This document shows positions 1-64,000 of a stretch of DNA of 64,000 bases, in pieces (the stretch's first letter is position 1; the number at the start of each line of letters is the position of its first letter). The stretch comes from Bacilli bacterium. Its GTDB lineage: Bacteria > Bacillota_I > Bacilli_A > RF39 > UBA660. Position numbers and translations under genes: made by a program. A model generated the notes under the pieces. That model worked only from the letters and a program-made list of their open reading frames with translations, was not told the origin of the DNA and searched no databases. The DNA lies in NCBI GenBank assembly GCA_017541325.1, contig JAFXZI010000003.1:1-64000 (forward strand). The letters are read 5' to 3'.

Positions 1-11
1 ACATCGGCCAT
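1..11 (-). CDS. Start of an unidentified minus-strand gene (5' tip only)
   Basis: Read on the minus strand, a good ribosome binding site (AAGGAGTGAG) precedes ATG GCC GAT, so a gene seems to begin at position 11 and run off the window edge. Only Met-Ala-Asp is visible, so the product cannot be named. In many Bacillota prfB follows secA, but nothing here confirms that. Confidence 0.45.
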
Positions 12-42
12 AATGTTCTCACTCCTTTTCTTTGCTAAGGAC

Positions 43-80
43 GAAAAAAGAACAGACAACAATATGCCTGTTCTTTATGT
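43..80 (-). terminator. Rho-independent terminator between secA and the edge gene
   Basis: On the minus strand AAAGAACAG and CTGTTCTTT form a 9-bp stem around a 12-nt loop, followed by a T run. It lies downstream of secA and upstream of the gene starting at position 11, so secA transcripts probably end here. Confidence 0.7.
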
Positions 81-230
81 GAACATTTTAACCAATTTGT
101 TCGCATGGCTTAAATATCTATTTTTCCCTTATTTTATAAGGCTTTTTAAAGATTGAATAATCTCAAAATTTTTTTTATGCGAACTTTTTGCGAACATTTA
201 CCATTTTAAGTAGTGGATTTTGCGAACATT
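79..230. repeat. Cluster of TGCGAAC / GTTCGCA repeats
   Basis: TGCGAAC occurs at 178-184, 189-195 and 221-227, the last two extended to TGCGAACATT. The inverse GTTCGCA is at 99-105, a related GTGAACATTT at 79-88 and AATGTTCTCA at 12-21. Two direct copies are 11 bp apart. Such clustering of a G/C-containing word in AT-rich intergenic DNA suggests a protein-binding region for the edge gene. The core resembles half of the Bacillus LexA box (CGAAC), but the N4-spaced inverted arrangement is missing, so the regulator is unknown. Confidence 0.4.
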
Positions 231-255
231 ATCACTCGCAAACCCTTATTTTATG

Positions 256-2748
256 CTACTTTCCGTGGCATTGTTTATATTTCTTACCACTTCCACATGG
301 ACATGGATCATTACGACCTATTTTCTTACTTCTTACTGGTTCTTGTTTTTTAAGTTCGTCGTCTCCTTTATTAGAGAACTTTCCTTTACTAATTTCTTTT
401 CTTTCAAGATTTTGTGTAATTTGTGCTTTAACTAAGAAATTAGTTACATCTTTATCGATGTTTTGGAACATCTTATCAAACAATTCAAATCCTTCAACAG
501 TATAAGCTCTTAATGGATTTTCTTGTCCATAACTTCTTAAACTAATACCTTCTCTTAAATGAGACATTGTATTAATTTGTTCTGTCCAATATTTATCAAT
601 GATATTAAGTGTTATAACTTTTTCAAATTCTTCTGCGATTGCTAAAGGAACTACACCTATTTTTTCATTATATTCAGTTATTATTTCATTATATATTAAA
701 TCAATAATTTCATTTTCAGATTTCTTTTCAAAATCTTTTAGAGCAAAATCTTTTCTTACTAATGTATTAACATATTCAATTATTTCTTCTAAATCCTCTT
801 TAGTTAATTTTCCTTCAGGATAAACATGGGATTTAACTACATCAGTAATATGATCTTTCATTGTATTTAATACTGTATCATGAATAGATTCATTATCTAG
901 AATTTCATTTCTTCTTTCATACATTATCTTTCTTTGATTATTATTTACATCATCGTATTGAAGTAATTGTTTACGAATATCAAAGTTATTACCCTCAACT
1001 CTAGCTTGAGCTGATTCAATTGATTTAGTAAATGTTTTACTTTTTATTGCTTGAGTATCATCAAAACCTAATGATTGAAGTAATCTCTTAATTCTATCAG
1101 TACCAAATCTTACCATTAAGTCATCTTCCATAGATACATAGAATTGAGTGAATCCTGGATCTCCTTGACGTCCTGAACGTCCACGTAATTGGTTATCAAT
1201 ACGACGAGATTCATGACGTTCTGTACCAAATACACATAGTCCACCAAGTTTTCTTGTTTCTTCTGTTAATTTAATATCTGTACCACGTCCAGCCATATTA
1301 GTAGCGATTGTAACTGCTCCTTTTTCACCAGCTTTAGCGATTATTTCAGCTTCACGAGCATGGTTTTTAGCATTTAATACTTCGTGTGGTATTTTTTTCT
1401 TTCTTAATAGTGAACTAATAAGTTCGTTAGTTTCAATTGCTATAGTACCAACTAGTACTGGTTGTCCTAATTTATGTCTTCTTTCAATTTCATCTATTAA
1501 AGCAGTAAATTTACCTTGTTTAGTTGCATATACTAAATCCGGTTCATCATCACGAATTACTTCTTTATTAGTTGGTATTTGAATAACATACATGTTATAG
1601 ATATTTCTAAATTCTTCTTCTTCAGTTTTTGCAGTACCAGTCATTCCTGATAACTTTTTATACATTCTGAATAAGTTTTGTAATGTAATAGTTGCTAAAG
1701 TCTTAGTTTCTTGTTTAACTGTAACTCCTTCTTTAGCTTCTATTGCTTGATGAAGTCCATCACTGTAAGCACGTCCTTTCATTAGACGTCCTGTAAACTT
1801 ATCTACTATAATGATTTCATCATTTTGAGCTACATAATCAACATCAAGTCTCATTCCATAGTTAGCCTTCAATGCTTGGTTAATACTATGTACTAAATTT
1901 GTTTGATCAGATTCATAAAGATTAGATACTTTAAAGAACTTTTCTGCTTTTTTAACTCCTGATTCAGTAAGTACAACAGTTCTTGTTTTTTCATCTACTG
2001 TATAATCATCTTCATTTGTTAAACTCTTAGCAAATTTATCTGCATCTTGATATACAGAAACACTTTTTAATTCTCCTCCAGAAATAATAAGAGGAGTTCT
2101 AGCTTCATCTATTAAAACAGAGTCAACTTCATCGACGATAGCAAAATTAAGAGTTCTTTGTACCCTGTCTTCTTTCTTTACTACCATGTTATCTCTTAAA
2201 TAATCAAATCCAAGTTCACTATTAGTAGTATACATAATATCAGAGTTATATACTTCTTGTTTTTGTTTTGGAGTTAAATCTCTTAAGTTTACTCCAACAG
2301 TTAAACCAAGTAATCTATGAATATTTCCCATCCAATTAGCATCACGTTGAGCAAGATATTCATTTACTGTGATAATATGTACTCCTTCTCCACTTAAAGC
2401 ATTTAAATATGCTGGTAAAACAGCAGTTAAAGTTTTACCTTCACCTGTTTTCATCTCAGCAATATTTCCTTTATGGATTGCGATAGCACCTAATAATTGT
2501 ACATAATATGGTTTTTCTCCAATAACACGATATGCAGCTTCTCTTGCAGTAGCAAAAGCTTCTACTAATATATCATCTAAGGTTTCCCCATTTTTTAATC
2601 TTTCTTTAAACTCCTCAGTTTTAGCTGCTAATTTCTTATCTGATAATTTAGAATATTCTTTATCTAAAGCTTCTATTTTATCTGCTAAAACAGAGAATTT
2701 TTTTAGTTCTTTGTAATCATGATCGAATAATTTCTTAAAAACGCTCAT
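256..2748 (-). CDS. secA: Preprotein translocase ATPase SecA
   Basis: SecA is the ATP-driven motor that pushes unfolded preproteins through SecYEG. The 830-residue length is typical of Bacillota. Visible features are the Walker A TGEGKT (101-106), the [19 protein letters not shown]-type segment near 205-220, the [11 protein letters not shown] helicase motif near 520, and a C-terminal zinc tail with C816, C818, C827 and H828 that in the family contacts SecB or ribosomes. The start has a good site (GCAGGAGATGATTTA then ATG). It lies downstream of hpf, from which a strong terminator separates it, so it probably has its own promoter in the 114-bp gap. Identification is certain. Confidence 0.98.
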
Positions 2749-2821
2749 TAAATCATCTCCTGCACTTAATATTTTATCAAATAAACCTTTATAATCAAAG
2801 CATTTTTTACGGTTTTATACA

Positions 2822-2852
2822 TAAAAAGACCTTAGTTATGATACTAAGGTCA
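2822..2852 (-). terminator. Terminator of hpf
   Basis: On the minus strand GACCTTAGT and ACTAAGGTC form a 9-bp stem with a 6-nt loop followed by TTTTT. It begins just after the hpf stop codon and ends that transcript before secA. Confidence 0.85.
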
Positions 2853-2862
2853 AATATATAAA

Positions 2863-3414
2863 TTATAAAGTTTCAATGATACCGTATTGGTTATCTTTTC
2901 TTTTATATACAAGGGTTGGTTTCATAGTATCTTGATTTTTAAACAAATAGAAATCATGCCCTAATAATTCCATTTGAAGAATAGCTTCTTCTTCACTCAT
3001 AGGTTTTGCTTCTATTGTTTTTCTTTTAACTATTTTAAATTTATCTTCATCATCCTCTTCATCATCTATTTCTTCAATTACATTCATAGCAAAATTACGT
3101 TCATTCTTGTAATTCTTAATAGATTGAGATTGTAATTTAGTTTTATTCTTTCTTATTTGTCTTTCAATGTTATTAACAAGTACATCTACTGCTGCATAAA
3201 CATCATCTTGTTTTTCCTCAGCTCGTAAAATAAAGTTCTTTAAAGGAATTGTAACTTCTACCTTTTGTCCATCTTTCAAAATTCTGACTAGAACCTTTGC
3301 CTCTACTTCTTCTGGGCTATCTAGATATCTATCGATTTTCTCTAGTTTCTCTTCAATATAGTTCTTAATTGCCTCAGTAATTTCTACTTTATCTCCTCTT
3401 ATAGAAATCTTCAT
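2863..3414 (-). CDS. hpf: Ribosome hibernation promoting factor, long form
   Basis: This 183-residue protein is a long-form HPF (YvyD/RaiA family). The N-terminal beta-alpha-beta domain (about 1-105, starting MKISIRGDKVEITEAIKNY) binds the decoding region of idle 30S subunits. An acidic linker (about 110-130) leads to the C-terminal dimerisation domain (about 130-183, with MSEEEAILQMELLGHDFYLF), which joins two 70S ribosomes into 100S dimers. An AGGAGGAG element precedes the ATG at slightly long spacing. It stands alone between the tagO-like gene and secA and is followed by its own terminator. hpf next to secA is a common Bacillota arrangement. Confidence 0.95.
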   Translation of the reverse strand: MKISIRGDKVEITEAIKNYIEEKLEKIDRYLDSPEEVEAKVLVRILKDGQKVEVTIPLKNFILRAEEKQDDVYAAVDVLVNNIERQIRKNKTKLQSQSIKNYKNERNFAMNVIEEIDDEEDDEDKFKIVKRKTIEAKPMSEEEAILQMELLGHDFYLFKNQDTMKPTLVYKRKDNQYGIIETL

Positions 3415-3455
3415 TTTTACATCATCTCCTCCTACTTATATAATAGCACATCAGA

Positions 3456-3482
3456 ATAAAAAAAACTACCTAAGTAGTTTTT
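3456..3482 (-). terminator. Terminator overlapping the tagO-like stop codon
   Basis: On the minus strand AAACTAC (3'-side coordinates 3474-3480) pairs with GTAGTTT (3463-3469), followed by a run of eight T. The TAG stop of the tagO-like gene lies within the hairpin loop. Confidence 0.8.
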
Positions 3483-4564
3483 CTATGTAAAATCTTATTT
3501 TCAAATTTTTTTGTTTTTTCAGCTATAGTAGGACTAATAATACTAGTATGTAGAACAAACCATAATACAAGTAACATTAATACTAAATAAATAATAATTC
3601 CTACTTTTTGTCCTCTAATATTATAAACAATAGATGCAGCAGAGAAAAGTAAATCTATTCCATATACTACAAGAACTGTTTTTCTTTGAGAAAAATTCAT
3701 TTTTAATAATTGATGGTGCATATGATCTTTATCACCTTCATATATCTTTTTATGCTTTATAACACGTCTAATTATTGCAAAAGCAGTATCAAGTATTGGT
3801 ATTGATAAAGTAATTAAAGGGACTATTATAGATGTAAGCATTGCACCTTTAAATCCTAAAAGAGAAATAACTGCGATCATATATCCCATAAATGTTGCAC
3901 CAGTTTCACCAGCAAAAGTTTTAGCAGGATTAAAGTTATATAGTAAAAATCCTAGTGTAGAACCTAACATAATATAAGTAAGAGTTATCTCTAGTGTTCC
4001 ATATTTACCTTGCAGAAAAGCAATTATTCCAATTGTTAGATAAAATATTCCGGTAATACCTCCACTTAATCCATCAAGTCCATCTATAAGTCTAATTATA
4101 TTTATACATCCTAATATAAATATCAAAGTAATTGGATAAGCAAATAATCCAAAGTTCCATGTTATTCCAAAGAAAGATATCTTACTTAATAGAATTCCTC
4201 CATAGAACATTACTATTAAAGCAGCACTTGCTTGTCCTAATAGCTGTTCCTTGGCTTTTAATTCATTAATATCATCAATCATACCAGTAAATATTATGAA
4301 AAAACTTCCCATAAGAATAGCATTCATTTGAACACTATGGACTCCAAATAGCATATAACCTATTAAGAAACTTATATATATAGCCATACCACCAAATTTT
4401 GGTGTTGTCTTTTTATGAATATGTCTATGTTCTTGTTCTTCTCTTGGTTTATCAAGAGCTCCTATATGATAAGCAATTTTTATTATTAAAGGCATTATAA
4501 CTGCTGATATTGAAAAAGTAGTTAAAACTATTAATATTGCTCTAATTAAATATTCAACTGACAT
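3470..4564 (-). CDS. tagO: Undecaprenyl-phosphate GlcNAc-1-phosphate transferase, TagO/WecA family
   Basis: A polytopic membrane enzyme of the MraY/WecA glycosyltransferase-4 family, with about ten hydrophobic segments over 364 residues. It should transfer a sugar-1-phosphate from a UDP-sugar to undecaprenyl phosphate, starting wall teichoic acid or another surface glycan. Diagnostic pieces are KFGGMAIY near 57, the DD pair in GMIDDINELK, RLIDGLDGLSGG near 160, AGETGATFMGY near 220 and the histidine motif DHMHHQLL near 284, which points to TagO/WecA rather than MraY. The start has a GAGGTGGG site. It is probably monocistronic, with terminators on both sides. The actual sugar and polymer are inferred. 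Confidence 0.88.
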   Translation of the reverse strand: MSVEYLIRAILIVLTTFSISAVIMPLIIKIAYHIGALDKPREEQEHRHIHKKTTPKFGGMAIYISFLIGYMLFGVHSVQMNAILMGSFFIIFTGMIDDINELKAKEQLLGQASAALIVMFYGGILLSKISFFGITWNFGLFAYPITLIFILGCINIIRLIDGLDGLSGGITGIFYLTIGIIAFLQGKYGTLEITLTYIMLGSTLGFLLYNFNPAKTFAGETGATFMGYMIAVISLLGFKGAMLTSIIVPLITLSIPILDTAFAIIRRVIKHKKIYEGDKDHMHHQLLKMNFSQRKTVLVVYGIDLLFSAASIVYNIRGQKVGIIIYLVLMLLVLWFVLHTSIISPTIAEKTKKFENKILHRKTT

Positions 4565-4603
4565 AATCCCACCTCAAATTAATTATATAATATTTTTATA
4601 TAG

Positions 4604-4636
4604 AAGTAAAAGAAGACTACTAAATTTTAGTAGTCT
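4604..4636 (-). terminator. Terminator of rpiB
   Basis: On the minus strand GACTACTAAA and TTTAGTAGTC pair closely, followed by a T-rich tract. The rpiB stop codon lies inside the stem. Confidence 0.75.
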
Positions 4637-5066
4637 CTTCATATTCTTTTATTTCATTTATTCTTCTAATATATCTATCATTAGGTTCAAATGGAGTATT
4701 TAAAAACTTATCAATTATTTCTATAGCCTTAGAGAAATCTATTGATCCATTTAAAGCTATGACGTTAGCATCATTATCTTTTCTAGTTAAATAAGCATCA
4801 TCTATACTATCTACTTTAGCACATCTAATTCCTTTTACTTTATTACAAGCAATACTAATCCCTATTCCACTTCCACAAATAGCAATACCTAAATCAACTT
4901 CTTTATTTGCTACAGTTTCTCCTAGTTTGATTCCATAAATAGGATAGTCAGCAGCATCTTCATTATTAGTACCTAAATCTAATATTTCATATTTATCTTT
5001 TAAATAATCAATTATTTTCCCTTTTAATACAAATCCTCTATGATCACTAGCAATTGCTATCTTCAT
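4620..5066 (-). CDS. rpiB: Ribose-5-phosphate isomerase B
   Basis: RpiB interconverts ribose-5-phosphate and ribulose-5-phosphate in the pentose phosphate pathway. The protein has the usual size (148 residues). It shows the N-terminal SDHRG (7-11), the catalytic-cysteine segment CGSGIGI (64-70), and the DAYLTRKDNDANVIALN block near 90-106 that lines the active site. The start has a GAGGTGATTAT site. Terminators lie on both sides, so it seems to be a single-gene unit. The related LacAB galactose-6-phosphate isomerases are an alternative, but the CGSG motif and lack of lac genes favour RpiB. Confidence 0.92.
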   Translation of the reverse strand: MKIAIASDHRGFVLKGKIIDYLKDKYEILDLGTNNEDAADYPIYGIKLGETVANKEVDLGIAICGSGIGISIACNKVKGIRCAKVDSIDDAYLTRKDNDANVIALNGSIDFSKAIEIIDKFLNTPFEPNDRYIRRINEIKEYEETTKI

Positions 5067-5091
5067 ATAATCACCTCATAAGATAATTATA

Positions 5092-5124
5092 CAAAAAAAA
5101 TAAGAGATTCGCATCTCTTATTCA
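5092..5124 (-). terminator. Terminator of rpmE
   Basis: AATAAGAGAT (5099-5108) and ATCTCTTATT (5113-5122) form a perfect 10-bp stem with a 4-nt loop. On the minus strand it is followed by a T run. Confidence 0.9.
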
Positions 5125-5330
5125 CTAGTTTTATCAAAACCGTATTTTTTATTAAACTTATCAACCTTTCCTGCATGAGAAGTTCTACTTTGTTTTCCTG
5201 TATAGAATGGATGACATTTAGAACATACTTCAACTCTCATTTCATCTTTAGTTGATCTTACTGTGAAAGTTTCTCCACAAGCACAAGTTACTTTTGTATC
5301 TTTATATTCTGGATGAATTCCTGCTTTCAT
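5118..5330 (-). CDS. rpmE: 50S ribosomal protein L31, zinc-binding type
   Basis: L31 bridges the ribosomal subunits. I place the start at the ATG at 5330 ([10 protein letters not shown]), because AAGGAG lies at the right distance upstream. The longer frame to 5366 would put that site inside the gene. The resulting 70-residue protein keeps the family landmarks: CACGETFTV, then [12 protein letters not shown]. The cysteines mark the zinc-binding (C+) form rather than the zinc-independent paralog used under zinc starvation. No zinc-dependent operator is recognised. Confidence 0.95.
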
Positions 5331-5420
5331 ATTATTTCTCCTTCCCGCCATGACAACATTTGTCATAGAAAATTCAAATTGCTTTTATAATATAGCAAAT
5401 TATTATTCTTTTTGCAAGTA

Positions 5421-6683
5421 TTAATCTTCTACTTCAACTCTTTTAATAGATGCTCCTACATCAGATAACTTTTCTACTATATTTTCATATCCTCTTAAAA
5501 TATGATTGATATTTGTAATCGTAGTTTTTCCTTCAGCAATAATTGCTGCGGCAACCATAGTAGCACCTGCACGTAAATCTGTTGCTTCAACTATAGTACC
5601 ATATAATTTAGTTGGTCCATGAATAAACGCTTTCATACCAGATACATCTATATTTGCACCCATATTTACTAAATGAGGTACATGCATAAATCTATTTTCC
5701 CAAATTGTTTCAGTAATCTTAGAATCTCCTTCTGCTTGAGTCATAAGAACTGAGAATGGTTGTTGTAGATCTGTTGGGAATCCTGGATATGGTAATGTTT
5801 TTATAACAACCGGTTTATATTTTTCTGGTTTATTAACGATTACATAATCATCTCCAACATCTAATTCAACATTCATTTCTTCTAAAGTAGATATTAATGC
5901 TTCTAAATGTTTTGGAATTACATTATCTATTTTTAAATAATTACCTGCAACAGCACCAATAATCATATAAGTACCAGCTTCAATTCTATCTGGTATTATT
6001 TCATGACTACATCCATGTAATTTATCTACTCCTGTTATTTTTATTAAATTTGTTCCAGCTCCTTCAATTTTAGCTCCCATACTGTTAAGTAACATAGCAA
6101 CATCTACTATTTCAGGTTCTTTAGCAGCATTTTCAATTCTAGTTACTCCTTTTGCTTTTACAGCAGCTAACATAATATTAATAGTTGCACCTACAGATGC
6201 TATATCTAGATAAATATCAGCACCTTTTAATTCTTTTGCATCAACTATATATTTTTTTCCAATATTAGTAACAACACCACCTAAAGCTTCAAATCCTTTT
6301 AAATGTAAATTAATTGGTCTTTCCCCAATAGAACATCCTCCTGGGAAAAATAACTCTGCATGTTTATATTTTCCAAGCATTGCACCCATAAAATAATAAG
6401 ATGCTCTAAGTTTTTTAGCAAATTCTTCTGGAATTTCTTTATTAGTAACATTAGTTGAATCTATTACCATACTTTCTGTACTTCTTTCAACATCAGCACC
6501 AATAAATGCTAAAATATCTGTTAATGAATCCGTATCTTTAATTTCAGGAACATTTAATAATGTTACTGCTCCTTCGTCTGAAAGAATTGATGCTGGTATT
6601 AAGGCAACACTACTGTTTTTTGCACCACTGATTCTAATTGTACCTTTAAGACTTTTTCCGCCTTCTATTTCTAATACTTCCAT
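5421..6683 (-). CDS. murA: UDP-N-acetylglucosamine 1-carboxyvinyltransferase MurA
   Basis: MurA transfers enolpyruvate from phosphoenolpyruvate to UDP-GlcNAc, the first committed step of peptidoglycan synthesis and the target of fosfomycin. The 420-residue protein has the inside-out alpha/beta barrel motifs: ISGAKNSS (18-25, with the conserved Lys22-Asn23) and the catalytic loop PGGCSIGERP, in which C117 is the nucleophile. Presence of that cysteine predicts the fosfomycin-sensitive type. The start follows AGGAGGAATT. A convincing promoter lies upstream. Bacillota often carry two paralogs (MurAA, MurAB), and which one this is cannot be told. Confidence 0.95.
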   Translation of the reverse strand: MEVLEIEGGKSLKGTIRISGAKNSSVALIPASILSDEGAVTLLNVPEIKDTDSLTDILAFIGADVERSTESMVIDSTNVTNKEIPEEFAKKLRASYYFMGAMLGKYKHAELFFPGGCSIGERPINLHLKGFEALGGVVTNIGKKYIVDAKELKGADIYLDIASVGATINIMLAAVKAKGVTRIENAAKEPEIVDVAMLLNSMGAKIEGAGTNLIKITGVDKLHGCSHEIIPDRIEAGTYMIIGAVAGNYLKIDNVIPKHLEALISTLEEMNVELDVGDDYVIVNKPEKYKPVVIKTLPYPGFPTDLQQPFSVLMTQAEGDSKITETIWENRFMHVPHLVNMGANIDVSGMKAFIHGPTKLYGTIVEATDLRAGATMVAAAIIAEGKTTITNINHILRGYENIVEKLSDVGASIKRVEVED

Positions 6684-6721
6684 AATTCCTCCTAATTTTT
6701 ATAAAAGTTCTTTCTTCTTTA

Positions 6722-6750
6722 ATTGTAGCAATTATTAGTAATAATATCAA
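6722..6750 (-). promoter_or_regulatory. Predicted murA promoter
   Basis: On the minus strand TTGATA (6750-6745) and TACAAT (6727-6722) are 17 bp apart, close to the sigma-A consensus, about 40 bp before the murA start. Confidence 0.65.
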
Positions 6751-6772
6751 TTAAATACAATAAAAGAATTAT

Positions 6773-7591
6773 CTAATTATAGATAAAAATCATTCTATCT
6801 CTATTAGATAAATCTTTTAAACATTCGATATTTGCATCTGGTAAAAATTTATTAACTAATGCTGTAATACTATCTTTTTGTAAATCACCTATTTCAAAAG
6901 CTATTAAATAATCGTCTTTTAAATTTTTCTTAATATCACTTAATATTTTAATATAGCAATCTAGTCCTTCTTTTCCAGCAAATAACGCTATATGAGGTTC
7001 ATTATCTCTTACTATATCTTCTATTTCTTCATCAGTTCTGATGTATGGTGGATTTGATATTATTACATCATACTTTTTATCAATATTTTCTAACATATCA
7101 TTATGAATAATATTAACTTCTAATCCTAGATTTTCAGAATTAGTTTTAGCAACATCTAAAGCATCAGTACTAATATCTAGTAAATCTATTTCTGCATTAG
7201 GAAGCTCTTTTTTCAAAGTAAGACCTATTGCTCCACTCCCTGTTCCTAAATCTATAATAGATATTTCTTTGTTTCCAAATTTGTTTTTAATTCTTTTAAT
7301 TGTTTCTTCTACTAATTGTTCTGTTTCAAATCTTGGAATAAGTACTCTTTCATCAACATTTAACTTATTACCATAGAAATTTACATTTCCAATAATATAC
7401 TGAATTGGTCTACCTTCTCTAAGTTCTGATACTCTTCTTTTATATTCATATACAATAGAGTCTTCTATTTCTTTATCTAGAATCATAAATAATTCTAAAG
7501 AATTCATATCTAGTAAATCTGCAAGTAACATTTTAGCTAAATCTGAATGAACTTTACTTTTTCCATAAGCAATTAAATCATCAACTGTCAT
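6773..7591 (-). CDS. prmC: Release factor glutamine N5-methyltransferase PrmC
   Basis: PrmC (HemK) methylates the glutamine of the GGQ motif in release factors and acts on the product of the gene it follows, prfA. Starting at the ATG at 7591 ([11 protein letters not shown]) gives 272 residues. AGGA lies 8 nt upstream, whereas the upstream TTG at 7606 has no site. An N-terminal helical domain recognises the release factor. The methyltransferase domain has the SAM loop GTGSGAIG (116-123) and the catalytic NPPY (180-183). It overlaps the prfA stop by 11 nt, so translation is probably coupled. Confidence 0.96.
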
Positions 7592-8648
7592 TTTCTGTTC
7601 CTGCAAGTTTCATTTTCATATCTTCATTAATTAATGCTTCAATTATATCTTCTAAATCTCCATTCATTACACTGTCTAGATTGTTAGTAGTAAATCCTAT
7701 ACGATGATCTGTTACTCTGTTTTGAGGATAATTATATGTTCTTATTTTTTCTGCTCTATCTCCAGTTCCTATCTTTGTTCTTCTTTCACTGCCAACTTCT
7801 GCTTCTTGGCGCTCTAATTCTGCTTGATAAAGTCTTGCTTTTAATACTTTCATAGCTTGTTCTTTATTTTGAATTTGACTTCTTTCATTTTGACAAGTAA
7901 CTACAGTATTTGTAGGTAAATGTGTAATTCTTACTGCAGATGGTGTAGTATTTACTCCTTGTCCACCATGTCCGCTAGCACAATAAACATCTATTCTTAA
8001 ATCATTAGGATTAATATCTATATCTACATCTTCTACTTCAGGCATAACAAGAACTGTTGCAGTTGATGTTTGAAGTCTACCATTTGATTCCGTTACTGGT
8101 ACTCTTTGAACTCTATGAGATCCATTTTCATATTTTAATTTAGAATATACATTTGAACCCTTTATCATAAATTCTATTTGAGAAAAACCTCCAGCAGTAC
8201 CTTCTTCATAATCTATTACTTCTGTTTTAAATCCTTCTCTTTCAGCATATCTTGTATACATTCTATATAAGTCTCCAGCAAAGATATTTGCTTCATCTCC
8301 ACCAGCTGCACCTCTTATTTCCATAATAATATTCTTTCCATCATTAGGATCTTTTGGTACTAATAACATTTCTAATTTCTTTTCTAACTTATCATGTTCC
8401 TCATTTAAACTATCTAGTTCCATTTTAGCCATTTCAGCTAATTCTGGATCTTTTAACAATTCTTTTGTATCAGTAATACTTGTTTTTACTTCTTTATATC
8501 TATTATAAGTATCTACTGTCTCTTTAAGTTCTGCTATTTCTTTAGATAGAGCTGTTGTTTTTTGAACATTACTTAAATTAGCTGGATCTAATAATTCTTT
8601 ATTTAAGTCTTCATATCTTTTACTTATTATTTCTAAACGTTCTATCAT
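7581..8648 (-). CDS. prfA: Peptide chain release factor 1
   Basis: RF1 recognises UAA and UAG and triggers peptide release. I choose the ATG at 8648 ([15 protein letters not shown], 355 residues). It has an upstream AAGGG site, and a longer frame to 8684 would begin inside the predicted promoter. The codon-recognition tripeptide is PVT (184-186), which marks RF1 rather than RF2. The catalytic GGQ is in SGHGGQGVN (228-230). The coupled downstream prmC modifies this glutamine. The gene itself ends in TGA. Confidence 0.97.
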
Positions 8649-8670
8649 TGGTCTCATTCCCTTCGTCGTT

Positions 8671-8679
8671 ATTATAACA
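8671..8679 (-). promoter_or_regulatory. Extended -10 promoter of prfA-prmC
   Basis: On the minus strand TGTTATAAT gives a perfect -10 (8676-8671) with the TG extension. No clear -35 is visible. It lies just upstream of the chosen prfA start. Confidence 0.6.
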
Positions 8680-8702
8680 TACATAAATACATAGAAAAAG
8701 AA

Positions 8703-9161
8703 CTATTCTTCTAGTTCCATTTCATCTTCATCAATAATAACTAAATCTTTATAATCATCATCTGAATCATCAAAATCATCATCATTAACAGTTGAATCAA
8801 AATTGTCTTCATCTTCCTCTTCTTCTTCTTCGATTTCATCTGTAGACTCTTCTAATTCTTCTTCATCTTCTTCATCTAGTTCTTCTTCATCAATATCTAT
8901 TTTTACTTTATCAGATGCATATTTTTCTTTTAAATCCCAATTACCATCATCTAATAAAATAAATCTTTTATCAGTTGTTAGCGTTGTATAGTAATCTCCT
9001 ATTTTATTTTCATAAAAACTTTTAGGTAGCTCTAGAGAATCTGTAATCTTTTTGAATAAATCAGCAGTATTCATTGGACCAAATTCCTTAATAAGCATAT
9101 ATGTAATATCTTTATGTGAATATAATTCTAATTCTTCTTTAGATAAATTGTTAATACTCAT
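8703..9161 (-). CDS. rpoE: RNA polymerase delta subunit RpoE
   Basis: Delta is a small RNA polymerase subunit specific to Gram-positive bacteria that weakens nonspecific nucleic-acid binding and speeds recycling. The N-terminal HARE-HTH domain (about 1-75, with SHKDITYMLIKEFGPMNTADLF) is followed by a disordered, strongly Asp/Glu-rich tail from about residue 90 to the end at 152, as the family requires. The start has a GGGAGGAATT site. It lies between argS and prfA. The acidic tail produces a Ser-rich antisense frame at 8803-8991, which is an artefact. Confidence 0.93.
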   Translation of the reverse strand: MSINNLSKEELELYSHKDITYMLIKEFGPMNTADLFKKITDSLELPKSFYENKIGDYYTTLTTDKRFILLDDGNWDLKEKYASDKVKIDIDEEELDEEDEEELEESTDEIEEEEEEDEDNFDSTVNDDDFDDSDDDYKDLVIIDEDEMELEE

Positions 9162-9243
9162 ATAATTCCTCCCAAGCAGATAACAATTGATTAATAACCT
9201 TCTAACTTATATCATTTATATAATATAAATGCAATATTTTTAT

Positions 9244-10983
9244 TTACATTTTTTCAGGAATTTTAATTCCAAGTATATCTAGGAGTAATTCATTAGTTCT
9301 TTTTACAACATCAGTAAGAACTAACCAAGATGATTTTAATTCAATGTTTTCTTCTGTAAGTACTCTGTTCTCAGAATAAAATTTATTATATAAACTTGTA
9401 AGTTTATAGATATAATCTGCTATATCGTTTAATGATTTTATATCGAATGCTTTATTAAGTATTAAAGGCATATTTAATAGACATTTAATTATATCTTTAT
9501 CTGTGTCGTTATTTATTAAAGAATATTCTTTATATTCAGTATCATTCTTATTTAATAATGATTTCATACGAATAGTAGAATATAGTAAGTATGGTCCTGT
9601 TTTACCATTTAAATCAGAGAATTTTTTAGGATCAAATATATAATCTGTTCCTCTATAAGTAATAAAATCAGCATATTTTAAAGCAGAAATTCCAACTATT
9701 TTAGATATTTCTTTTCTTTCTTCTTCATCAGTAATACTTGGATTTAATCTTGATTCAGCTTCTTTTATAACTTCTTCTATTAATCCCTTTAAATCCATAA
9801 CTCCACCATCTCTTGTTTTGAATGGTTTTCCATCTGGTCCATTCATTGTACCAAGTCCAAAATGAGCAAGTTCGGTATCTTCATTTACTAAATGAGTCTT
9901 TTTACTTGCACGGAACACTTGTTCAAAATAAAGACTTTGACGGAAATCTGTTACGTACCACATTATATCTGGATTAAATCTTTCCATACGAGAATATATT
10001 GTTGCTAAATCACGAGTTGCATATAATGTAGCACCATTACTTTTAATAACTACAAGTGGTGGCATAGGTTTATTATCTTCTTCATTATTAACATCAATTA
10101 CTAAAGCTCCTTCGCTTTCATATAGTAATCCTGTTTTTTTCATTTTATCTATAGTAGCAGGAATATATGGAAAACAATCTGTTTCTCCTTCCCATAAATC
10201 AAAAGTTGTATTTAAATCAAGATAGATCTTCTTAATATCTTCTTTAGAAGTTTCTTTTATTATTTCCCATAAAGCTACATATCCACGTCTTCCTTCTTCA
10301 AGTTCTGCAGTAATTTGTCTTACTTCTTCCATTCTTTCTTCAGATTCTTGAGCAGCAAGATTAGCACGAGGATATATTTCTCCTAGTTCTTCAGCAGTAA
10401 TTGTAAATGGTTCATATTCTCCTTCATAGTTTTCATCAAAGAATTTTAGCTCAGGATGTAATCTTTTTATTTCAGATATTACCATTCCTGATTGACGACC
10501 TATATCACCAAAGTGTACATCTCCAATAACTTCATGTCCTAAGTGAATTGATAATCTTTTAAGAGCTTCTCCAATGTTAGCAGGACGCAAATGACCTACG
10601 TGTAATGTTTTAGCTATATTTGCTCCACCATAGTCTAAAATAATCTTCTTCTTTTCTTGTTTATCTATATTATTGTCTATGGAATTATGTAATAAATTTA
10701 CGAACTCTATTAACGCAGAATCACTAATAGTTATATTGATAAATCCAGGTCCAGCAATATTAACATTAGTAAATCTAGAATCTTGTTCTATTTTTTCTTT
10801 AATTTTTTCGGCGATTTCTCTAGGATTTGTATGATATGTTTTAGCTAGTTTCATTGCATCATTTATTTGATAATCTCCTAAATCTGGACGATTAGATTCT
10901 GTAAGATCTATACTATCTACTTCATATCCACAATCATTTATATATTTAATTAAATCTTCTTCTATTTTTTTTATATAACTCAT
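9244..10983 (-). CDS. argS: Arginyl-tRNA synthetase
   Basis: ArgRS charges tRNA-Arg in a class I reaction. The 579-residue protein starts with the arginyl-specific N-terminal domain that binds the tRNA elbow. The HIGH motif appears as HVGH (128-131, in LHVGHLRPANIGEA), and the C-terminal anticodon-binding domain contains KTGPYLLYSTIRMKS. Its ATG directly follows the stop of the ywiB-like gene, whose GAGGAG end provides the ribosome binding site, so the pair is translationally coupled. ywiB-argS is also the order in Bacillus. Confidence 0.97.
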   Translation of the reverse strand: MSYIKKIEEDLIKYINDCGYEVDSIDLTESNRPDLGDYQINDAMKLAKTYHTNPREIAEKIKEKIEQDSRFTNVNIAGPGFINITISDSALIEFVNLLHNSIDNNIDKQEKKKIILDYGGANIAKTLHVGHLRPANIGEALKRLSIHLGHEVIGDVHFGDIGRQSGMVISEIKRLHPELKFFDENYEGEYEPFTITAEELGEIYPRANLAAQESEERMEEVRQITAELEEGRRGYVALWEIIKETSKEDIKKIYLDLNTTFDLWEGETDCFPYIPATIDKMKKTGLLYESEGALVIDVNNEEDNKPMPPLVVIKSNGATLYATRDLATIYSRMERFNPDIMWYVTDFRQSLYFEQVFRASKKTHLVNEDTELAHFGLGTMNGPDGKPFKTRDGGVMDLKGLIEEVIKEAESRLNPSITDEEERKEISKIVGISALKYADFITYRGTDYIFDPKKFSDLNGKTGPYLLYSTIRMKSLLNKNDTEYKEYSLINNDTDKDIIKCLLNMPLILNKAFDIKSLNDIADYIYKLTSLYNKFYSENRVLTEENIELKSSWLVLTDVVKRTNELLLDILGIKIPEKM

Positions 10984-11322
10984 CTATATCTCCTCATATT
11001 CTAAAATGTATTCTATTATTTTATCTTCTAATTTATATTTTATAGAAAAGAATTTTTCTCTTTTTTCTTCATTTATACATTCAATAGGCATATCAAATTT
11101 ATAATCATATCCTTTTAAATTTAAATGAATTACTTCTCGCCGATAATCTACTACAAGTAGTTTTTCTTCATCGTTTCTAGTTATTATACTGTTATTCAAA
11201 TCTACTTCTACTTTTGTTTTATCTTCTTTATATGATATTATGTCACTATTAAAGATTCCTTCGTAATTATTTTCATTACAAGAATCGGATATCATTTTTA
11301 TTTTTAACTTAATTTTTTGCAT
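10984..11322 (-). CDS. ywiB: DUF1934 (YwiB-like) beta-barrel protein
   Basis: A 112-residue protein of the DUF1934/YwiB family, thought to form a small calycin-like beta barrel. The role is unknown. The start is taken at the ATG at 11322 (MQKIKLKIKM), preceded by GGGTGG; an upstream frame to 11346 has no site. The pattern of alternating charged and hydrophobic residues fits a barrel, but similarity is recognised mainly from length, the N-terminal strand and the neighbour argS. It may act with argS only by shared expression. Confidence 0.75.
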   Translation of the reverse strand: MQKIKLKIKMISDSCNENNYEGIFNSDIISYKEDKTKVEVDLNNSIITRNDEEKLLVVDYRREVIHLNLKGYDYKFDMPIECINEEKREKFFSIKYKLEDKIIEYILEYEEI

Positions 11323-11369
11323 AATACCACCCAATTTACGATACATTATAGCATAGAAGCTTTTATTTG

Positions 11370-11400
11370 AAAAGAAAAACTCTGCATTGCAGAATTTTAT
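11370..11400 (-). terminator. Terminator of pta
   Basis: On the minus strand AAAATTCTGC and GCAGAGTTTTT pair around a 3-nt loop with one G-T wobble, ending in T residues. The pta stop is in the 5' arm region. Confidence 0.75.
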
Positions 11401-12386
11401 TTGTTTTGAGCTTGAACTGCAGTAATAGCAACAACTCCAACTATATCATCAACACTACATCCTCTTGATAAGTCATTTATAGGTGATGCTATTCCCTGAG
11501 TAATTGGTCCATAAGCTTCGGCATTAGCAAGTCTTTGAACTAATTTATATCCAATATTTCCGGCATCTAAATCTGGAAATATTAAAACATTGGCATTTCC
11601 TGCTACAGTTGAATCTGGTGCTTTTGATTTAGCTACTTCTGGAACGATTGCTGCATCTAATTGTAGTTCTCCATCAATTTTATATTCTGGATAATCTTTT
11701 TTAGCAAGTTCAGTTGCTTCTACTACTTTTGTAACATCATCATGTTTTGCACTACCTTTAGTAGAATGAGATAACATCGCAACAATTGGTTCTTTTTCTA
11801 CCAATGTTTTAAAGCTTTTAGCACTGCTTCCTGCTATAGCAGCTAATTTATCTGATGTAGGATTTTGTTCAAGTCCAGAATCTGCAAAGATAAATGTTCC
11901 ATCACCATATTTGCAGTTAGGAACTACCATAAGGAAAAATGCTGATACTAGTTTTGCATCTTTTGCAGTTTTAATAATTTGTAATGCAGGTCTTAAAGTA
12001 TTTGAAGTAGAGTGACAAGCCCCTGATACTACTCCGTCAGCCCTATTATCTTTTACTAACATACATGCAAAGTACATATAATCGTTTAATAAAAGATCTT
12101 TTGCTTCTTCTATAGTCATTCCTTTTTCTTTACGAAGTTCATATAACATATTTATATATTTTTCTGTTAATTCACTATTATTTGGATCAATAAATGTAAT
12201 ATTATTAAAATCTTTTTTTGTCTTTTCTATTATTTCTTCTTTATTACCAATAATTATTATTTTAGCTATTCCTTCAGCCTCTACTTTTAAGGCAGCATCA
12301 AGCACTCTATCGTCCATTGATTCAGGAAGTACTATTGTTTTTATATCTTCTTTTGCTCTTTCTTTAATTCTTTCGATAAAATTCAT
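11397..12386 (-). CDS. pta: Phosphate acetyltransferase
   Basis: Pta interconverts acetyl-CoA and acetyl phosphate, the route to ATP through acetate kinase in fermenting bacteria. The 329-residue protein is the short form without a regulatory N-terminal domain. Typical segments are KTIVLPESMDDRVLDA near 16, DGVVSGACHSTSNTLRPALQIIKT near 118-141, FADSGLEQNPTSDKLA near 168 and ANVLIFPDLDAGNIGYKL near 266. The start has an AAAGGAG site. No ackA is nearby, so the partner must be elsewhere. It is transcribed divergently from the lemA-like gene. Confidence 0.94.
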   Translation of the reverse strand: MNFIERIKERAKEDIKTIVLPESMDDRVLDAALKVEAEGIAKIIIIGNKEEIIEKTKKDFNNITFIDPNNSELTEKYINMLYELRKEKGMTIEEAKDLLLNDYMYFACMLVKDNRADGVVSGACHSTSNTLRPALQIIKTAKDAKLVSAFFLMVVPNCKYGDGTFIFADSGLEQNPTSDKLAAIAGSSAKSFKTLVEKEPIVAMLSHSTKGSAKHDDVTKVVEATELAKKDYPEYKIDGELQLDAAIVPEVAKSKAPDSTVAGNANVLIFPDLDAGNIGYKLVQRLANAEAYGPITQGIASPINDLSRGCSVDDIVGVVAITAVQAQNK

Positions 12387-12426
12387 ATTATGATTTTCTC
12401 CTTTGTTTATATTATTTTCCTACTTA

Positions 12427-12435
12427 ATTATAACA
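12427..12435 (-). promoter_or_regulatory. Predicted pta promoter (extended -10)
   Basis: On the minus strand TGTTATAAT (TATAAT at 12432-12427) lies 41 bp upstream of the pta start. The -35 is weak. It faces away from the lemA promoter 35 bp further on. Confidence 0.5.
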
Positions 12436-12466
12436 TCTTTTTTAAAGAATATATATTCTTATATAA

Positions 12467-12495
12467 TTGAATACTAATTCTTTTTTTGTTATAAT
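12467..12495 (+). promoter_or_regulatory. Predicted promoter of the lemA-like gene
   Basis: TTGAAT (12467-12472) and TATAAT (12490-12495) are separated by 17 bp, with TG before the -10. A GAGGTGG site and the ATG follow. Confidence 0.7.
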
Positions 12496-12516
12496 TTCTA
12501 TTGTAGAGGTGGTTAA

Positions 12517-13077
12517 ATGATTCCATACATTGTTTTATTAGTTTTTGTTATTGTTGTATTAATTATATATAAATTTAAAAGTATAAGTGCAGATTATGAT
12601 ATAGTACTTAAAAAAATACATGATGGAGAAAATGGAATAGATGAACTTCTTAAAAGAAAAGGGGAAGTTATGAAAAGTATAGTAGAAAATATTAATTCTA
12701 TTAATGATAATTCTGTTTTTCCAGATATTGATAAAATTATTAAGAAGAAAAGTGATAATGCTCTTGCACTAGATAGAGAATTAGGAGACTTTTATCATCA
12801 ACTAAAAGAATATCTTCTTGTTAATAAATCGTATATTCCAGATGAAGTAATTGGTGAAAAAATAAAAGAATTAGAAGATATAGAATTAGATTTAGAAGCT
12901 ACAAAAAGATTTTATAATGATAATTCAAATATCTTTAATGATTTAGTCGATAGATTTCCTTCTAGAATAGTAGCTAGAAAAAGAGGATATGATTTTAAAT
13001 ATTTATATACTTTTGATAAAGAAGAATTTTTTGAAATATTAAAAAACTCTCAAAAGAAAAAAAATAGTGAAGTTTAA
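12517..13077 (+). CDS. lemA: LemA family membrane-anchored protein
   Basis: A 186-residue protein with one N-terminal membrane segment (about 2-20) and a long helical domain outside or inside the membrane. The C-terminal LDLEATKRFYNDNSNIFNDL followed by a RFPSRIVARK-type sequence matches the LemA signature (RRxYN...Y/FN...FPS). The function of LemA proteins is not established. It is the only clear plus-strand gene left of the origin and forms its own unit between divergent pta and convergent ung, with a shared bidirectional terminator. Note that the usual phosphate/glycine-rich C-terminal tail is absent. Confidence 0.82.
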   Translation: MIPYIVLLVFVIVVLIIYKFKSISADYDIVLKKIHDGENGIDELLKRKGEVMKSIVENINSINDNSVFPDIDKIIKKKSDNALALDRELGDFYHQLKEYLLVNKSYIPDEVIGEKIKELEDIELDLEATKRFYNDNSNIFNDLVDRFPSRIVARKRGYDFKYLYTFDKEEFFEILKNSQKKKNSEV

Positions 13078-13093
13078 TTCACTATTTTTATTT
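13058..13093. terminator. Bidirectional terminator between lemA-like gene and ung
   Basis: AAAAATAGTGA and TCACTATTTTT form an 11-bp stem with A and T runs on both sides, so it works for the converging lemA and ung transcripts. Confidence 0.88.
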
Positions 13094-13753
13094 TGTTAAA
13101 TCCCAATCTATTTCTTTTAAATTGTTCTTTTTTAAAAACTCATTTGTCTTAGAAAAAGGTTTACTTCCAAAGAATCCATTATATGCAGAAAATGGTGATG
13201 GATGAGGAGATTCAATTATATAATGTATTTTGTTTGTAATTAGACATTTTTTACTTCTAGCATAACTACCCCATAGTATAAATACTACTGGAGTAGTTTT
13301 ATTATTTAATTTTTCAATAACTGCATCAGTAAATTTTTCCCATCCTATTCCTTGATGAGATGCCGCTTTATCTTTTTCAACAGTTAGAACACTATTTAAT
13401 AATAAAACTCCTTCTAAAGACCATTTAATTAAACTTCCACTAGTTGGAATAGGAAGTCCTAAATCATCATTTAATTCTTTAAAAATATTATTTAATGATG
13501 GAGGTTTCCTAATACCTGTTTTAACCGAAAAAGATAGACCTTCTGCTTCATTTTCTCCATGATATGGATCTTGTCCTAATATAACTACTCTCGTATTTTC
13601 ATAAGATGTATGACGAAAAGCATTAAAAATTTCATTTTTCTTTGGATATATTGTTTTTTCTTTATATTCTTTTTCAACATATGAAATTAATTCTTTAAAA
13701 TAATCCTTATCTAATTCATCTTTTAATACCAAATCCCAATCATTGCCTAGCAT
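13088..13753 (-). CDS. ung: Uracil-DNA glycosylase
   Basis: Family 1 UDG removes uracil from DNA and starts base excision repair. From the ATG at 13753 (MLGNDWDLVL) the protein has 221 residues. The upstream in-frame codon at 13771 would overlap the GGGAAG site, so the shorter start is preferred. Motifs are the water-activating GQDPYH (60-65), the ILWGSYARSKK segment and the minor-groove loop HPSPFSAYNGFFG near the end. It follows the amidase gene by 4 nt, so they are probably co-transcribed. Confidence 0.97.
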   Translation of the reverse strand: MLGNDWDLVLKDELDKDYFKELISYVEKEYKEKTIYPKKNEIFNAFRHTSYENTRVVILGQDPYHGENEAEGLSFSVKTGIRKPPSLNNIFKELNDDLGLPIPTSGSLIKWSLEGVLLLNSVLTVEKDKAASHQGIGWEKFTDAVIEKLNNKTTPVVFILWGSYARSKKCLITNKIHYIIESPHPSPFSAYNGFFGSKPFSKTNEFLKKNNLKEIDWDLTK

Positions 13754-13757
13754 ATTA

Positions 13758-15392
13758 TCACTTCCCTGCATTTCTTTCTTTTAACTCATACATAGATAGA
13801 ATAATACTCTCTTTTAAATTAGATTTAGTATTACTAGAATAATTCTTTAAATATGATTCAGTAATATCATTTAATTCTTCATATTTAGATGTTTTTATCT
13901 TCTTTTTTAATTCAACTAATTCTTTTGATACAACATATAAATTCTTAGATATAGATGGATTGTTATAATATTTTGTTTTTTGTTCATATAAATATGCGAT
14001 AGGATAAAGAACTTCTTCATTGTTTGCAGTAGTTACTACTTCCATTCCATAACTTAACCCATTTATTTTTCCAATTTGTAAGTTCATTGATGGAAATCCA
14101 GTTGCAGTAATTGTATAGGCATAAGTTTTAGCACTACTTGTTCTAGATGATGCAACTGTTAATAACTTATTTTTAATTGTAGGATAAATAACTATATCTA
14201 CATTATATTTTTTAAATTTTCCTTTTATATTGTTGGTAAAACTATTTCTAGCAGTTAAAGTATTTAAATATGCAGTGCTTTTTGTATAGTCTTTACTACA
14301 CCAACTAGTATCAACCCAATTCATATTATTAACATAATCTGTTCCTTTTTTTAATTGAGTCCAAGATCTTATTTTGCCTGTTGTTCCTTCTAAATATTCA
14401 TTAAAATCATAACAGAAAGATTTATCATTAAATGAATAGTATCCATTATAGAAATCTGGAATATATACTATTTCTGCACCCATAGATTTAAAATTATTAA
14501 TAGCGCTTTTCATCAAGTTATATATACCTTGATCAGTATTATTCATAAATTGAGAAGCAACACCTATTTTTATACCTTTTAAATCAGTTTTTGATTTAAC
14601 TTCTTTTTTAAAGTTTGTTTTTTTATCAGTAAGTGCATCAAGTAGAATTGCATTATCTTCTACATATCTAGTAATTGGTCCAATAGTATCTCTTGTTTTA
14701 TCGTACTTTATAACACCATCACCAGATATACTTCCCCATGTAGGTCTAAGTCCAACTAAGTTATTAGCAGCACTTGGAAGTCTAACTGATCCACCTGTAT
14801 CAGTACCAAGTCCAGCAACTGCAAAATTAGCAGCGACTCCAACCGCAGTACCACCACTTGATCCATAACTTGAATAAGTAGTATTATAAGCATTTTTTAC
14901 ACTACCATAACTACTATATGAATTATATGCAGATAAAGCAAATTCACTCATGTTTGATTTGCCTATTATAATCGCACCTTCATCAATTAGATTTTGTATA
15001 GCTGGTGCATTTTTCTTGGGATAATTATCTTTAAGTCCCTTAGCACCTGCAGTAGTAGGCATCCACTTAACATCTATATTATCTTTAACTAGAATTGGCA
15101 TTCCAAATAAATCAGATGTCCTTCCATTTTTCTTATATTCTTCATCTTTTTTCTTAGCTTCTTCTAAAGCATTAGGATTAACATATAATACTGCATTATA
15201 TTTATCATTATATTTATCAATTCTATCTAAATATATTTTCATTAATTCCTCATAAGTAAGATATCCATCATCTATAGCTTCTTGTATTTCAGTTATACTC
15301 ATCTCAGTAACATCAACAGTAAGTTCTGGCTTACTTGGAATATAACTTTTTAAAGAACTAACTAATGTTAATATAATAAATAATTCTTTCAT
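13758..15392 (-). CDS. Secreted amidase-signature (AS) family hydrolase
   Basis: A 544-residue serine hydrolase of the amidase signature family. All three catalytic positions are seen: K103 (in LVKDNID), the Ser pair of YGSSGG (178-179) and S202 in GTDTGGSVR. The N-terminal hydrophobic stretch (about 1-16) resembles a signal peptide, so the enzyme probably acts outside the membrane. This separates it from GatA, which is cytosolic and would be next to gatB/gatC. The C-terminal extension (about 480-544) is Lys/Ser/Tyr-rich. The substrate is unknown; amide-bond release from peptides or peptidoglycan is only a guess. It is 57 bp after rlmH and coupled to ung. Confidence 0.85.
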   Translation of the reverse strand: MKELFIILTLVSSLKSYIPSKPELTVDVTEMSITEIQEAIDDGYLTYEELMKIYLDRIDKYNDKYNAVLYVNPNALEEAKKKDEEYKKNGRTSDLFGMPILVKDNIDVKWMPTTAGAKGLKDNYPKKNAPAIQNLIDEGAIIIGKSNMSEFALSAYNSYSSYGSVKNAYNTTYSSYGSSGGTAVGVAANFAVAGLGTDTGGSVRLPSAANNLVGLRPTWGSISGDGVIKYDKTRDTIGPITRYVEDNAILLDALTDKKTNFKKEVKSKTDLKGIKIGVASQFMNNTDQGIYNLMKSAINNFKSMGAEIVYIPDFYNGYYSFNDKSFCYDFNEYLEGTTGKIRSWTQLKKGTDYVNNMNWVDTSWCSKDYTKSTAYLNTLTARNSFTNNIKGKFKKYNVDIVIYPTIKNKLLTVASSRTSSAKTYAYTITATGFPSMNLQIGKINGLSYGMEVVTTANNEEVLYPIAYLYEQKTKYYNNPSISKNLYVVSKELVELKKKIKTSKYEELNDITESYLKNYSSNTKSNLKESIILSMYELKERNAGK

Positions 15393-15449
15393 AATCCCAT
15401 CTACTTTCTAAAATTAGAATAGCACCTATATAAGAAAAAAACAATAAAT

Positions 15450-15905
15450 CTATTTGTGATAAGATTCATTGTTATTTATTTTAAAACATCTATATATTTG
15501 TTCAAGTAATAATACTCTAAATAATTGATGAGGAAATGTCATTTTACCAAAAGATAATTTATAATTAGATAATTTTTTTATTTCATCATCTAATCCTAAA
15601 CTACCACCAATTATAAATGTAATAGTATTATTAGTTAGAAAAATATTATCAAGTTTTTCAGCAAGTTCTGGTGAAGATATATTCTTTCCATCTATTTCTA
15701 AGGTAATAATATAATCTTTATTACTTATATGTTTTAGAATAGATTCTCCTTCAATTTTCAAAGTTTTATTATCATCAAATAATCCTTCATCAGGAACTTC
15801 TATTATTTCTAAATCAGTATATTTTGATAATCTTTTCTTGTATTCTTCTACAGCATCTTTTAAATATTGTTCTTTTAATTTTCCTACGCAAATTATTTTT
15901 ATCAT
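15450..15905 (-). CDS. rlmH: 23S rRNA pseudouridine-1915 N3-methyltransferase RlmH
   Basis: RlmH methylates pseudouridine 1915 in helix 69 of 23S rRNA, a SPOUT-family knotted methyltransferase. The start at 15905 (MIKIICVGKLKEQYLKDAV, 151 residues) has a GGTGG site and overlaps the walJ stop as ATGA; the TTG six codons upstream has no site. The C-terminal SAM knot shows FIIGGSLGLDDEI and SFGKMTFPHQLFRVLLLEQIYR, which are diagnostic. Linkage to walJ is common in Bacillota. Confidence 0.97.
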   Translation of the reverse strand: MIKIICVGKLKEQYLKDAVEEYKKRLSKYTDLEIIEVPDEGLFDDNKTLKIEGESILKHISNKDYIITLEIDGKNISSPELAEKLDNIFLTNNTITFIIGGSLGLDDEIKKLSNYKLSFGKMTFPHQLFRVLLLEQIYRCFKINNNESYHK

Positions 15906-16654
15906 ATTTCCACCATCTCGCAAGCTTCTAATTGATGTGTTACTATAATTTTTTTCTTATTAAATTTAACACCACTTGTAACCTCTTTATACGCTAAATC
16001 ATATGTATTGTTATTTTCTGATATATGAGCAAGAAATATTAACTTTGTTTTAGGCCCAATTACTTTATTTAAAAAATCTACTGTATCAGAATTAGATAAA
16101 TGTCCATAACTACTTCTTATTCTTTGTTGTAACATATATGGATATGGACCATTTCTAAGCATTTCTTCATTATAATTGCTTTCAATTATATATAAATCTT
16201 TATTATTTAAAAGTTCTATATATTTTTTATTAATATAACCAGTATCTGTAATATATACAACTTCTTTTTTGTTCTCTTTTATAAGCATTCCATAACAATC
16301 TACATCATGTGATAACTTTATTAAATTAAATTCTAGATTATCTATAAAGAAAGTTTTATCTATTAATTTTATTTGAGATACTGGTACTAATTTTATTATT
16401 TCTTCAACTAATGGTTCTGATACATATACAAATGCTTTTGTCTTTTTTATAAAAGATTTAAGTCCTTTTATATGATCACTATGAGTATGAGTAATAACAA
16501 TTGCATTAATCTCATTTGGAGATATGTTTTCTTTTTGTAATTCATTAATTATGTATTGAGAAGTAGCTCCAACGTCAATTAATACTTTAGTTTCATTACT
16601 TATTATTAAGGTTGAGTTTGCCTTAGATCCACTTGTTAATATTTTTATCTTCAT
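15902..16654 (-). CDS. walJ: Metallo-beta-lactamase fold protein, WalJ (YycJ) family
   Basis: A 250-residue MBL-fold protein with the metal motif THTHSDH (55-61), a histidine near 105 in LSHDVDCYG, and TDTGY for the bridging aspartate. Length and the GSKANSTL start resemble WalJ/YycJ, a probable exonuclease-like MBL linked in Bacillus to the WalRK cell-wall two-component operon. Here walR, walK, yycH and yycI are absent and the gene lies between an M23 peptidase and rlmH. It overlaps both neighbours by 1-4 nt, so expression is coupled. Confidence 0.88.
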   Translation of the reverse strand: MKIKILTSGSKANSTLIISNETKVLIDVGATSQYIINELQKENISPNEINAIVITHTHSDHIKGLKSFIKKTKAFVYVSEPLVEEIIKLVPVSQIKLIDKTFFIDNLEFNLIKLSHDVDCYGMLIKENKKEVVYITDTGYINKKYIELLNNKDLYIIESNYNEEMLRNGPYPYMLQQRIRSSYGHLSNSDTVDFLNKVIGPKTKLIFLAHISENNNTYDLAYKEVTSGVKFNKKKIIVTHQLEACEMVEI

Positions 16655-18174
16655 TATTGGAATTTAAGTGTCTTCATTGGATTATAACTTGTACTTCCAG
16701 GATAATATGGTTTTCCACCTTTCCATAAACCAAAGTGTAAATGTACTCCAGTTGCTCGTCCAGTAGCTCCCATCTTACCTATTACTTGTCCTTGTGAAAC
16801 TCTATCCCCAACACTTACTAATCTTTTATTCAAATGACCATATGAAGTAAACCATCCATTACCGTGATCTATAACTATAAAGTTACCATTATATCCAGTA
16901 TATCCAGATTGTGCAACAACTCCATTATTTGCAGCATATATATTACTATTTAATGCTCTGCTTGTTGGTTGAATATCTGTTCCAGCATGGAATCCTTTTC
17001 CACGGTAACCATATGGACTGGTAATCTTATATGGTTTTATTGTAGGCCAGAACCAAATTCCGTTAGCTTTTACACCATCTGTAGAATAACTTCCTCCACT
17101 ACCACCAGATGAAGTTTTAGTTCCTCTTAGTATTATTCTATCTACAGGTTTTTTAATTATTGTTGATGATTCTGATTGAACATCAATTGTATCTCCATTT
17201 TCTTTAGTTACATTATATGCTACTTTAACAGAACCATTTACCCCATTTACACTAACTTTTTCTTTTCCTTTAGCAAGAGTTTTATCATCTTTATAAATTG
17301 TATTGTATTCAACTGTTTGAATTTCAACAACATAGTCTTTTTCAACTACTTTAAAAGCAGGATCAATAGTTGCAACATTTAATTCTTGCCCTACATATAA
17401 TAAGTTATCTTCGCTTGTAAGAGATGGATTAGCTACTAAAAGTTCATTTGAAGACATTTTATTATTATAAGCAACATCTTCAACTGTATCTCCTGCTCTT
17501 ACTATATATTTTTTTTCTGATTTAGATTCACCAAATAATAAATATTTACTTAAGTCATCTTTATCAGTAAAAATCTTATTTTCAACAGAAATATTAGCTT
17601 TTTTAATAGTTATTGCATTTTTAATATAAACATTTTCTATTATCTTTCCTGTATCATTTATTTGCTTTTGTAAATTATTTTTAAATGCTTCATATTCATC
17701 TTCTTTAATAAAAGCTTTAATTGTTTCATCTATTGAATCTACAAATATATTTTTATCAAGAACATATACTATTACTGTTTTAGTAGTAGATAACTCTTCT
17801 TCGTCTTCTTTTATTTCTTTAACACCTTTAATTTTAATTTCATATCCACTAATAGTAAAAGGAGCAGTATCTTTTATTTGATCATATATTTCTTCTGGAG
17901 TCATTATATGTTTATTAAATGTTTTTTCTTTTTCTATAGATAAGTTGTTTGGTAAATATACTTTATCTACTCCATATTTTTGTTTTATTTCATCTTCTTT
18001 ATCGTCAATATATGCTTCTAGTTCTTTTTTAGATTCTATATATCCAATTGATACACCATCTAAATATACTCTATATAATTCTTTTGGAGATTCTACTCTT
18101 TTATATCCCATAAAGAATATACTAGAACATAATATCAATCCTATTATAGATGATATTAAATATTTCTTATTCAT
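16654..18174 (-). CDS. Membrane-anchored M23 peptidase with LysM and G5 domains
   Basis: A 506-residue cell-wall hydrolase. I start it at the ATG at 18174 (MNKKYLISSII), which has an AAAGGGGAAG site. Order of parts: N-terminal membrane anchor (about 4-20); an extracytoplasmic region of about 200 residues; a LysM domain near 220-270 (IVRAGDTVEDVAYNN); a G5 domain near 275-345 (VEIQTVEYNTIYKDDKTLAKG); a Gly/Ser linker; and an M23 endopeptidase with the zinc motifs GFHAGTD and GVHLHFG. It probably cleaves peptidoglycan cross-links outside the cell. It overlaps the end of dnaC by 8 nt. Confidence 0.93.
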   Translation of the reverse strand: MNKKYLISSIIGLILCSSIFFMGYKRVESPKELYRVYLDGVSIGYIESKKELEAYIDDKEDEIKQKYGVDKVYLPNNLSIEKEKTFNKHIMTPEEIYDQIKDTAPFTISGYEIKIKGVKEIKEDEEELSTTKTVIVYVLDKNIFVDSIDETIKAFIKEDEYEAFKNNLQKQINDTGKIIENVYIKNAITIKKANISVENKIFTDKDDLSKYLLFGESKSEKKYIVRAGDTVEDVAYNNKMSSNELLVANPSLTSEDNLLYVGQELNVATIDPAFKVVEKDYVVEIQTVEYNTIYKDDKTLAKGKEKVSVNGVNGSVKVAYNVTKENGDTIDVQSESSTIIKKPVDRIILRGTKTSSGGSGGSYSTDGVKANGIWFWPTIKPYKITSPYGYRGKGFHAGTDIQPTSRALNSNIYAANNGVVAQSGYTGYNGNFIVIDHGNGWFTSYGHLNKRLVSVGDRVSQGQVIGKMGATGRATGVHLHFGLWKGGKPYYPGSTSYNPMKTLKFQ

Positions 18175-19522
18175 TTTCTTCCCCTTTCGCATCACTTTGA
18201 TAACTTAAGAAAGTAGATGTATTCCTTTTAAATAATAATTCTATCGTTTTAGTAGGTCCATTACGATGTTTTGCTACTATAAATTCGCTAATACTTGTAT
18301 TATTATCAGTTATTTTAGATTTGTCATAATAGTCATCTCTATATAAGAATGCTACTATGTCAGCATCTTGTTCAATAGATCCTGATTCTCTTAAATCTGA
18401 AATAATTGGTCTTTTGTTTTCACGAGCATCTACAGCACGAGATAATTGTGCTAAAGCTACAACTGGTACATCTAGTTCCATTGCCATTGTTTTTAATGCT
18501 CTAGATATATCTGATACTTCTTGTTGTCTATTTCCACCATAGTTAGCACCAGAAGAAATTAATTGTAAGTAGTCGACAATTACTAGTCCTAAACCTTCTT
18601 CACTACTTGCAAGTCTTCTACATTTACTTCTTATCTCTCCTATAGTAACTCCTGGAGTATCATCCATATATAGTTTTGCATCAGATAGTTGTGAAATAGC
18701 TTCATTTATTCTTTTCCAATCTTCATTTAATAATTTTCCTGTTGCGATTTTATTACCTTCAACTTGTCCTAAGCTGGATAACATACGATTAGCTAATTGT
18801 TCTGCTCCCATCTCCATGTTAAATAGAGCTACTGTTTTATCTGTATTTAAGGCAACATTTGTAGCTAAATTTACTGCAAAGGCAGTTTTTCCCATAGCAG
18901 GACGAGCTGCAATTATTATTAATTGATGTTCATGAAGTCCTGTTGTTAATTTATCTATATCATACCATCCAGTAGGTATACCAGTTACATCACTTTTTGT
19001 TTTAGATAAAAACTCTAGATTTTGTTCTGCTTTATTAAGAACTTCTCTTATTGTTTTAAATTCAGTAGAACGTCTATTTTTAACTACACTAAGAATTCTT
19101 CTTTCTGCATCATCTATAGTTTCATTAACATTCTTATCTGCTTCATAAGCACTAGATGTAATATCATTTGATACTTCAATCAACTTACGTAATAAAGCAC
19201 TATCTTCAACAGATTTAATATATTGATCTATATGGGCAGAAGTAGCGGTCTTTTCAAGAATTTCAGTTAAGTATTCAACTCCACCTACTTCAGATAATAT
19301 ATTTTTGTTTTTTAATTCAGTAGTTACTGTTGTAAGGTCAATTGGTATTTTGTTTTCATGCATTTCTTTAACAGTTCTAAATATTTTAGAATTATTATTA
19401 GAATAAAATGCTTCAGGAGTTAGTGAATCACATGCTTTTTCTAGTGCATGTTTCTCTAAAAACATAGATCCTATGACAGCTTGTTCTGCTTCTATATTAT
19501 TAGGCACTTCTCTTATAGGCAT
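18167..19522 (-). CDS. dnaC: Replicative DNA helicase (DnaB family, DnaC of Bacillus)
   Basis: The hexameric 5'-3' helicase of the replication fork. The 451-residue protein has the N-terminal DnaB domain (about 5-105, NNIEAEQAVIGSMF) and a RecA-like domain with Walker A ARPAMGKTA (206-214), Walker B VIVDYLQLIS near 309 and the DnaB-type SDLRESGSIEQDADIV near 369. No intein is present. It lies 12 nt after rplI in the gdpP-rplI-dnaC order seen in Bacillus, and it overlaps the M23 gene by 8 nt. Confidence 0.97.
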   Translation of the reverse strand: MPIREVPNNIEAEQAVIGSMFLEKHALEKACDSLTPEAFYSNNNSKIFRTVKEMHENKIPIDLTTVTTELKNKNILSEVGGVEYLTEILEKTATSAHIDQYIKSVEDSALLRKLIEVSNDITSSAYEADKNVNETIDDAERRILSVVKNRRSTEFKTIREVLNKAEQNLEFLSKTKSDVTGIPTGWYDIDKLTTGLHEHQLIIIAARPAMGKTAFAVNLATNVALNTDKTVALFNMEMGAEQLANRMLSSLGQVEGNKIATGKLLNEDWKRINEAISQLSDAKLYMDDTPGVTIGEIRSKCRRLASSEEGLGLVIVDYLQLISSGANYGGNRQQEVSDISRALKTMAMELDVPVVALAQLSRAVDARENKRPIISDLRESGSIEQDADIVAFLYRDDYYDKSKITDNNTSISEFIVAKHRNGPTKTIELLFKRNTSTFLSYQSDAKGEENE

Positions 19523-19534
19523 TAAAATCCCTCC

Positions 19535-19975
19535 CTATTTTTCTAACTTAACTTTAATCTTTGCTTCAACCTCTTTATATAATTGAATTACAACATCATG
19601 ATATCCAAGTGATGTTAAAGAATGGTCTAATAATACATCCTTTTTATCTATTTTATATCCTTTTTTTTCTAATTCATCTTTAATTTGTTTTGGACTTATA
19701 CTTCCAAATACTTTATCTGCTTCACCTGTTTTTACTTTAAAAGACAACTCTTCTTTATCAAGTTTTTCTTTTATTTTTAAAGCATTATCCCTATTCTTAT
19801 CATCTAAATCTTTTTCTTTAGCTTTATCTCTTTTAAATTTGGATAAGCTTTGCTCAGTTAATTTAACTGCATACCCTTTTTTAATTAGAAAGTTTTCTCC
19901 ATATCCATCTTTAACTTCCTTAATCTCATCTTTTTTACCTTGCCCTTTTAAATCTTTTAAAAATATGACTTTCAT
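19535..19975 (-). CDS. rplI: 50S ribosomal protein L9
   Basis: L9 binds 23S rRNA at the base of the L1 stalk. At 146 residues it has both domains: the N-terminal beta-sheet module ([21 protein letters not shown], about 1-52) with a long connecting helix (about 40-75), and the C-terminal rRNA-binding module (FGSISPKQI and the end [15 protein letters not shown]). The start follows GAGGTGATAAT. It is flanked by the DHH gene and dnaC. Confidence 0.97.
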
Positions 19976-19985
19976 ATTATCACCT

Positions 19986-20948
19986 CTAAATATCTTTTAT
20001 TATTTTATTAAGACTTGATACTACCTCATCAATTTTTTGAGACTTAATAACTGTAGCAGCTTCGAATTCATCTCCTCCACCACCAAGTTTTTCCATTATT
20101 TTACCAACTTTAATTCCACCCATGCTTCTTGCACTAATACCTATTTCATCTTTAGATATTCTTCCTATTACAAAAGATGCTTTAATATTCTTAAAAGTTA
20201 ATAGTATATCAGCTGCTTTTGCAAGTTCTTCTTTATTATAAATATTATTTCTCTTTCCACGACTAATCGCTATACCTTTTCTTTTCTTTACTGATGCTAT
20301 TATCTTTAATCTTTTTACATAATCATCTAAGTTTTGTTTTAGTAAGGTATTAACATATTCCATTGATGCACCTTTGTTCATTAAATAATATGAATAATAA
20401 AATGACTCTTTTGTTGTTTTTAACTGAAAATAGTTTGTATCTAATACTATTCCTCCTAAAAGGAGATTTGATACTTTGCTATTTAATTCAAGCTTTTCTT
20501 TTTCAAAGAATTCAGTTAACATTTCACATGTACTAGAACTGTTTTCATCAATTATACTTAAACCTTTTTTAATACTTGATGTTTTATAGTCATGATGATC
20601 AATATTAATAATATTAATAAATTGATCTACTAATTCAGAGTTTTGTACTAATCCTTGTTTATTAGTATCTAGAATTATTAATAAGCTTTCATCTGTATTA
20701 GATACATCTTTACTTTTAACTGCTTTATACATTGATGAATAATCCTCTAATACCTTTTTTACTCCACTTTCATGTTTAATATCATCAATTATTATAGTTG
20801 ATTCTTTATTCAATGTTTTTAAATAATATGAAAAAGCAATACAACTATTAATTGCGTCTAAATCCATATTTTTATGTGCAACAATATATATTTGAGATGC
20901 TTTATTAATTGAATTTAATAATTCTTTCTTTTTTTCAAATATCTTCAT
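19986..20948 (-). CDS. DHH/DHHA1 phosphoesterase, a shortened GdpP-like protein
   Basis: A 320-residue protein with only the DHH and DHHA1 domains. GdpP at this place in Bacillus (gdpP-rplI-dnaC) also has two membrane segments, a PAS and a degenerate GGDEF domain, all missing here. Motifs are HKNMDLDA (25-32), a second Asp in LLIILDTN, and IDHHDY near 108. The C-terminal glycine motif reads [11 protein letters not shown] where GGGGH is usual, so one substrate-binding His is replaced by Asp. Likely activity is on c-di-AMP or short oligonucleotides (NrnA type). The start at 20948 follows GAGGTGG; an upstream GTG is less likely. Confidence 0.78.
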
Positions 20949-21010
20949 AAATTCCACCTCAAATCAACAATTATTATACTATAAAAATACTCGTCTGTCA
21001 TCAAAGCAAT

Positions 21011-21036
21011 AAAAAAAGGCTTTTAAGCCTTTATAC
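21011..21036 (-). terminator. Terminator of spoVG
   Basis: On the minus strand AAAGGCTT and AAGCCTTT form an 8-bp stem with a very short loop and a following T run. Confidence 0.85.
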
Positions 21037-21320
21037 TATTCTTCTTCAGTTTCTTCTTCAGGATCTTCTGCTGTTTCGTAAGCATCTAAGATAGCTTTTT
21101 CAAACATTGCTCTTGTTTCAGGATTAATAGGATGAGCTATATCACGATATCCACCAGTAGCAGTTTTTCTACTAGGCATAGCAATAAATAGTCCGTTATC
21201 TCCTTCAATGATTCTAATATCATGTACTGCAAAACTATCATCTAATAAAATTGATGCAATACCTTTCATGCGTGAACTATCTTTGTTGATTTTACGTACG
21301 TTAACAGATGTAATTTTCAT
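21036..21320 (-). CDS. spoVG: SpoVG family nucleic-acid-binding regulator
   Basis: A 94-residue SpoVG protein: MKITSVNVRKINKDSSRMKG, then the FAVHDIRIIEG and MPSRKTATGGYRDIAHPIN blocks. SpoVG binds DNA and RNA and modulates many genes, including in non-sporulating bacteria, so it does not prove sporulation. The tail is acidic (EDPEEETEEE). A strong GAGGGAGGAA site precedes the start. It forms a short unit with its own terminator between rsmA and the DHH gene. Confidence 0.95.
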   Translation of the reverse strand: MKITSVNVRKINKDSSRMKGIASILLDDSFAVHDIRIIEGDNGLFIAMPSRKTATGGYRDIAHPINPETRAMFEKAILDAYETAEDPEEETEEE

Positions 21321-21409
21321 GTCTGTTCCTCCCTCTTAAAGTCTCTTAACTTTATACTTTAATTTTATTATTATACCTATAAAAAGTCAACAAAAAGTAG
21401 ATTATACAT

Positions 21410-22189
21410 CTACTTTATTTCGTTATATATTTCAGCAAAAATTTCTAAACTAATTTTTTCTGCTCTAACAGTTAAATCCATATCATGTTTCTTTAATACT
21501 TTTTCTACTATTTTTAAATCATAATTAGATAGATTGTTCTTTATAGTTTTCCTTTTAAATCTAAAGGAATCTCTAACAAATTTAAAAAATTTATCTTCAT
21601 CATCTATTGGTATTCTTTCTTTACTTTCAAAACAGATAATTGCACTATCTACATTTGGTTCTGGATAAAATGAATGCCTTGATACATTAAATAATTTTTT
21701 TATAGTGTAATAATAGTTTAAATAAACAGTAATAGAAGAATAATCTTTTTCTCCAGGAACAGCACTAAATCTATCCGCTACTTCTTTTTGAACCATTAAT
21801 AATATTTTTTTTGGATTTATCTTACTATTTATAATATGTTCTACTATTGGTGTAGTAATATAATAAGGAATATTTGCAATTACATATAAATTCTTATAAT
21901 TATATTTATTTATATCTTCTTTTATATTTCTATCTAAAAAATCATCAAGTATTATTTCTACATTAGTATTTTTAAATCTATTATTAAGTCCATCTATTAA
22001 TTCATTATCTATTTCATAACTTATTACATTTTTAGATACATCTTTTAGTTTATCTGTAAGAGCTCCATCTCCTGGTCCTATTTCAATAATTAAAGAATCT
22101 TCTTCTATACTTGCTTCTTCAATTATTCTAGTTAATACACTTTCATCTCTAAGGAAGTTTTGTCCATATTTCTTTTTAAAATTATGCAT
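21410..22189 (-). CDS. rsmA: 16S rRNA dimethyladenosine transferase RsmA (KsgA)
   Basis: RsmA dimethylates A1518 and A1519 of 16S rRNA. The start is the ATG at 22189 (MHNFKKKYGQNFLRDE, 259 residues), 6 nt after TAGGTGGGG. It overlaps the end of the 3D-domain gene by 8 nt. Motifs: GQNFLRD, the SAM loop EIGPGDGAL near 35-43 and the catalytic NIPYYIT near 105. Loss of RsmA confers kasugamycin resistance in other bacteria. The usual neighbour rnmV is missing. Confidence 0.97.
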   Translation of the reverse strand: MHNFKKKYGQNFLRDESVLTRIIEEASIEEDSLIIEIGPGDGALTDKLKDVSKNVISYEIDNELIDGLNNRFKNTNVEIILDDFLDRNIKEDINKYNYKNLYVIANIPYYITTPIVEHIINSKINPKKILLMVQKEVADRFSAVPGEKDYSSITVYLNYYYTIKKLFNVSRHSFYPEPNVDSAIICFESKERIPIDDEDKFFKFVRDSFRFKRKTIKNNLSNYDLKIVEKVLKKHDMDLTVRAEKISLEIFAEIYNEIK

Positions 22190-22772
22190 TCCATCCCCAC
22201 CTAACAACTGTGTATTTAACATTTTCTCTTCCTATATCTACTGAACTTTCAGAAACAAATAATAAATCCATAAGATTTCCTTTAATTGCTCCTCCACGAT
22301 CTAATACAATAGCATAGAAATCTTTATATTTTCTTAAATTAGAAACTCTAATAACTGTACCACAAGGAATTTTTTTATCAGCCGCTAGTATTCTAATCTT
22401 TCCATAATCTTTATCATTATAATAAATATTACCATTTCTTACATTGTATCTAATACAAGAAACTCCACCACCGCAGCCTTTACAATCAGGTCCATATCCA
22501 GTCATCTTACCGTTAAATGTAGTTGGATTTGTTTTAGCTGACTTTAAAGCTTCAGTAAAAGAATCAACTTTTTTTATTTCTACAGTAGGTGTTTTATATT
22601 TAGAAACTAAATTAACAGCTTTTAAAGATCTATTTCTACTAATATCATAAGTTTTAGTAGAAGTTACAGTCATAGATGATGCGATAAGCAACAGAAAAAG
22701 AGCACAAAAAACAGGAACTACTGATAAGTTTAAAATATATGATATAGTTCTTTTTCTTTTCTTATTTTTCAT
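22182..22772 (-). CDS. 3D-domain cell-wall protein (YabE/YuiC-like)
   Basis: A 196-residue exported protein. A positively charged N-terminus (KNKKRKR) and hydrophobic segment (about 12-34) form an anchor or signal. The C-terminal 3D domain (about 90-196) has MTGYGPDCKGCGG, the first Asp region ILAADKKIPCGTVIRV, and DRGGAIKGNLMDLLF, giving the three-Asp pattern that resembles MltA-type lytic transglycosylases. It stands where B. subtilis has yabE (tatD-yabE-rnmV-rsmA), but without YabE's DUF348 and G5 modules. It probably acts on peptidoglycan. Overlap with rsmA suggests coupling. Confidence 0.85.
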   Translation of the reverse strand: MKNKKRKRTISYILNLSVVPVFCALFLLLIASSMTVTSTKTYDISRNRSLKAVNLVSKYKTPTVEIKKVDSFTEALKSAKTNPTTFNGKMTGYGPDCKGCGGGVSCIRYNVRNGNIYYNDKDYGKIRILAADKKIPCGTVIRVSNLRKYKDFYAIVLDRGGAIKGNLMDLLFVSESSVDIGRENVKYTVVRWGWNA

Positions 22773-22799
22773 ACTCTTACCTCTATATAAATATTAGCA

Positions 22800-23561
22800 T
22801 TATTGAATATGTAAGTCAAACAACGAAATGCTTGTAGAGCTTGTAATTTTTTCCACAGTTTCTGTTGATAATTCTTTTTGTTTTGCAATTTCTTCTGCAA
22901 TTAAAGGAATATATTTTGGACTATTATCTTCTCCTCGATGTGGTGTTGGTGCCAAATAAGGAGAATCAGTCTCTAATGTTATTTTTTCAATAGGAATTTC
23001 TTTAATAGTTTCTTTTAAATTTGTATTTTTAAAAGTAATTACTCCGCCTATTCCAATATTATATCCAAGTTTTAAATATTCTCTTGCTGTTTCAATTGAT
23101 CCACTAAAACAATGTATTATTCCCTTTAATTGATATTTTTTTAAAATCTTTATAGTATCATCAGTTGCATCTCTCGTATGGATTACAATTGGGTAATTTA
23201 GTTTTTCTGCTAGTTGTAATTGTTTTTCAAATAATTCTATTTGTTTATCTTTATTGTCTTTAACCCAATGATAATCTAACCCTATTTCACCAATTCCTAC
23301 AATTTTATCGTTTGTCTTAATTAAGTTTTCTAGCCAAGAAATATCTTCATCATTAGTATTATCAACTTCATCTGGATGAAATCCTATAGTCATATAGACG
23401 TTTTTATGCTTTTTAATTATTTCTAATCCTTCTAATATATCTTTTTTAGAACAACCACTTAGTACTAATACATTTACTTTATTATCATTGGCTTCTTTTA
23501 TAACTCTATCAATATCTTTATAATATTCACTAAATATATGACAATGATTATCTATATACAT
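22800..23561 (-). CDS. tatD: TatD family metal-dependent DNase
   Basis: A 253-residue TIM-barrel hydrolase of the TatD family, with the N-terminal DNHCHIF metal motif (4-10), GEIGLDYHW near 92-100, the histidine in IVIHTRDA near 126 and the C-terminal ETDSPYLAP. Family members are 3'-5' exonucleases or deacylases. It follows metG by 42 bp, as in Bacillus (metS-yabD). The start has a GGAGG site that falls within a hairpin (see 23567-23596). Confidence 0.95.
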   Translation of the reverse strand: MYIDNHCHIFSEYYKDIDRVIKEANDNKVNVLVLSGCSKKDILEGLEIIKKHKNVYMTIGFHPDEVDNTNDEDISWLENLIKTNDKIVGIGEIGLDYHWVKDNKDKQIELFEKQLQLAEKLNYPIVIHTRDATDDTIKILKKYQLKGIIHCFSGSIETAREYLKLGYNIGIGGVITFKNTNLKETIKEIPIEKITLETDSPYLAPTPHRGEDNSPKYIPLIAEEIAKQKELSTETVEKITSSTSISLFDLHIQ

Positions 23562-23566
23562 AAAAT

Positions 23567-23596
23567 AACCTCCATACTAATTATAGCATGAAGGTT
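23567..23596 (-). promoter_or_regulatory. Hairpin enclosing the tatD ribosome binding site
   Basis: On the minus strand AACCTTCAT and ATGGAGGTT can pair over 9 bp with one wobble. The 3' arm holds the tatD Shine-Dalgarno. It could be a weak metG terminator or reduce tatD translation. Confidence 0.4.
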
Positions 23597-23603
23597 AAAA
23601 TAT

Positions 23604-25136
23604 TTATTTCTTTTCTATTCTTTGGAATAGTACTTTAGCATCATTTACTTTAGTTCCACTTTTATAATATCCAAATTTATCTAAAGTATCGAAGGATTTA
23701 TCTTCTGAATTAATTTGTCTAAAGATTTCTTCTGCAGTTTCTGGTAAAAATGCTTGTAATAAAACAGTTCCATATCTAATAGCTTCTATTAAGTTATATA
23801 AAACAGTATTTAATCTGTCCTTACTATTTTCATCTTTAGCAAGTATCCAAGGAGTTGTTTCATCAATATATTTGTTAGATCTTGAGAATATTCTAAATAC
23901 TGAATCTAGAGCATCTGCTACTTTTAAATCATTCATTTTCGCAAAAGCTTCTTCTTTAGCATTAAGACAAGTATTAATTAAATCTTCATCAAAAGAATCT
24001 GTTACTTCTTTATTTTCAACTATCCCATCATTATATTTATTTAACATACCAATAGTTCTATTAACTAAGTTTCCAAGTGTATTAGCTAAATTAGCATTTA
24101 TTGATCCTTCTAATAAATCTATAGAGAAGTTTCCATCACTTGCAAAAGGCATTTCATGTAATACATAGAATCTTACTGCATCCGCTCCATATTCTTTAAC
24201 TAAATCATCAGCGTAAGATACATTTCCACGTGATTTACTCATTTTATCATTATCAAATAATAACCAAGGATGTCCAAATATTTGTTTTGGCATTTCAAGT
24301 CCTAAAGCATGAAGCATAATTGGCCAATATATTGTATGAAATCTTAAAATATCTTTACCAATTAAATGCAAGTCAGCAGGCCAAACCTTTTTAAAGAAGT
24401 CACTTTCTTTACCATCTATTTCATATCCTGGGAAAGTAATATAGTTAGATAAAGCATCTATCCATACATAAATAACATGCTTATCATCAAAAGTTACAGG
24501 AATTCCCCATTTAAAACTAGTACGAGATACACATAAATCTTGTAATCCTGGTTTAATAAAGTTATTCATTATTTCGTTTTTACGAGATTCTGGTTGGATA
24601 AATTCTGGATGAGAATCAATATAGTCTGCTAACCATTTAGAATATTTACTCATTCTAAAGAAGTATGCTTCTTCTTTTGTTTCTTTAACTTCTCTTCCAC
24701 AATCAGGACATTTACCATCTACTAATTGTGACTCAGTCCAAAACGATTCACATGGAGTACAATATAAACCTACATATTCTCCTTTATATATGTCATCTTG
24801 ATCATAGAACTTTTTAAATATATCTTGAACAACTCTTTCATGATTCTTATCTGTAGTTCTTACAAACTTATCATAACTAGTATTCATAATATCCCAAATA
24901 GTTTTTATTTGACCAGCAATATCATCAACATATTCTTGTGGTTCAATTCCTTTTTCTTTTGCTTTTAATTCTATTTTCTCACCATGTTCATCTGTTCCAG
25001 TTTGAAAATATACATCATATCCTTGTAATCTTTTAAATCTAGCAATAGCATCTGCTAAAACAATTTCATAAGTATTACCTATATGTGGTTTAGAACTTGT
25101 ATATGCAATTGCAGTTGTTATGTAATATTTATCCAT
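23604..25136 (-). CDS. metG: Methionyl-tRNA synthetase, short form
   Basis: MetRS charges initiator and elongator tRNA-Met. The 510-residue protein has KPHIGNTYEIVLADA with HIGN (18-21), two CxxC zinc pairs (CTPCES and CPDCG, about 127-148) and KMSKS near 297. The C-terminal tRNA-binding (EMAP-II-like) domain present in B. subtilis MetS is absent, so this is the short form. Expression is probably controlled by the upstream T-box that senses uncharged tRNA-Met. Confidence 0.96.
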   Translation of the reverse strand: MDKYYITTAIAYTSSKPHIGNTYEIVLADAIARFKRLQGYDVYFQTGTDEHGEKIELKAKEKGIEPQEYVDDIAGQIKTIWDIMNTSYDKFVRTTDKNHERVVQDIFKKFYDQDDIYKGEYVGLYCTPCESFWTESQLVDGKCPDCGREVKETKEEAYFFRMSKYSKWLADYIDSHPEFIQPESRKNEIMNNFIKPGLQDLCVSRTSFKWGIPVTFDDKHVIYVWIDALSNYITFPGYEIDGKESDFFKKVWPADLHLIGKDILRFHTIYWPIMLHALGLEMPKQIFGHPWLLFDNDKMSKSRGNVSYADDLVKEYGADAVRFYVLHEMPFASDGNFSIDLLEGSINANLANTLGNLVNRTIGMLNKYNDGIVENKEVTDSFDEDLINTCLNAKEEAFAKMNDLKVADALDSVFRIFSRSNKYIDETTPWILAKDENSKDRLNTVLYNLIEAIRYGTVLLQAFLPETAEEIFRQINSEDKSFDTLDKFGYYKSGTKVNDAKVLFQRIEKK

Positions 25137-25157
25137 TTTATCCCTTCTTTCTACAAA

Positions 25158-25368
25158 TAAAAAAGTGATACCTATAAGGACGAATGTCTCGTGGTACCAC
25201 CTTAATTCATAACATAAAGTTATCTTAATATCTTAACGCGATAAACGTATTAATCTAACTATTCGATTAACAAACTCAGGACCCATTCGATATACTCATC
25301 TTTTGCTTACTTTCACCTAACTAAGCTCTCTAAAAAAAGACTTATATACTTCTTTCCTTCTTCGTTTT
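25158..25368 (-). ncRNA. T-box riboswitch controlling metG
   Basis: On the minus strand the leader shows AGAGAGCTTAG at its 5' stem I, the T-box AAGGTGGTACCACGA (at 25189-25203) and its partner TCGTCCTT, which build the antiterminator. The competing terminator pairs GTGGTACC with GGTATCAC and ends in TTTTTT (25159-25164). tRNA-Met pairs its UGG-complementary end with the bulge. The specifier is probably ATG in CGAATGGGT (25284-25286), though ATG at 25297-25299 is an alternative. The class is certain; the exact specifier is inferred. Confidence 0.93.
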
Positions 25369-25374
25369 GTAAGT

Positions 25375-25402
25375 ATTATATCATTTAAAATAAATTATTC
25401 AA
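25375..25402 (-). promoter_or_regulatory. Predicted promoter of the T-box/metG transcript
   Basis: On the minus strand TTGAAT (25402-25397) and TATAAT (25380-25375) are 16 bp apart, with TGA before the -10. The -35 covers the stop codon of the upstream gene. Confidence 0.75.
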
Positions 25403-26018
25403 CTGTTTTTTCGTTCATTGATTTAAATCTTTCAAATGCTTCAAGAGATAAATTTTTCAAAGTACCATTTCTAAGTTGAACTTCATTTTTAATTTTATCT
25501 ATTATAGTATCACAATAAAAATCATTTATATAATTAATAATCATTTCTTGTGAATCTTCATCAGGCAATTTATATAACTTCGATAATTCTGGAGAAAACT
25601 TAGTACAAACTTCATCTCTTATTTTTAAATTAATATCATTCTCTAAAACATCTGTTAAACTATCAATATATTTATGAAATTCTTCTATATAAGAATCATC
25701 TATTTTTCTATAATCGACTTTCTTATCAAAATATTCTGCTATTTTTTCTTTTCTAAGAAGAATACAATCTAGAGAAATACTCTTTAATTTTTCTGCTTCC
25801 TTAGAAACAAAATCTTTAATAACATTTTCTTTATATTTTATATTTAATCCATCATATAAATCCATTAAATATCTATTAATAGTAATTTCTTTTAAATCTA
25901 TAAAGTTACTAATTGTATGATTAAGAGAGTCTGCATTATTATCCATGTCTAAATTGATTTTATTTTTAAGTATTTCAAAGTTTTTTTCCATAAACATATC
26001 ATTTATGTCATCTCTCAT
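25395..26018 (-). CDS. Unknown helical soluble protein downstream of mfd
   Basis: A 207-residue protein that I cannot assign to a family. It begins MRDDINDMFMEKNFEILKN after an AAGGTGAATAT site, so it is probably expressed. There is no signal peptide or membrane segment. It is rich in Lys, Asp, Glu, Ile and Asn and likely mostly helical, with possible coiled-coil stretches at about 85-100 and 125-145. There is one Cys at about 80 (LDCILL) and two later, with no metal pattern. It lies 62 bp after mfd and the metG promoter overlaps its end. Location suggests coregulation with mfd only. Confidence 0.7.
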   Translation of the reverse strand: MRDDINDMFMEKNFEILKNKINLDMDNNADSLNHTISNFIDLKEITINRYLMDLYDGLNIKYKENVIKDFVSKEAEKLKSISLDCILLRKEKIAEYFDKKVDYRKIDDSYIEEFHKYIDSLTDVLENDINLKIRDEVCTKFSPELSKLYKLPDEDSQEMIINYINDFYCDTIIDKIKNEVQLRNGTLKNLSLEAFERFKSMNEKTVE

Positions 26019-26025
26019 ATATTCA

Positions 26026-26059
26026 CCTTATTTCTTATAAAAGAATAACAAAAATAAGG
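26026..26059 (-). promoter_or_regulatory. Inverted repeat over the ribosome binding site after mfd
   Basis: On the minus strand CCTTATTT and AAATAAGG can pair over 8 bp with an 18-nt loop. The 3' arm contains the AAGG of the downstream ribosome binding site. It might limit translation of the unknown gene or be chance in AT-rich DNA. Confidence 0.3.
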
Positions 26060-26080
26060 GTTTCAGTCAAGAAACAGAAA

Positions 26081-29000
26081 CTAATCTTTATACTTAATTT
26101 TATTTAAAATAGCCAGTATATAAAAGATTGGATGCTTTTCCAATTTAATAGTTTCTATTACTAATATTAAAGATTCTTTACTAAATTCGAACCTAAACAT
26201 GTTAGTAACCTTACAAGCATCTACAAAAAATTCTTCTATATTAATTTTCTTAGATGTTTCACTATCAAAAGTAATTTTTATTGTATTTTTAGTTTCTAAT
26301 ACATTTATTATCCCCAGTTTTTTAGATAATTTTTCGAACCATTCTTCATGCATATATATAATCATGTCCTGATCTAGTTTTCCAAATCTATCTTCTAGTT
26401 CTGTTTTTACTTCAATTAATTTAGCATATGAATCAATTTCATTAATTTTCTTATGAATTTCTATTTTTAAATCTTCATCATCAGTTAATTCATCCTTAAT
26501 ATGTGTTGAAACATTAATAAGTTGCTTTTTATCAACAGTTTGTTCTTCATCGTCTTCTACTTGTTCACCTTTAATTATTTTTATTTCATCTTCTAGTATT
26601 TTTAGATACATATCTATTCCAACACTATCAATGAATCCTGCTTGTTCACTACCTAAAATATCTCCTGCCCCTCTAATTGATAAATCACGAGAAGCTATTC
26701 TAAATCCACTACCTAACTCAGTAAACTCTTTAATAGCATTTAATCTCTTTACTGCAGAATCATTAAGCTCTTTGTGATTGTCATACATGAGATAAGCATA
26801 GGCTATCTTATCACTTCTACCCACACGTCCCCTTATTTGATAAAGTTGTGATAATCCAAAACGATCTGCATTAAGAATAATTAAAGTATTAACATTAGGT
26901 ATATCTATTCCTGTTTCTATTATTGTTGTGCATAATAATATATCATATTCTTGATTTATAAACTTTGTCATTCTCTCTTCTAATTCATTTTTCTCTAATT
27001 GACCATGAGCTGTAATTATTTTTGCTTCAGGAACTAATTTTTTTATTTCAAAATCAATTTCATCAAGTCTATTGATATCATTATAAAGAATAAAGACTTG
27101 TCCTCCTCTAGATAATTCTTTATATATAGCATCTTTAATTAAAGTTTTATTTTCAGCTATAACATAAGTTTGCACAGGATATCTATTTATTGGTGGCGTT
27201 TCTATTAAAGACAAGCTTCTAATTCCAATTAATGACATTTGCAAAGTTCTTGGAATAGGTGTTGCACTAAGAGTTAAAACATCAACATTTTCTTTATATT
27301 TCTTTAGTTTTTCTTTATGAGTTACACCAAATCTTTGTTCCTCATCAACAATTAATAATCCTAAATTCTTAGGTTTTATATCATCACTTAATATTCTGTG
27401 AGTACCAAATAATATATCTACTTTTCCATTTTTTAATTCTTCTAGTATCTTTGTTGTTTCTTTTCTTGTGGTAAATCTGTTTAATACACGGATATTAACT
27501 GGATAATTTTTAAATCTTTCTATAGCATTTTTGTATTGTTGGATAGATAAAATAGTTGTAGGACATAGATATAATGCTTGTTTTCCATCATTTACTGCTT
27601 TAAACATAGCTCGAAATGCAACTTCTGTTTTTCCAAAACCTACATCTCCACACAATAATCTATCCATTGGTTTAATTGATTCCATATCCATTTTTACTTG
27701 ATTTATCGCAAGTAATTGATCGTTAGTAGGAATATGTTCAAATTCACTTTCAAACATCTCTTGAAGTTCATTATCTTTTGAAAAAGCAAAACCTTGTTGC
27801 ATTTCTCTTTCTGCATATAACTTTATTAAATCAGATGCGATATCTTTTACTTTTGATTTAACTCTGATTTTTGTCTTAGTCCATTCACTACTACCTAATT
27901 TATTTATCTTTGGAACATTTCCTTCTTTTCCAGCATATTTGTTAATTAAACTAATTTTTTCAACCGGAATATATAATTTATCACTACCTTGATATAGAAT
28001 TTCTAAATAGTCTTTTAAAAGTCCGTTTTGAGATAGTGTTTTAATTCCATTATATATACCAATTCCATTAATGTTATGAACTACGTAGTCTCCTATTTCT
28101 AAGTTAGATATATTTTTAATTTTAGTAGCATATTTAAAACTAGTTTTATATTTTTCTTCATGAACTACTTTATTAAATAATTCGTTTTCTGTTAAAACAA
28201 TATAGTTGTTATACTCAAATCCTTCAAAAACATCTTTATTAATAATATTTATTCTATCTTTAAATATTTCATTTTCATTAGTTATAATATTCGGTATATC
28301 TATATAATTAGTAAAACTCTTTATTTGATATTTTTTAAGATAGATAATAATTGTCTTCTTAAGATCTAATTTTTCTTTTAAATATGTTTTAATTAATTCT
28401 ATATCTTCATTAAATTTCCTAATTGTTTTAACAGGATATTTAAAAGTCTTATTTGATTTTACAAAAGAATCTATGTTATTTAAAGAATTATAATGAATAA
28501 ATTCATCATATATTATCTCATCAAAATCAAACATGTAATTATATTCATATTTTGAATCATCTCTTGCTTTATAATCAATTATTTGTTCTCTTAATAATGC
28601 AGCTTCATTTAAAATAGAATCATAATCTTTAAAAACAAATAAAGCATTATTCATATAATTAGAAATATTAACTATTTCTTTATTATATATTGGCAAATTC
28701 TTTTGATTAGGTACAATTAAATCATCAAAATTATCAACTAAAAATTCTGTATATGGTTTAATTGTTACTTTATCTATTTCTTTAATTGATTTTTGAGTAT
28801 TTTCATCAAAAACTCTTATAGAATCTATTTGATCACCAAAAAATTCAATTCTAATTGGATGTTCTTCACCAACTGGATAAATATCAATTATAAATCCTCT
28901 TATTCCAATCTCCCCTGTTTTAGAAACTAGAGTTTCTTTTACATATCCTAGATTCATTAAGTCTTTAATTAGTTGATCTCTATCATATTCATCATCTTTA

Positions 29001-29389
29001 TTCAATTTAATATTATTTTTTAAATATAATTCCTTTGTAGGTAGATAACGTAATAATCCATTTAGATGAGTAATTACAATATGATTATTATCATTTATTA
29101 ATTCGTTTAAAGTTTCTAATCTCTTAATTTTTAAATCTGGGCTTATTGCAATCGACTCGCTTGTAATAAAATCATCCATTGGAAAAAGGAGAGATTCATC
29201 AACATAATTAACTAGTCTTTTATATAGATTGTTAGCCTCATATAAAGTTGTAGTAATTATTAGAATATTCCTTCTATTCTTTTCAAAATATGATTTTATG
29301 TACCAACAAAAAAACTCATCTGTCATCCCTGTTAGACAGATGTTTTTTTCTGAACGGATATCAATTATTTGACTAACTTTTTCGGTCAT
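26081..29389 (-). CDS. mfd: Transcription-repair coupling factor Mfd
   Basis: Mfd removes RNA polymerase stalled at lesions and recruits UvrA. The 1102-residue protein has the N-terminal UvrB-homology modules, the polymerase-interaction region near 430-510 (EIGDYVVHNINGIGIYNG), the RecG-like translocase with Walker A GDVGFGKTEVA near 580 and DEEQRFG near 680, the TRG motif RGRVGRSDKIAYAYL near 840, and a C-terminal autoinhibitory domain (from about 980). The gene lies 8 nt after pth, an order also known in Bacillus (spoVC-fin-mfd). Confidence 0.97.
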   Translation of the reverse strand: MTEKVSQIIDIRSEKNICLTGMTDEFFCWYIKSYFEKNRRNILIITTTLYEANNLYKRLVNYVDESLLFPMDDFITSESIAISPDLKIKRLETLNELINDNNHIVITHLNGLLRYLPTKELYLKNNIKLNKDDEYDRDQLIKDLMNLGYVKETLVSKTGEIGIRGFIIDIYPVGEEHPIRIEFFGDQIDSIRVFDENTQKSIKEIDKVTIKPYTEFLVDNFDDLIVPNQKNLPIYNKEIVNISNYMNNALFVFKDYDSILNEAALLREQIIDYKARDDSKYEYNYMFDFDEIIYDEFIHYNSLNNIDSFVKSNKTFKYPVKTIRKFNEDIELIKTYLKEKLDLKKTIIIYLKKYQIKSFTNYIDIPNIITNENEIFKDRINIINKDVFEGFEYNNYIVLTENELFNKVVHEEKYKTSFKYATKIKNISNLEIGDYVVHNINGIGIYNGIKTLSQNGLLKDYLEILYQGSDKLYIPVEKISLINKYAGKEGNVPKINKLGSSEWTKTKIRVKSKVKDIASDLIKLYAEREMQQGFAFSKDNELQEMFESEFEHIPTNDQLLAINQVKMDMESIKPMDRLLCGDVGFGKTEVAFRAMFKAVNDGKQALYLCPTTILSIQQYKNAIERFKNYPVNIRVLNRFTTRKETTKILEELKNGKVDILFGTHRILSDDIKPKNLGLLIVDEEQRFGVTHKEKLKKYKENVDVLTLSATPIPRTLQMSLIGIRSLSLIETPPINRYPVQTYVIAENKTLIKDAIYKELSRGGQVFILYNDINRLDEIDFEIKKLVPEAKIITAHGQLEKNELEERMTKFINQEYDILLCTTIIETGIDIPNVNTLIILNADRFGLSQLYQIRGRVGRSDKIAYAYLMYDNHKELNDSAVKRLNAIKEFTELGSGFRIASRDLSIRGAGDILGSEQAGFIDSVGIDMYLKILEDEIKIIKGEQVEDDEEQTVDKKQLINVSTHIKDELTDDEDLKIEIHKKINEIDSYAKLIEVKTELEDRFGKLDQDMIIYMHEEWFEKLSKKLGIINVLETKNTIKITFDSETSKKINIEEFFVDACKVTNMFRFEFSKESLILVIETIKLEKHPIFYILAILNKIKYKD

Positions 29390-29397
29390 GTTATCAC

Positions 29398-29958
29398 CTA
29401 CTTATGATTATATTTTGACATTAAAACCTCAAAATCAGTATCAATAAAATTATCTAATATTTCGTTGATTGTAGGAATCATTAATTCAAGTAATTCCTTA
29501 TCTTTTTTAGATATTTTACTTAAAACATAATCTTTTGTATCAACTTCATTATCTTTAGAAATACCTATTTTTAATCTTTTATAGTTTTGTGTATCTATAT
29601 GTTGTTCAATATTTCTTAGACCATTATGTCCACCACAAGATCCTTTTGATTTTAATCTATAATTTCCTATAGGTAAATCTAGATCATCACTAATAATTAA
29701 AATATCATCTGTTGAAATTTTATAGAAATCCATTACTTTTCTAACAGATTCACCAGATAGATTCATATAAGTTTGAGGTTTAAGTAATATAATTTTCTCA
29801 TTTTTATCCACAAACTCTGTTAATAAACCATTAAATTTTTTGGTTTTAATTTCAATATTTTTAGATTTTGCATAATTATCTATAAAGAAAAATCCCATAT
29901 TATGCCTAGTATTTTCATATTCTTTACCAGGATTTCCTAAACCTACTATTAATTTCAT
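29398..29958 (-). CDS. pth: Peptidyl-tRNA hydrolase
   Basis: Pth releases peptides from prematurely dropped peptidyl-tRNA. The 186-residue protein has all active-site pieces: GLGNPGKEYENTRHNMGF with N9 and catalytic H19, the LLKPQTYMNLSGESV block near 58-72, and ISDDLDLPIGNYRLKSKGSCGGHNGLRNI near 90-117 with the conserved Asp and Asn. It lies between rsmI (4 nt) and mfd (8 nt), so it belongs to the dnaX-to-mfd transcription unit. Confidence 0.97.
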   Translation of the reverse strand: MKLIVGLGNPGKEYENTRHNMGFFFIDNYAKSKNIEIKTKKFNGLLTEFVDKNEKIILLKPQTYMNLSGESVRKVMDFYKISTDDILIISDDLDLPIGNYRLKSKGSCGGHNGLRNIEQHIDTQNYKRLKIGISKDNEVDTKDYVLSKISKKDKELLELMIPTINEILDNFIDTDFEVLMSKYNHK

Positions 29959-29962
29959 ATAA

Positions 29963-30811
29963 TCACTTCCTATCTGAATGATATTCTTTATATACTTCCG
30001 ATTTTGACATATTTCTATCTTTAGCTACTTTTTTCATTGAATCTTTTAAATCGTTACCTTGTTCTAAATAATAATTAATATGTTCTTTAACACTTATCTC
30101 TTCAAATGAATTTGTATTTTCATTTCCAGAAACTACTACTACAAATTCACCTCTAATTTCATTAGAAGATAATTCACTAATAACTTCTGATACTGTTCCT
30201 CTATATATTTCTTCATGTAATTTTGTTAATTCGCGAGATACAGCAATTTTTCTATCCCCAAAAACACTTTTAATAGATTCCAACATATCTAAAATACGAT
30301 GAGGCGCTTCATAAAAGATAATTGTAAAATTATAATCTTTTAATAATTCAAGTTCTTTTTCTCTTTTTGTTTTTTTAGAATTAAGAAACCCGTAAAACAT
30401 AAATGGAGATGGATTAATACCAGAAGAAATCAAAGCTGGTATTAAAGCATTAGCTCCCGGTAACGGTATTACATTATATCCCTTTTTTATACATTCTTCA
30501 ACTATTTTATATCCTGGATCACTAATAATTGGTGTTCCTCTATCTGTTACTATTCCTATATTTTTACCATCTTCTAGATATTTTATAGCAACTTTTTTCT
30601 TTTCATCTTCATTATGATCGTTTGAATTAACAAGTTTCTTTTTTATTCCAAGTTTAGATAAAAGGTCTCCTGTTACCCTTGTATCTTCTGAAAAAATAAC
30701 ATCTACCATTTCTAGAACCTTAATACTGCGTCCTGTTAAATCATCAAGATTTCCTATAGGAGTAGGTATTAAATATACAGAAGGTGTATTATCATAACTT
30801 TTTTGACTCAT
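29963..30811 (-). CDS. rsmI: 16S rRNA cytidine-1402 2'-O-methyltransferase RsmI
   Basis: RsmI adds the 2'-O-methyl at C1402 in the decoding centre, using SAM. The 282-residue protein belongs to the tetrapyrrole-methylase family: VYLIPTPIGNLDDLTGRSI at the N-terminus, SEDTRVTG near 37, TDRGTPIISDPGYKIVEE near 85-102 and FYEAPHRI near 160. It directly follows the trmN6-like gene with a 2-nt gap, the Bacillus yabB-yazA-rsmI order without the GIY-YIG gene yazA. Confidence 0.97.
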   Translation of the reverse strand: MSQKSYDNTPSVYLIPTPIGNLDDLTGRSIKVLEMVDVIFSEDTRVTGDLLSKLGIKKKLVNSNDHNEDEKKKVAIKYLEDGKNIGIVTDRGTPIISDPGYKIVEECIKKGYNVIPLPGANALIPALISSGINPSPFMFYGFLNSKKTKREKELELLKDYNFTIIFYEAPHRILDMLESIKSVFGDRKIAVSRELTKLHEEIYRGTVSEVISELSSNEIRGEFVVVVSGNENTNSFEEISVKEHINYYLEQGNDLKDSMKKVAKDRNMSKSEVYKEYHSDRK

Positions 30812-30813
30812 AT

Positions 30814-31536
30814 TTACCTCCTAAATAGTTCATTTATTTCATCTAAATATGAACCATCTTCATTGTGAATATATAAAGGCCTTTCTACTTTAAGACCACT
30901 ATTACCATTTTTTCTACATTCTATTAAAAACATATTTGATTTAGAATTCTCTTTTGGATAAATAAATTGTATTCTTTTTGGCTCTAAATTATTACTTTTT
31001 AATAAAGATATTATCTCTATTAATCTATCAGTTCTATGTACCATAGCAAATATACCATTATTATCTAGATATTTTCGAGCGATTCTAATAATGTCTTCTA
31101 CTTTTATTGTTTCTTCGTGACGAGCTATTATTTTGTGAATATCTTCATTTTTTTTAGACTTTTCTTCTAGTTTAAAATATGGCGGATTAGATATTATTAC
31201 ATCAAAAGAATTTGGATCAAAGTACTTATCCAAATTTTTCATATCATCATTTATAATTTTTATTTTTTTATCTAATTTATTATATTTAATAGATTCTACA
31301 GCTAATTCAAAAACATCTTTTTGAATTTCTATTCCATATATATTTGCTTCAGTCATCGTTGATAAAATCATTGGAATAGGTGCGTTACCTGTTCCTAAAT
31401 CCAGAATATTTCTTGTTTTTTTAGAAAGAGTAACAAAATTAGGTAAAAGTACCGAATCCAAAGAAAATCTAAACCAATTGGTATCTTGGTATATTTTTAA
31501 ATCATTATATCCTAATAAATCATTTAGAACTTTCAT
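30814..31536 (-). CDS. trmN6: tRNA1(Val) (adenine37-N6)-methyltransferase-like (YabB/TrmN6)
   Basis: A 240-residue class I SAM methyltransferase of the YfiC/TrmN6 group. The SAM loop is ILDLGTGNAPIP near 44-55, the catalytic motif ISNPPYF near 110, and the RHEETIKVEDIIRIARKYL segment is typical of the YabB group. The YabB gene of Bacillus stands in the same place (holB-yaaT-yabA-yabB). The start has a GGAG site and overlaps the end of ricT by 17 nt. Its RNA target is inferred from the family. Confidence 0.88.
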   Translation of the reverse strand: MKVLNDLLGYNDLKIYQDTNWFRFSLDSVLLPNFVTLSKKTRNILDLGTGNAPIPMILSTMTEANIYGIEIQKDVFELAVESIKYNKLDKKIKIINDDMKNLDKYFDPNSFDVIISNPPYFKLEEKSKKNEDIHKIIARHEETIKVEDIIRIARKYLDNNGIFAMVHRTDRLIEIISLLKSNNLEPKRIQFIYPKENSKSNMFLIECRKNGNSGLKVERPLYIHNEDGSYLDEINELFRR

Positions 31537-32314
31537 CTAAAAATATCTCCACTTGTTCTTTGTTTGATTTTTCAACAACATAACTACCTTTAAACAAATT
31601 ATGTGTTATGACTTTAGCTTTTTCTCCATCAATTGTTATAGAAGATCCTACTGCTGGATAATCTTTTTTCATTTCTAAATATTGTTCATCTTCATAATTA
31701 AAACAACATAGAAGTCTACCACATGCTCCATTTATTTTGGTTGGATTTAACGCAATATATTGATTTTTTGCCATGTTAATTGATACACTTGAAAAATCAT
31801 TTAAAAATGTACTACAGCATAAAAATCTTCCACATGGACCAATTCCACCTATTTCTTTTGCTTTATCTCTAATACCTATTTGTCTTAATTCTATTCTTGT
31901 TTTATATATAGCGGCAAGTTTTTTAGCAAGTTCTCTGAAATCTATTCTATCGTCAGCTAAAAAGTTAAACATTAATTCTTTTCTATCGAAAGTAAAAGTA
32001 GCTGAAATAATATTCATCTTTAAATCTAATTCTTGGGCTATTTTAATAGCTTTTTTTAAAGCTTTTTTACTATCTTTTTCGTTTGTTTCTTGTTGCTTTA
32101 AATCTTCTTTATTAGCTTTTCTAATTACCTTTTTTAATGGTAATACTAACTTTTTTTCTGATATTTCTAATTTAGAATTAATAACAGTACCATATTGTAA
32201 TCCTTTTTCAGTTTCTACAATAACTTTGTCATTATCATTTAATTCAATTTTATTTGAATCAAAATAATATAATCTATTTGAATTAATAAATTGAATTGAT
32301 ACTACTTCTTTCAT
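31520..32314 (-). CDS. ricT: PSP1-domain protein RicT (YaaT)
   Basis: RicT with RicA and RicF forms an iron-sulfur complex that in B. subtilis promotes RNase Y cleavage, competence and biofilm formation. The 264-residue protein has two cysteine clusters, GPCGRFLCCSTFL and GACGRLLCCFNYE (about 155-205), that could carry [4Fe-4S]. ATG directly follows the holB stop (TAAATG), with the ribosome binding site within holB. RicA and RicF (YmcA, YlbF) are not in the window. The neighbouring yabA is missing. Confidence 0.92.
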   Translation of the reverse strand: MKEVVSIQFINSNRLYYFDSNKIELNDNDKVIVETEKGLQYGTVINSKLEISEKKLVLPLKKVIRKANKEDLKQQETNEKDSKKALKKAIKIAQELDLKMNIISATFTFDRKELMFNFLADDRIDFRELAKKLAAIYKTRIELRQIGIRDKAKEIGGIGPCGRFLCCSTFLNDFSSVSINMAKNQYIALNPTKINGACGRLLCCFNYEDEQYLEMKKDYPAVGSSITIDGEKAKVITHNLFKGSYVVEKSNKEQVEIFLDESSK

Positions 32315-33163
32315 TTACTCACCACCATATATTCCATATATTACTTCATCTATAAAGGTCTTAATATTTATGTTTACTGATAAATAATCTATATATTTAT
32401 TAATTACATCTACTTTTTTTACTAACAATTCTTTATTATTATCATATCTAATTTGATTTAAACAACTTAAATCATAAAAAAACGTTTCAATATTATTGGT
32501 TATATTTATTAAATCTAAATATATTTGACTTATATTAATAAATATATTTCTTATATCATCTCTAGTTATTTCGTCATTATTTAATAATTCATAAAGAAGA
32601 TATAATGATTTATTTTTCTTAGTCTCTATAATATTTATTATTTTATATTCAAAAGAGTCTTCGTTTAATACTTTTTTTTCTTGTTTTTTTAAACTTATAT
32701 TGATACATCTTGATTTAATTGTATCAATAACAGCATATTTGTTATTAGTAATAAATAATGCAATTATATCAGATGAAGGTTCTTCTAAAAATTTTAATAT
32801 TTTATTTGCAGATACTTTATTTAATTTATCTGCACCTAATACAACATATATTTTAGTTTTATTATCAAAAGATTCTTTTGAAAAATCATTTTGTAATTCT
32901 TCTATTTGATTCTTTTTAATAAATTGTCCATCAGGACTTATAAATCTAATATTTGGATAGTTATTACTATCAATTAGTTCTAATAAATCTAAGTTTTCAG
33001 AGCCGTCCTTTGTAATAATAATCTTAACAATATCATATTTAAACTCCTCAATATCAATAGATTCATCGACTTCAAACATGTATGCATGACTAATTTTATG
33101 ATCATTTATACAGTTTTTCATAATTTTGTAGAAATTTTCATAATCTTTGTATTTGTCTAACAT
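32315..33163 (-). CDS. holB: DNA polymerase III delta' subunit
   Basis: Delta' is part of the clamp loader. The 282-residue protein keeps ISHAYMFE near 22-29, the conserved KNQIEELQNDFSKESF near 104-119, the ADKLNKVSANKILKFLEEPSSDIIALFIT block near 130-158 and DTIKSRC (about 166-172). It has no P-loop glycine-lysine motif and no zinc finger, as typical for non-ATPase delta'. It lies 11 nt after recR and is coupled to ricT. Confidence 0.88.
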   Translation of the reverse strand: MLDKYKDYENFYKIMKNCINDHKISHAYMFEVDESIDIEEFKYDIVKIIITKDGSENLDLLELIDSNNYPNIRFISPDGQFIKKNQIEELQNDFSKESFDNKTKIYVVLGADKLNKVSANKILKFLEEPSSDIIALFITNNKYAVIDTIKSRCINISLKKQEKKVLNEDSFEYKIINIIETKKNKSLYLLYELLNNDEITRDDIRNIFINISQIYLDLINITNNIETFFYDLSCLNQIRYDNNKELLVKKVDVINKYIDYLSVNINIKTFIDEVIYGIYGGE

Positions 33164-33174
33164 ACATCCTCCTG

Positions 33175-33771
33175 CTAATTGATTTCTTTTCTATCTGTAA
33201 GGGCCCTTTCTAATGTAATAGCATCTATATATTCCATATCAGCTCCAATTGGAATACCACTTGCTATTCTTGTAACTTTTACATTCATTCCTTCTAGTAT
33301 TTTCTTTATATATAAACTTGTAGTTTCCCCTTCAATACTAGGCTTTACAGCTATTATTATTTCTTTAAAATTTCCTTCTTTTATTCTATTAATTAGTTTT
33401 TCTAATCCAATATCTTCTGGATTTATACCATTTAAGGGATCTATAAGATTATCTAAAACGTGATAATATCCATTATAACTACCTAGTTTTTCAAATAAAA
33501 ATATATTTTTTTTATCTTCTAATACGCATAAAAGATCTTTGTTTCTACTATCATCAGCACAAATAGAACATAAATCTCCTTCTGTAATATTAGAACAAAC
33601 TGGGCACTTTTTTATTTTAGTTTTTACATTTTTTAAACTATCACTAAAATATTCAACTTTTTCTTCATCTAAATCTAAAATATAGAAGGCCATTCTTTCT
33701 GCTGATTTTTCACCTATTCCTGGAAGAAACTTAAAACTTTCAATTAATTCTTTTAAACTATCTGGATACAT
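33175..33771 (-). CDS. recR: Recombination protein RecR
   Basis: RecR works with RecF and RecO to load RecA on gaps. The 198-residue protein has the helix-hairpin-helix segment (ESFKFLPGIGEKSAERMAFYIL, about 10-31), a zinc motif CPVC...CSIC (about 57-71) and the Toprim domain (CVLEDKKNIFLFEKLG and KPSIEGETTSLYI). Its ATG overlaps the ybaB stop by one base (TAATG), so the two are coupled. recF is also in this window. Confidence 0.97.
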   Translation of the reverse strand: MYPDSLKELIESFKFLPGIGEKSAERMAFYILDLDEEKVEYFSDSLKNVKTKIKKCPVCSNITEGDLCSICADDSRNKDLLCVLEDKKNIFLFEKLGSYNGYYHVLDNLIDPLNGINPEDIGLEKLINRIKEGNFKEIIIAVKPSIEGETTSLYIKKILEGMNVKVTRIASGIPIGADMEYIDAITLERALTDRKEIN

Positions 33772-34070
33772 TAAAACAATCCTGGTATACCACTAGTATA
33801 TTTACCCAATTTGTTTTCAGTTTCTTTATCTATTTTTTTCATTGCATCATTAACTGCTAATACAATCATATCTTCTACTGCTTCAAGATCATCTAAATCT
33901 ATTCCAGCTTCTCTATCAATTTTAACTGATTTTAATTCTTTTGTTCCTTTTACCTCTACTTTAACTAAAGAACTTTCACCAGTAAAAACTGTATTATTAA
34001 TCTTTTCTTGTTCTCTCATTACCTCTTTTTGTAAATTTTGAAATTGTTTCATCATTGCATTTGGATTCAT
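33771..34070 (-). CDS. ybaB: YbaB/EbfC nucleoid-associated protein
   Basis: A 99-residue DNA-binding protein of the YbaB/EbfC family. I start it at the ATG at 34070 (MNPNAMMKQFQNLQKEV), with GAGGAGTGAG upstream. The N-terminal and C-terminal helices are connected by a beta sheet (VKVEVKGTKELKSVKID). The dimer acts as a nucleoid protein and, by its place between dnaX and recR, may be linked to replication and repair. This is the classic dnaX-ybaB-recR order. Confidence 0.96.
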   Translation of the reverse strand: MNPNAMMKQFQNLQKEVMREQEKINNTVFTGESSLVKVEVKGTKELKSVKIDREAGIDLDDLEAVEDMIVLAVNDAMKKIDKETENKLGKYTSGIPGLF

Positions 34071-34075
34071 TATTC

Positions 34076-35698
34076 TCACTCCTCTATTTCTATTTCTATA
34101 TTATCAAAAAGCTCATTTGCTTTTTTTATTATATCATGTTCTTCTTCTATTTCTTCTTCATTATTTATTTCTTCTGTTTTTTCTTCAATTAAGTTGTACT
34201 TAATATCTTTAGATGTATTTTCTATATATTCCTTTTTATATTTATTCCACTCTTTTTCTGTTATAAATACAATTTTTACATCTACATCTAATATTTTTTT
34301 AATAGCCTCTTCATAACTAGTTATATTAGAATTTCCTTTATCTACAAAAGAATCATATTTATGAGTTAAAACTAAATAATCTTTACTAGCTACTACCGGA
34401 GTAACATCTATTAACTCACATACACAAGCACCATATTTTCTATCAAGAGTATAATTATCAAGATCATTCCATTTGTTTTTAATTTTTTTCAACTCATCTT
34501 TATTAGCATCAACAAAAGTATTATTAACTCTTGTATTTTTAATATCTACAATTCTTTTTATAGATTTTTTCTTTCTTTTAACTTCTTTTTCTTCAGGTAA
34601 AATTTCTTTTTTTATTTCTTCTTTTTTATCTTCAATTATAGTTGGTATATTTTCTTGTTTCATATATTCTGTATTTTTACTAACATCATTATTTAATAAA
34701 TCAATTTTATACAAAGCAAGCATTAAATAATCACTATCAAGATTATTTTTTTTCATATTAGATAAAGCATCTAACAATAATTCGTATATTGAACATATGT
34801 TTGTATTATTGTTTTTTAACATTATAATATTTAATTGTTTAATTATCTTTTCTGTTAACTTAATTAAGTCTTTACCACCATTTCTATATTCGTTAATACA
34901 ACTAATAGATTTATCAATATCATGAGATATAATCATATTTGTTAAATTTTCAATTTCATGTGTAGAAACATTACCATTGATAGTTGTAATATCATCTAGA
35001 GTTATTTTATCAGATGAATAAGAACTAGCTAAATCTAGGAGTCCAATTGCATCTCTAAGACCGCCATCTGATTGATCAATTATTTCATTTATTGCATCAT
35101 CATCAATTTTAATTTTTTCTAATTTTGCTATTTCTTTTAATCTATCAAACATATCATTTTTATTTATTTTTTTAAATTCTAAAACCTGACATCTAGAAAT
35201 AATAGTTATTGGTACTTTTTCAATATCAGTTGTAGCTAAAATAAAAATTACATGTTCAGGTGGTTCTTCAAGTGTTTTTAGTAAAGCATTAAAAGCACCT
35301 ATAGAAAGCATATGTACCTCATCAATAATATATACCTTATATTTTAAATTTGACGGCAAAATAGTAACATTATTCTTTAATTCTCTGATTTCATCCACTC
35401 CATTATTTGAAGCTGCATCAATTTCAATTATATCTACACAACTATCTTGAATACTATCTAAACAATTAACACATTCATTACATGGATCTCCATTTTTTAA
35501 ATTCAAACAATTTACCATTCGAGCTACTATTTTTGCGATACTTGTTTTACCACACCCTCTAGGTCCAGTAAAAAGATATGCATGAGCGAATTTGTCTGAT
35601 TCAATTGCATTTGTAAGAATTCTAGTTATAATTTTTTGACCATATACTTCATTTAATGATTTAGGTCTATATTTACGATATAATGTTTGATAACTCAT
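34076..35698 (-). CDS. dnaX: DNA polymerase III gamma/tau subunit
   Basis: The clamp-loader ATPase of 540 residues. Motifs are Walker A GPRGCGKT (45-52), a four-cysteine zinc module (C64, and the CNECVNC group near 73-79), Walker B IIDEVHML near 124-131, the arginine SRC finger near 168, and a Glu/Lys-rich C-terminal tau-like region with KKKSIKR near 370. A gamma-producing frameshift is not evident. It starts the dnaX-ybaB-recR-holB run, 20-odd bases from its own promoter, next to the parS/NBS array. Confidence 0.97.
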   Translation of the reverse strand: MSYQTLYRKYRPKSLNEVYGQKIITRILTNAIESDKFAHAYLFTGPRGCGKTSIAKIVARMVNCLNLKNGDPCNECVNCLDSIQDSCVDIIEIDAASNNGVDEIRELKNNVTILPSNLKYKVYIIDEVHMLSIGAFNALLKTLEEPPEHVIFILATTDIEKVPITIISRCQVLEFKKINKNDMFDRLKEIAKLEKIKIDDDAINEIIDQSDGGLRDAIGLLDLASSYSSDKITLDDITTINGNVSTHEIENLTNMIISHDIDKSISCINEYRNGGKDLIKLTEKIIKQLNIIMLKNNNTNICSIYELLLDALSNMKKNNLDSDYLMLALYKIDLLNNDVSKNTEYMKQENIPTIIEDKKEEIKKEILPEEKEVKRKKKSIKRIVDIKNTRVNNTFVDANKDELKKIKNKWNDLDNYTLDRKYGACVCELIDVTPVVASKDYLVLTHKYDSFVDKGNSNITSYEEAIKKILDVDVKIVFITEKEWNKYKKEYIENTSKDIKYNLIEEKTEEINNEEEIEEEHDIIKKANELFDNIEIEIEE

Positions 35699-35722
35699 AC
35701 ATAGTTCTCCTTTTCTAATAAT

Positions 35723-35731
35723 ATTATAACA
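35723..35731 (-). promoter_or_regulatory. Extended -10 promoter of dnaX
   Basis: On the minus strand TGTTATAAT (TATAAT at 35728-35723) lies just upstream of the AAAGGAGAAC site and start of dnaX. The -35 is unclear. Confidence 0.6.
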
Positions 35732-35812
35732 TTTTTGATGATATTTTATATCATTTTTTCACTTATTTAATAAGGTTTTTGTTATATTTTGTATTAATTA
35801 TTTAATATTTAA

Positions 35813-35828
35813 TGTTTCACGTGAAACA
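35813..35828. promoter_or_regulatory. parS site 1
   Basis: Perfect TGTTTCACGTGAAACA, the B. subtilis Spo0J/ParB consensus, flanked by AA and TT so the palindrome extends to 20 bp. Confidence 0.95.
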
Positions 35829-35872
35829 TTGGATATTAAATTTATTTTTTATATTATAAATATGTTAAAATT

Positions 35873-35886
35873 ATTTCCCGGGAAAT
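35873..35886. promoter_or_regulatory. Noc-binding site 1 (NBS)
   Basis: Perfect ATTTCCCGGGAAAT palindrome, the known Noc consensus, starting 60 bp after the start of parS1. The noc gene is in the same window. Confidence 0.92.
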
Positions 35887-35901
35887 ATTTTATTGTTTTA
35901 T

Positions 35902-35917
35902 AATTTCACATGAAACA
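35902..35917. promoter_or_regulatory. Degenerate parS-like site
   Basis: AATTTCACATGAAACA matches parS at 13 of 16 bases. The counterpart in repeat unit 2 (about 36111-36126) is further decayed, so it may be a relic with weak or no ParB binding. Confidence 0.4.
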
Positions 35918-36020
35918 TAGTTTTTCGTTAGTTATAAAAACAATATAATAAGCAAATAAAACAGTAATAAAATGATATTATATAAATAGTTAGTTAATTA
36001 ATTTAATTAAAAACAATCAA

Positions 36021-36036
36021 TGTTTCACGTGAAACA
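36021..36036. promoter_or_regulatory. parS site 2
   Basis: Perfect TGTTTCACGTGAAACA in repeat unit 2, 208 bp from site 1. Confidence 0.95.
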
Positions 36037-36081
36037 TTGGATATAAAATTTATTTTTTTATATTATAAATATGCTAGAATT

Positions 36082-36095
36082 ATTTCCCGGGAAAT
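36082..36095. promoter_or_regulatory. Noc-binding site 2 (NBS)
   Basis: Perfect ATTTCCCGGGAAAT, 61 bp after the start of parS2. Confidence 0.92.
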
Positions 36096-36225
36096 ATTTT
36101 GTTGTTTTATAAGTTCACATAAAACATAGTTTTTCGTTTGTTATAAAAATAATATAATAAGCAATTATAACAGTAATAAAGAGATATTATATAAATAGTT
36201 AATTAATTTAATTAAAAATAATCAA

Positions 36226-36241
36226 TGTTTCACGTGAAACA
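36226..36241. promoter_or_regulatory. parS site 3
   Basis: Perfect TGTTTCACGTGAAACA, 205 bp from site 2, at the beginning of an incomplete third unit lacking an NBS. Confidence 0.95.
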
Positions 36242-36411
36242 TTACATTATATTTATATCTATATTTATTTATTAGTTGTTTTAGATATTTTATTTATGCT
36301 TAAAAAAAACATATTACTCTACTATTTTGAATATTAATAATCATGAATAATCAAGATTATGTTTCGTTATCTAATTTAACATATAATTAATCTATATTTT
36401 AATTTTTTCAA

Positions 36412-36427
36412 TGTTTCACGTGAAACA
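36412..36427. promoter_or_regulatory. parS site 4
   Basis: Perfect TGTTTCACGTGAAACA with no NBS paired after it. Confidence 0.95.
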
Positions 36428-36536
36428 TTGAATTTTTAAACAACATTTAATATTAACTAGTATTTTTAAAATAATTTATAGGATTACTTATCTTTGCTTA
36501 ATTATAGATTTATTCTATATGATCAAAATAAAACAA

Positions 36537-36552
36537 TGTTTCACGTGAAACA
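36537..36552. promoter_or_regulatory. parS site 5
   Basis: Perfect TGTTTCACGTGAAACA in the diverged partial copy next to tadA. Confidence 0.95.
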
Positions 36553-36596
36553 TTGTATATTAGTTTAATTTTAAATATTATAAATTTGTTAAAATT

Positions 36597-36610
36597 ATTT
36601 CCCGGGAAAT
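36597..36610. promoter_or_regulatory. Noc-binding site 3 (NBS)
   Basis: Perfect ATTTCCCGGGAAAT, 60 bp after the start of parS5 and only 3 bp beyond the tadA stop codon. Confidence 0.92.
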
Positions 36611-36613
36611 AAT

Positions 36614-37036
36614 TTATCTTTTGTTTTTAAAAAAATCTTTTATTAATAATTCAGATTTTTTATTATCTATATTTTTAATCCATTCAATATTTTTTAAAAT
36701 TTTATTAGTAATAATACTATATTCTTCATTATTATTAGTAGCTGAAGTATATATTTTACAGATTCTAGCCTGTTCAATTGCACTTGCACACATAGGACAT
36801 GGTTCTAAAGTAATATATATTTCACATTCTTCTAATCTCCAATTTTTTAATTTTTTATTAGCTTTTGTTATTGCAATTATTTCTGCGTGATCAATTGTTT
36901 TATTAGTTTTATTCTTTTTATTATGTGCTTTAGATATTACTTTTCCATTTTTTACTATTACAGCTCCGACCGGAATCTCATCATTTATTTTTGCTTTTTT
37001 TGCTTCTTTGTATGCTATTTCCATATATTTATTCAT
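36614..37036 (-). CDS. tadA: tRNA(Arg) adenosine-34 deaminase TadA
   Basis: TadA converts A34 of tRNA-Arg(ACG) to inosine. The start is taken at the ATG at 37036 (MNKYMEIAYKEAKKA, 140 residues), with GTGGTG upstream; the GTG four codons earlier is less likely. The zinc deaminase motifs are H50-A-E52 and PC80-PMC83, with Glu52 as proton shuttle. It lies between the SRP RNA and the parS/NBS array. tadA-SRP RNA-dnaX is the Bacillus order, here with the array inserted before dnaX. Confidence 0.96.
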   Translation of the reverse strand: MNKYMEIAYKEAKKAKINDEIPVGAVIVKNGKVISKAHNKKNKTNKTIDHAEIIAITKANKKLKNWRLEECEIYITLEPCPMCASAIEQARICKIYTSATNNNEEYSIITNKILKNIEWIKNIDNKKSELLIKDFFKNKR

Positions 37037-37080
37037 TTTTAACACCACACGAACATATGTATTATATTTTTAACTATAAA

Positions 37081-37162
37081 AAATGATGCACATGCATAAA
37101 ATATGTTAAGGCTGCTATCTTCCAATCCTGACCTGGTTCCACAATTACACATTGCATCATTT
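37081..37162 (-). ncRNA. ffs: Signal recognition particle RNA, small bacterial type
   Basis: On the minus strand the conserved domain IV reads GGAACCAGGTCAGGATTGG followed by AAGATAGCAGCC, containing the GGAAG-type tetraloop and the Ffh-binding symmetric loop. The ends AAATGATGCA and TGCATCATTT pair to close an 82-nt hairpin, and a T run follows. This is the 4.5S-like short form without the Alu domain of Bacillus scRNA. Ends are approximate. Confidence 0.92.
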
Positions 37163-37164
37163 AT

Positions 37165-37193
37165 AATATATTATATTTTTTAAAATATTTCAA
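37165..37193 (-). promoter_or_regulatory. Predicted SRP RNA promoter
   Basis: On the minus strand TTGAAA (37193-37188) and TATATT (37170-37165) are 17 bp apart, a few bases before the SRP RNA 5' end. It begins 10 bp before the gyrA stop. Confidence 0.55.
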
Positions 37194-37197
37194 GAAA

Positions 37198-39744
37198 TTA
37201 TTCTTCTTGCTTATCTACTTCTTGTTCTTGTTGTTCTTCATTTTCCTCTTCTTCTTCATCATTTTTTAGAATTGTTGTTATTGTTGCAACTTTTTGTTCA
37301 TCTTTTAAATTAATTAATTTAACTCCTTGAGTATTTCTGCTTAACGTAGATATTTGATCTAGAGATATTCTTATTACTATACCTAAATCAGTAATGATAA
37401 CAAGATCTTCATTTCCTTCTACACATCTAAATCCGATCATTTTACCTGTTTTATCAGTTGTATTTAGAGCTTTTACTCCTTTACTTCCTCTATGAGTTAA
37501 TCTATATTGTTCTGCTTTTGTTTGTTTTCCATATCCATTTTCAGTAACTACAAGGATATTTGCATCATCTGTTGATACTGCTGCACCTACTACTGTGTCA
37601 TTATCTTCAATATCCATTCCTCTAACTCCAGAACTTGCTCTACCCATTACTCTAACTTCTGATTCGTTAAATTTAATCATTTTTCCATTATCTGCACCAA
37701 TCATAATCAATTTATTTCCATTAGATTTAGATACTGTTATTAATTCATCTTCTTCTTTAAGAACAATTGCTTTTTTACCATTATTTCTAATACTAGCAAA
37801 TTCTTCTATCGCTGTTCTTTTAATAATTCCATTTTTAGTAACAAATACTAAATATTTATTATCATTATCTTCAGGATTTATTGATAACATTGATGTAATT
37901 TTTTCTTCTTTTTCAATAGGAAGTAAATTAATAATAGGTAATCCTTTAGATTGTCTGCTATATTCGGGAATTTCATATCCTTTTAATGAATATACCTTTC
38001 CTCTATTACTAAAGAATAATAATAAATCGTGAGTTCTCATTGAAACCATTTTCTCTGGGAAATCTTCTTCATTTGTAGACATCCCTTTAATTCCAACTCC
38101 TCCTCTATTTTGAGTTCTAAAATTATCATCTTGCACTCTCTTAATATATCCTTTATTAGTTAGTGCAATTAAGATGTTTTCTACAGGAATTAATGATTCA
38201 TCCTCAATATAATCAATTGCAGTCATATCTATATGAGTACGTCTTTCATCAGCAAAACGTTTCTTTATATCAAGCATTTCTTCTTTAATAATATTTAATA
38301 CTCTTTCTGGTTTAGCTAAAATATCTCTATAATCATCAATTTTAACAAGTAAATCTGCTAATTCGCTTTCTACTTTTTCTCTTTCTAATCCAGTTAATCT
38401 TCTTAATTTCATTTCAAGAATACTATTTGCTTGAATATCATCTAATCCAAATTTTGACATTAAATTAGATTTTGCTTCTTCATCAGAATCTGCTGCTCTA
38501 ATAGTTTTAACAACTTCATCGATATTATCAAGTGCAATTTTTAATCCTTCTAAAATATGTACTCTTTCTTCAGCTTTATTAAGATCATATCTTGTTCTTC
38601 TTATAATTATTTCTTTTTGATGTTCAATATACTTACTTATAATATCTTTTAATCCAAGAGTTCTAGGAGTTCCATTATCAAGAACTAATAGAATTATTCC
38701 ATAACTAATTTGAAAATTAGTATGTTTATACAAGTTATTTAATACTACTTGTGGATTTGCATCTTTTTTAAGAGTTATAGTAATTTTTACTCCATCTTTT
38801 AAATCAGTATGATAATCGCTTATTCCATCTATTACTTTATCTCTTACAAGTTCTGCAACTTTATTTTTTAATTCCATAGTATTTACACCATATGGTACTT
38901 CATCAATGATAATACTATGGTGACTTCCTGTTTCTTCTATCGAAGCTTTACTTCTAATAGTAATACTTCCTCTACCAGTTTCATATGCTTTTTTTATTCC
39001 TGAATTTCCAAGTATAATTCCACCTGTTGGAAAATCTGGTCCTTTAATATATTGCATTAGACCTAATGTATCAATTTCAGGATTATCAATATATGCTACA
39101 CAACCATCAATTACTTCACCTAAATTATGAGGTGGAATATTTGTTGCCATACCTACTGCAATACCCATTGATCCATTTACTAATACATTTGGAAATCTAC
39201 TAGGTAATACTTGTGGTTCGTCTCTAGTTTCATCAAAGTTTTTATTCATATTAACAGTATCTTTGTTAATATCTCTAAGTAATTCTAAAGATAATTTAGC
39301 AAGTCTTGCTTCAGTATAACGGTATGCAGCTGCTCCATCACCTTCTATGTTACCAAAATTACCATGTCCATCAACTAGCATATATCTTTGGTTAAAATCT
39401 TGAGCAAGTCTAACCATTGCTTCATATATAGATGAGTCTCCATGTGGATGATAACGTCCCATAACATTACCAACTGTTGTTGCTGATTTTTTATGTGGTT
39501 TATCTGGAGTATTTCCATCTTCATACATTGACCATAATATACGTCTATGAACTGGTTTTAATCCATCTCTTAAATCTGGAATAGCACGTGATGTAATAAC
39601 ACTCATTGAATAATCTAAGAATGAATCTTTTACTTCTTTAACAATATTATTTTCAGTTAGTTTATCTCTTTCGTGAAATGTTCCACCAAAATCATTATTA
39701 TTTTCTAATACTTCTTCATTTTCTTTTATATTTTCATTATCCAT
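37198..39744 (-). CDS. gyrA: DNA gyrase subunit A
   Basis: GyrA cuts and rejoins DNA during negative supercoiling. The 848-residue protein has the active tyrosine Y143 in RYTEARL and the quinolone region GRYHPHGDSSIYEA with Ser104 and Glu108 at the E. coli S83 and D87 positions, so a sensitive genotype is suggested at S83. The C-terminal beta-pinwheel contains the GyrA box-like QRGGVGIKG near 542 (here QNRGGVGIKG), which supports gyrase rather than ParC. The last 20 residues are Glu/Gln-rich. It lies 11 nt after gyrB. Confidence 0.97.
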   Translation of the reverse strand: MDNENIKENEEVLENNNDFGGTFHERDKLTENNIVKEVKDSFLDYSMSVITSRAIPDLRDGLKPVHRRILWSMYEDGNTPDKPHKKSATTVGNVMGRYHPHGDSSIYEAMVRLAQDFNQRYMLVDGHGNFGNIEGDGAAAYRYTEARLAKLSLELLRDINKDTVNMNKNFDETRDEPQVLPSRFPNVLVNGSMGIAVGMATNIPPHNLGEVIDGCVAYIDNPEIDTLGLMQYIKGPDFPTGGIILGNSGIKKAYETGRGSITIRSKASIEETGSHHSIIIDEVPYGVNTMELKNKVAELVRDKVIDGISDYHTDLKDGVKITITLKKDANPQVVLNNLYKHTNFQISYGIILLVLDNGTPRTLGLKDIISKYIEHQKEIIIRRTRYDLNKAEERVHILEGLKIALDNIDEVVKTIRAADSDEEAKSNLMSKFGLDDIQANSILEMKLRRLTGLEREKVESELADLLVKIDDYRDILAKPERVLNIIKEEMLDIKKRFADERRTHIDMTAIDYIEDESLIPVENILIALTNKGYIKRVQDDNFRTQNRGGVGIKGMSTNEEDFPEKMVSMRTHDLLLFFSNRGKVYSLKGYEIPEYSRQSKGLPIINLLPIEKEEKITSMLSINPEDNDNKYLVFVTKNGIIKRTAIEEFASIRNNGKKAIVLKEEDELITVSKSNGNKLIMIGADNGKMIKFNESEVRVMGRASSGVRGMDIEDNDTVVGAAVSTDDANILVVTENGYGKQTKAEQYRLTHRGSKGVKALNTTDKTGKMIGFRCVEGNEDLVIITDLGIVIRISLDQISTLSRNTQGVKLINLKDEQKVATITTILKNDEEEEENEEQQEQEVDKQEE

Positions 39745-39755
39745 CTCGTCACCCC

Positions 39756-41687
39756 CTAAATATCAAGATTTTGAACATATATAGCATTTTCTTCAATAAA
39801 TTGTCTTCTAGGTTCAACTTCATCACCCATTAATTTTTCAAATACTGAATCAGCTGCTACACAGTCATCTACTGTTATCTTTCTTAATATTCTTTTATTA
39901 ATATCCATTGTTGTTTCATTTAATTCTTCTGCATCCATTTCACCTAAACCTTTCATACGAGCTATTTCTGCTCTATTACGAACGTTTTCAGGTAAACTTT
40001 TTAAATAACTATTTAATTCTTCTTCATCAAGAACATATTTTCTTGTTTTACCATGCATTATTCTAAATAATGGTGGTTGTGCTGCATATACATGCCCTGC
40101 TTCTACAATTGGTTTAAAGAATCTATAGAATAATGTTAATAATAATACTCTAATATGTGATCCATCTACGTCGGCATCGGTCATGATTATTATTTTGTCA
40201 TATCTTAACTTTGATAAATCAAAATATTCTCCTATTCCTGTACCAAAAGCAGTTATAATTGTTTTTATTTCTTCATTTCCTAAAGCTTTATCAAGTCTTG
40301 CTTTTTCAACATTTAATATTTTTCCTCTTAAAGGAAGAATAGCTTGAGTCATAGAATCTCTACCTTTTTTAGCAGAACCTCCTGCTGAATCTCCCTCGAC
40401 TATAAATATTTCAGATTCTGTTGGATCTTTACTTTTACAATCTGATAATTTACCAAAGAAATTAGTTGTTGATAAATCACTTTTTCTAGTTGCTTCTCTT
40501 GCTTTTTTAGCAGCCATTCTAGCATTTCTAGCAAGTATAGCTTTACCTATAATTGTTCTTGCTTCATCTGGATTTTCAAGTAAAAATCTTTCAAAACCTT
40601 CACTAAATACACTATCTGCTAAACTTCTAACTTCGCTATTTCCTAAACGTCCTTTAGTTTGTCCTTCAAATTGAGGATTTGGATGTTTACAAGAAATAAT
40701 CATTGTTAATCCTTCTTTAACATCATCATCTTTTAAGTTTTCATCTTTTTCTTTAAGTAAATTATTTTTTCTAGCATAACTGTTAATAACTCTTGTTAAT
40801 GCTCTTCTAACTCCTTCTTCATGAGTTCCACCATCATGAGTATTAATATTATTAACAAAACTATAGATATTTGAGTTGTAAGAAGTATTATATTGCATAG
40901 CAACTTCAAACATAACACCTTCTTTTTCTCCAATTAAGTGAATAATATCTTCATGAATAGGTGTTTTTTCTTGATTTATAAATCTTACATATTCACTGAT
41001 ACCACCTTCATACATAAATGTTTCACCAGTAGTATCTTCCATATCTCTATCATCTCTAATATTTAATGATAATCCTTTATTTAAGAAAGCCAATTCACGT
41101 GTTCTTACTTTTAAAGTTTCATAATCAAAAATATCTGTATCAAATATATTAGGATCTGGTTTAAATGTTACTGTTGTACCAGTTCTATTTGGTTCACATT
41201 CTCCTATAACATGTAAAGGTTCTACAATATGTCCACCATTTTCAAATCTTACTTTATAGATTTTAGAATCTTTATATACTGTTACTTCTACCCATGAAGA
41301 TAAGGCATTAACAACACTTGCACCTACTCCATGTAATCCTCCAGATACTTTATAACTCTTTCCATCAAATTTTCCACCAGCATGTAATACTGTATATACT
41401 GTTTCTACTGTTGATATTCCGGTTTTTGGATGGATTTCTACTGGTATTCCTCTACCATCATCCTTAACTGTTACTGAATTATCTTTATTTATTACTATTT
41501 CTACATTATTACAATATCCTGCAAGTGATTCATCTATAGCATTATCTACTATTTCCCAAACAAGATGATGTAATCCTTTTACATCTGTTGTTCCTATATA
41601 CATTCCTGGACGTTTTCTAACAGCCTCTAATCCTTCTAATACTTGAATTGATGATGAATCATATTTTTCATTTGTCTTTTCTTCCAT
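39756..41687 (-). CDS. gyrB: DNA gyrase subunit B
   Basis: GyrB supplies ATPase and Toprim functions to gyrase. From the ATG at 41687 it has 643 residues. An AAGGTGG site precedes it, while the GTG at 41696 would overlap the site. The GHKL ATP motifs are [10 protein letters not shown] near 48 and [14 protein letters not shown] near 118; the Toprim has [14 protein letters not shown] near 430 and [13 protein letters not shown] near 505. It overlaps the recF end by 20 nt, suggesting coupled translation of recF-gyrB. Confidence 0.97.
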
Positions 41688-42804
41688 CTTTTCCACCTTC
41701 TTCTATTACACTATTGTTATATATTTTAAAAATTTTTGCGTTATTTATTATTTTTTTATTTATACCTTTAATATCATTAGATGTAATTATAGTTTGATAA
41801 TCACTATTTATATATTTTATAAGATTATTCTTTCTTCTTTTATCTAATTCACTAAATATATCATCTAATAATATTATTGGTTTAATATTAGATTTTTCCT
41901 CAAAAATTTTTATTTCTGCAAATTTTAAAGCTATAAAAGCTAATTTTTGTTGTCCTTGTGAACCATATATTTTTATATCTTCATTATCTATTATTAATTG
42001 AAAATCATCTCTATGTGGTCCATATAAAGTCATTCCAAGAGTTATTTCTCTTTGTAAATTCTTTTTATATTTATTTTCTAATTGTTTTCTTATTTCTTGA
42101 TCACTAAATTCATTTAAATCAATATTAGTAATATATTTCATTTTTAGACTATTTAAATCACTTAAATCATAGTATATAGTTTCTAAATATTTATTAATAT
42201 CATTAATATAATCATTACGATATTTATATATTTCTATTTCTCTTTCAATTAAGTTATTTGTTAAAATATCTAAATAACTATAATCTCCTATACTATTTGT
42301 ATATAAAAGTTTTAAATAATCATTTCTCATCTTTAAAAGTTTATTAAATTCATTATATTTTTTTAAATAAATATTAGATTTTTGACTTATTTCGATATTT
42401 AAGAAATTTCTTCTTTCTATAGGAGAGCCTTTAATAATATTTAAATCTTCAGGAGAAGATAAAATAACTACTAAATTTCCTATATAGTCAGATATTTTAC
42501 GAACTATATTATCATTAATTTTTACCATCTTTTTATTATTATATAATTCGATAGACATCTTTTTAGGAACTTTATCCACTTTAATATCTCCAGTTATAAT
42601 AAACTTTTCTTGACCAGTTCTAATTAAATTAAAATCATTCGTTGTACGATAAGATTTAGTTAAAGCTAAAGTATAAATACTTTCTAATATATTTGTTTTT
42701 CCTTGAGCATTATTACCAATTATTATATTTATTCCATCAGAAAACTTAAGATTTAGATTCTTATAATTTCTAAAATTTATAAGTTTAATTTTTTTAATTA
42801 CCAT
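41668..42804 (-). CDS. recF: DNA replication and repair protein RecF
   Basis: RecF is an SMC-like ATPase that, with RecO and RecR, loads RecA at gapped DNA. The 378-residue protein has Walker [10 protein letters not shown] (30-38), the ABC signature [14 protein letters not shown] near 290 and Walker [14 protein letters not shown] near 320. The start [16 protein letters not shown] has no evident Shine-Dalgarno. A nine-codon frame with a good site overlaps it, so recF may depend on coupling. The usual small S4-domain gene between dnaN and recF (yaaA) is absent. Confidence 0.96.
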
Positions 42805-42827
42805 TTTAAACGTCCATAAATGCCCAT
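42798..42827 (-). CDS. Nine-codon leader peptide overlapping the recF start
   Basis: On the minus strand GGGGAAAGGTGAAAAT precedes an ATG at 42827 that opens MGIYGRLKW and TAA. Its TGG-TAA end overlaps ATGGTAA of recF, so terminating ribosomes would be placed at the recF start codon, which lacks its own site. This is a prediction from spacing and overlap; the peptide itself probably has no function. It could also be a remnant of a lost yaaA-like gene. Confidence 0.5.
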   Translation of the reverse strand: MGIYGRLKW

Positions 42828-42872
42828 ATTTTCACCTTTCCCCTGTTTAACTAGTCCTATACATACAAACCT

Positions 42873-42881
42873 ATTATACCA
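42873..42881 (-). promoter_or_regulatory. Predicted recF-gyrBA promoter
   Basis: On the minus strand TGGTATAAT (TATAAT at 42878-42873) with a weak TTTAAT -35 17 bp upstream. It lies after the comK terminator. Confidence 0.6.
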
Positions 42882-42901
42882 CTTAAAATTGATTTATTAA
42901 A

Positions 42902-42931
42902 GAAAAAGAGAACATTTAGTTCTCTTTTTAA
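42902..42931 (-). terminator. Terminator of the comK-like gene
   Basis: AAAAAGAGAAC and GTTCTCTTTTT form an 11-bp stem with a 5-nt loop. On the minus strand a T run follows. The dnaA-dnaN-comK transcript should end here. Confidence 0.9.
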
Positions 42932-42936
42932 CACTT

Positions 42937-43386
42937 TTATTTCTTTAATTTTCTTTTTCTTGATATTAATTCTAATCTATATGATCTAGATATTTGATTT
43001 TCTAATGATAATTTAGAAATATCCACATCTAACTGTTGATTATTTTTAAAAGTGATAGTTGTATAATTACCATTTCTATCATATTTCTTTATATAATTGT
43101 AATTTATCCAATAACAATCATCTAATAAAGATGATTTTGTAGGAAAAAATACTATATATTCACTATCTTCTACTAAAATAGGCACTTTATAATTACTATC
43201 TAGCATTTTTTTAGCAGCATTTAATCTTCCAGTATATGAACTACCATAAAAACTACAACTATCTTCCATAATCTTATAGGCACATTTATCAATTATATAT
43301 TCATTATCTAATTCTTTTACTAAACTTTGATTATAACTAATTGGTATTATTGCCATTGTTTGTTCATTAATCTCATAATCTTTCAT
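42937..43386 (-). CDS. comK: ComK-like competence transcription factor
   Basis: A 149-residue protein matching ComK in sequence and order: YEINEQTMAIIPI at the start (ComK has YEVNGATIAVLP); CSFYGSSYTGRLNAAKKML (CRFFGSSYAGR); KVPILVEDSEYIVFFPTKSS (PPIMVD...FLFPTLSS); CYWINYNYIK (CGWISHVHV); and LSLENQISRSYRLE (NSFENQVYRTAWL). ComK binds AT-boxes and activates DNA-uptake genes. B. subtilis ComK is longer (about 190), and its C-terminal tail is absent here. AAGGGGGA lies upstream. Its location between dnaN and recF, instead of yaaA, is unusual. Whether it activates competence here is inference. Confidence 0.85.
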   Translation of the reverse strand: MKDYEINEQTMAIIPISYNQSLVKELDNEYIIDKCAYKIMEDSCSFYGSSYTGRLNAAKKMLDSNYKVPILVEDSEYIVFFPTKSSLLDDCYWINYNYIKKYDRNGNYTTITFKNNQQLDVDISKLSLENQISRSYRLELISRKRKLKK

Positions 43387-43406
43387 AAAAATCCCCCTTC
43401 AAAAGA

Positions 43407-43450
43407 TATAAATGTGTTATATCACTTTAAAGTGGCGATTCACGGCGATT
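43407..43450 (-). promoter_or_regulatory. Predicted comK promoter with palindromic operator
   Basis: Read on the minus strand, TGATATAAC gives an extended -10. The perfect 12-bp palindrome CACTTTAAAGTG (43423-43434) sits just before it, in the spacer. Upstream, the 7-bp word GGCGATT occurs twice on the plus strand (43434-43440 and 43444-43450). This 75-bp gap follows the dnaN stop. The palindrome position is typical for a repressor operator, but its binder is unknown. Confidence 0.45.
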
Positions 43451-43461
43451 AATGGCTATAA

Positions 43462-44586
43462 TTAATAAGTTCTAATTGGAAGTACTAATTGTGTTAATGA
43501 ATCATCCTCTATTCCTTTAATAACAATAGGTTTAATCTCACCAACAAAATTAATTTCTACTTTTTCCTCATTAAATGATTTTAATGCTTCCATCATATAT
43601 TTTGCACTAAATGATATTTTAATATTTTCATCATTATTCTTATCAATTGGCATTTTTTCCTCTACTCTACCTATTTCAGCAGATTGACTTCTTAAGAATA
43701 ATGTATCATTTGTTGTTTCAAGTGTTACTATATTCTTCTCACGATCTGATGTAAGAATACTAGCTCTATCTATTACATTATATAAATCATTAATATTTAC
43801 TGTTACTTTAAGCATTGAATCCTTAGGTAATAGATTTGTTGTATTTGGATAGTTTCCACTAATTAATCTAGATTGAAAATATAAATTTTGATATTTAAAT
43901 AATATTTTATTAGTAAATATATGCATTTCTATATCTTCATCACTATCATTTAGAATTCTTGTGAACTCTATTATATTTTTACTTGGAATAACAATATCAT
44001 AACTTTCTTTAGAAGGATTACTTAAATTAACTACTTTTCTAGCTAATCTATAAGAATCTGTAGAATTACATTCTAAAATATTACCATTTATTTTAAAGTT
44101 AATTCCTGTTAATATTTGTCTTGATTCATCATTAGATGTAGCAAAAGAAGTTTGATTAACAATAGATTTGAACAATTTATTGTTTATAAGTATAAAATCT
44201 TTACTTTCTTCTAAAGATATTTTTGGATATTCATTATTACTAATACCATTTAAATTAAATTCACTGTTATCTGTTGATATTAATATTTTAGTTTCATCTA
44301 ATACTTCTATATTAATATATTCATCTGGTAATTTTCTAACTATATCTAAAATATATCTTCCTTGAATTACTACAATTCCTTCTTCATTTATTTCCATTTC
44401 TTCATTATTTAATGGAATAAATGTTTTTATAGTAATATCATTATCTGATGCAGTAAGAGTTAATCCATCTTTAGTTAAATCAAATTTAATACCTCCTAAA
44501 ACAGGAATAAGATTTTTTGTAGATATAGCTTTAGATACTTTATTTAAATTTTCTAATAATAGATCTTTCTTAATTTTTAGTTTCAT
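43462..44586 (-). CDS. dnaN: DNA polymerase III beta sliding clamp
   Basis: DnaN forms the ring dimer that holds polymerase on DNA. The 374-residue protein has the three repeated clamp domains. The N-terminus MKLKIKKDLLLENLNKVSKAI and the C-terminal VLPIRTY (near the canonical L-x-MPM/VLPxR-x ending) are typical. The start follows AAGAAGGAAG. It lies in the canonical dnaA-dnaN order, separated by a 144-bp AT-rich gap with a DnaA box. Confidence 0.96.
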   Translation of the reverse strand: MKLKIKKDLLLENLNKVSKAISTKNLIPVLGGIKFDLTKDGLTLTASDNDITIKTFIPLNNEEMEINEEGIVVIQGRYILDIVRKLPDEYINIEVLDETKILISTDNSEFNLNGISNNEYPKISLEESKDFILINNKLFKSIVNQTSFATSNDESRQILTGINFKINGNILECNSTDSYRLARKVVNLSNPSKESYDIVIPSKNIIEFTRILNDSDEDIEMHIFTNKILFKYQNLYFQSRLISGNYPNTTNLLPKDSMLKVTVNINDLYNVIDRASILTSDREKNIVTLETTNDTLFLRSQSAEIGRVEEKMPIDKNNDENIKISFSAKYMMEALKSFNEEKVEINFVGEIKPIVIKGIEDDSLTQLVLPIRTY

Positions 44587-44730
44587 TTTTCTTCCTTCTT
44601 TCTTATTATTTTTATAATAATGTTATTATTACAGTTGATAATGTTTATAACTATTTATTTCCTTATTTTATAAGATATTTTTAATTATTATCTTGTTAAT
44701 TAATTGTGGATAATTAAATTTTTATTAACA
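44587..44730. other. dnaA-dnaN intergenic region with a perfect DnaA box
   Basis: TGTGGATAA at 44705-44713 is a perfect DnaA box (reverse), and AGTTGATAA at 44633-44641 is a one-mismatch version. The remainder is almost pure A+T. With the boxes upstream of dnaA this gives a bipartite origin layout of the B. subtilis type. Confidence 0.65.
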
Positions 44731-46092
44731 TTATCTTATTTCTTTTGTTAATTTTTCAATGGTTTTTTCTAACTCTTTATTCTTTTTCATTTCTTTTTCT
44801 ATCTTGTCACATGAATGAATTACTGTAGAATGATCTTTTCCACCAAATTCTATACCAATTTTAGGAAAAGATTCATCTGTTAATTGTCTACATAGATACA
44901 TAGCAACTTGTCTTGGAAAGGCGAGATTTGCACTTCTCTTCTTACTTCTTAAATCATCAACAGTGACTTGAAAATAATCAGCTACTATCTTTTGAATCCT
45001 TGCTATATCATTTTTTTCACTAACAAAACCTTTATTAATAAAGTCAACTAAAGCTTCCTCTGCTGTTTTTAAGTTCAATTCTACTTTAAATGTTGCTGAA
45101 TAAGCAGCAAGTCTAGTAACAGCACCTTCAAGATTTCTAATACTACCATTAATTGTAGAAGCCATATATTCTATAACATCTTCGGGTACATTATTTATAG
45201 ATGTTAATTCTTTAAATTTCTTTTTTAATATTTCTGATCGTAATTCTATATCTGGTGGATAAATATCAACTGCTAATCCCCAACCAAATCTAGTTTTTAA
45301 ACGATCTTCTAGCTTAGCTAGGTCATTTGGTGAAGAATCAGATGATATAATTATTTGCTTATTACCTTCATATAAAGTGTTAAAAGTGTGGAAAAACTCT
45401 CTTTGAGTACCAACTGCTCCACTTAAATATTGAATATCATCTATTATTAATACATCAACATTTCTATATTTATGCTTAAAAAAGTCAACATAATTGAAAT
45501 TAGTACCATCAGATTCCTTTTTTTGCATTGCAACATAATCATTAATAAATTGTTCACTTGTTATGTATAAAACTTTTTTATTACTATGTGAAACAATATA
45601 ATTACCAATAGCATGCATTAAATGAGTCTTACCAAGTCCACTATTTCCATATATAAATAATGGATTATATATTTTTCCTGGAGACTCAGCTACTGCTAAG
45701 GCCGCTGCATGTGCAAATTTATTACTATTACCGACTACAAAGTTATCAAATGTATACTTACTCAATAGATTAGAACTTATTTCGTATACTACTTCCTCTT
45801 CTCTATCATTTTTTACTGTTTCTACAATAGATGGAGTAACTTCTGCTTCTTCCTGTAATAATAGTTCTAATTCATATACATTTCCTGTTATTTCTCTAAA
45901 ACAATTATCAACTAAATCCTTATAATTATTAATAATGATCTTTTTATTAATTTCATATGGAACTATTATCATCGCAATTCCATTCTCTATTTTATATAAT
46001 TCCGTATCTTGAAACCAAGTTTGGTATGCTAATGAATCTAATTCGGATTTAATTTTATCTAATATGTTAGACCAAATTGTGTCTTTATCCAT
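44731..46092 (-). CDS. dnaA: Chromosomal replication initiator DnaA
   Basis: DnaA opens oriC. The 453-residue protein has domain I (about 1-75, DTIWSNILDKIKSELDSLAYQTWF), a short linker (about 75-110), the AAA+ domain with Walker A GNSGLGKTH (150-158), Walker B LIIDDIQYL near 215-223, and a C-terminal HTH with the signature GIEFGGKDHSTVIHSCDKIE near 415-434. The start follows GGGGGGAG. It is read away from the origin, with DnaA boxes on both sides of the gene. Confidence 0.98.
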   Translation of the reverse strand: MDKDTIWSNILDKIKSELDSLAYQTWFQDTELYKIENGIAMIIVPYEINKKIIINNYKDLVDNCFREITGNVYELELLLQEEAEVTPSIVETVKNDREEEVVYEISSNLLSKYTFDNFVVGNSNKFAHAAALAVAESPGKIYNPLFIYGNSGLGKTHLMHAIGNYIVSHSNKKVLYITSEQFINDYVAMQKKESDGTNFNYVDFFKHKYRNVDVLIIDDIQYLSGAVGTQREFFHTFNTLYEGNKQIIISSDSSPNDLAKLEDRLKTRFGWGLAVDIYPPDIELRSEILKKKFKELTSINNVPEDVIEYMASTINGSIRNLEGAVTRLAAYSATFKVELNLKTAEEALVDFINKGFVSEKNDIARIQKIVADYFQVTVDDLRSKKRSANLAFPRQVAMYLCRQLTDESFPKIGIEFGGKDHSTVIHSCDKIEKEMKKNKELEKTIEKLTKEIR

Positions 46093-46393
46093 ATAACACC
46101 ACTCCCCCCGGTTATAAGATTAAATTTCAAATTAATTGTATCTTAAGTTGTTTAAAAAATAAATAGAAAACAAGCAAAAATAATTGTCCACAGGTTATCA
46201 ACAAAAGTTATCCACTATTATATGTTTGATTTTAAAGAAAGAAAAGAACTTTTCCACATTTTCCACAAATTTTAATAAACATGTTATTTTTTGTTTTCAA
46301 CATGGATGTTGATAATGTTAATATTTTTATTTATTGACAAAAACATATAAATCTTATTATAATAATGTAGATTTTAGTTTGGAGGTGTATTTT
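46093..46393. other. Predicted replication origin oriC (DnaA-box cluster)
   Basis: The 301-bp gap between divergent dnaA and rpmH contains six near-perfect DnaA boxes (each one mismatch from TTATCCACA): 46184-46192, 46195-46203, 46208-46216, 46250-46258, 46259-46267, and 46307-46315 in reverse. AT-rich stretches flank them. The strand switch of gene direction occurs here. The unwinding element is not pinpointed; the 46275-46300 AT segment is a candidate. Confidence 0.85.
46334..46363 (+). promoter_or_regulatory. Predicted rpmH promoter
   Basis: TTGACA (46334-46339), 18 bp, TATAAT (46358-46363). Both hexamers are perfect. It drives rpmH and perhaps rnpA. Confidence 0.8.
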
Positions 46394-46516
46394 ATGAAGA
46401 GAACTTATCAACCAAATAATAGAAAAAAAGCTAAAAAACATGGATTCTTTGCTCGTGTTAAAGGTAAAGTATTAAATAATCGTAGAAAAAAAGGGCGTAA
46501 GGTTTTAGCAAAATAA
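46394..46516 (+). CDS. rpmH: 50S ribosomal protein L34
   Basis: The start is the ATG at 46394 after TTGGAGGTG; a longer frame from 46334 begins inside the promoter. The protein, [20 protein letters not shown] followed by 20 residues, has only 40 residues. L34 is normally about 44; the four residues missing lie in the middle, between HGFFAR and RRKKGRK. It forms the conserved rpmH-rnpA pair at the origin. Confidence 0.97.
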
Positions 46517-46545
46517 TAACTACTGGCGACAGTAGTTTTTTTATT
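46516..46545 (+). terminator. Terminator/attenuator between rpmH and rnpA
   Basis: AACTACTG (46518-46525), loop GCGA, CAGTAGTT (46530-46537) and then T residues. It should lower rnpA transcription relative to rpmH. Confidence 0.85.
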
Positions 46546-46567
46546 ATATAATAATAACGGTGATTAC

Positions 46568-46897
46568 ATGAAAAAGAAATTTATTGTAAAGAAATCCAGT
46601 GATTTCACCAAAATAATAAATAATGCAAATTATTACAAAGGAAAGAGCTTTGTTATATATATTAAGGATAATAATTTAGATTATTCAAGGTTTGGTATTT
46701 CAGTTTCTAAAAAAAGCGGTAATGCTGTAGTTAGAAATACTATTAAAAGAAAAATGAGATCAATTATTGATGATAATAAAAAAAACTATCAAAAAAACTT
46801 AGATTATATTATAATAGTTAAAAACGGCTTTTTAGAACATTCTTTTCAAGAAATAAAAGAGAGTTTTGAAAGTATAATAGATAGAATTAATAGGTGA
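46568..46897 (+). CDS. rnpA: Ribonuclease P protein component
   Basis: RnpA assists the RNase P RNA in 5' processing of tRNAs. The 109-residue protein shows FGISVSKKSGNAVVRNTIKRKMR near 43-65, matching the RNR motif region, with RNT in place of RNR. The start follows ACGGTGATTAC. It ends 4 bases before yidC. Confidence 0.95.
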   Translation: MKKKFIVKKSSDFTKIINNANYYKGKSFVIYIKDNNLDYSRFGISVSKKSGNAVVRNTIKRKMRSIIDDNKKNYQKNLDYIIIVKNGFLEHSFQEIKESFESIIDRINR

Positions 46898-46901
46898 AAG
46901 T

Positions 46902-47813
46902 ATGAAAAACAAGAAAATATTTATATTATTGTTAATAATAACAATTTTATTAACAGGATGTACAAAATCATTAAAAGATGGAAAAGAAGTAGTAAAAAAT
47001 CCAGAAACTGGTCAAAATCTTACACAAAACATTTTATGTAGACCAACAGATAAAGAATTAATAAAAATATATTCCAAATATGAAGATAAAGTAGATTTAG
47101 GAAGTCTACCAGATTGTGAGGATTTTAAAATTAATACTGGTCATGATGAAGGTTTATGGACTAATGTATTTGTAAAACCTTTGGCATGGGCAATAATTAG
47201 TTTTGGTAAAATACTTAAAAATTATGGTCTTGCATTAATAGTTACAAGTTTAATTATTAGATTTGCTGCATATCCATTAACTAGAAAAACAGCTATGCAA
47301 TCAGAATTAATTAAACAAGCACAACCTGAAATTAATAGATTAGAGAAGAAATATGAAGGAAAAAATGATCAAGAATCAATGTTTAAGAAAACACAAGAAC
47401 TTCAAATGGTTTATAAAAAATATAATATAAATCCATTATCTGGTTGCTTATTTGCATTTATTCAAATTCCTATTTTTATAGCATTCTTTGAAGCTATTAA
47501 TAGAATTCCTGCAATTTTTGAAGATTCATTCTTAGGATTCTATTTAGGAACAACACCAGGAACAGCAATTGGTCAAGGACATATACAATATGCAATTATA
47601 GTTATTATTCTTGCTTTCGTTACATATTTTTCATTTAAAATGAATTCTACTTCATCTAATAATGCTCAAACAGATATGATGACAAGAACTATGACTATAA
47701 TGATAATAGTAATGTCAATATTTATGACTACAGCATTAGATTTATATTGGTTAACTAGTAGTTTATTTACTATTTGTCAAAATCTATTAATTAAAAGGAG
47801 TAAGAAGATATGA
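46902..47813 (+). CDS. yidC: Membrane protein insertase YidC (SpoIIIJ type)
   Basis: YidC inserts and folds membrane proteins with or without SecYEG. The 303-residue protein has a lipoprotein signal with the lipobox LLTGC (Cys20), which is usual in the Gram-positive type. The insertase domain (about 90-300) has five membrane segments and the conserved YPLTRKTAMQSELIKQAQPEI coiled-coil hairpin near 125-145. Its stop overlaps the jag start by 4 nt. Confidence 0.96.
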   Translation: MKNKKIFILLLIITILLTGCTKSLKDGKEVVKNPETGQNLTQNILCRPTDKELIKIYSKYEDKVDLGSLPDCEDFKINTGHDEGLWTNVFVKPLAWAIISFGKILKNYGLALIVTSLIIRFAAYPLTRKTAMQSELIKQAQPEINRLEKKYEGKNDQESMFKKTQELQMVYKKYNINPLSGCLFAFIQIPIFIAFFEAINRIPAIFEDSFLGFYLGTTPGTAIGQGHIQYAIIVIILAFVTYFSFKMNSTSSNNAQTDMMTRTMTIMIIVMSIFMTTALDLYWLTSSLFTICQNLLIKRSKKI

Positions 47814-48421
47814 AAAAATATGAATTTTCTGGAAAGACTAGAGAAGAAGCACTAGAAGCTGCAATAAATGAATTAAATGTTAAAGAAGAAGATTTAATTA
47901 TTACTGAAAAAGAAGTAAAAGGTGGATTATTTAAAGGAAAAAAAGTAGTATTAGAAGTAATAGTTGCTAAAGATATTACTGATTTCGTTAAAGAATCTTT
48001 AAAAAATATAACTAAAGCTATGGGAATTGAAGTAAACATTGAAAGCAAAGTAAGAGATGAAATGTTAACAGTTTCTTTATATAGTGAAAATAATAATATA
48101 TTAATTGGAAAAAATGGTAGAACAATTGATGCTTTATCTACAATAATTAAACAAATGGTAACTAATGAAACAGGAAAACCATTTAAATTTAATTTAGATG
48201 TTGCAGATTATAAATTAAAACAACAAAAAAGAATTGAATCTTTAGCTAAAAGAGTGGCAAGAGATGTTAAAAGAAGTAAAATTGAAGCAAAACTTGATCC
48301 AATGAATTCTTATGAAAGAAGAATTATTCATAATATATTAAATGATAATAAGTTTGTTTATACAGAAAGTGAAGGAGAAGAACCTAACCGTTACGTAGTA
48401 ATAAAACCAAGAGAAGAATAA
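47810..48421 (+). CDS. jag: Jag/KhpB RNA-binding protein
   Basis: A 203-residue protein with a Jag-N domain (about 3-50, YEFSGKTREEALEAAINELNV), a KH domain with NILIGKNGRTIDALS (about 94-108) and a C-terminal R3H domain (RIESLAKRVARDVKRS and LDPMNSYERRIIHNIL). KhpB homologs bind RNA and influence cell elongation and division in Bacillota. It is coupled to yidC by an ATGA overlap. Confidence 0.95.
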   Translation: MKKYEFSGKTREEALEAAINELNVKEEDLIITEKEVKGGLFKGKKVVLEVIVAKDITDFVKESLKNITKAMGIEVNIESKVRDEMLTVSLYSENNNILIGKNGRTIDALSTIIKQMVTNETGKPFKFNLDVADYKLKQQKRIESLAKRVARDVKRSKIEAKLDPMNSYERRIIHNILNDNKFVYTESEGEEPNRYVVIKPREE

Positions 48422-48438
48422 AACTTCTCTTTTTTTTA
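48408..48438 (+). terminator. Terminator of rpmH-jag cluster
   Basis: AGAGAAG (48410-48416), 7-nt loop, CTTCTCT (48424-48430), then T residues. It overlaps the jag stop and is directly before the mnmE promoter. Confidence 0.85.
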
Positions 48439-48444
48439 TATATA

Positions 48445-48453
48445 TGATACAAT
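48445..48453 (+). promoter_or_regulatory. Extended -10 promoter of mnmE
   Basis: TGATACAAT at 48445-48453 is an extended -10 just before the GAGGTGATACT site of mnmE. Confidence 0.5.
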
Positions 48454-48475
48454 ATGTGAGATTTGAGGTGATACT

Positions 48476-49834
48476 ATGCATGATGTTATTGCAAGTATTT
48501 CAACAGCTTTAGGTGTTGGAGCTATATCTATAGTAAGAGTTAGTGGAGAAGGATCTATAAAAGTAGTAGATTCTATTTTTCATGGAAAAAATAAACTAGT
48601 TGATGTAGATTCACATACTATTAATTATGGGCATATAGTAGATAAAGAAGAAATAATAGATGAAGTATTAGTATCTATTATGAAAGGGCCAAAGACATTT
48701 ACTACAGAAGATATAGTAGAAATTAATTGTCATGGAGGAATTGCAACTACAAATAAGGTATTAGAATTATTACTTTTAAACGGGGCAAGACTAGCAGAAC
48801 CAGGAGAATTTACAAAAAGAGCATTTTTAAACGGAAGAATAGATTTAGTCGAAGCTGAATCAGTAATGGATATTATTAATGCTAAAACTGATAATTCAAG
48901 AAAATTATCAATTAATCAATTAGATGGTAGAGTAAGTAAAATAATAAAAGAATTTAGACAAGAATTATTAGAATTGATTGCTAATATTGAAGTAAATATT
49001 GATTATCCAGAATATGAAGATATTGAAGTAATGACAATAGATAGTATTAAATCTAATATGGATAATATTGAAAAGAAATTAAATAAAATAGTTAAGGAAA
49101 GTGAAACAGGGAAAATAATAAGAGATGGTATAAAAACAGTTATTATTGGTCGTCCTAATGTAGGAAAAAGTAGTATTTTAAATAAATTACTTGATTATGA
49201 TAAAGCAATTGTTACTGATATTGCAGGAACAACAAGAGATATAGTAGAAGGAGAAATAAATCTAGATGGAGTCTTATTAAAACTTGTTGATACTGCTGGT
49301 ATTAGAGAAACTACAGATGTTGTAGAAAAAATAGGAGTAGATAGAAGTTATAAAGAAATAGAAGATGCTGACTTAATAATAATGGTTTTAAATAATAATG
49401 AAGAATTATCAAGTTATGATAAAGAATTACTAAATAAAATAAAAGATAAAAACTCTATAGTTGTTATTAATAAGAGTGATCTTGAAGATAAAATAGATAT
49501 TAAAGAAATAAATAATAAAAATATAATAAAAATTAATACAATAGAAGAAGATAAAATAGATATATTAAAAGATAAAATAAAGGAATTATTTAATTTAAAT
49601 AGTATTATTAAAGGAGATTATACATATTTAAGTAATGCTAGACAAATATCTTTAGCTAAAGAATGTTTAAAGATATTAGAAGATGTAAAAATAGAAGTAA
49701 ATAGAGGAGATCCAGTAGATCTAATAGAAATAGATATTAAAAGAATTTGGAATACTTTAGGAGAAATAACTGGAGATAATTATGATAATGAATTGATAGA
49801 TCAATTGTTTAGTCAATTTTGCTTAGGAAAGTAG
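48476..49834 (+). CDS. mnmE: tRNA modification GTPase MnmE
   Basis: MnmE with MnmG adds the 5-carboxymethylaminomethyl group to U34 of some tRNAs. The 452-residue protein starts with the formyl-THF-binding domain (MHDVIASISTALGVGAISIVRVSG), then the G domain with P-loop GRPNVGKSS (about 225-233) and DTAGIRETTD, inserted into a helical domain, and ends with the catalytic C-terminal CLGK (C449). It is followed by mnmG after 8 nt. Confidence 0.97.
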   Translation: MHDVIASISTALGVGAISIVRVSGEGSIKVVDSIFHGKNKLVDVDSHTINYGHIVDKEEIIDEVLVSIMKGPKTFTTEDIVEINCHGGIATTNKVLELLLLNGARLAEPGEFTKRAFLNGRIDLVEAESVMDIINAKTDNSRKLSINQLDGRVSKIIKEFRQELLELIANIEVNIDYPEYEDIEVMTIDSIKSNMDNIEKKLNKIVKESETGKIIRDGIKTVIIGRPNVGKSSILNKLLDYDKAIVTDIAGTTRDIVEGEINLDGVLLKLVDTAGIRETTDVVEKIGVDRSYKEIEDADLIIMVLNNNEELSSYDKELLNKIKDKNSIVVINKSDLEDKIDIKEINNKNIIKINTIEEDKIDILKDKIKELFNLNSIIKGDYTYLSNARQISLAKECLKILEDVKIEVNRGDPVDLIEIDIKRIWNTLGEITGDNYDNELIDQLFSQFCLGK

Positions 49835-49842
49835 GTGAAGAG

Positions 49843-51705
49843 ATGTACGATATTTTGGTTGTTGGTGGAGGACATGCTGGATGTGAAGCATCATTAGCTA
49901 GTGCGAGAATGGGAATGAATACCATTTTAGTAACTGGAAATATAAAAAATATTGCAGATATGCCTTGTAATCCATCAATAGGAGGTCCAGCTAAAGGTAT
50001 TGTTGTAAGAGAAATAGATGCTTTAGGTGGAGAAATGGGTAAAAATACAGATAAAAGTTTTCTACAAATGAAAATGCTAAATACTAAAAAAGGAATTGCA
50101 GTACGTGCTCTTCGTGCTCAAGCAGATAAGACAACTTATAAAGAAGAAATGATAAAAACACTAAATAATCAAGAAAATCTTACTATTAAAGAAGGTATGG
50201 TAGAAGATTTAGTTGTTGAAGATAATGAAGTTAAAGGAATTAAACTAAATAATGGAGAAGTAATAGAAGCAAAAGCAGTAATACTTACTACTGGAACTTA
50301 TTTAAAAGGAGCTATTTTATATGGTTCTACCAAATATAGTGGTGGTCCTCATGGAGAAGAACCATCTCTACATTTAAGTGATAAGTTAAAAGAATTAGGT
50401 TTTACAATTAAAAGATTAAAAACAGGAACTCCACCAAGAATAGAAAAGAGTAGTATAGATTTTACAAAAGCAAAATTAGAACCAGGAAGTGAAGATAAAT
50501 GTTATAATTTTTCATTTTCTAAAAAAGTTGAATATGATCCAAAAGAACAAATACCATGTCATTTAATTTATACAACCGAAGAAACACATAGAATTATTAA
50601 TGAAAATCTGGATAAATCAAGCATGTATGGTGGATATGTAGAAGGTGTTGGACCAAGATATTGTCCATCTATTGAAGATAAAATTGTAAGATTTAAAGAT
50701 AAAGAAAGACATCAATTATTTTTAGAACCAGAAAGTTTATATTATGATGATATATATATTCAAGGTTTTTCAACTAGTATGCCACATGATGTTCAAGAAA
50801 AAATGGTCCATAGTTTACCAGGACTTGAGAATGCAAAAATACTAAAATATGCTTATGCTATAGAATATGACGCAATTGATTCAAGACAATTAAAACCAAG
50901 TCTTGAAACAAAAATTATTAAAAATTTATATACAGCTGGTCAAATAAATGGAACAAGTGGATATGAAGAAGCTGCAGGGCAAGGATTAATCGCTGGAATT
51001 AATGCATCTTTAAAAATAAAAGGAAAAGATCCTTTAATATTAAAAAGAAATGAAGCATATATTGGTGTTTTAATAGATGATTTAATAGTAAAAGGAGTAA
51101 TAGATCCTTATAGATTATTAACATCACGTGCTGAATATAGACTTTTATTAAGACACGATAATGCCGATTTAAGATTAAGAGAATATGGTCATGAAATAGG
51201 TTTAGTTAGTGAAAAAGAATATAAAGACTTTAAAAATAAGATAAAAGAAATAGAATTATTAACTAAAGAACTAAAAGAGAAAAAATTGACTCCTAAAAAA
51301 GAAATTAATGAATTTTTAGAAAGTTTAAATTCTGCTAAACTTTTAGATAGTATAACATTATATGATTTAGTTAAAAGAACAGAAATAAGTATTAAAGATA
51401 TTGTTAAGTTTTTAGATAAAGAATATATGGAAGAAGTACTAGAACAACTTGAAATATCTATTAAATATGAAGGATATATAAAAAAGGAATTATCTGAAGT
51501 TAATAAAATGCTAGAATATGAAGAAATATCTATTCCTGAAGATATAGATTATAAAAAAGTAGTTAATTTAGCTAGTGAAGCATGTCAAAAATTAGATGAA
51601 ATAAGACCAATTACAATAGGTCAAGCAATGCGTATTAGTGGAGTAAATCCTGCTGATATTACTGTTCTTATGATGCATTTAAAAAAAGGTAAAAATAATG
51701 GATAA
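49843..51705 (+). CDS. mnmG: tRNA uridine 5-carboxymethylaminomethyl modification enzyme MnmG
   Basis: MnmG (GidA) is the FAD/NADH partner of MnmE. The start is the ATG at 49843 (MYDILVVGGGHAGCEAS), after AGGTGAAGAG; a TTG at 49819 is inside mnmE and has no site. The 620-residue protein has the FAD-binding GGGHAG (8-13), the CNPSIGGPAKG loop near 44-54, and AGQINGTSGYEEAAGQG near 362-378. It overlaps rsmG by 8 nt. Confidence 0.97.
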   Translation: MYDILVVGGGHAGCEASLASARMGMNTILVTGNIKNIADMPCNPSIGGPAKGIVVREIDALGGEMGKNTDKSFLQMKMLNTKKGIAVRALRAQADKTTYKEEMIKTLNNQENLTIKEGMVEDLVVEDNEVKGIKLNNGEVIEAKAVILTTGTYLKGAILYGSTKYSGGPHGEEPSLHLSDKLKELGFTIKRLKTGTPPRIEKSSIDFTKAKLEPGSEDKCYNFSFSKKVEYDPKEQIPCHLIYTTEETHRIINENLDKSSMYGGYVEGVGPRYCPSIEDKIVRFKDKERHQLFLEPESLYYDDIYIQGFSTSMPHDVQEKMVHSLPGLENAKILKYAYAIEYDAIDSRQLKPSLETKIIKNLYTAGQINGTSGYEEAAGQGLIAGINASLKIKGKDPLILKRNEAYIGVLIDDLIVKGVIDPYRLLTSRAEYRLLLRHDNADLRLREYGHEIGLVSEKEYKDFKNKIKEIELLTKELKEKKLTPKKEINEFLESLNSAKLLDSITLYDLVKRTEISIKDIVKFLDKEYMEEVLEQLEISIKYEGYIKKELSEVNKMLEYEEISIPEDIDYKKVVNLASEACQKLDEIRPITIGQAMRISGVNPADITVLMMHLKKGKNNG

Positions 51706-52402
51706 AGAATTATTTATAGAAGAGACAAAAAAATTAGGAATAGAATTAACTACTGATACATTAAACAAATTAGAAGAATTTTATAAAATATTGATAGAGT
51801 GGAACGAAAAAATTAATTTAACTGGAATTACTGAAGAAAAAGAAGTATATTTAAAACATTTTTATGATAGTTTAACTTTAATAAGAGATGTAGATTTAAA
51901 TGAAGATTTAAACGTATGTGATGTTGGTAGTGGAGCGGGTTTTCCAGGAATAGTATTAAAAATAGTATTTCCAAATCTTAAAATTACATTAATTGATTCA
52001 TTAAATAAAAGAATTATTTACTTAAACGATGTAATTAAAAGATTAGATCTTAAAAAAATAGAAGCGCATCATGTAAGAATGGAAGATTATTCAAGATTAA
52101 ATGCAGAAAAATTTGATATTATTACTGCACGTGCAGTTGGTAATATAAAATTATTGTCTGAAATATCAGTAAGAGCTTTAATAATAAATGGAAAATTAAT
52201 ATTTATGAAGGGAAATATAGAAGAAGAATTAGTTAATATAGATAATTGTTTAAAACTATTAAAATTGGAAATAACAAATATAGATAAATTTCAATTACCT
52301 ATAGAAAATAGTAATAGAACCATCATAAGTATTAAAAAAATTGGTTCTACTCCAAAAATATATCCAAGAAGTGTTGATAAAATAAAAAAACAACCATTAT
52401 AA
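51698..52402 (+). CDS. rsmG: 16S rRNA guanine-527 N7-methyltransferase RsmG
   Basis: RsmG (GidB) methylates G527 of 16S rRNA; its loss gives low-level streptomycin resistance in other bacteria. The 234-residue protein has NLTGITEEKEVYLKHFYDSL near 37-56 and the SAM loop VGSGAGFPGI near 73-82. It overlaps mnmG and is followed by a terminator. Confidence 0.97.
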   Translation: MDKELFIEETKKLGIELTTDTLNKLEEFYKILIEWNEKINLTGITEEKEVYLKHFYDSLTLIRDVDLNEDLNVCDVGSGAGFPGIVLKIVFPNLKITLIDSLNKRIIYLNDVIKRLDLKKIEAHHVRMEDYSRLNAEKFDIITARAVGNIKLLSEISVRALIINGKLIFMKGNIEEELVNIDNCLKLLKLEITNIDKFQLPIENSNRTIISIKKIGSTPKIYPRSVDKIKKQPL

Positions 52403-52427
52403 AAGAACTATTTTTAGTTCTTTTTTC
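52401..52427 (+). terminator. Terminator of mnmE-mnmG-rsmG
   Basis: AAAGAACTA and TAGTTCTTT pair closely, followed by T residues, just after the rsmG stop. Confidence 0.85.
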
Positions 52428-52449
52428 TTTTAAATAATAAAATATTCAT

Positions 52450-52478
52450 TGTAAAAAAACTGGAATTATACTATAATT
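52450..52478 (+). promoter_or_regulatory. Predicted noc promoter
   Basis: TTGTAA (52450-52455), 17 bp, TATAAT (52473-52478). GGAGGG and the noc ATG follow. Confidence 0.7.
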
Positions 52479-52508
52479 TATTTTATAAGAATAAATGGAG
52501 GGTTGACA

Positions 52509-54290
52509 ATGGAAAACGCAAACGAAGAAGTTGTACAATTATATTTAGATGACATTATTCCTAATAGGTTTCAACCTAGAGAAGTATTTGATGATCAAGC
52601 TTTAAAAGAATTAGCGGTATCTATTAGAGAACATGGTGTAATACAACCAATCCTTGTAAGAAAATTTGGAGAAAAGTACGAAATAATTGCAGGAGAACGT
52701 AGATATAAAGCATCTACTATGGCAGGACTTACAAAGATACCAGCTATTATTAAAAATTTAGATGATAAAGAAGCTTCAAAAGTAGCTTTAATTGAAAATC
52801 TTCAAAGAAGAGATTTAACTCCAGTAGAAGAAGCAAGAACATATCAAAAAATATTAGATTTAGACCAAATGACACAAGAACAACTTGCTAAAACTATGGG
52901 AAAAAGTCAATCTGCTGTATCAAATAAGTTAAGATTATTAACATTACCTGATGAAGTACAAGAAGCTTTGCTAAATAATAAGATTTCTGAACGTCATGCT
53001 AGAAGTTTATTAAATGCACCTAAAAATGCACAAGTAAGTTTATTAAAAGAAGTAATAGATAATAAAATGACTGTAAGAGAATTAGATAGCAGAATTAAAG
53101 CGATGACAGGAGATAATGGAACAGATTCAGCAACAGGAGGAGCAACACCAGCATCAGTTCAAGATAATAATTTCTTGTTTAACAATGGAGGTAATGTCAT
53201 GAATAATTATGATCCAACAGCAGTTGATATTAATAAGATTAGGGAACAATCAGTTGATATTAATTCTATGAATACTAATCCGGTTCCAAGTGAGCCTAAA
53301 AATATAGATAGTTTATTATTAGGAGGAGCAACACCAACTGTAACACCACCACAAAACGAAAATAGATTTATTCCTGATAATATGGATACTACAATTGAAA
53401 AAACTGAAGATGGTAATGAAGTAATTGGTAATGGGTTACTTGCTGGAATGCCAGTAATTAAAGAAACACCTAATAATTCAAATAGTATATTTACCCCTCC
53501 AGTTGTTGATACTATTCAACCTGAACCTATGGTTGATAATAATATGAATAATCAAACTATGTCAACACCACAACCAGAACCAGCACCAACTAGTTTGTTT
53601 GCAACACCACCAACACCAGTTGAACAACCATCAATGATGGATAATGCAAATAATGTGGTGCCTCCTGTACAACCAGAGCCAGTGCAACCAGTACCACAAG
53701 AACAACCACAACCAGAACCTACATCAAACAGTTTATTTACAACACCACCAACACCAATTGAACAACCACCAATGATGGATAATGCAAATAATATGGTACC
53801 TCCTGCACAACCAGAGCCAGTACAACCAGCACCAGTTGATTCAGAACCAACTACTGATGTTAATAGTTTGTTCTCAACACCAGCGCCAGAACAAGTACCA
53901 ATAAATACTGGAGTTGTTCCAACTCAACCAATGAGTGCAGCTCCAAGTGGACCTAATAAGTATTCAATTAATTTTGATTTCTCACAAATGGAACTAAATC
54001 CTAAAAAGATAGAAGAGATGAAGCAAGCTAAGGCGCAAGAACAAGCACAACAACAAGCTGCTCAACCACAACAACCAGCTCCTGTTGCACCAAACCCAAT
54101 ACTAGGACAACAACCAATAGAGAATAATCAAGTTAATATACCAATACCACCTCAATTAAATCCAATGAATGCAGTAAATGATATTAAGAATTTAGTAAGT
54201 AATTTAACAGCACAAGGATATAAGGTTACTGTAGATGAATTAAATTTGGATAATGAGGTACAGTTAATAGTTAAATTTATTAAAGGTTAA
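52509..54290 (+). CDS. noc: Nucleoid occlusion factor Noc with a very long C-terminal linker
   Basis: A 593-residue ParB-family CTPase; Noc is usually about 280. The ATG at 52509 follows GGAGGG; the TTG at 52503 is too close. The N-domain has IPNRFQPREVF (18-28), GERRYKA and ENLQRRDL CTP motifs. The helix-turn-helix has GKSQSAVSNKLRLL and ISERHARSL: Gln, Lys and Arg occupy the Noc-type specificity positions. Residues about 205-555 are Pro/Gln/Asn-rich with S-[LI]-F motifs at S326, S362, S408 and S453 and a 46-residue duplication. The end, NLVSNLTAQGYKVTVDELNL to VKFIKG, probably dimerises. The amphipathic N-terminal helix that attaches B. subtilis Noc to membrane is absent. Confidence 0.88.
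   Translation: MENANEEVVQLYLDDIIPNRFQPREVFDDQALKELAVSIREHGVIQPILVRKFGEKYEIIAGERRYKASTMAGLTKIPAIIKNLDDKEASKVALIENLQRRDLTPVEEARTYQKILDLDQMTQEQLAKTMGKSQSAVSNKLRLLTLPDEVQEALLNNKISERHARSLLNAPKNAQVSLLKEVIDNKMTVRELDSRIKAMTGDNGTDSATGGATPASVQDNNFLFNNGGNVMNNYDPTAVDINKIREQSVDINSMNTNPVPSEPKNIDSLLLGGATPTVTPPQNENRFIPDNMDTTIEKTEDGNEVIGNGLLAGMPVIKETPNNSNSIFTPPVVDTIQPEPMVDNNMNNQTMSTPQPEPAPTSLFATPPTPVEQPSMMDNANNVVPPVQPEPVQPVPQEQPQPEPTSNSLFTTPPTPIEQPPMMDNANNMVPPAQPEPVQPAPVDSEPTTDVNSLFSTPAPEQVPINTGVVPTQPMSAAPSGPNKYSINFDFSQMELNPKKIEEMKQAKAQEQAQQQAAQPQQPAPVAPNPILGQQPIENNQVNIPIPPQLNPMNAVNDIKNLVSNLTAQGYKVTVDELNLDNEVQLIVKFIKG
53592..53867 (+). repeat. 138-bp tandem duplication inside noc
   Basis: The segment starting AGTTTGTTTGCAACACCACC near 53592 recurs near 53730 (AGTTTATTTACAACACCACC), 138 bp or 46 codons later, through ATGATGGATAATGCAAATAA to CAACCAGAGCCAGT. 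A third SLF start lies at 53865 but the rest differs. Confidence 0.85.
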
Positions 54291-54309
54291 TCTAAATTAA
54301 CCTTTTTTA
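54282..54309 (+). terminator. Terminator of noc
   Basis: AAAGGTTAA and TTAACC(T)TT pair around a 6-nt loop followed by T residues. noc is thus transcribed apart from parAB. Confidence 0.85.
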
Positions 54310-54381
54310 TTTTAAATAAAATGTTTAATTATAAGATATTTTTTGGTATTATATATATAGCATGTTTTATGAGGTGATACT

Positions 54382-55170
54382 ATGGGAAAAATAATATCTT
54401 TAGTTAATCAAAAAGGTGGAGTAGGAAAGACAACAACTAGTATTAATTTAGCTGCCTCATTGGCTCTTTTGGGTAAAAAGGTGTTACTAGTGGATTTGGA
54501 TCCTCAAGCAAATGCTACAACTGGAATAGGACTTAGTAAAGGTGATGTTGAGTATAGTATTTATGAGGTATTAGCTGGAACATGTGATATAGAATCTGCT
54601 GTATATGCAAGTAAATATAAAAGACTTTATGTTATACCAGCAACTATTAACTTAGCAGGTATACAAAATGAATTTTATGATAAAGAACGTAGAGAAAGTG
54701 ATTTTTCAAGATCAGGACAGTTAAAAAAGAATATAGATAGAATTAAAGATGAATTTGATTATATTATTATGGATTGTCCTCCATCATTAGGATTAATAAT
54801 TACAAATGCTTTAACTGCATCCGATTCAGTAATAATTCCTGTTCAATGTGAATTCTTTGCACTAGAAGGAATTATGCAATTATTAAATTCTATTATGATG
54901 GCACAAAAAAATTTAAATCCAAATCTTCAATTAGAAGGAGTATTACTTACAATGTTAGATTCTCGTACTAATTTAGGATTTGAAGTAGTAGAAGAGGTTC
55001 GTAAATACTTTAAGGAAAAGGTATATGATACTATTATTCCAAGATTAATCAGACTTACAGAAGCACCATCACATGGAAAACCAATAGTAGCATATGATCC
55101 AAAAAGTAAAGGAACAGAAGCTTATTTAAATTTAGCTAAGGAAGTGATTGAAAGAAATGGACACAACTAA
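54382..55170 (+). CDS. parA: Chromosome partitioning ATPase ParA (Soj)
   Basis: Soj/ParA is a Walker-type ATPase that binds DNA nonspecifically, works with ParB-parS in segregation and regulates DnaA. The 262-residue protein is of the short type without an N-terminal HTH. The deviant Walker A is KGGVGKTT (11-18). DCPPSLGLI near 130 and the PRLIRLTEAPSHGKPI stretch near 215-230 are typical. The start follows GAGGTGATACT. parB overlaps or adjoins its end. Confidence 0.97.
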   Translation: MGKIISLVNQKGGVGKTTTSINLAASLALLGKKVLLVDLDPQANATTGIGLSKGDVEYSIYEVLAGTCDIESAVYASKYKRLYVIPATINLAGIQNEFYDKERRESDFSRSGQLKKNIDRIKDEFDYIIMDCPPSLGLIITNALTASDSVIIPVQCEFFALEGIMQLLNSIMMAQKNLNPNLQLEGVLLTMLDSRTNLGFEVVEEVRKYFKEKVYDTIIPRLIRLTEAPSHGKPIVAYDPKSKGTEAYLNLAKEVIERNGHN

Positions 55171-56047
55171 AAGAAGGGCACTAGGAAAAGGCCTAGAAGA
55201 ATTATTTAATAATGAAAAACTAGATTTTAATACTATGGAGGAGAAAATAGTTAATTCAACTCCAAAAGAAGAAATTGTAGACATTGAATTAAATGAATTA
55301 AGAAGTAATCCATACCAACCAAGAAAAGTATTTGATGAAGAAAAATTAAATGAATTATCTTCATCAATAAAAGAATTTGGTGTAATTCAACCAATCATTG
55401 TTAAAAAGAGTATTAAGGGATATGAAATAATTGCAGGAGAACGTAGAGTAAAAGCAGCTAAATTAGCAGGACTTGAAAAAATACCAGCAATTGTAAGAGA
55501 ATTTACTGATACTGAAATGATGGAAATTGCATTGCTTGAAAATCTTCAAAGAGAGAATTTAAATGCTATAGAAGAAGCAACTGCATATAAGAAATTACTA
55601 GATACTTTATCTTTAACACAAGAAGAATTAGCAGAAAAGTTAGGAAAGAGTAGAAGTCATATTACTAATATGATTGGATTATTATCTTTACCAAAAAATG
55701 TTAAAGAAAAAATTGCAGATGGTACATTATCAATGAGTCATGCAAGAGTATTAAGTAAAATAGAAGATGAAAATAAAATAAATGAATTTGTTTCTAAAAT
55801 AGAAAATGAAAATCTTAATGTAAGAGATCTTGAAGATTTATCAAGAGAAGATGATGTTAAAAAGACTCATACAGTTAAGAGAAAAACTAGTTCTTATATT
55901 AATGAATATAGTGCATTAGAAGATGAATTATCAGATAAATTAGGAACTAGAGTAAAGTTTAAGAAAAATAAAATTGAAATTAATTTTAATAATAATAGTG
56001 ATTTAAATAGAATACTTGATATTATGAAATATACTGACTGGAGGTAA
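55148..56047 (+). CDS. parB: Chromosome partitioning protein ParB (Spo0J)
   Basis: ParB is a CTP-dependent clamp that loads at parS. The 299-residue protein has the N-terminal ParA-stimulating segment (KRRALGKGLEELF), the CTP motifs GERRVKAAKL and ENLQREN, and an HTH with GKSRSHITNM and LSMSHARVL, where Arg marks the ParB rather than Noc type. The C-terminal dimerisation domain ends VKFKKNKIEINFNNNSDLNRILDIM. The start is a TTG at 55148 with AAGGA at good spacing, or the ATG at 55157; the former overlaps parA by 23 nt. Its binding sites are the five parS at 35.8-36.6 kb. Confidence 0.96.
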   Translation: MKEMDTTKRRALGKGLEELFNNEKLDFNTMEEKIVNSTPKEEIVDIELNELRSNPYQPRKVFDEEKLNELSSSIKEFGVIQPIIVKKSIKGYEIIAGERRVKAAKLAGLEKIPAIVREFTDTEMMEIALLENLQRENLNAIEEATAYKKLLDTLSLTQEELAEKLGKSRSHITNMIGLLSLPKNVKEKIADGTLSMSHARVLSKIEDENKINEFVSKIENENLNVRDLEDLSREDDVKKTHTVKRKTSSYINEYSALEDELSDKLGTRVKFKKNKIEINFNNNSDLNRILDIMKYTDWR

Positions 56048-56049
56048 TT

Positions 56050-56865
56050 ATGGTTTTAGAAAAAGTAATAGATATAATTACTAATAAACTATTTTATAAG
56101 CCCATAGTATATATAGTTGTAGGATTAATTGTTTATGAAATAATTAAAAAAGTAATAATGTCTTTATTTAATAAGCAAAGTAAATTATTAAAATCTAATA
56201 AAAATAGATATAAGACATTAGTACAATTATTAGTAGATATGATTAAATTTACTATTATATTTATAGTTATTCTATCTATATTATCTGTATATGGAGTAAA
56301 TGTTCAAGCAGCACTTGCTGGACTAGGAATAGTTTCTGTAGTAATTGGACTTGCTTTTCAAGATTTATTTAAAGATTACATTGTTGGTTTTTCTATTATA
56401 CTTGAAGATTATTTTTCCGTAGGAGATACTATTATGGTATCTGATTTTAGAGGAGAAGTAATACATATTGGATTAAAAAGTACTAAAATAAAAAGTTATG
56501 ATGGTGCTGTTATGGCAATAGCTAATAGAAATATTGATAAAGTAATTAATTATAGTAGAGATAAATCACTTGCTGTTGTAGAAGTACCAGTTGCTTATGA
56601 AAGTGATTTAGAAAAAGTAGAAAAAGTATTAAATGATTTATTTAAAACTCTTCCAAAAGAAATTCCAGAAATTGCTGGAGATATAACTATTTGGGGAGTA
56701 GATGATTTAGGTGACTCTGCTGTTGTATATAAAGTAGTTGCACCAACAATATCTATGCAACACTTTATGGTTCAAAGAAAAATTAGAAAAGCTATTAAAA
56801 TAAGATTTGATAAAGAAAAAATTAAGATTCCTTATACACAAATTGAGGTACATAATGGAAAGTAA
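56050..56865 (+). CDS. Small-conductance mechanosensitive channel, MscS family
   Basis: A 271-residue MscS-type channel with three membrane segments: about 17-39, 57-80 and 84-105. The pore helix-like AALAGLGIVSVVIGLAFQDL is Gly/Ala-rich as expected, followed by the beta domain with FSVGDTIMV near 120-130 and a C-terminal domain. It releases solutes during hypo-osmotic shock. It begins 2 nt after parB with a GGAGGTAATT site and overlaps yyzM, so it is read as part of the parAB unit. Confidence 0.92.
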   Translation: MVLEKVIDIITNKLFYKPIVYIVVGLIVYEIIKKVIMSLFNKQSKLLKSNKNRYKTLVQLLVDMIKFTIIFIVILSILSVYGVNVQAALAGLGIVSVVIGLAFQDLFKDYIVGFSIILEDYFSVGDTIMVSDFRGEVIHIGLKSTKIKSYDGAVMAIANRNIDKVINYSRDKSLAVVEVPVAYESDLEKVEKVLNDLFKTLPKEIPEIAGDITIWGVDDLGDSAVVYKVVAPTISMQHFMVQRKIRKAIKIRFDKEKIKIPYTQIEVHNGK

Positions 56866-57055
56866 AGAATATAAATTAGGTAATATAGTTACTATGAAAA
56901 AGGTTCATCCATGTGGTTCTAGTGATTGGGAAATTATTAGATTAGGAGCAGATATTAAAATTAAATGCTGTGGATGTGGAAGAGTAGTAATGTTACCTAG
57001 AATAGAATTTAATAAAAAGATTAAAAAGGTACAAGAAGGTGTAATAAATGAATGA
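56852..57055 (+). CDS. yyzM: DUF951 (YyzM-like) small zinc-ribbon-like protein
   Basis: A 67-residue protein starting at the ATG at 56852 (MESKEYKLGNIVTMKK), with GAGGTACATA upstream. The pattern HPCGSSDWEIIRLGADIKIK followed by CCGCGRVVMLPR is the DUF951 signature. In Bacillus yyzM is located between spo0J and ychF, as here. Its function is unknown. Cys positions suggest metal binding. It overlaps mscS by 14 nt and the transporter by 8 nt. Confidence 0.9.
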   Translation: MMESKEYKLGNIVTMKKVHPCGSSDWEIIRLGADIKIKCCGCGRVVMLPRIEFNKKIKKVQEGVINE

Positions 57056-58640
57056 GAAAAAGAAAAGAAAACTAAAAAGATTTCATCTTCATCCAGCTAC
57101 TAAATTTATATTATTAACATTATTAGTAATACTTATTAGTTTTATTCTTAATAAATTACATTTAAGATCTTCATATAATGTAATAGATACTAGTAGTATG
57201 GATGTTGAAAGTAGAATAGTAGAAGTAAATAATATGCTTTCTCGTAATGGAATAAAGTTTATTATAGGTAAAGCTGCAACTAATATTGCTTCTTTCTCTG
57301 CATTTATTAATTTAATAGTTGCATTGATTGGATTATCAGTTGCACATGCATCTGGATTTATTAAGGCATTTTTAAGAAGAAAAACACTTAAATTAAATAA
57401 TAAATTTATTACATTTTTAATTATTTTATTAGGTATTTTTTCTAGTTTAATTAATGATGTTGGATATGTAATATTAATACCACTTGCTGCTCTTATATTT
57501 ACTGTTAATAAAAGAAGTCCTCTTTTAGGTATTACTGCAGCATTTTGTGGAGTTTCGTTTGGATATGGAATATCGTTGTTTGCAGGAAGTTTGGATGTTT
57601 CGTTAGTACAAATTACAGAATTATCTGCACGTTTAGTTGATGCAGAATATCATGTTCCATTATTATCAAATATATTTATTATGATTGCAACAACTATAAT
57701 TCTTGCATTTTTAGGAACTTTTGTAATAGAAGGAATTATTGTTAATAAAATAGGTAAATATAAAAATGGTGAAGAACTTGAAAATACAATGAATTTAACT
57801 CTAAATCTTTCTGAATTAGATGATAAAGAAATTATTGAATTAGATTTATTAGAGAAAAAAGGACTTAAATATGCACTTATAGTTGGAATTATTATGATAT
57901 TATGTGGAATATATATGATTGTTCCAGGACTTCCTAAATCTGGTTTATTACTAGATATGAGTCAAAGTGCTTATGTTAACCAATTATTTGGTCGTGGATC
58001 TGCTTTCCAATCAGGATTTACTTATATGGTATCTTTCTGGTTTGCAGTAGTAGGTATTGCTTATGCAATAGGTGCAAAAACAATTAAGAATGACAAAGAA
58101 TTAATTCAAAAAGTATCAGTGTTTTTTAAAGACTTTGGAGAATTAATGGTAACTATATTCTTCTTTGTTCAATTTGTTGCTGTATTTAAACAAACAAATA
58201 TAGGATTATTATTATCTTGTTATGGACTTAACATTATAAGTAGTGGTTCAATTACAGGAATAGCTTTAATAGTAGTATCATTATTAATTATGGCTATATC
58301 TGGAATATTTGTTACATCAGCAGTTACTAAATGGGGATTATTTGCACCAACGGTAGTACCTTTAATGATGCAATCAAATATATCACCAGAATTTGCTCAA
58401 TTTGTATTACGTGCTGCAGATTCTATTACTAAAGGAATAACTCCATTCCTAGGATATTTCATTATCTATTTAGGATATATGAATATTTATAACAATAATA
58501 AAGAAGCCATAACTATCAGAAAAGGATTATCATTTATAATGCCATATTTCTTAATAATAGGTCTTGCTTGGTTAATTATTGTTTTAGGATGGTATATGAT
58601 TGGTCTTCCTTTAGGGCCACATTCAATGCCAACATTATAA
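57048..58640 (+). CDS. AbgT family transporter
   Basis: A 530-residue polytopic membrane protein. Signature pieces are INDVGYVILIPLAALIF near 140, RSPLLGITAAFCGVSFGYGISLFAGSLDV near 162-190, WGLFAPTVVPLMMQSNISPEFAQFVLRAADSITKGITPF near 428-466 and GLPLGPHSMPTL at the C-terminus. AbgT proteins move p-aminobenzoyl-glutamate into E. coli or export sulfonamides in others. The substrate here is unknown. It overlaps yyzM by 8 nt and ends in a terminator, so it closes the parA-parB-mscS-yyzM transcript. Confidence 0.9.
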   Translation: MNEKKKRKLKRFHLHPATKFILLTLLVILISFILNKLHLRSSYNVIDTSSMDVESRIVEVNNMLSRNGIKFIIGKAATNIASFSAFINLIVALIGLSVAHASGFIKAFLRRKTLKLNNKFITFLIILLGIFSSLINDVGYVILIPLAALIFTVNKRSPLLGITAAFCGVSFGYGISLFAGSLDVSLVQITELSARLVDAEYHVPLLSNIFIMIATTIILAFLGTFVIEGIIVNKIGKYKNGEELENTMNLTLNLSELDDKEIIELDLLEKKGLKYALIVGIIMILCGIYMIVPGLPKSGLLLDMSQSAYVNQLFGRGSAFQSGFTYMVSFWFAVVGIAYAIGAKTIKNDKELIQKVSVFFKDFGELMVTIFFFVQFVAVFKQTNIGLLLSCYGLNIISSGSITGIALIVVSLLIMAISGIFVTSAVTKWGLFAPTVVPLMMQSNISPEFAQFVLRAADSITKGITPFLGYFIIYLGYMNIYNNNKEAITIRKGLSFIMPYFLIIGLAWLIIVLGWYMIGLPLGPHSMPTL

Positions 58641-58664
58641 GATTACTTTATGTAATCTTTTTTA
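58638..58664 (+). terminator. Terminator of the parAB-abgT unit
   Basis: AAGATTAC (58639-58646) and GTAATCTT with a 5-nt loop are followed by T residues. Confidence 0.88.
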
Positions 58665-58666
58665 TT

Positions 58667-58675
58667 TGATATAAT
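58667..58675 (+). promoter_or_regulatory. Extended -10 promoter of the anchored unknown gene
   Basis: TGATATAAT at 58667-58675 overlaps the end of the terminator T tract. The gene's GGTGATAAT site follows. Confidence 0.6.
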
Positions 58676-58690
58676 TAAATTGGTGATAAT

Positions 58691-59149
58691 ATGAAAAGAT
58701 TATTATGTTTAATACTATTTTTCATAATAGGACTACTATTAGGATTTGTTATAGGAAATAAAGATAAAATGTTTTCTCCAAGAACTAAAGAAGTTAAAAT
58801 TTCATATGAAACTACTAAAAAAGTAGAAATAGATAAATCAAAAGATGTAGTAGTAGATGCAAAATTTAAAGATAATAAGAATTTAGTAATAAATATCTCT
58901 AACGTAAAAAAAGATACTATTAAAATAAAAGTACCAGTTAAAAATAATAGTAAAAAAGATAAAGCTTTAATTACATTTAAATCTAAATATAATAAAGAAA
59001 TATATGATGTAAAAATTAATCCACAAAAAATAGAACTTGATAAGAACAAATCAACTACTGTTATATATGAAATAACAATTAAAGATACTTCTAAAATAGA
59101 TAAAGATAAATTAAATATAGATATTTCTTTAGTTGCAACTGCATTATAA
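58691..59149 (+). CDS. Unknown membrane-anchored extracytoplasmic protein
   Basis: A 152-residue protein that I cannot name. An N-terminal hydrophobic segment (about 4-21, CLILFFIIGLLLGFVIG) anchors it. The rest is very rich in Lys, Asp, Val, Ile and Thr with alternating polar and hydrophobic residues (NLVINISNVKKDTIKIKVPV), suggesting one beta-sandwich domain of about 110 residues that resembles Ig-like or ASH/MSP-like modules. There is no catalytic pattern. It has its own promoter and terminator between the transporter and ychF. Confidence 0.7.
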   Translation: MKRLLCLILFFIIGLLLGFVIGNKDKMFSPRTKEVKISYETTKKVEIDKSKDVVVDAKFKDNKNLVINISNVKKDTIKIKVPVKNNSKKDKALITFKSKYNKEIYDVKINPQKIELDKNKSTTVIYEITIKDTSKIDKDKLNIDISLVATAL

Positions 59150-59174
59150 AATAACTTTTAGTTATTTTTTTTAT
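59148..59174 (+). terminator. Terminator of the anchored unknown gene
   Basis: AAATAACT and AGTTATTT pair with a 3-nt loop, then T residues. Confidence 0.85.
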
Positions 59175-59175
59175 G

Positions 59176-59184
59176 TGGTAGAAT
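59176..59184 (+). promoter_or_regulatory. Possible ychF promoter
   Basis: TGGTAGAAT resembles an extended -10, 22 bp before the ychF start. No -35 is clear. Confidence 0.35.
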
Positions 59185-59205
59185 ACTACTTGAGGAGAGA
59201 TGTTT

Positions 59206-60309
59206 ATGAGTTTAAAAGCAGGAATTGTAGGACTTCCAAATGTAGGAAAAAGTACTCTTTTTAATGCAATTACAAAACAAAATATTTTAGCTGCTAACTA
59301 TCCTTTTGCAACAATTGATCCAAATGTAGGTATAGTAGTAGTACCAGATAAAAGATTAGATAAATTAAATGAAATGTATGAACCAAATAGATTAATACCA
59401 ACTGCCTATGAATTTACTGATATAGCAGGACTTGTAAAAGGTGCTAGTCAAGGAGAGGGATTAGGTAATAAATTCTTATCTCATATTAGAGAAGTGGATG
59501 CTATTGTAGAAGTAGTAAGATGTTTTGATGATGGAAAAATAATTCATGTAGAAAATACTATTGATCCAGTAAGAGATATCGAAACAATTAATCTAGAACT
59601 TGCTATCGCAGACTTAGAAATTATTAACAATAGAGTGGATAAAATTAAGAAGAAAGCAGAAACTAATCGTGATAAGGAATCTTTAGAAGAATATAATGTA
59701 TTAGTTAAAGTAAAAGAAAACTTAGAGAAGAGTGTACCTCTTAGAAATGTAGAATTTACTGATAAAGAATTAGAAGTATTAAAAAACTTTAGTCTTCTAA
59801 CTTTAAAACCTATGATTTATTTAGCAAATGTTACAGAAGAAGGAATTATAGAAGATAATAGTTATGTTAAAGCACTAAAAGAATATGCAGAAAAAGATAA
59901 TGCTAAAGTGGTAAAAGTATGTGCAAAAATGGAATGTGAATTATGTGATATGAATGATGAAGAGAAAAAAGAATTACTTGAGTCATTTGGAATAGAAAGT
60001 AGTGGTCTTGATCAATTAATTAAGGCAACATATGATCTTTTAGGACTAGAAACATTCTTTACCGTAGGAAAAGATGAGGTGCGTGCTTGGACGTTTAGAA
60101 AAGGAACAAATGCTAAGAAGTGTGCTGGAATAATTCATACTGATTTTGAAAAAGGATTTATTAAAGCAGAAGTTATGTCTTATGAAGATTTAGTAGCATG
60201 TGGATCAGAACTAAAGGTTCGTGAAGCAGGAAAGTATCGTCTTGAAGGAAAAGACTATGTTATGCAAGATGGAGACATCTGTTTATTTAGATTTAATGTA
60301 ACAAAATAA
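59206..60309 (+). CDS. ychF: Redox-regulated ATPase/GTPase YchF
   Basis: YchF is a universally conserved Obg-related P-loop protein that prefers ATP and binds ribosomes. The start is the ATG at 59206 (MSLKAGIVGLPNVGKST, 367 residues); GAGGAG lies at good distance, while the ATG at 59200 is too close. Motifs: G1 GLPNVGKS (9-16), DIAGLVKGASQGEGLGNKFL (about 69-88) and the C-terminal TGS domain (FFTVGKDEVRAWTFRKGT). As in Bacillus (yyaF), it lies between parB and rpsF-ssb-rpsR. Confidence 0.97.
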   Translation: MSLKAGIVGLPNVGKSTLFNAITKQNILAANYPFATIDPNVGIVVVPDKRLDKLNEMYEPNRLIPTAYEFTDIAGLVKGASQGEGLGNKFLSHIREVDAIVEVVRCFDDGKIIHVENTIDPVRDIETINLELAIADLEIINNRVDKIKKKAETNRDKESLEEYNVLVKVKENLEKSVPLRNVEFTDKELEVLKNFSLLTLKPMIYLANVTEEGIIEDNSYVKALKEYAEKDNAKVVKVCAKMECELCDMNDEEKKELLESFGIESSGLDQLIKATYDLLGLETFFTVGKDEVRAWTFRKGTNAKKCAGIIHTDFEKGFIKAEVMSYEDLVACGSELKVREAGKYRLEGKDYVMQDGDICLFRFNVTK

Positions 60310-60321
60310 AAAGGAATAAAT

Positions 60322-62220
60322 ATGGATATAAAAGAAGAAAAAAGAAATATATTAAAATCAATAATACTAATTATAATATTATTTTTAATAATATCTTTTT
60401 TTGTATATTCTAATTTTAATAAAAAACCCAAAGAATTATATAGTAATGAAAGTATAATAGAGATTAATGAAAATGAAGAAATTGATTTAGGAAATGATAG
60501 TAAAAATACTGAATATAGCTCTGATGATGAATTTATTGCAAAAGTTGATGAAAAAGGAAAAGTTACTCCAGTTTCACCAGGAAAGACAAAGATTTATATT
60601 AAAAATGGTAATAAAATAAAAACAGTTGAGATAACAGTAAAAGAAACACCAAAAAAACAACAAGATAATGAAAAACAAGAATCAGAAGAAAAAACAAAAG
60701 AAGAACAAACTACAACAACAAAGAAACATATAGTAGATGCTACTAATATAACTCTAAATAAAGTTGATTATTCACTAGGTATAAATGAAACATATAAATT
60801 AGTAGCTACTGTAAATCCAGATAATACAACTGATAAAACTGTTAAATGGAGAAGTAGTAATTCAACTATTGTATCTGTTAAAAATGGAGAAATAAAAGGA
60901 TTAAAAACAGGAACAGCAACAATAACAGCAGAAACTATTAATGGAAAAACTGCTTCTTGTAAAATAACTGTTGGACAATCTGTTAACAGTATTTCTTTAT
61001 CTCAAAGCAACGTATCAATTGGTACAGGAAGCAGTCCTTCTGTTACAGTTAAGGTAAGTATTTTTCCAAGCAATGCAACAAATAAAAACATTACTTGGAT
61101 AAGCAGTAACACTAATGTTGCAACTGTAACAAACGGAAGAATAAAAGGAATTCATAGTGGAACAGCAACAATAACAGCAAGAACTAATAATGGGAAAACT
61201 GCAACAGTAAAAGTAAAAGTAACAAGTACAGAAAGAATTCATTTTATTCCAGTTAAACAAAACAAAAATGTCGGTGCTAAAGGAGATGCAATTCTTCTTG
61301 AATCAAATGGATACTTTGGTATGGTTGATACTGGATGTAGTAATATAACTAGTACAAGTCAAGTAATATCTTTTTTAAATACTTTAGGAATTAAAAAGAA
61401 TGGTACTCCTTTAGATTTTATTCTTCTTACACATATACATGAAGATCATGCTGGAGGATTTATTCCAATTTTACAATCTGGAATTAAAGTAAAAAATTTA
61501 TATATGAAAAGATATAGTACTTCTTTAGGAAAGAATTATACAGGATATACTAATATTATTAATTGTGCAAATGGTAATAATAAATGTACAAAAGTAGATA
61601 AAGTAGTTCTTACTCAAACTATAGATAATACTAGTTGTCCAGAAAAAAGTAATAGAGCAAACAGTAATTTTAATTGTACTGCAAATCTAAATTTCCAAAA
61701 TATGAAAATAAAATTATATAATACAGGATATGTAATGAAAGATGGAGATTTAGGAGAAAATGGAACTAAATATAAGTGTCATAAAAAGAAAGATGGTGTT
61801 GTTGAAACCTATAATGCAAATTACGAATCTATTTATGCATATATTTTTGTTAATAATCACAAGATTGTTTTAGCTGCAGATGCTCTTGGAGATAAAGCTG
61901 GAACTGATCTAAATACAGTTTTATTTGAAACAGATAGATGGTATAAACAAATATTAAAAGATACTGGAACGGGAATAGATATTTTAAAAGCACCACATCA
62001 TGGAGATAATAATAGTGATATAAATTATACTAATTTAAAACCAAAAAATGTAGTTGTTACCAACTCTCTACCAGCTTTAGGAAATAATCCAACTAGAATA
62101 AAAGCCTATACAAACTTAAATGCTCGTATTCTTTATGTTGAATACTATGATAATACAAGAAAGACTTTGTTAGGTGAATTAAATCCAGCAACAATTACAT
62201 GGGGAAGAGAAGGGTTTTAA
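60322..62220 (+). CDS. Membrane-anchored Big2-repeat metallo-beta-lactamase protein
   Basis: A 632-residue surface protein. An N-terminal membrane segment (about 12-30) is followed by one Big2-like Ig repeat (about 40-108), a Gln/Glu/Thr linker (110-138), two further Big2 repeats (about 140-217 and 220-298, each ending GTATITAxTxNGKTA) and an MBL domain (about 300-632). The metal motif is THIHEDHAGG (370-379); later ligands are D in AADAL and H in APHHGDNN (H559-H560). The domain is like that of ComEC/Rec2 and phosphorylcholine esterases. A Cys-rich insert (five Cys within about 415-455) is unusual. It follows ychF by 12 bp with a GGAATAAAT site. Substrate unknown; extracellular DNA or phosphoesters are possible. 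Confidence 0.85.
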   Translation: MDIKEEKRNILKSIILIIILFLIISFFVYSNFNKKPKELYSNESIIEINENEEIDLGNDSKNTEYSSDDEFIAKVDEKGKVTPVSPGKTKIYIKNGNKIKTVEITVKETPKKQQDNEKQESEEKTKEEQTTTTKKHIVDATNITLNKVDYSLGINETYKLVATVNPDNTTDKTVKWRSSNSTIVSVKNGEIKGLKTGTATITAETINGKTASCKITVGQSVNSISLSQSNVSIGTGSSPSVTVKVSIFPSNATNKNITWISSNTNVATVTNGRIKGIHSGTATITARTNNGKTATVKVKVTSTERIHFIPVKQNKNVGAKGDAILLESNGYFGMVDTGCSNITSTSQVISFLNTLGIKKNGTPLDFILLTHIHEDHAGGFIPILQSGIKVKNLYMKRYSTSLGKNYTGYTNIINCANGNNKCTKVDKVVLTQTIDNTSCPEKSNRANSNFNCTANLNFQNMKIKLYNTGYVMKDGDLGENGTKYKCHKKKDGVVETYNANYESIYAYIFVNNHKIVLAADALGDKAGTDLNTVLFETDRWYKQILKDTGTGIDILKAPHHGDNNSDINYTNLKPKNVVVTNSLPALGNNPTRIKAYTNLNARILYVEYYDNTRKTLLGELNPATITWGREGF

Positions 62221-62221
62221 T

Positions 62222-62257
62222 AGAAAAGTAAAAATAGTTTACTTTTCTTTTTTTATT
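62222..62257 (+). terminator. Terminator of the ychF-MBL unit
   Basis: AGAAAAGTAAA and TTTACTTTTCT form an 11-bp stem with a 5-nt loop, then T residues. Confidence 0.9.
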
Positions 62258-62266
62258 TGCTATACT
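62238..62266 (+). promoter_or_regulatory. Predicted rpsF promoter
   Basis: TTTACT, 17 bp, TGC-TATACT (62261-62266) is an extended -10 promoter overlapping the upstream terminator. Confidence 0.55.
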
Positions 62267-62272
62267 ACTAAC

Positions 62273-62320
62273 GAGTATTTCGGTACTCCTTGTCTAGAAA
62301 TAGACCTTATGGCCAGAAGG
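62273..62320 (+). promoter_or_regulatory. Structured leader of the rpsF-ssb-rpsR operon
   Basis: Two hairpins are visible: GAGTAT-TTCG-GTACTC (62273-62288) with a UUCG loop and GTCTA-GAAA-TAGAC (62292-62305) with a GNRA loop. They lie between the promoter and the GGAGG site. rpsF leaders are known to be bound by S6-S18 for feedback in several bacteria. Whether this leader has that motif cannot be decided by eye. Confidence 0.5.
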
Positions 62321-62329
62321 AGGTGTAGT

Positions 62330-62617
62330 ATGTTTAAATATGAATTAATGTTTATAGTTAAACCTGATCTTGAAGAAGCTAACATTAAAAAAGTTGGTGA
62401 AGAAATGAAAGCTTTAGTTGAATCAAATGGAGCTAAAGTAGTTGATTACAAAGAGATGGGTCAAAAAGAACTAGCTTATGAAATAAAAGGATACAAAAAT
62501 GGTTATTATTTCTTAATCGTTATTGAATCAAAAGACGATAAAGCTGTTAATGAATTTAGTCGTGTAAGCTTAATTAACGAAAATATTATACGTAATTTAG
62601 TAGTTAAAGCAGACTAG
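62330..62617 (+). CDS. rpsF: 30S ribosomal protein S6
   Basis: S6 binds S18 on the platform of the 30S subunit. The start is the ATG at 62330 (MFKYELMFIVKPDL, 95 residues), with AGAAGGAGGTG upstream; a frame from 62309 contains the ribosome binding site and is rejected. VDYKEMGQKELAYEIKGYKNGYYF and the C-terminal RNLVVKAD are typical. The operon rpsF-ssb-rpsR follows with 12-16 bp gaps. Confidence 0.97.
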   Translation: MFKYELMFIVKPDLEEANIKKVGEEMKALVESNGAKVVDYKEMGQKELAYEIKGYKNGYYFLIVIESKDDKAVNEFSRVSLINENIIRNLVVKAD

Positions 62618-62629
62618 AAAAGAGGAAAT

Positions 62630-63082
62630 ATGAATAAAGTATTTTTAATAGGAAGATTAACTCGTGATCCAGAACTTAGATATTCAGCTGATAATAATGC
62701 TGTATGTAGATTTAGTATTGCTGTTGATAGAGCATATACTGGTTCTAATGGTGAAAGAGGAACAGATTTTATAAATATTGTTGTTTTTGGAAGACAAGCT
62801 GAAAATGTACAAAAATATATAACTAAAGGAAGTCAAATAGCAGTTGATGGTAGAATTCAAACAGGATCTTATGAAAAAGATGGTGTTAAAAGAAATACTT
62901 TCGATGTTATTGCTAACAACGTTCAATTCTTAGATTCTAAAAATAAAGGAACTAATGATTTTGAAAGCAATGTTACTCCTGATAGTTTCTCTAATGAACC
63001 TGAAACATCTAGTGTTAAAGATGATCCATTTGCTGATTTTGGTTCAAGTATTGAAATAAATGATGACGAGTTACCATTTTAA
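62630..63082 (+). CDS. ssb: Single-stranded DNA-binding protein
   Basis: SSB of 150 residues: the OB-fold (about 1-105) with NKVFLIGRLTRDPELRYSADNNAVCRF and FINIVVFGRQAENVQKYITKG, a disordered Ser/Asp-rich linker, and the acidic tip DDELPF that recruits repair and replication proteins. It has the conserved place between rpsF and rpsR. The start follows AGAGGAAAT. Confidence 0.97.
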   Translation: MNKVFLIGRLTRDPELRYSADNNAVCRFSIAVDRAYTGSNGERGTDFINIVVFGRQAENVQKYITKGSQIAVDGRIQTGSYEKDGVKRNTFDVIANNVQFLDSKNKGTNDFESNVTPDSFSNEPETSSVKDDPFADFGSSIEINDDELPF

Positions 63083-63098
63083 ATAAGGAGGTTAAACT

Positions 63099-63314
63099 AT
63101 GGCAGAATTTTATAGAAAAAAGAAAAAAGTATGTTATATGTGCTCTGGTAAAGATATTAATTATAAAGACGTTGAAGTTCTAAAAAGATATATTAATGAA
63201 AGAGGTAAAATTTTACCAAGAAGAGTTACTGGTGCATGTGCAGAACATCAAAGACATATAGCTCGTGAAATAAAAAGAGCTAGAGCAATTGCTTTATTAC
63301 CATATTGTAAATAA
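63099..63314 (+). CDS. rpsR: 30S ribosomal protein S18
   Basis: S18, 71 residues. It has the zinc-binding form with C12-x2-C15, and [47 protein letters not shown], which holds the family's RR-TG and H-Q motifs. GGAGGTTAAACT precedes the ATG. Confidence 0.97.
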
Positions 63315-63338
63315 GATAACGAAAGTTATCTTTTTTTG
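63313..63338 (+). terminator. Terminator of rpsF-ssb-rpsR
   Basis: AAGATAAC (63313-63320), loop GAAA, GTTATCTT (63325-63332), then T residues. The rpsR stop lies just before it. Confidence 0.92.
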
Positions 63339-63388
63339 TAAATGTTTGTAAATACCACTCAAATTTGACGTTTCAATTTACTGTTAAG

Positions 63389-63397
63389 TGATATAAT
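63389..63397 (+). promoter_or_regulatory. Extended -10 promoter of divIC
   Basis: TGATATAAT at 63389-63397. TTGACG at 63365-63370 is 21 bp away, too far for a normal -35, so the promoter depends on the extended -10. Confidence 0.55.
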
Positions 63398-63422
63398 TAG
63401 GATGAGAAAGTGGGTGGTAAAA

Positions 63423-63740
63423 ATGGCTACCGTAAAAAGGAAGAACAAAGGTAGTACGCTAAGGTTCTTAACATTAGGTGTGTTATCTGTTATTGTCGTG
63501 TCTGCAGTTTTTACTACTCTTAGTAAAATGTGGCTTAATATCTATGAAAAGTATAATGAAAAAAAGACACTTGAATCAACACTTGTTTCATTAAGAGAAA
63601 GTAATGAATCTTTAGAAATAGATGTTGAAAAATTACAAGATCCTGAATATGTTGCTCGTTATTTAAAAGAAAAATATTTTTATTCTTCTAATGATGAATA
63701 TATAATAAGAATACCAACTGGAGAACAAAACGAGAAATAG
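63423..63740 (+). CDS. divIC: Septum formation protein DivIC/FtsB family
   Basis: A 105-residue bitopic cell-division protein, starting at the ATG at 63423 (MATVKRKNKGS), after GGGTGG. It has a cytoplasmic basic N-terminus, one membrane segment (about 17-38) and a coiled coil (about 43-80, LNIYEKYNEKKTLESTLVSL) followed by the PEYVARYLKEKYFYS module that is typical of FtsB/DivIC. It acts with FtsL and DivIB at the septum. The next gene, tilS, begins 9 bp later, an arrangement seen in Bacillus (divIC-yabR-...-tilS). Confidence 0.92.
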   Translation: MATVKRKNKGSTLRFLTLGVLSVIVVSAVFTTLSKMWLNIYEKYNEKKTLESTLVSLRESNESLEIDVEKLQDPEYVARYLKEKYFYSSNDEYIIRIPTGEQNEK

Positions 63741-63749
63741 GTGAAGAAG

Positions 63750-64000
63750 ATGCAAAAAGTTATTGACTATCTAATTAATGATTTAAAATTAAAAGATGGA
63801 GATGTTGTTGTATTAGGTAATTCTTATGGCCCTGATTCAATGGCATTAATGGATATTCTATTAAAACTAAGTGAAAAAATAGATATATCTATTGTTGTAG
63901 CACACGTAAATCATAATGTAAGAAGTGAAAGCTTTCAAGAAAAAGATCTCTTGGAATCTTTTTGCATGAATAAAAAAGTTATTTTTGAATCTATGGTTAT
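63750..64000 (+). CDS. tilS: tRNA(Ile)-lysidine synthase TilS, 5' part
   Basis: The gene begins at the ATG at 63750 (MQKVIDYLINDLKLKDGD), after TAGGTGAAGA, and runs past the window end. TilS makes lysidine at C34 of tRNA-Ile(CAU). The ATP PP-loop motif SGGxDS normally follows a hydrophobic strand. Here it is VVVLGNSYGPDSMALM, so the first two Gly-type positions read S-Y-G-P-D-S, with Tyr in place of Gly. The next motif AHVNHNVRSESFQEKDLLESFC matches TilS. About 83 residues are visible. Confidence 0.85.
   Translation, partial: MQKVIDYLINDLKLKDGDVVVLGNSYGPDSMALMDILLKLSEKIDISIVVAHVNHNVRSESFQEKDLLESFCMNKKVIFESMV

Follow-up and report, generated by a model that had tools for sequence, protein, structure and literature searches.

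A compact array of interleaved parS and Noc-binding sites near the presumed replication origin, shared across a family of uncultured Bacilli

ParB and Noc are paralogues, and in the view drawn from Bacillus the compact sites near the origin serve chromosome segregation, while dispersed, membrane-linked sites serve nucleoid occlusion. In the Soj-Spo0J-parS system of B. subtilis, several parS sites are scattered over the origin region, and the binding sites of Noc (NBS) are dispersed according to published accounts (PMC12203958, PMC7383237). Here we describe a different arrangement in a 64,000-nucleotide stretch of DNA from a Bacilli bacterium (the window; contig JAFXZI010000003.1 of assembly GCA_017541325.1, positions 1 to 64,000), in which the identical 16-bp parS and the identical NBS core occur together in one 0.8-kb array. 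The initial annotation of this DNA knew of no described locus pairing the two motifs compactly, and no account of a natural locus combining parS and NBS was found in the literature searched, most subscription papers being outside its scope. The imaging tools mParSpot and ParSite (PMC11109969, PMC11798528) likewise place ParB-parS and Noc-NBS side by side, as orthogonal labels, but these are engineered tools and contain no natural composite locus.

The array lies in the spacer between dnaX and tadA, where a motif search of the window recovered exactly the five perfect parS and three perfect NBS, interleaved within 800 bp, that had been annotated there. The parS copies are the perfect 16-bp palindrome TGTTTCACGTGAAACA, starting at 35813, 36021, 36226, 36412 and 36537, and the NBS copies are TATTTCCCGGGAAATA, matching at all 16 positions and starting at 35872, 36081 and 36596; no strand is assigned to any element of the array. 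At this base composition, the chance expectation for exact copies is ~0.0003 per genome for each motif. Three parS-NBS units can be recognized, with the NBS 59, 60, and 59 bp downstream of the parS, start to start. Unit 1 is composed of parS 1 (35813..35828), NBS 1 (35872..35887), and, as a third element, a degenerate parS-like box with 3 mismatches (35902..35917), and unit 2 repeats this order with parS 2 (36021..36036), NBS 2 (36081..36096), and a decayed parS-like box with 5 mismatches (36111..36126). Unit 3 is formed by parS 5 (36537..36552) and NBS 3 (36596..36611), which lies beside the tadA stop codon and has a flank that can be aligned in several congeners too. The other two of the five parS, parS 3 (36226..36241) and parS 4 (36412..36427), stand outside the units with no paired NBS.

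Units 1 and 2, each ~208 bp, are tandem copies with 88% identity, and parS and NBS are related palindromes, as would be expected if the NBS were nothing but parS copies that had drifted within a tandem repeat and had no role. The pattern of conservation contradicts this reading, which we rejected as extremely improbable: each of the three units has kept a perfect parS and a perfect NBS, while decay affects the spacer and the third parS-like box of units 1 and 2, and perfect NBS of this sequence reappear throughout the family, with a Noc carrying NBS-type residues found in the family genomes searched. In the whole genome (1,247,435 bases, 97% complete), no further parS or NBS with at most two mismatches was found, and copies with three mismatches are near the background level. 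The concern that both motifs might be common elsewhere in this genome is thereby answered, and the array is the only predicted place of nucleation for ParB and the only one for Noc. The locus thus departs from both known systems, since the parS sites scattered over the origin region in B. subtilis and the NBS dispersed in B. subtilis and S. aureus along the origin-proximal part of the chromosome, away from the terminus, are here drawn together, with every NBS of the genome confined to one putative centromere and alternating with parS.

The array is bounded by dnaX (34076..35698, reverse strand; PRK05563, 474 bits, above the cut-off) and tadA (36614..37048, reverse strand), for which the best NCBIfam match, TadA, scored 90.5 bits and is under the curated cut-off of 150. 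Beyond tadA are the small SRP RNA (37071..37168, reverse strand; RF00169, 65.4 bits), which was the only match of an Rfam search, and gyrA (37198..39744, reverse strand), named from its length and the gene order. The latter is the array's other conserved neighbour in the family, as gyrA homologues adjoin the arrays of relatives when the window proteins are mapped onto family contigs. The presumed oriC, a cluster of seven DnaA-box-like sites with at most one mismatch upstream of dnaA (46085..46315, no strand), is about 9.5-10.5 kb from the array.

The initial annotation had proposed a search for co-occurrence of the two motifs throughout the clade. When GTDB species genomes were scanned for a parS core and an NBS core whose starts are separated by 31-61 bp, at least 115 contigs matched, and the sites on all of these apart from L043, a short contig end, adjoin gyrA, tadA, or dnaX. 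The 80 with listed titles are metagenome-assembled or uncultured, mostly labelled Bacilli, Erysipelotrichaceae, Bacillales, or Tenericutes. The family with the array is large, uncultured, and mostly gut-derived, with genome labels that include Candidatus Onthousia, uncultured Bacilli, and Tenericutes, and we take it to be part of the GTDB order RF39. Its arrays occupy one or both of the gyrA-tadA and tadA-dnaX spacers, and their layouts vary widely: at one extreme a single NBS accompanies a few parS, and at the other, in L058, 22 sites alternate within 1.3 kb. Outside the family, the pair was found in 1 of 341 Bacilli genomes, where it is about 3 kb from gyrA. In a sample of 385 family genomes, an exact-core pair at 31-61 bp was present in 45 (33 of 150 genera) and one at 62-92 bp in 34, while the reversed-pattern control gave 0. 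Since exact patterns undercount, tadA loci from 30 genera were taken regardless of motifs; parS with at most two mismatches was present at all 30, and NBS as well at 19 (12 of the 15 with both gyrA and dnaX on the fetched piece), compared to a shuffled expectation of ~0.002 or less per locus, and these counts are lower bounds because several contigs end at the array. All eight congeners retain two or more parS and two or more NBS in the tadA-dnaX region, with the spacer largely turned over. The array is a trait of the family and not peculiar to one organism.

In 11 of the 30 loci taken without regard to motifs, some of them cut by contig ends, there was no NBS within 1.5 kb, so tight pairing of parS and NBS is common but not obligatory. 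This result, together with the NBS found 4-10 kb from the array locus or beside noc in some genera and the quick change of array layouts, is consistent with a rival explanation in which the two kinds of site are neighbours without cooperation, each needing proximity to oriC, accumulating in the tolerant gyrA-tadA-dnaX spacers, and multiplying by tandem duplication, with ParB and Noc acting independently. We consider this explanation rather unlikely, given that a strict PNPNPN alternation recurs in many lineages whose units differ in length and whose spacers are unrelated, and that the spacing of parS to NBS is phased while that of like sites is not. Neighbouring parS and NBS favour distances near 26, 36, 46, 58, 68, 77, and 88 bp, start to start, a period of ~10.7-11 bp that is close to the DNA helical repeat, and no helical period was seen for parS-parS or NBS-NBS neighbours in the same loci. 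With one spacing per locus (n = 115), Z reached up to 12, and with spacings distinct per genus (79 in 39 genera), Z was 9.6 (p ~0.0002, jitter null). One spacing per 90%-identity cluster gave p < 0.01 and one per 80%-identity cluster a median p of ~0.05, and clustering at 70-75% identity leaves too few clusters for these statistics. As the statistics weaken with stricter phylogenetic correction, we treat helical phasing of the parS-NBS spacing as a lead that is suggestive at most.

The confinement of NBS seen in this genome extends to its relatives. In nine well-assembled family genomes, all NBS with at most two mismatches belong to the array or are no farther than ~23 kb from it, except for one two-mismatch site on another contig. 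Of 45 NBS listed from fragmented assemblies, 16 could not be placed within 10 kb of tadA or noc on one contig, and the claim of confinement therefore rests on the better-assembled genomes. Several genera have a lone NBS elsewhere in the origin region, in some cases ~300 bp upstream of noc, suggesting autoregulation there. Perfect single NBS a few hundred bp upstream of noc were recorded at C6:15494 in genome G014, C22:15941 in G011, C37:11956 in G009, and C23:43575 in G039. Sites near noc, and the position of the array directly upstream of dnaX, could also be accommodated if the sites were operators regulating transcription of dnaX, tadA, or the SRP RNA. This was rejected as very unlikely on the number of sites and the free choice of spacer, as up to 22 alternating sites misfit single-gene operators and the gyrA-tadA or tadA-dnaX spacer is used freely.

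The window also encodes both proteins expected to read the array, with noc and parB 16-20 kb away from it as originally annotated. A ParA/MinD-type ATPase gene, designated parA from its matches and its position (54382..55170, forward strand), lies between the noc-like gene (52509..54290, forward strand) and parB (55148..56047, forward strand). ParB has a ParA-contact-like N-terminal motif, LGKGLEELF, and a parS-type HTH (GKSRSHITNM), groups with Spo0J/ParB in the tree, and has R173 but not R201, the residues associated with parS-type specificity (PMC7383237). The features of a ParABS system are thus present, namely perfect parS near oriC, adjacent parA and parB, and a ParB of parS type, and they match B. 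subtilis Soj-Spo0J-parS in the parS sequence, the several parS and the parA-parB operon near oriC, the LGKGLEELF-type N-terminus, and the HTH. An MscS-like channel gene (56050-56865) follows directly after parB with a 2-bp gap.

The noc-like gene encodes 593 aa from an ATG, or 595 aa from a TTG at 52503, and its product consists of a ParB_N domain, an HTH, a disordered linker of ~350 aa, and a C-terminal dimerisation-like domain. In the tree, the Noc clade includes B. subtilis and Geobacillus Noc with support of 100/98, and the Noc sequences of the family form a monophyletic group (99/98). On this phylogeny, the family's second ParB-like protein is identified as a true Noc orthologue, distinct from ParB. 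The window protein scored 280.8 bits against the NCBIfam model nucleoid_noc, under the cut-off of 315, in line with its divergent architecture, and a PDB fold search with its AlphaFold model returned Noc first. In published work, Q173, K179 and/or K184, and R201 switch specificity to NBS, and K179 alone is enough in Caulobacter variants (PMC7383237). The equivalents of Q173, K179, and R201 in the window Noc are Q134, K140, and R162; among 25 Noc proteins, the Q and R are invariant and the K179-type lysine is present in 90% or more, while position 184 in the family is T, S, A, N, G, or D and not K. CTP-binding motifs are present in the family Noc. In these residues and motifs, in its place in the tree, and in the NBS core, the family system is the same as Noc-NBS of B. 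subtilis and S. aureus, and it differs in the two parts of the protein considered below.

The function of B. subtilis Noc requires an N-terminal amphipathic membrane-targeting helix (PMC4331003, PMC8429893). The window Noc has no such helix, as the protein begins MENANEEVVQLYL and runs straight into the ParB fold, with a ribosome-binding site immediately before TTG-ACA-ATG. A start without the helix is common to 30 family genomes, several of which have an in-frame stop just upstream, and one of which (L201) has no ATG and an ambiguous noc start. The Noc proteins of the other Bacilli in the tree begin MGLFDFLG, MALFNRK, and MNIFSGNKDK, and because helix-type starts are present in two of these three (MGLFDFLG and MALFNRK), the simplest account of the sequences would be loss of the Bacillus-type membrane helix in the family. 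A 681-aa Noc-like frame from another family (L300, genome G084) has both the MALFNRK start and a long linker, and is possibly an intermediate between Bacillus-type and family-type Noc. The second difference is the disordered linker, which in the family spans roughly 150-450 residues with recurrent motifs before a folded C-terminal domain. The window protein has two of these motifs, VDINKIREQSVDI (53223..53261, forward strand), similar to a motif in most family members, and IDSLL (53304..53318, forward strand), similar to one in about half of the family. In the AlphaFold model, the N-terminal, DNA-binding, and C-terminal parts are folded and the linker is disordered, with short low-confidence helices over both motifs.

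We consider it likely that the array is the organism's chromosomal centromere, a composite platform that loads ParB and Noc side by side and restricts Noc to the origin. The starting points are direct observations, namely two kinds of site that are exclusive to the array in this genome and conserved in position in the family, the specificity residues of both proteins, and a Noc that has linker motifs but no membrane helix, and from these we infer binding of the two proteins, their loading as CTP clamps, and recruitment by the linker. ParB would nucleate on parS and Noc on NBS inside the same 0.8 kb, ~10 kb from oriC, after which both would close as CTP-dependent clamps and slide into a shared origin domain. 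In segregation, its conventional role, ParB would connect this domain with ParA and probably also with SMC. Noc without its membrane-targeting helix, unlike that of Bacillus, would probably not tether dispersed chromosomal DNA to the membrane, and its linker with conserved short motifs would most likely recruit a partner, whether a divisome, replication, or membrane protein, only at the origin.

The initial annotation had suggested a joint partition and nucleoid-occlusion complex near oriC. The joint cluster of ParB and Noc sites is well supported, being exclusive in this genome, syntenic in the family, and matched by the specificity residues of the proteins. Nucleoid occlusion is doubtful, because confinement of NBS to the origin region and the lack of a membrane helix argue against the chromosome-wide Bacillus type; as judged from sequence, chromosome-wide, membrane-based occlusion is unlikely, and the family Noc probably acts only at the origin and not along the chromosome. 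By analogy, the most likely alternative for its changed role would be an origin-borne cue for division or replication, given through partners bound to the linker. The analogues are S. aureus Noc, B. subtilis Spo0J and Noc, which jointly affect the timing of the Z-ring (PMC6852036), and Caulobacter MipZ (PMC7022226). With MipZ-ParB the likeness is conceptual, in that a factor bound at the origin could position division with respect to the origin as it segregates, whereas MipZ is a ParA-type ATPase and Noc belongs to the ParB-type CTPases and has DNA sites of its own. FtsZ is present in this genome, and a search of the 97%-complete assembly gave no match to MinC.

One such role, control of replication initiation by origin-bound Noc with the array placing Noc near oriC and dnaA, can be set out as an explanation of its own, though it overlaps with the composite centromere as one of its possible functions. 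It draws on S. aureus, where replication over-initiates in noc mutants, with suppressors mapping to dnaA (PMC5540599), and it fits the ~10 kb between the array and the DnaA-box cluster as well as the restriction of family NBS to the origin region. The sequence shows no direct sign of a contact with DnaA, and we regard the explanation as unlikely. For the composite centromere, a more specific version is possible and is held tentatively, in which Noc, once an inhibitor of division that tethered DNA to the membrane along the whole chromosome, would have become a part of the centromere. It would load together with ParB from alternating sites in helical phase, and its linker motifs would recruit an origin partner, providing a division or replication cue in cells without MinC.

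The family is informative about the evolution of Noc from ParB and about the placement of division in cells lacking Min, as throughout it both proteins and both exact DNA sequences are retained, the sites are merged into what is likely one centromere, and the membrane helix is dropped, so that the DNA and CTP-clamp activity of Noc would be naturally separated from membrane tethering. It also provides many array designs from which spacing rules may be read. Two loci, L274 (genome G038) and L280 (G033), have 11 and 13 parS-like sites, respectively, at the same position, with no NBS within the fetched piece. The largest among the arrays listed is that of G030 (L020/L242), a genome with 20 perfect NBS in total, 12 of which are on one contig at ~79-bp intervals, alternating with parS-like sites.
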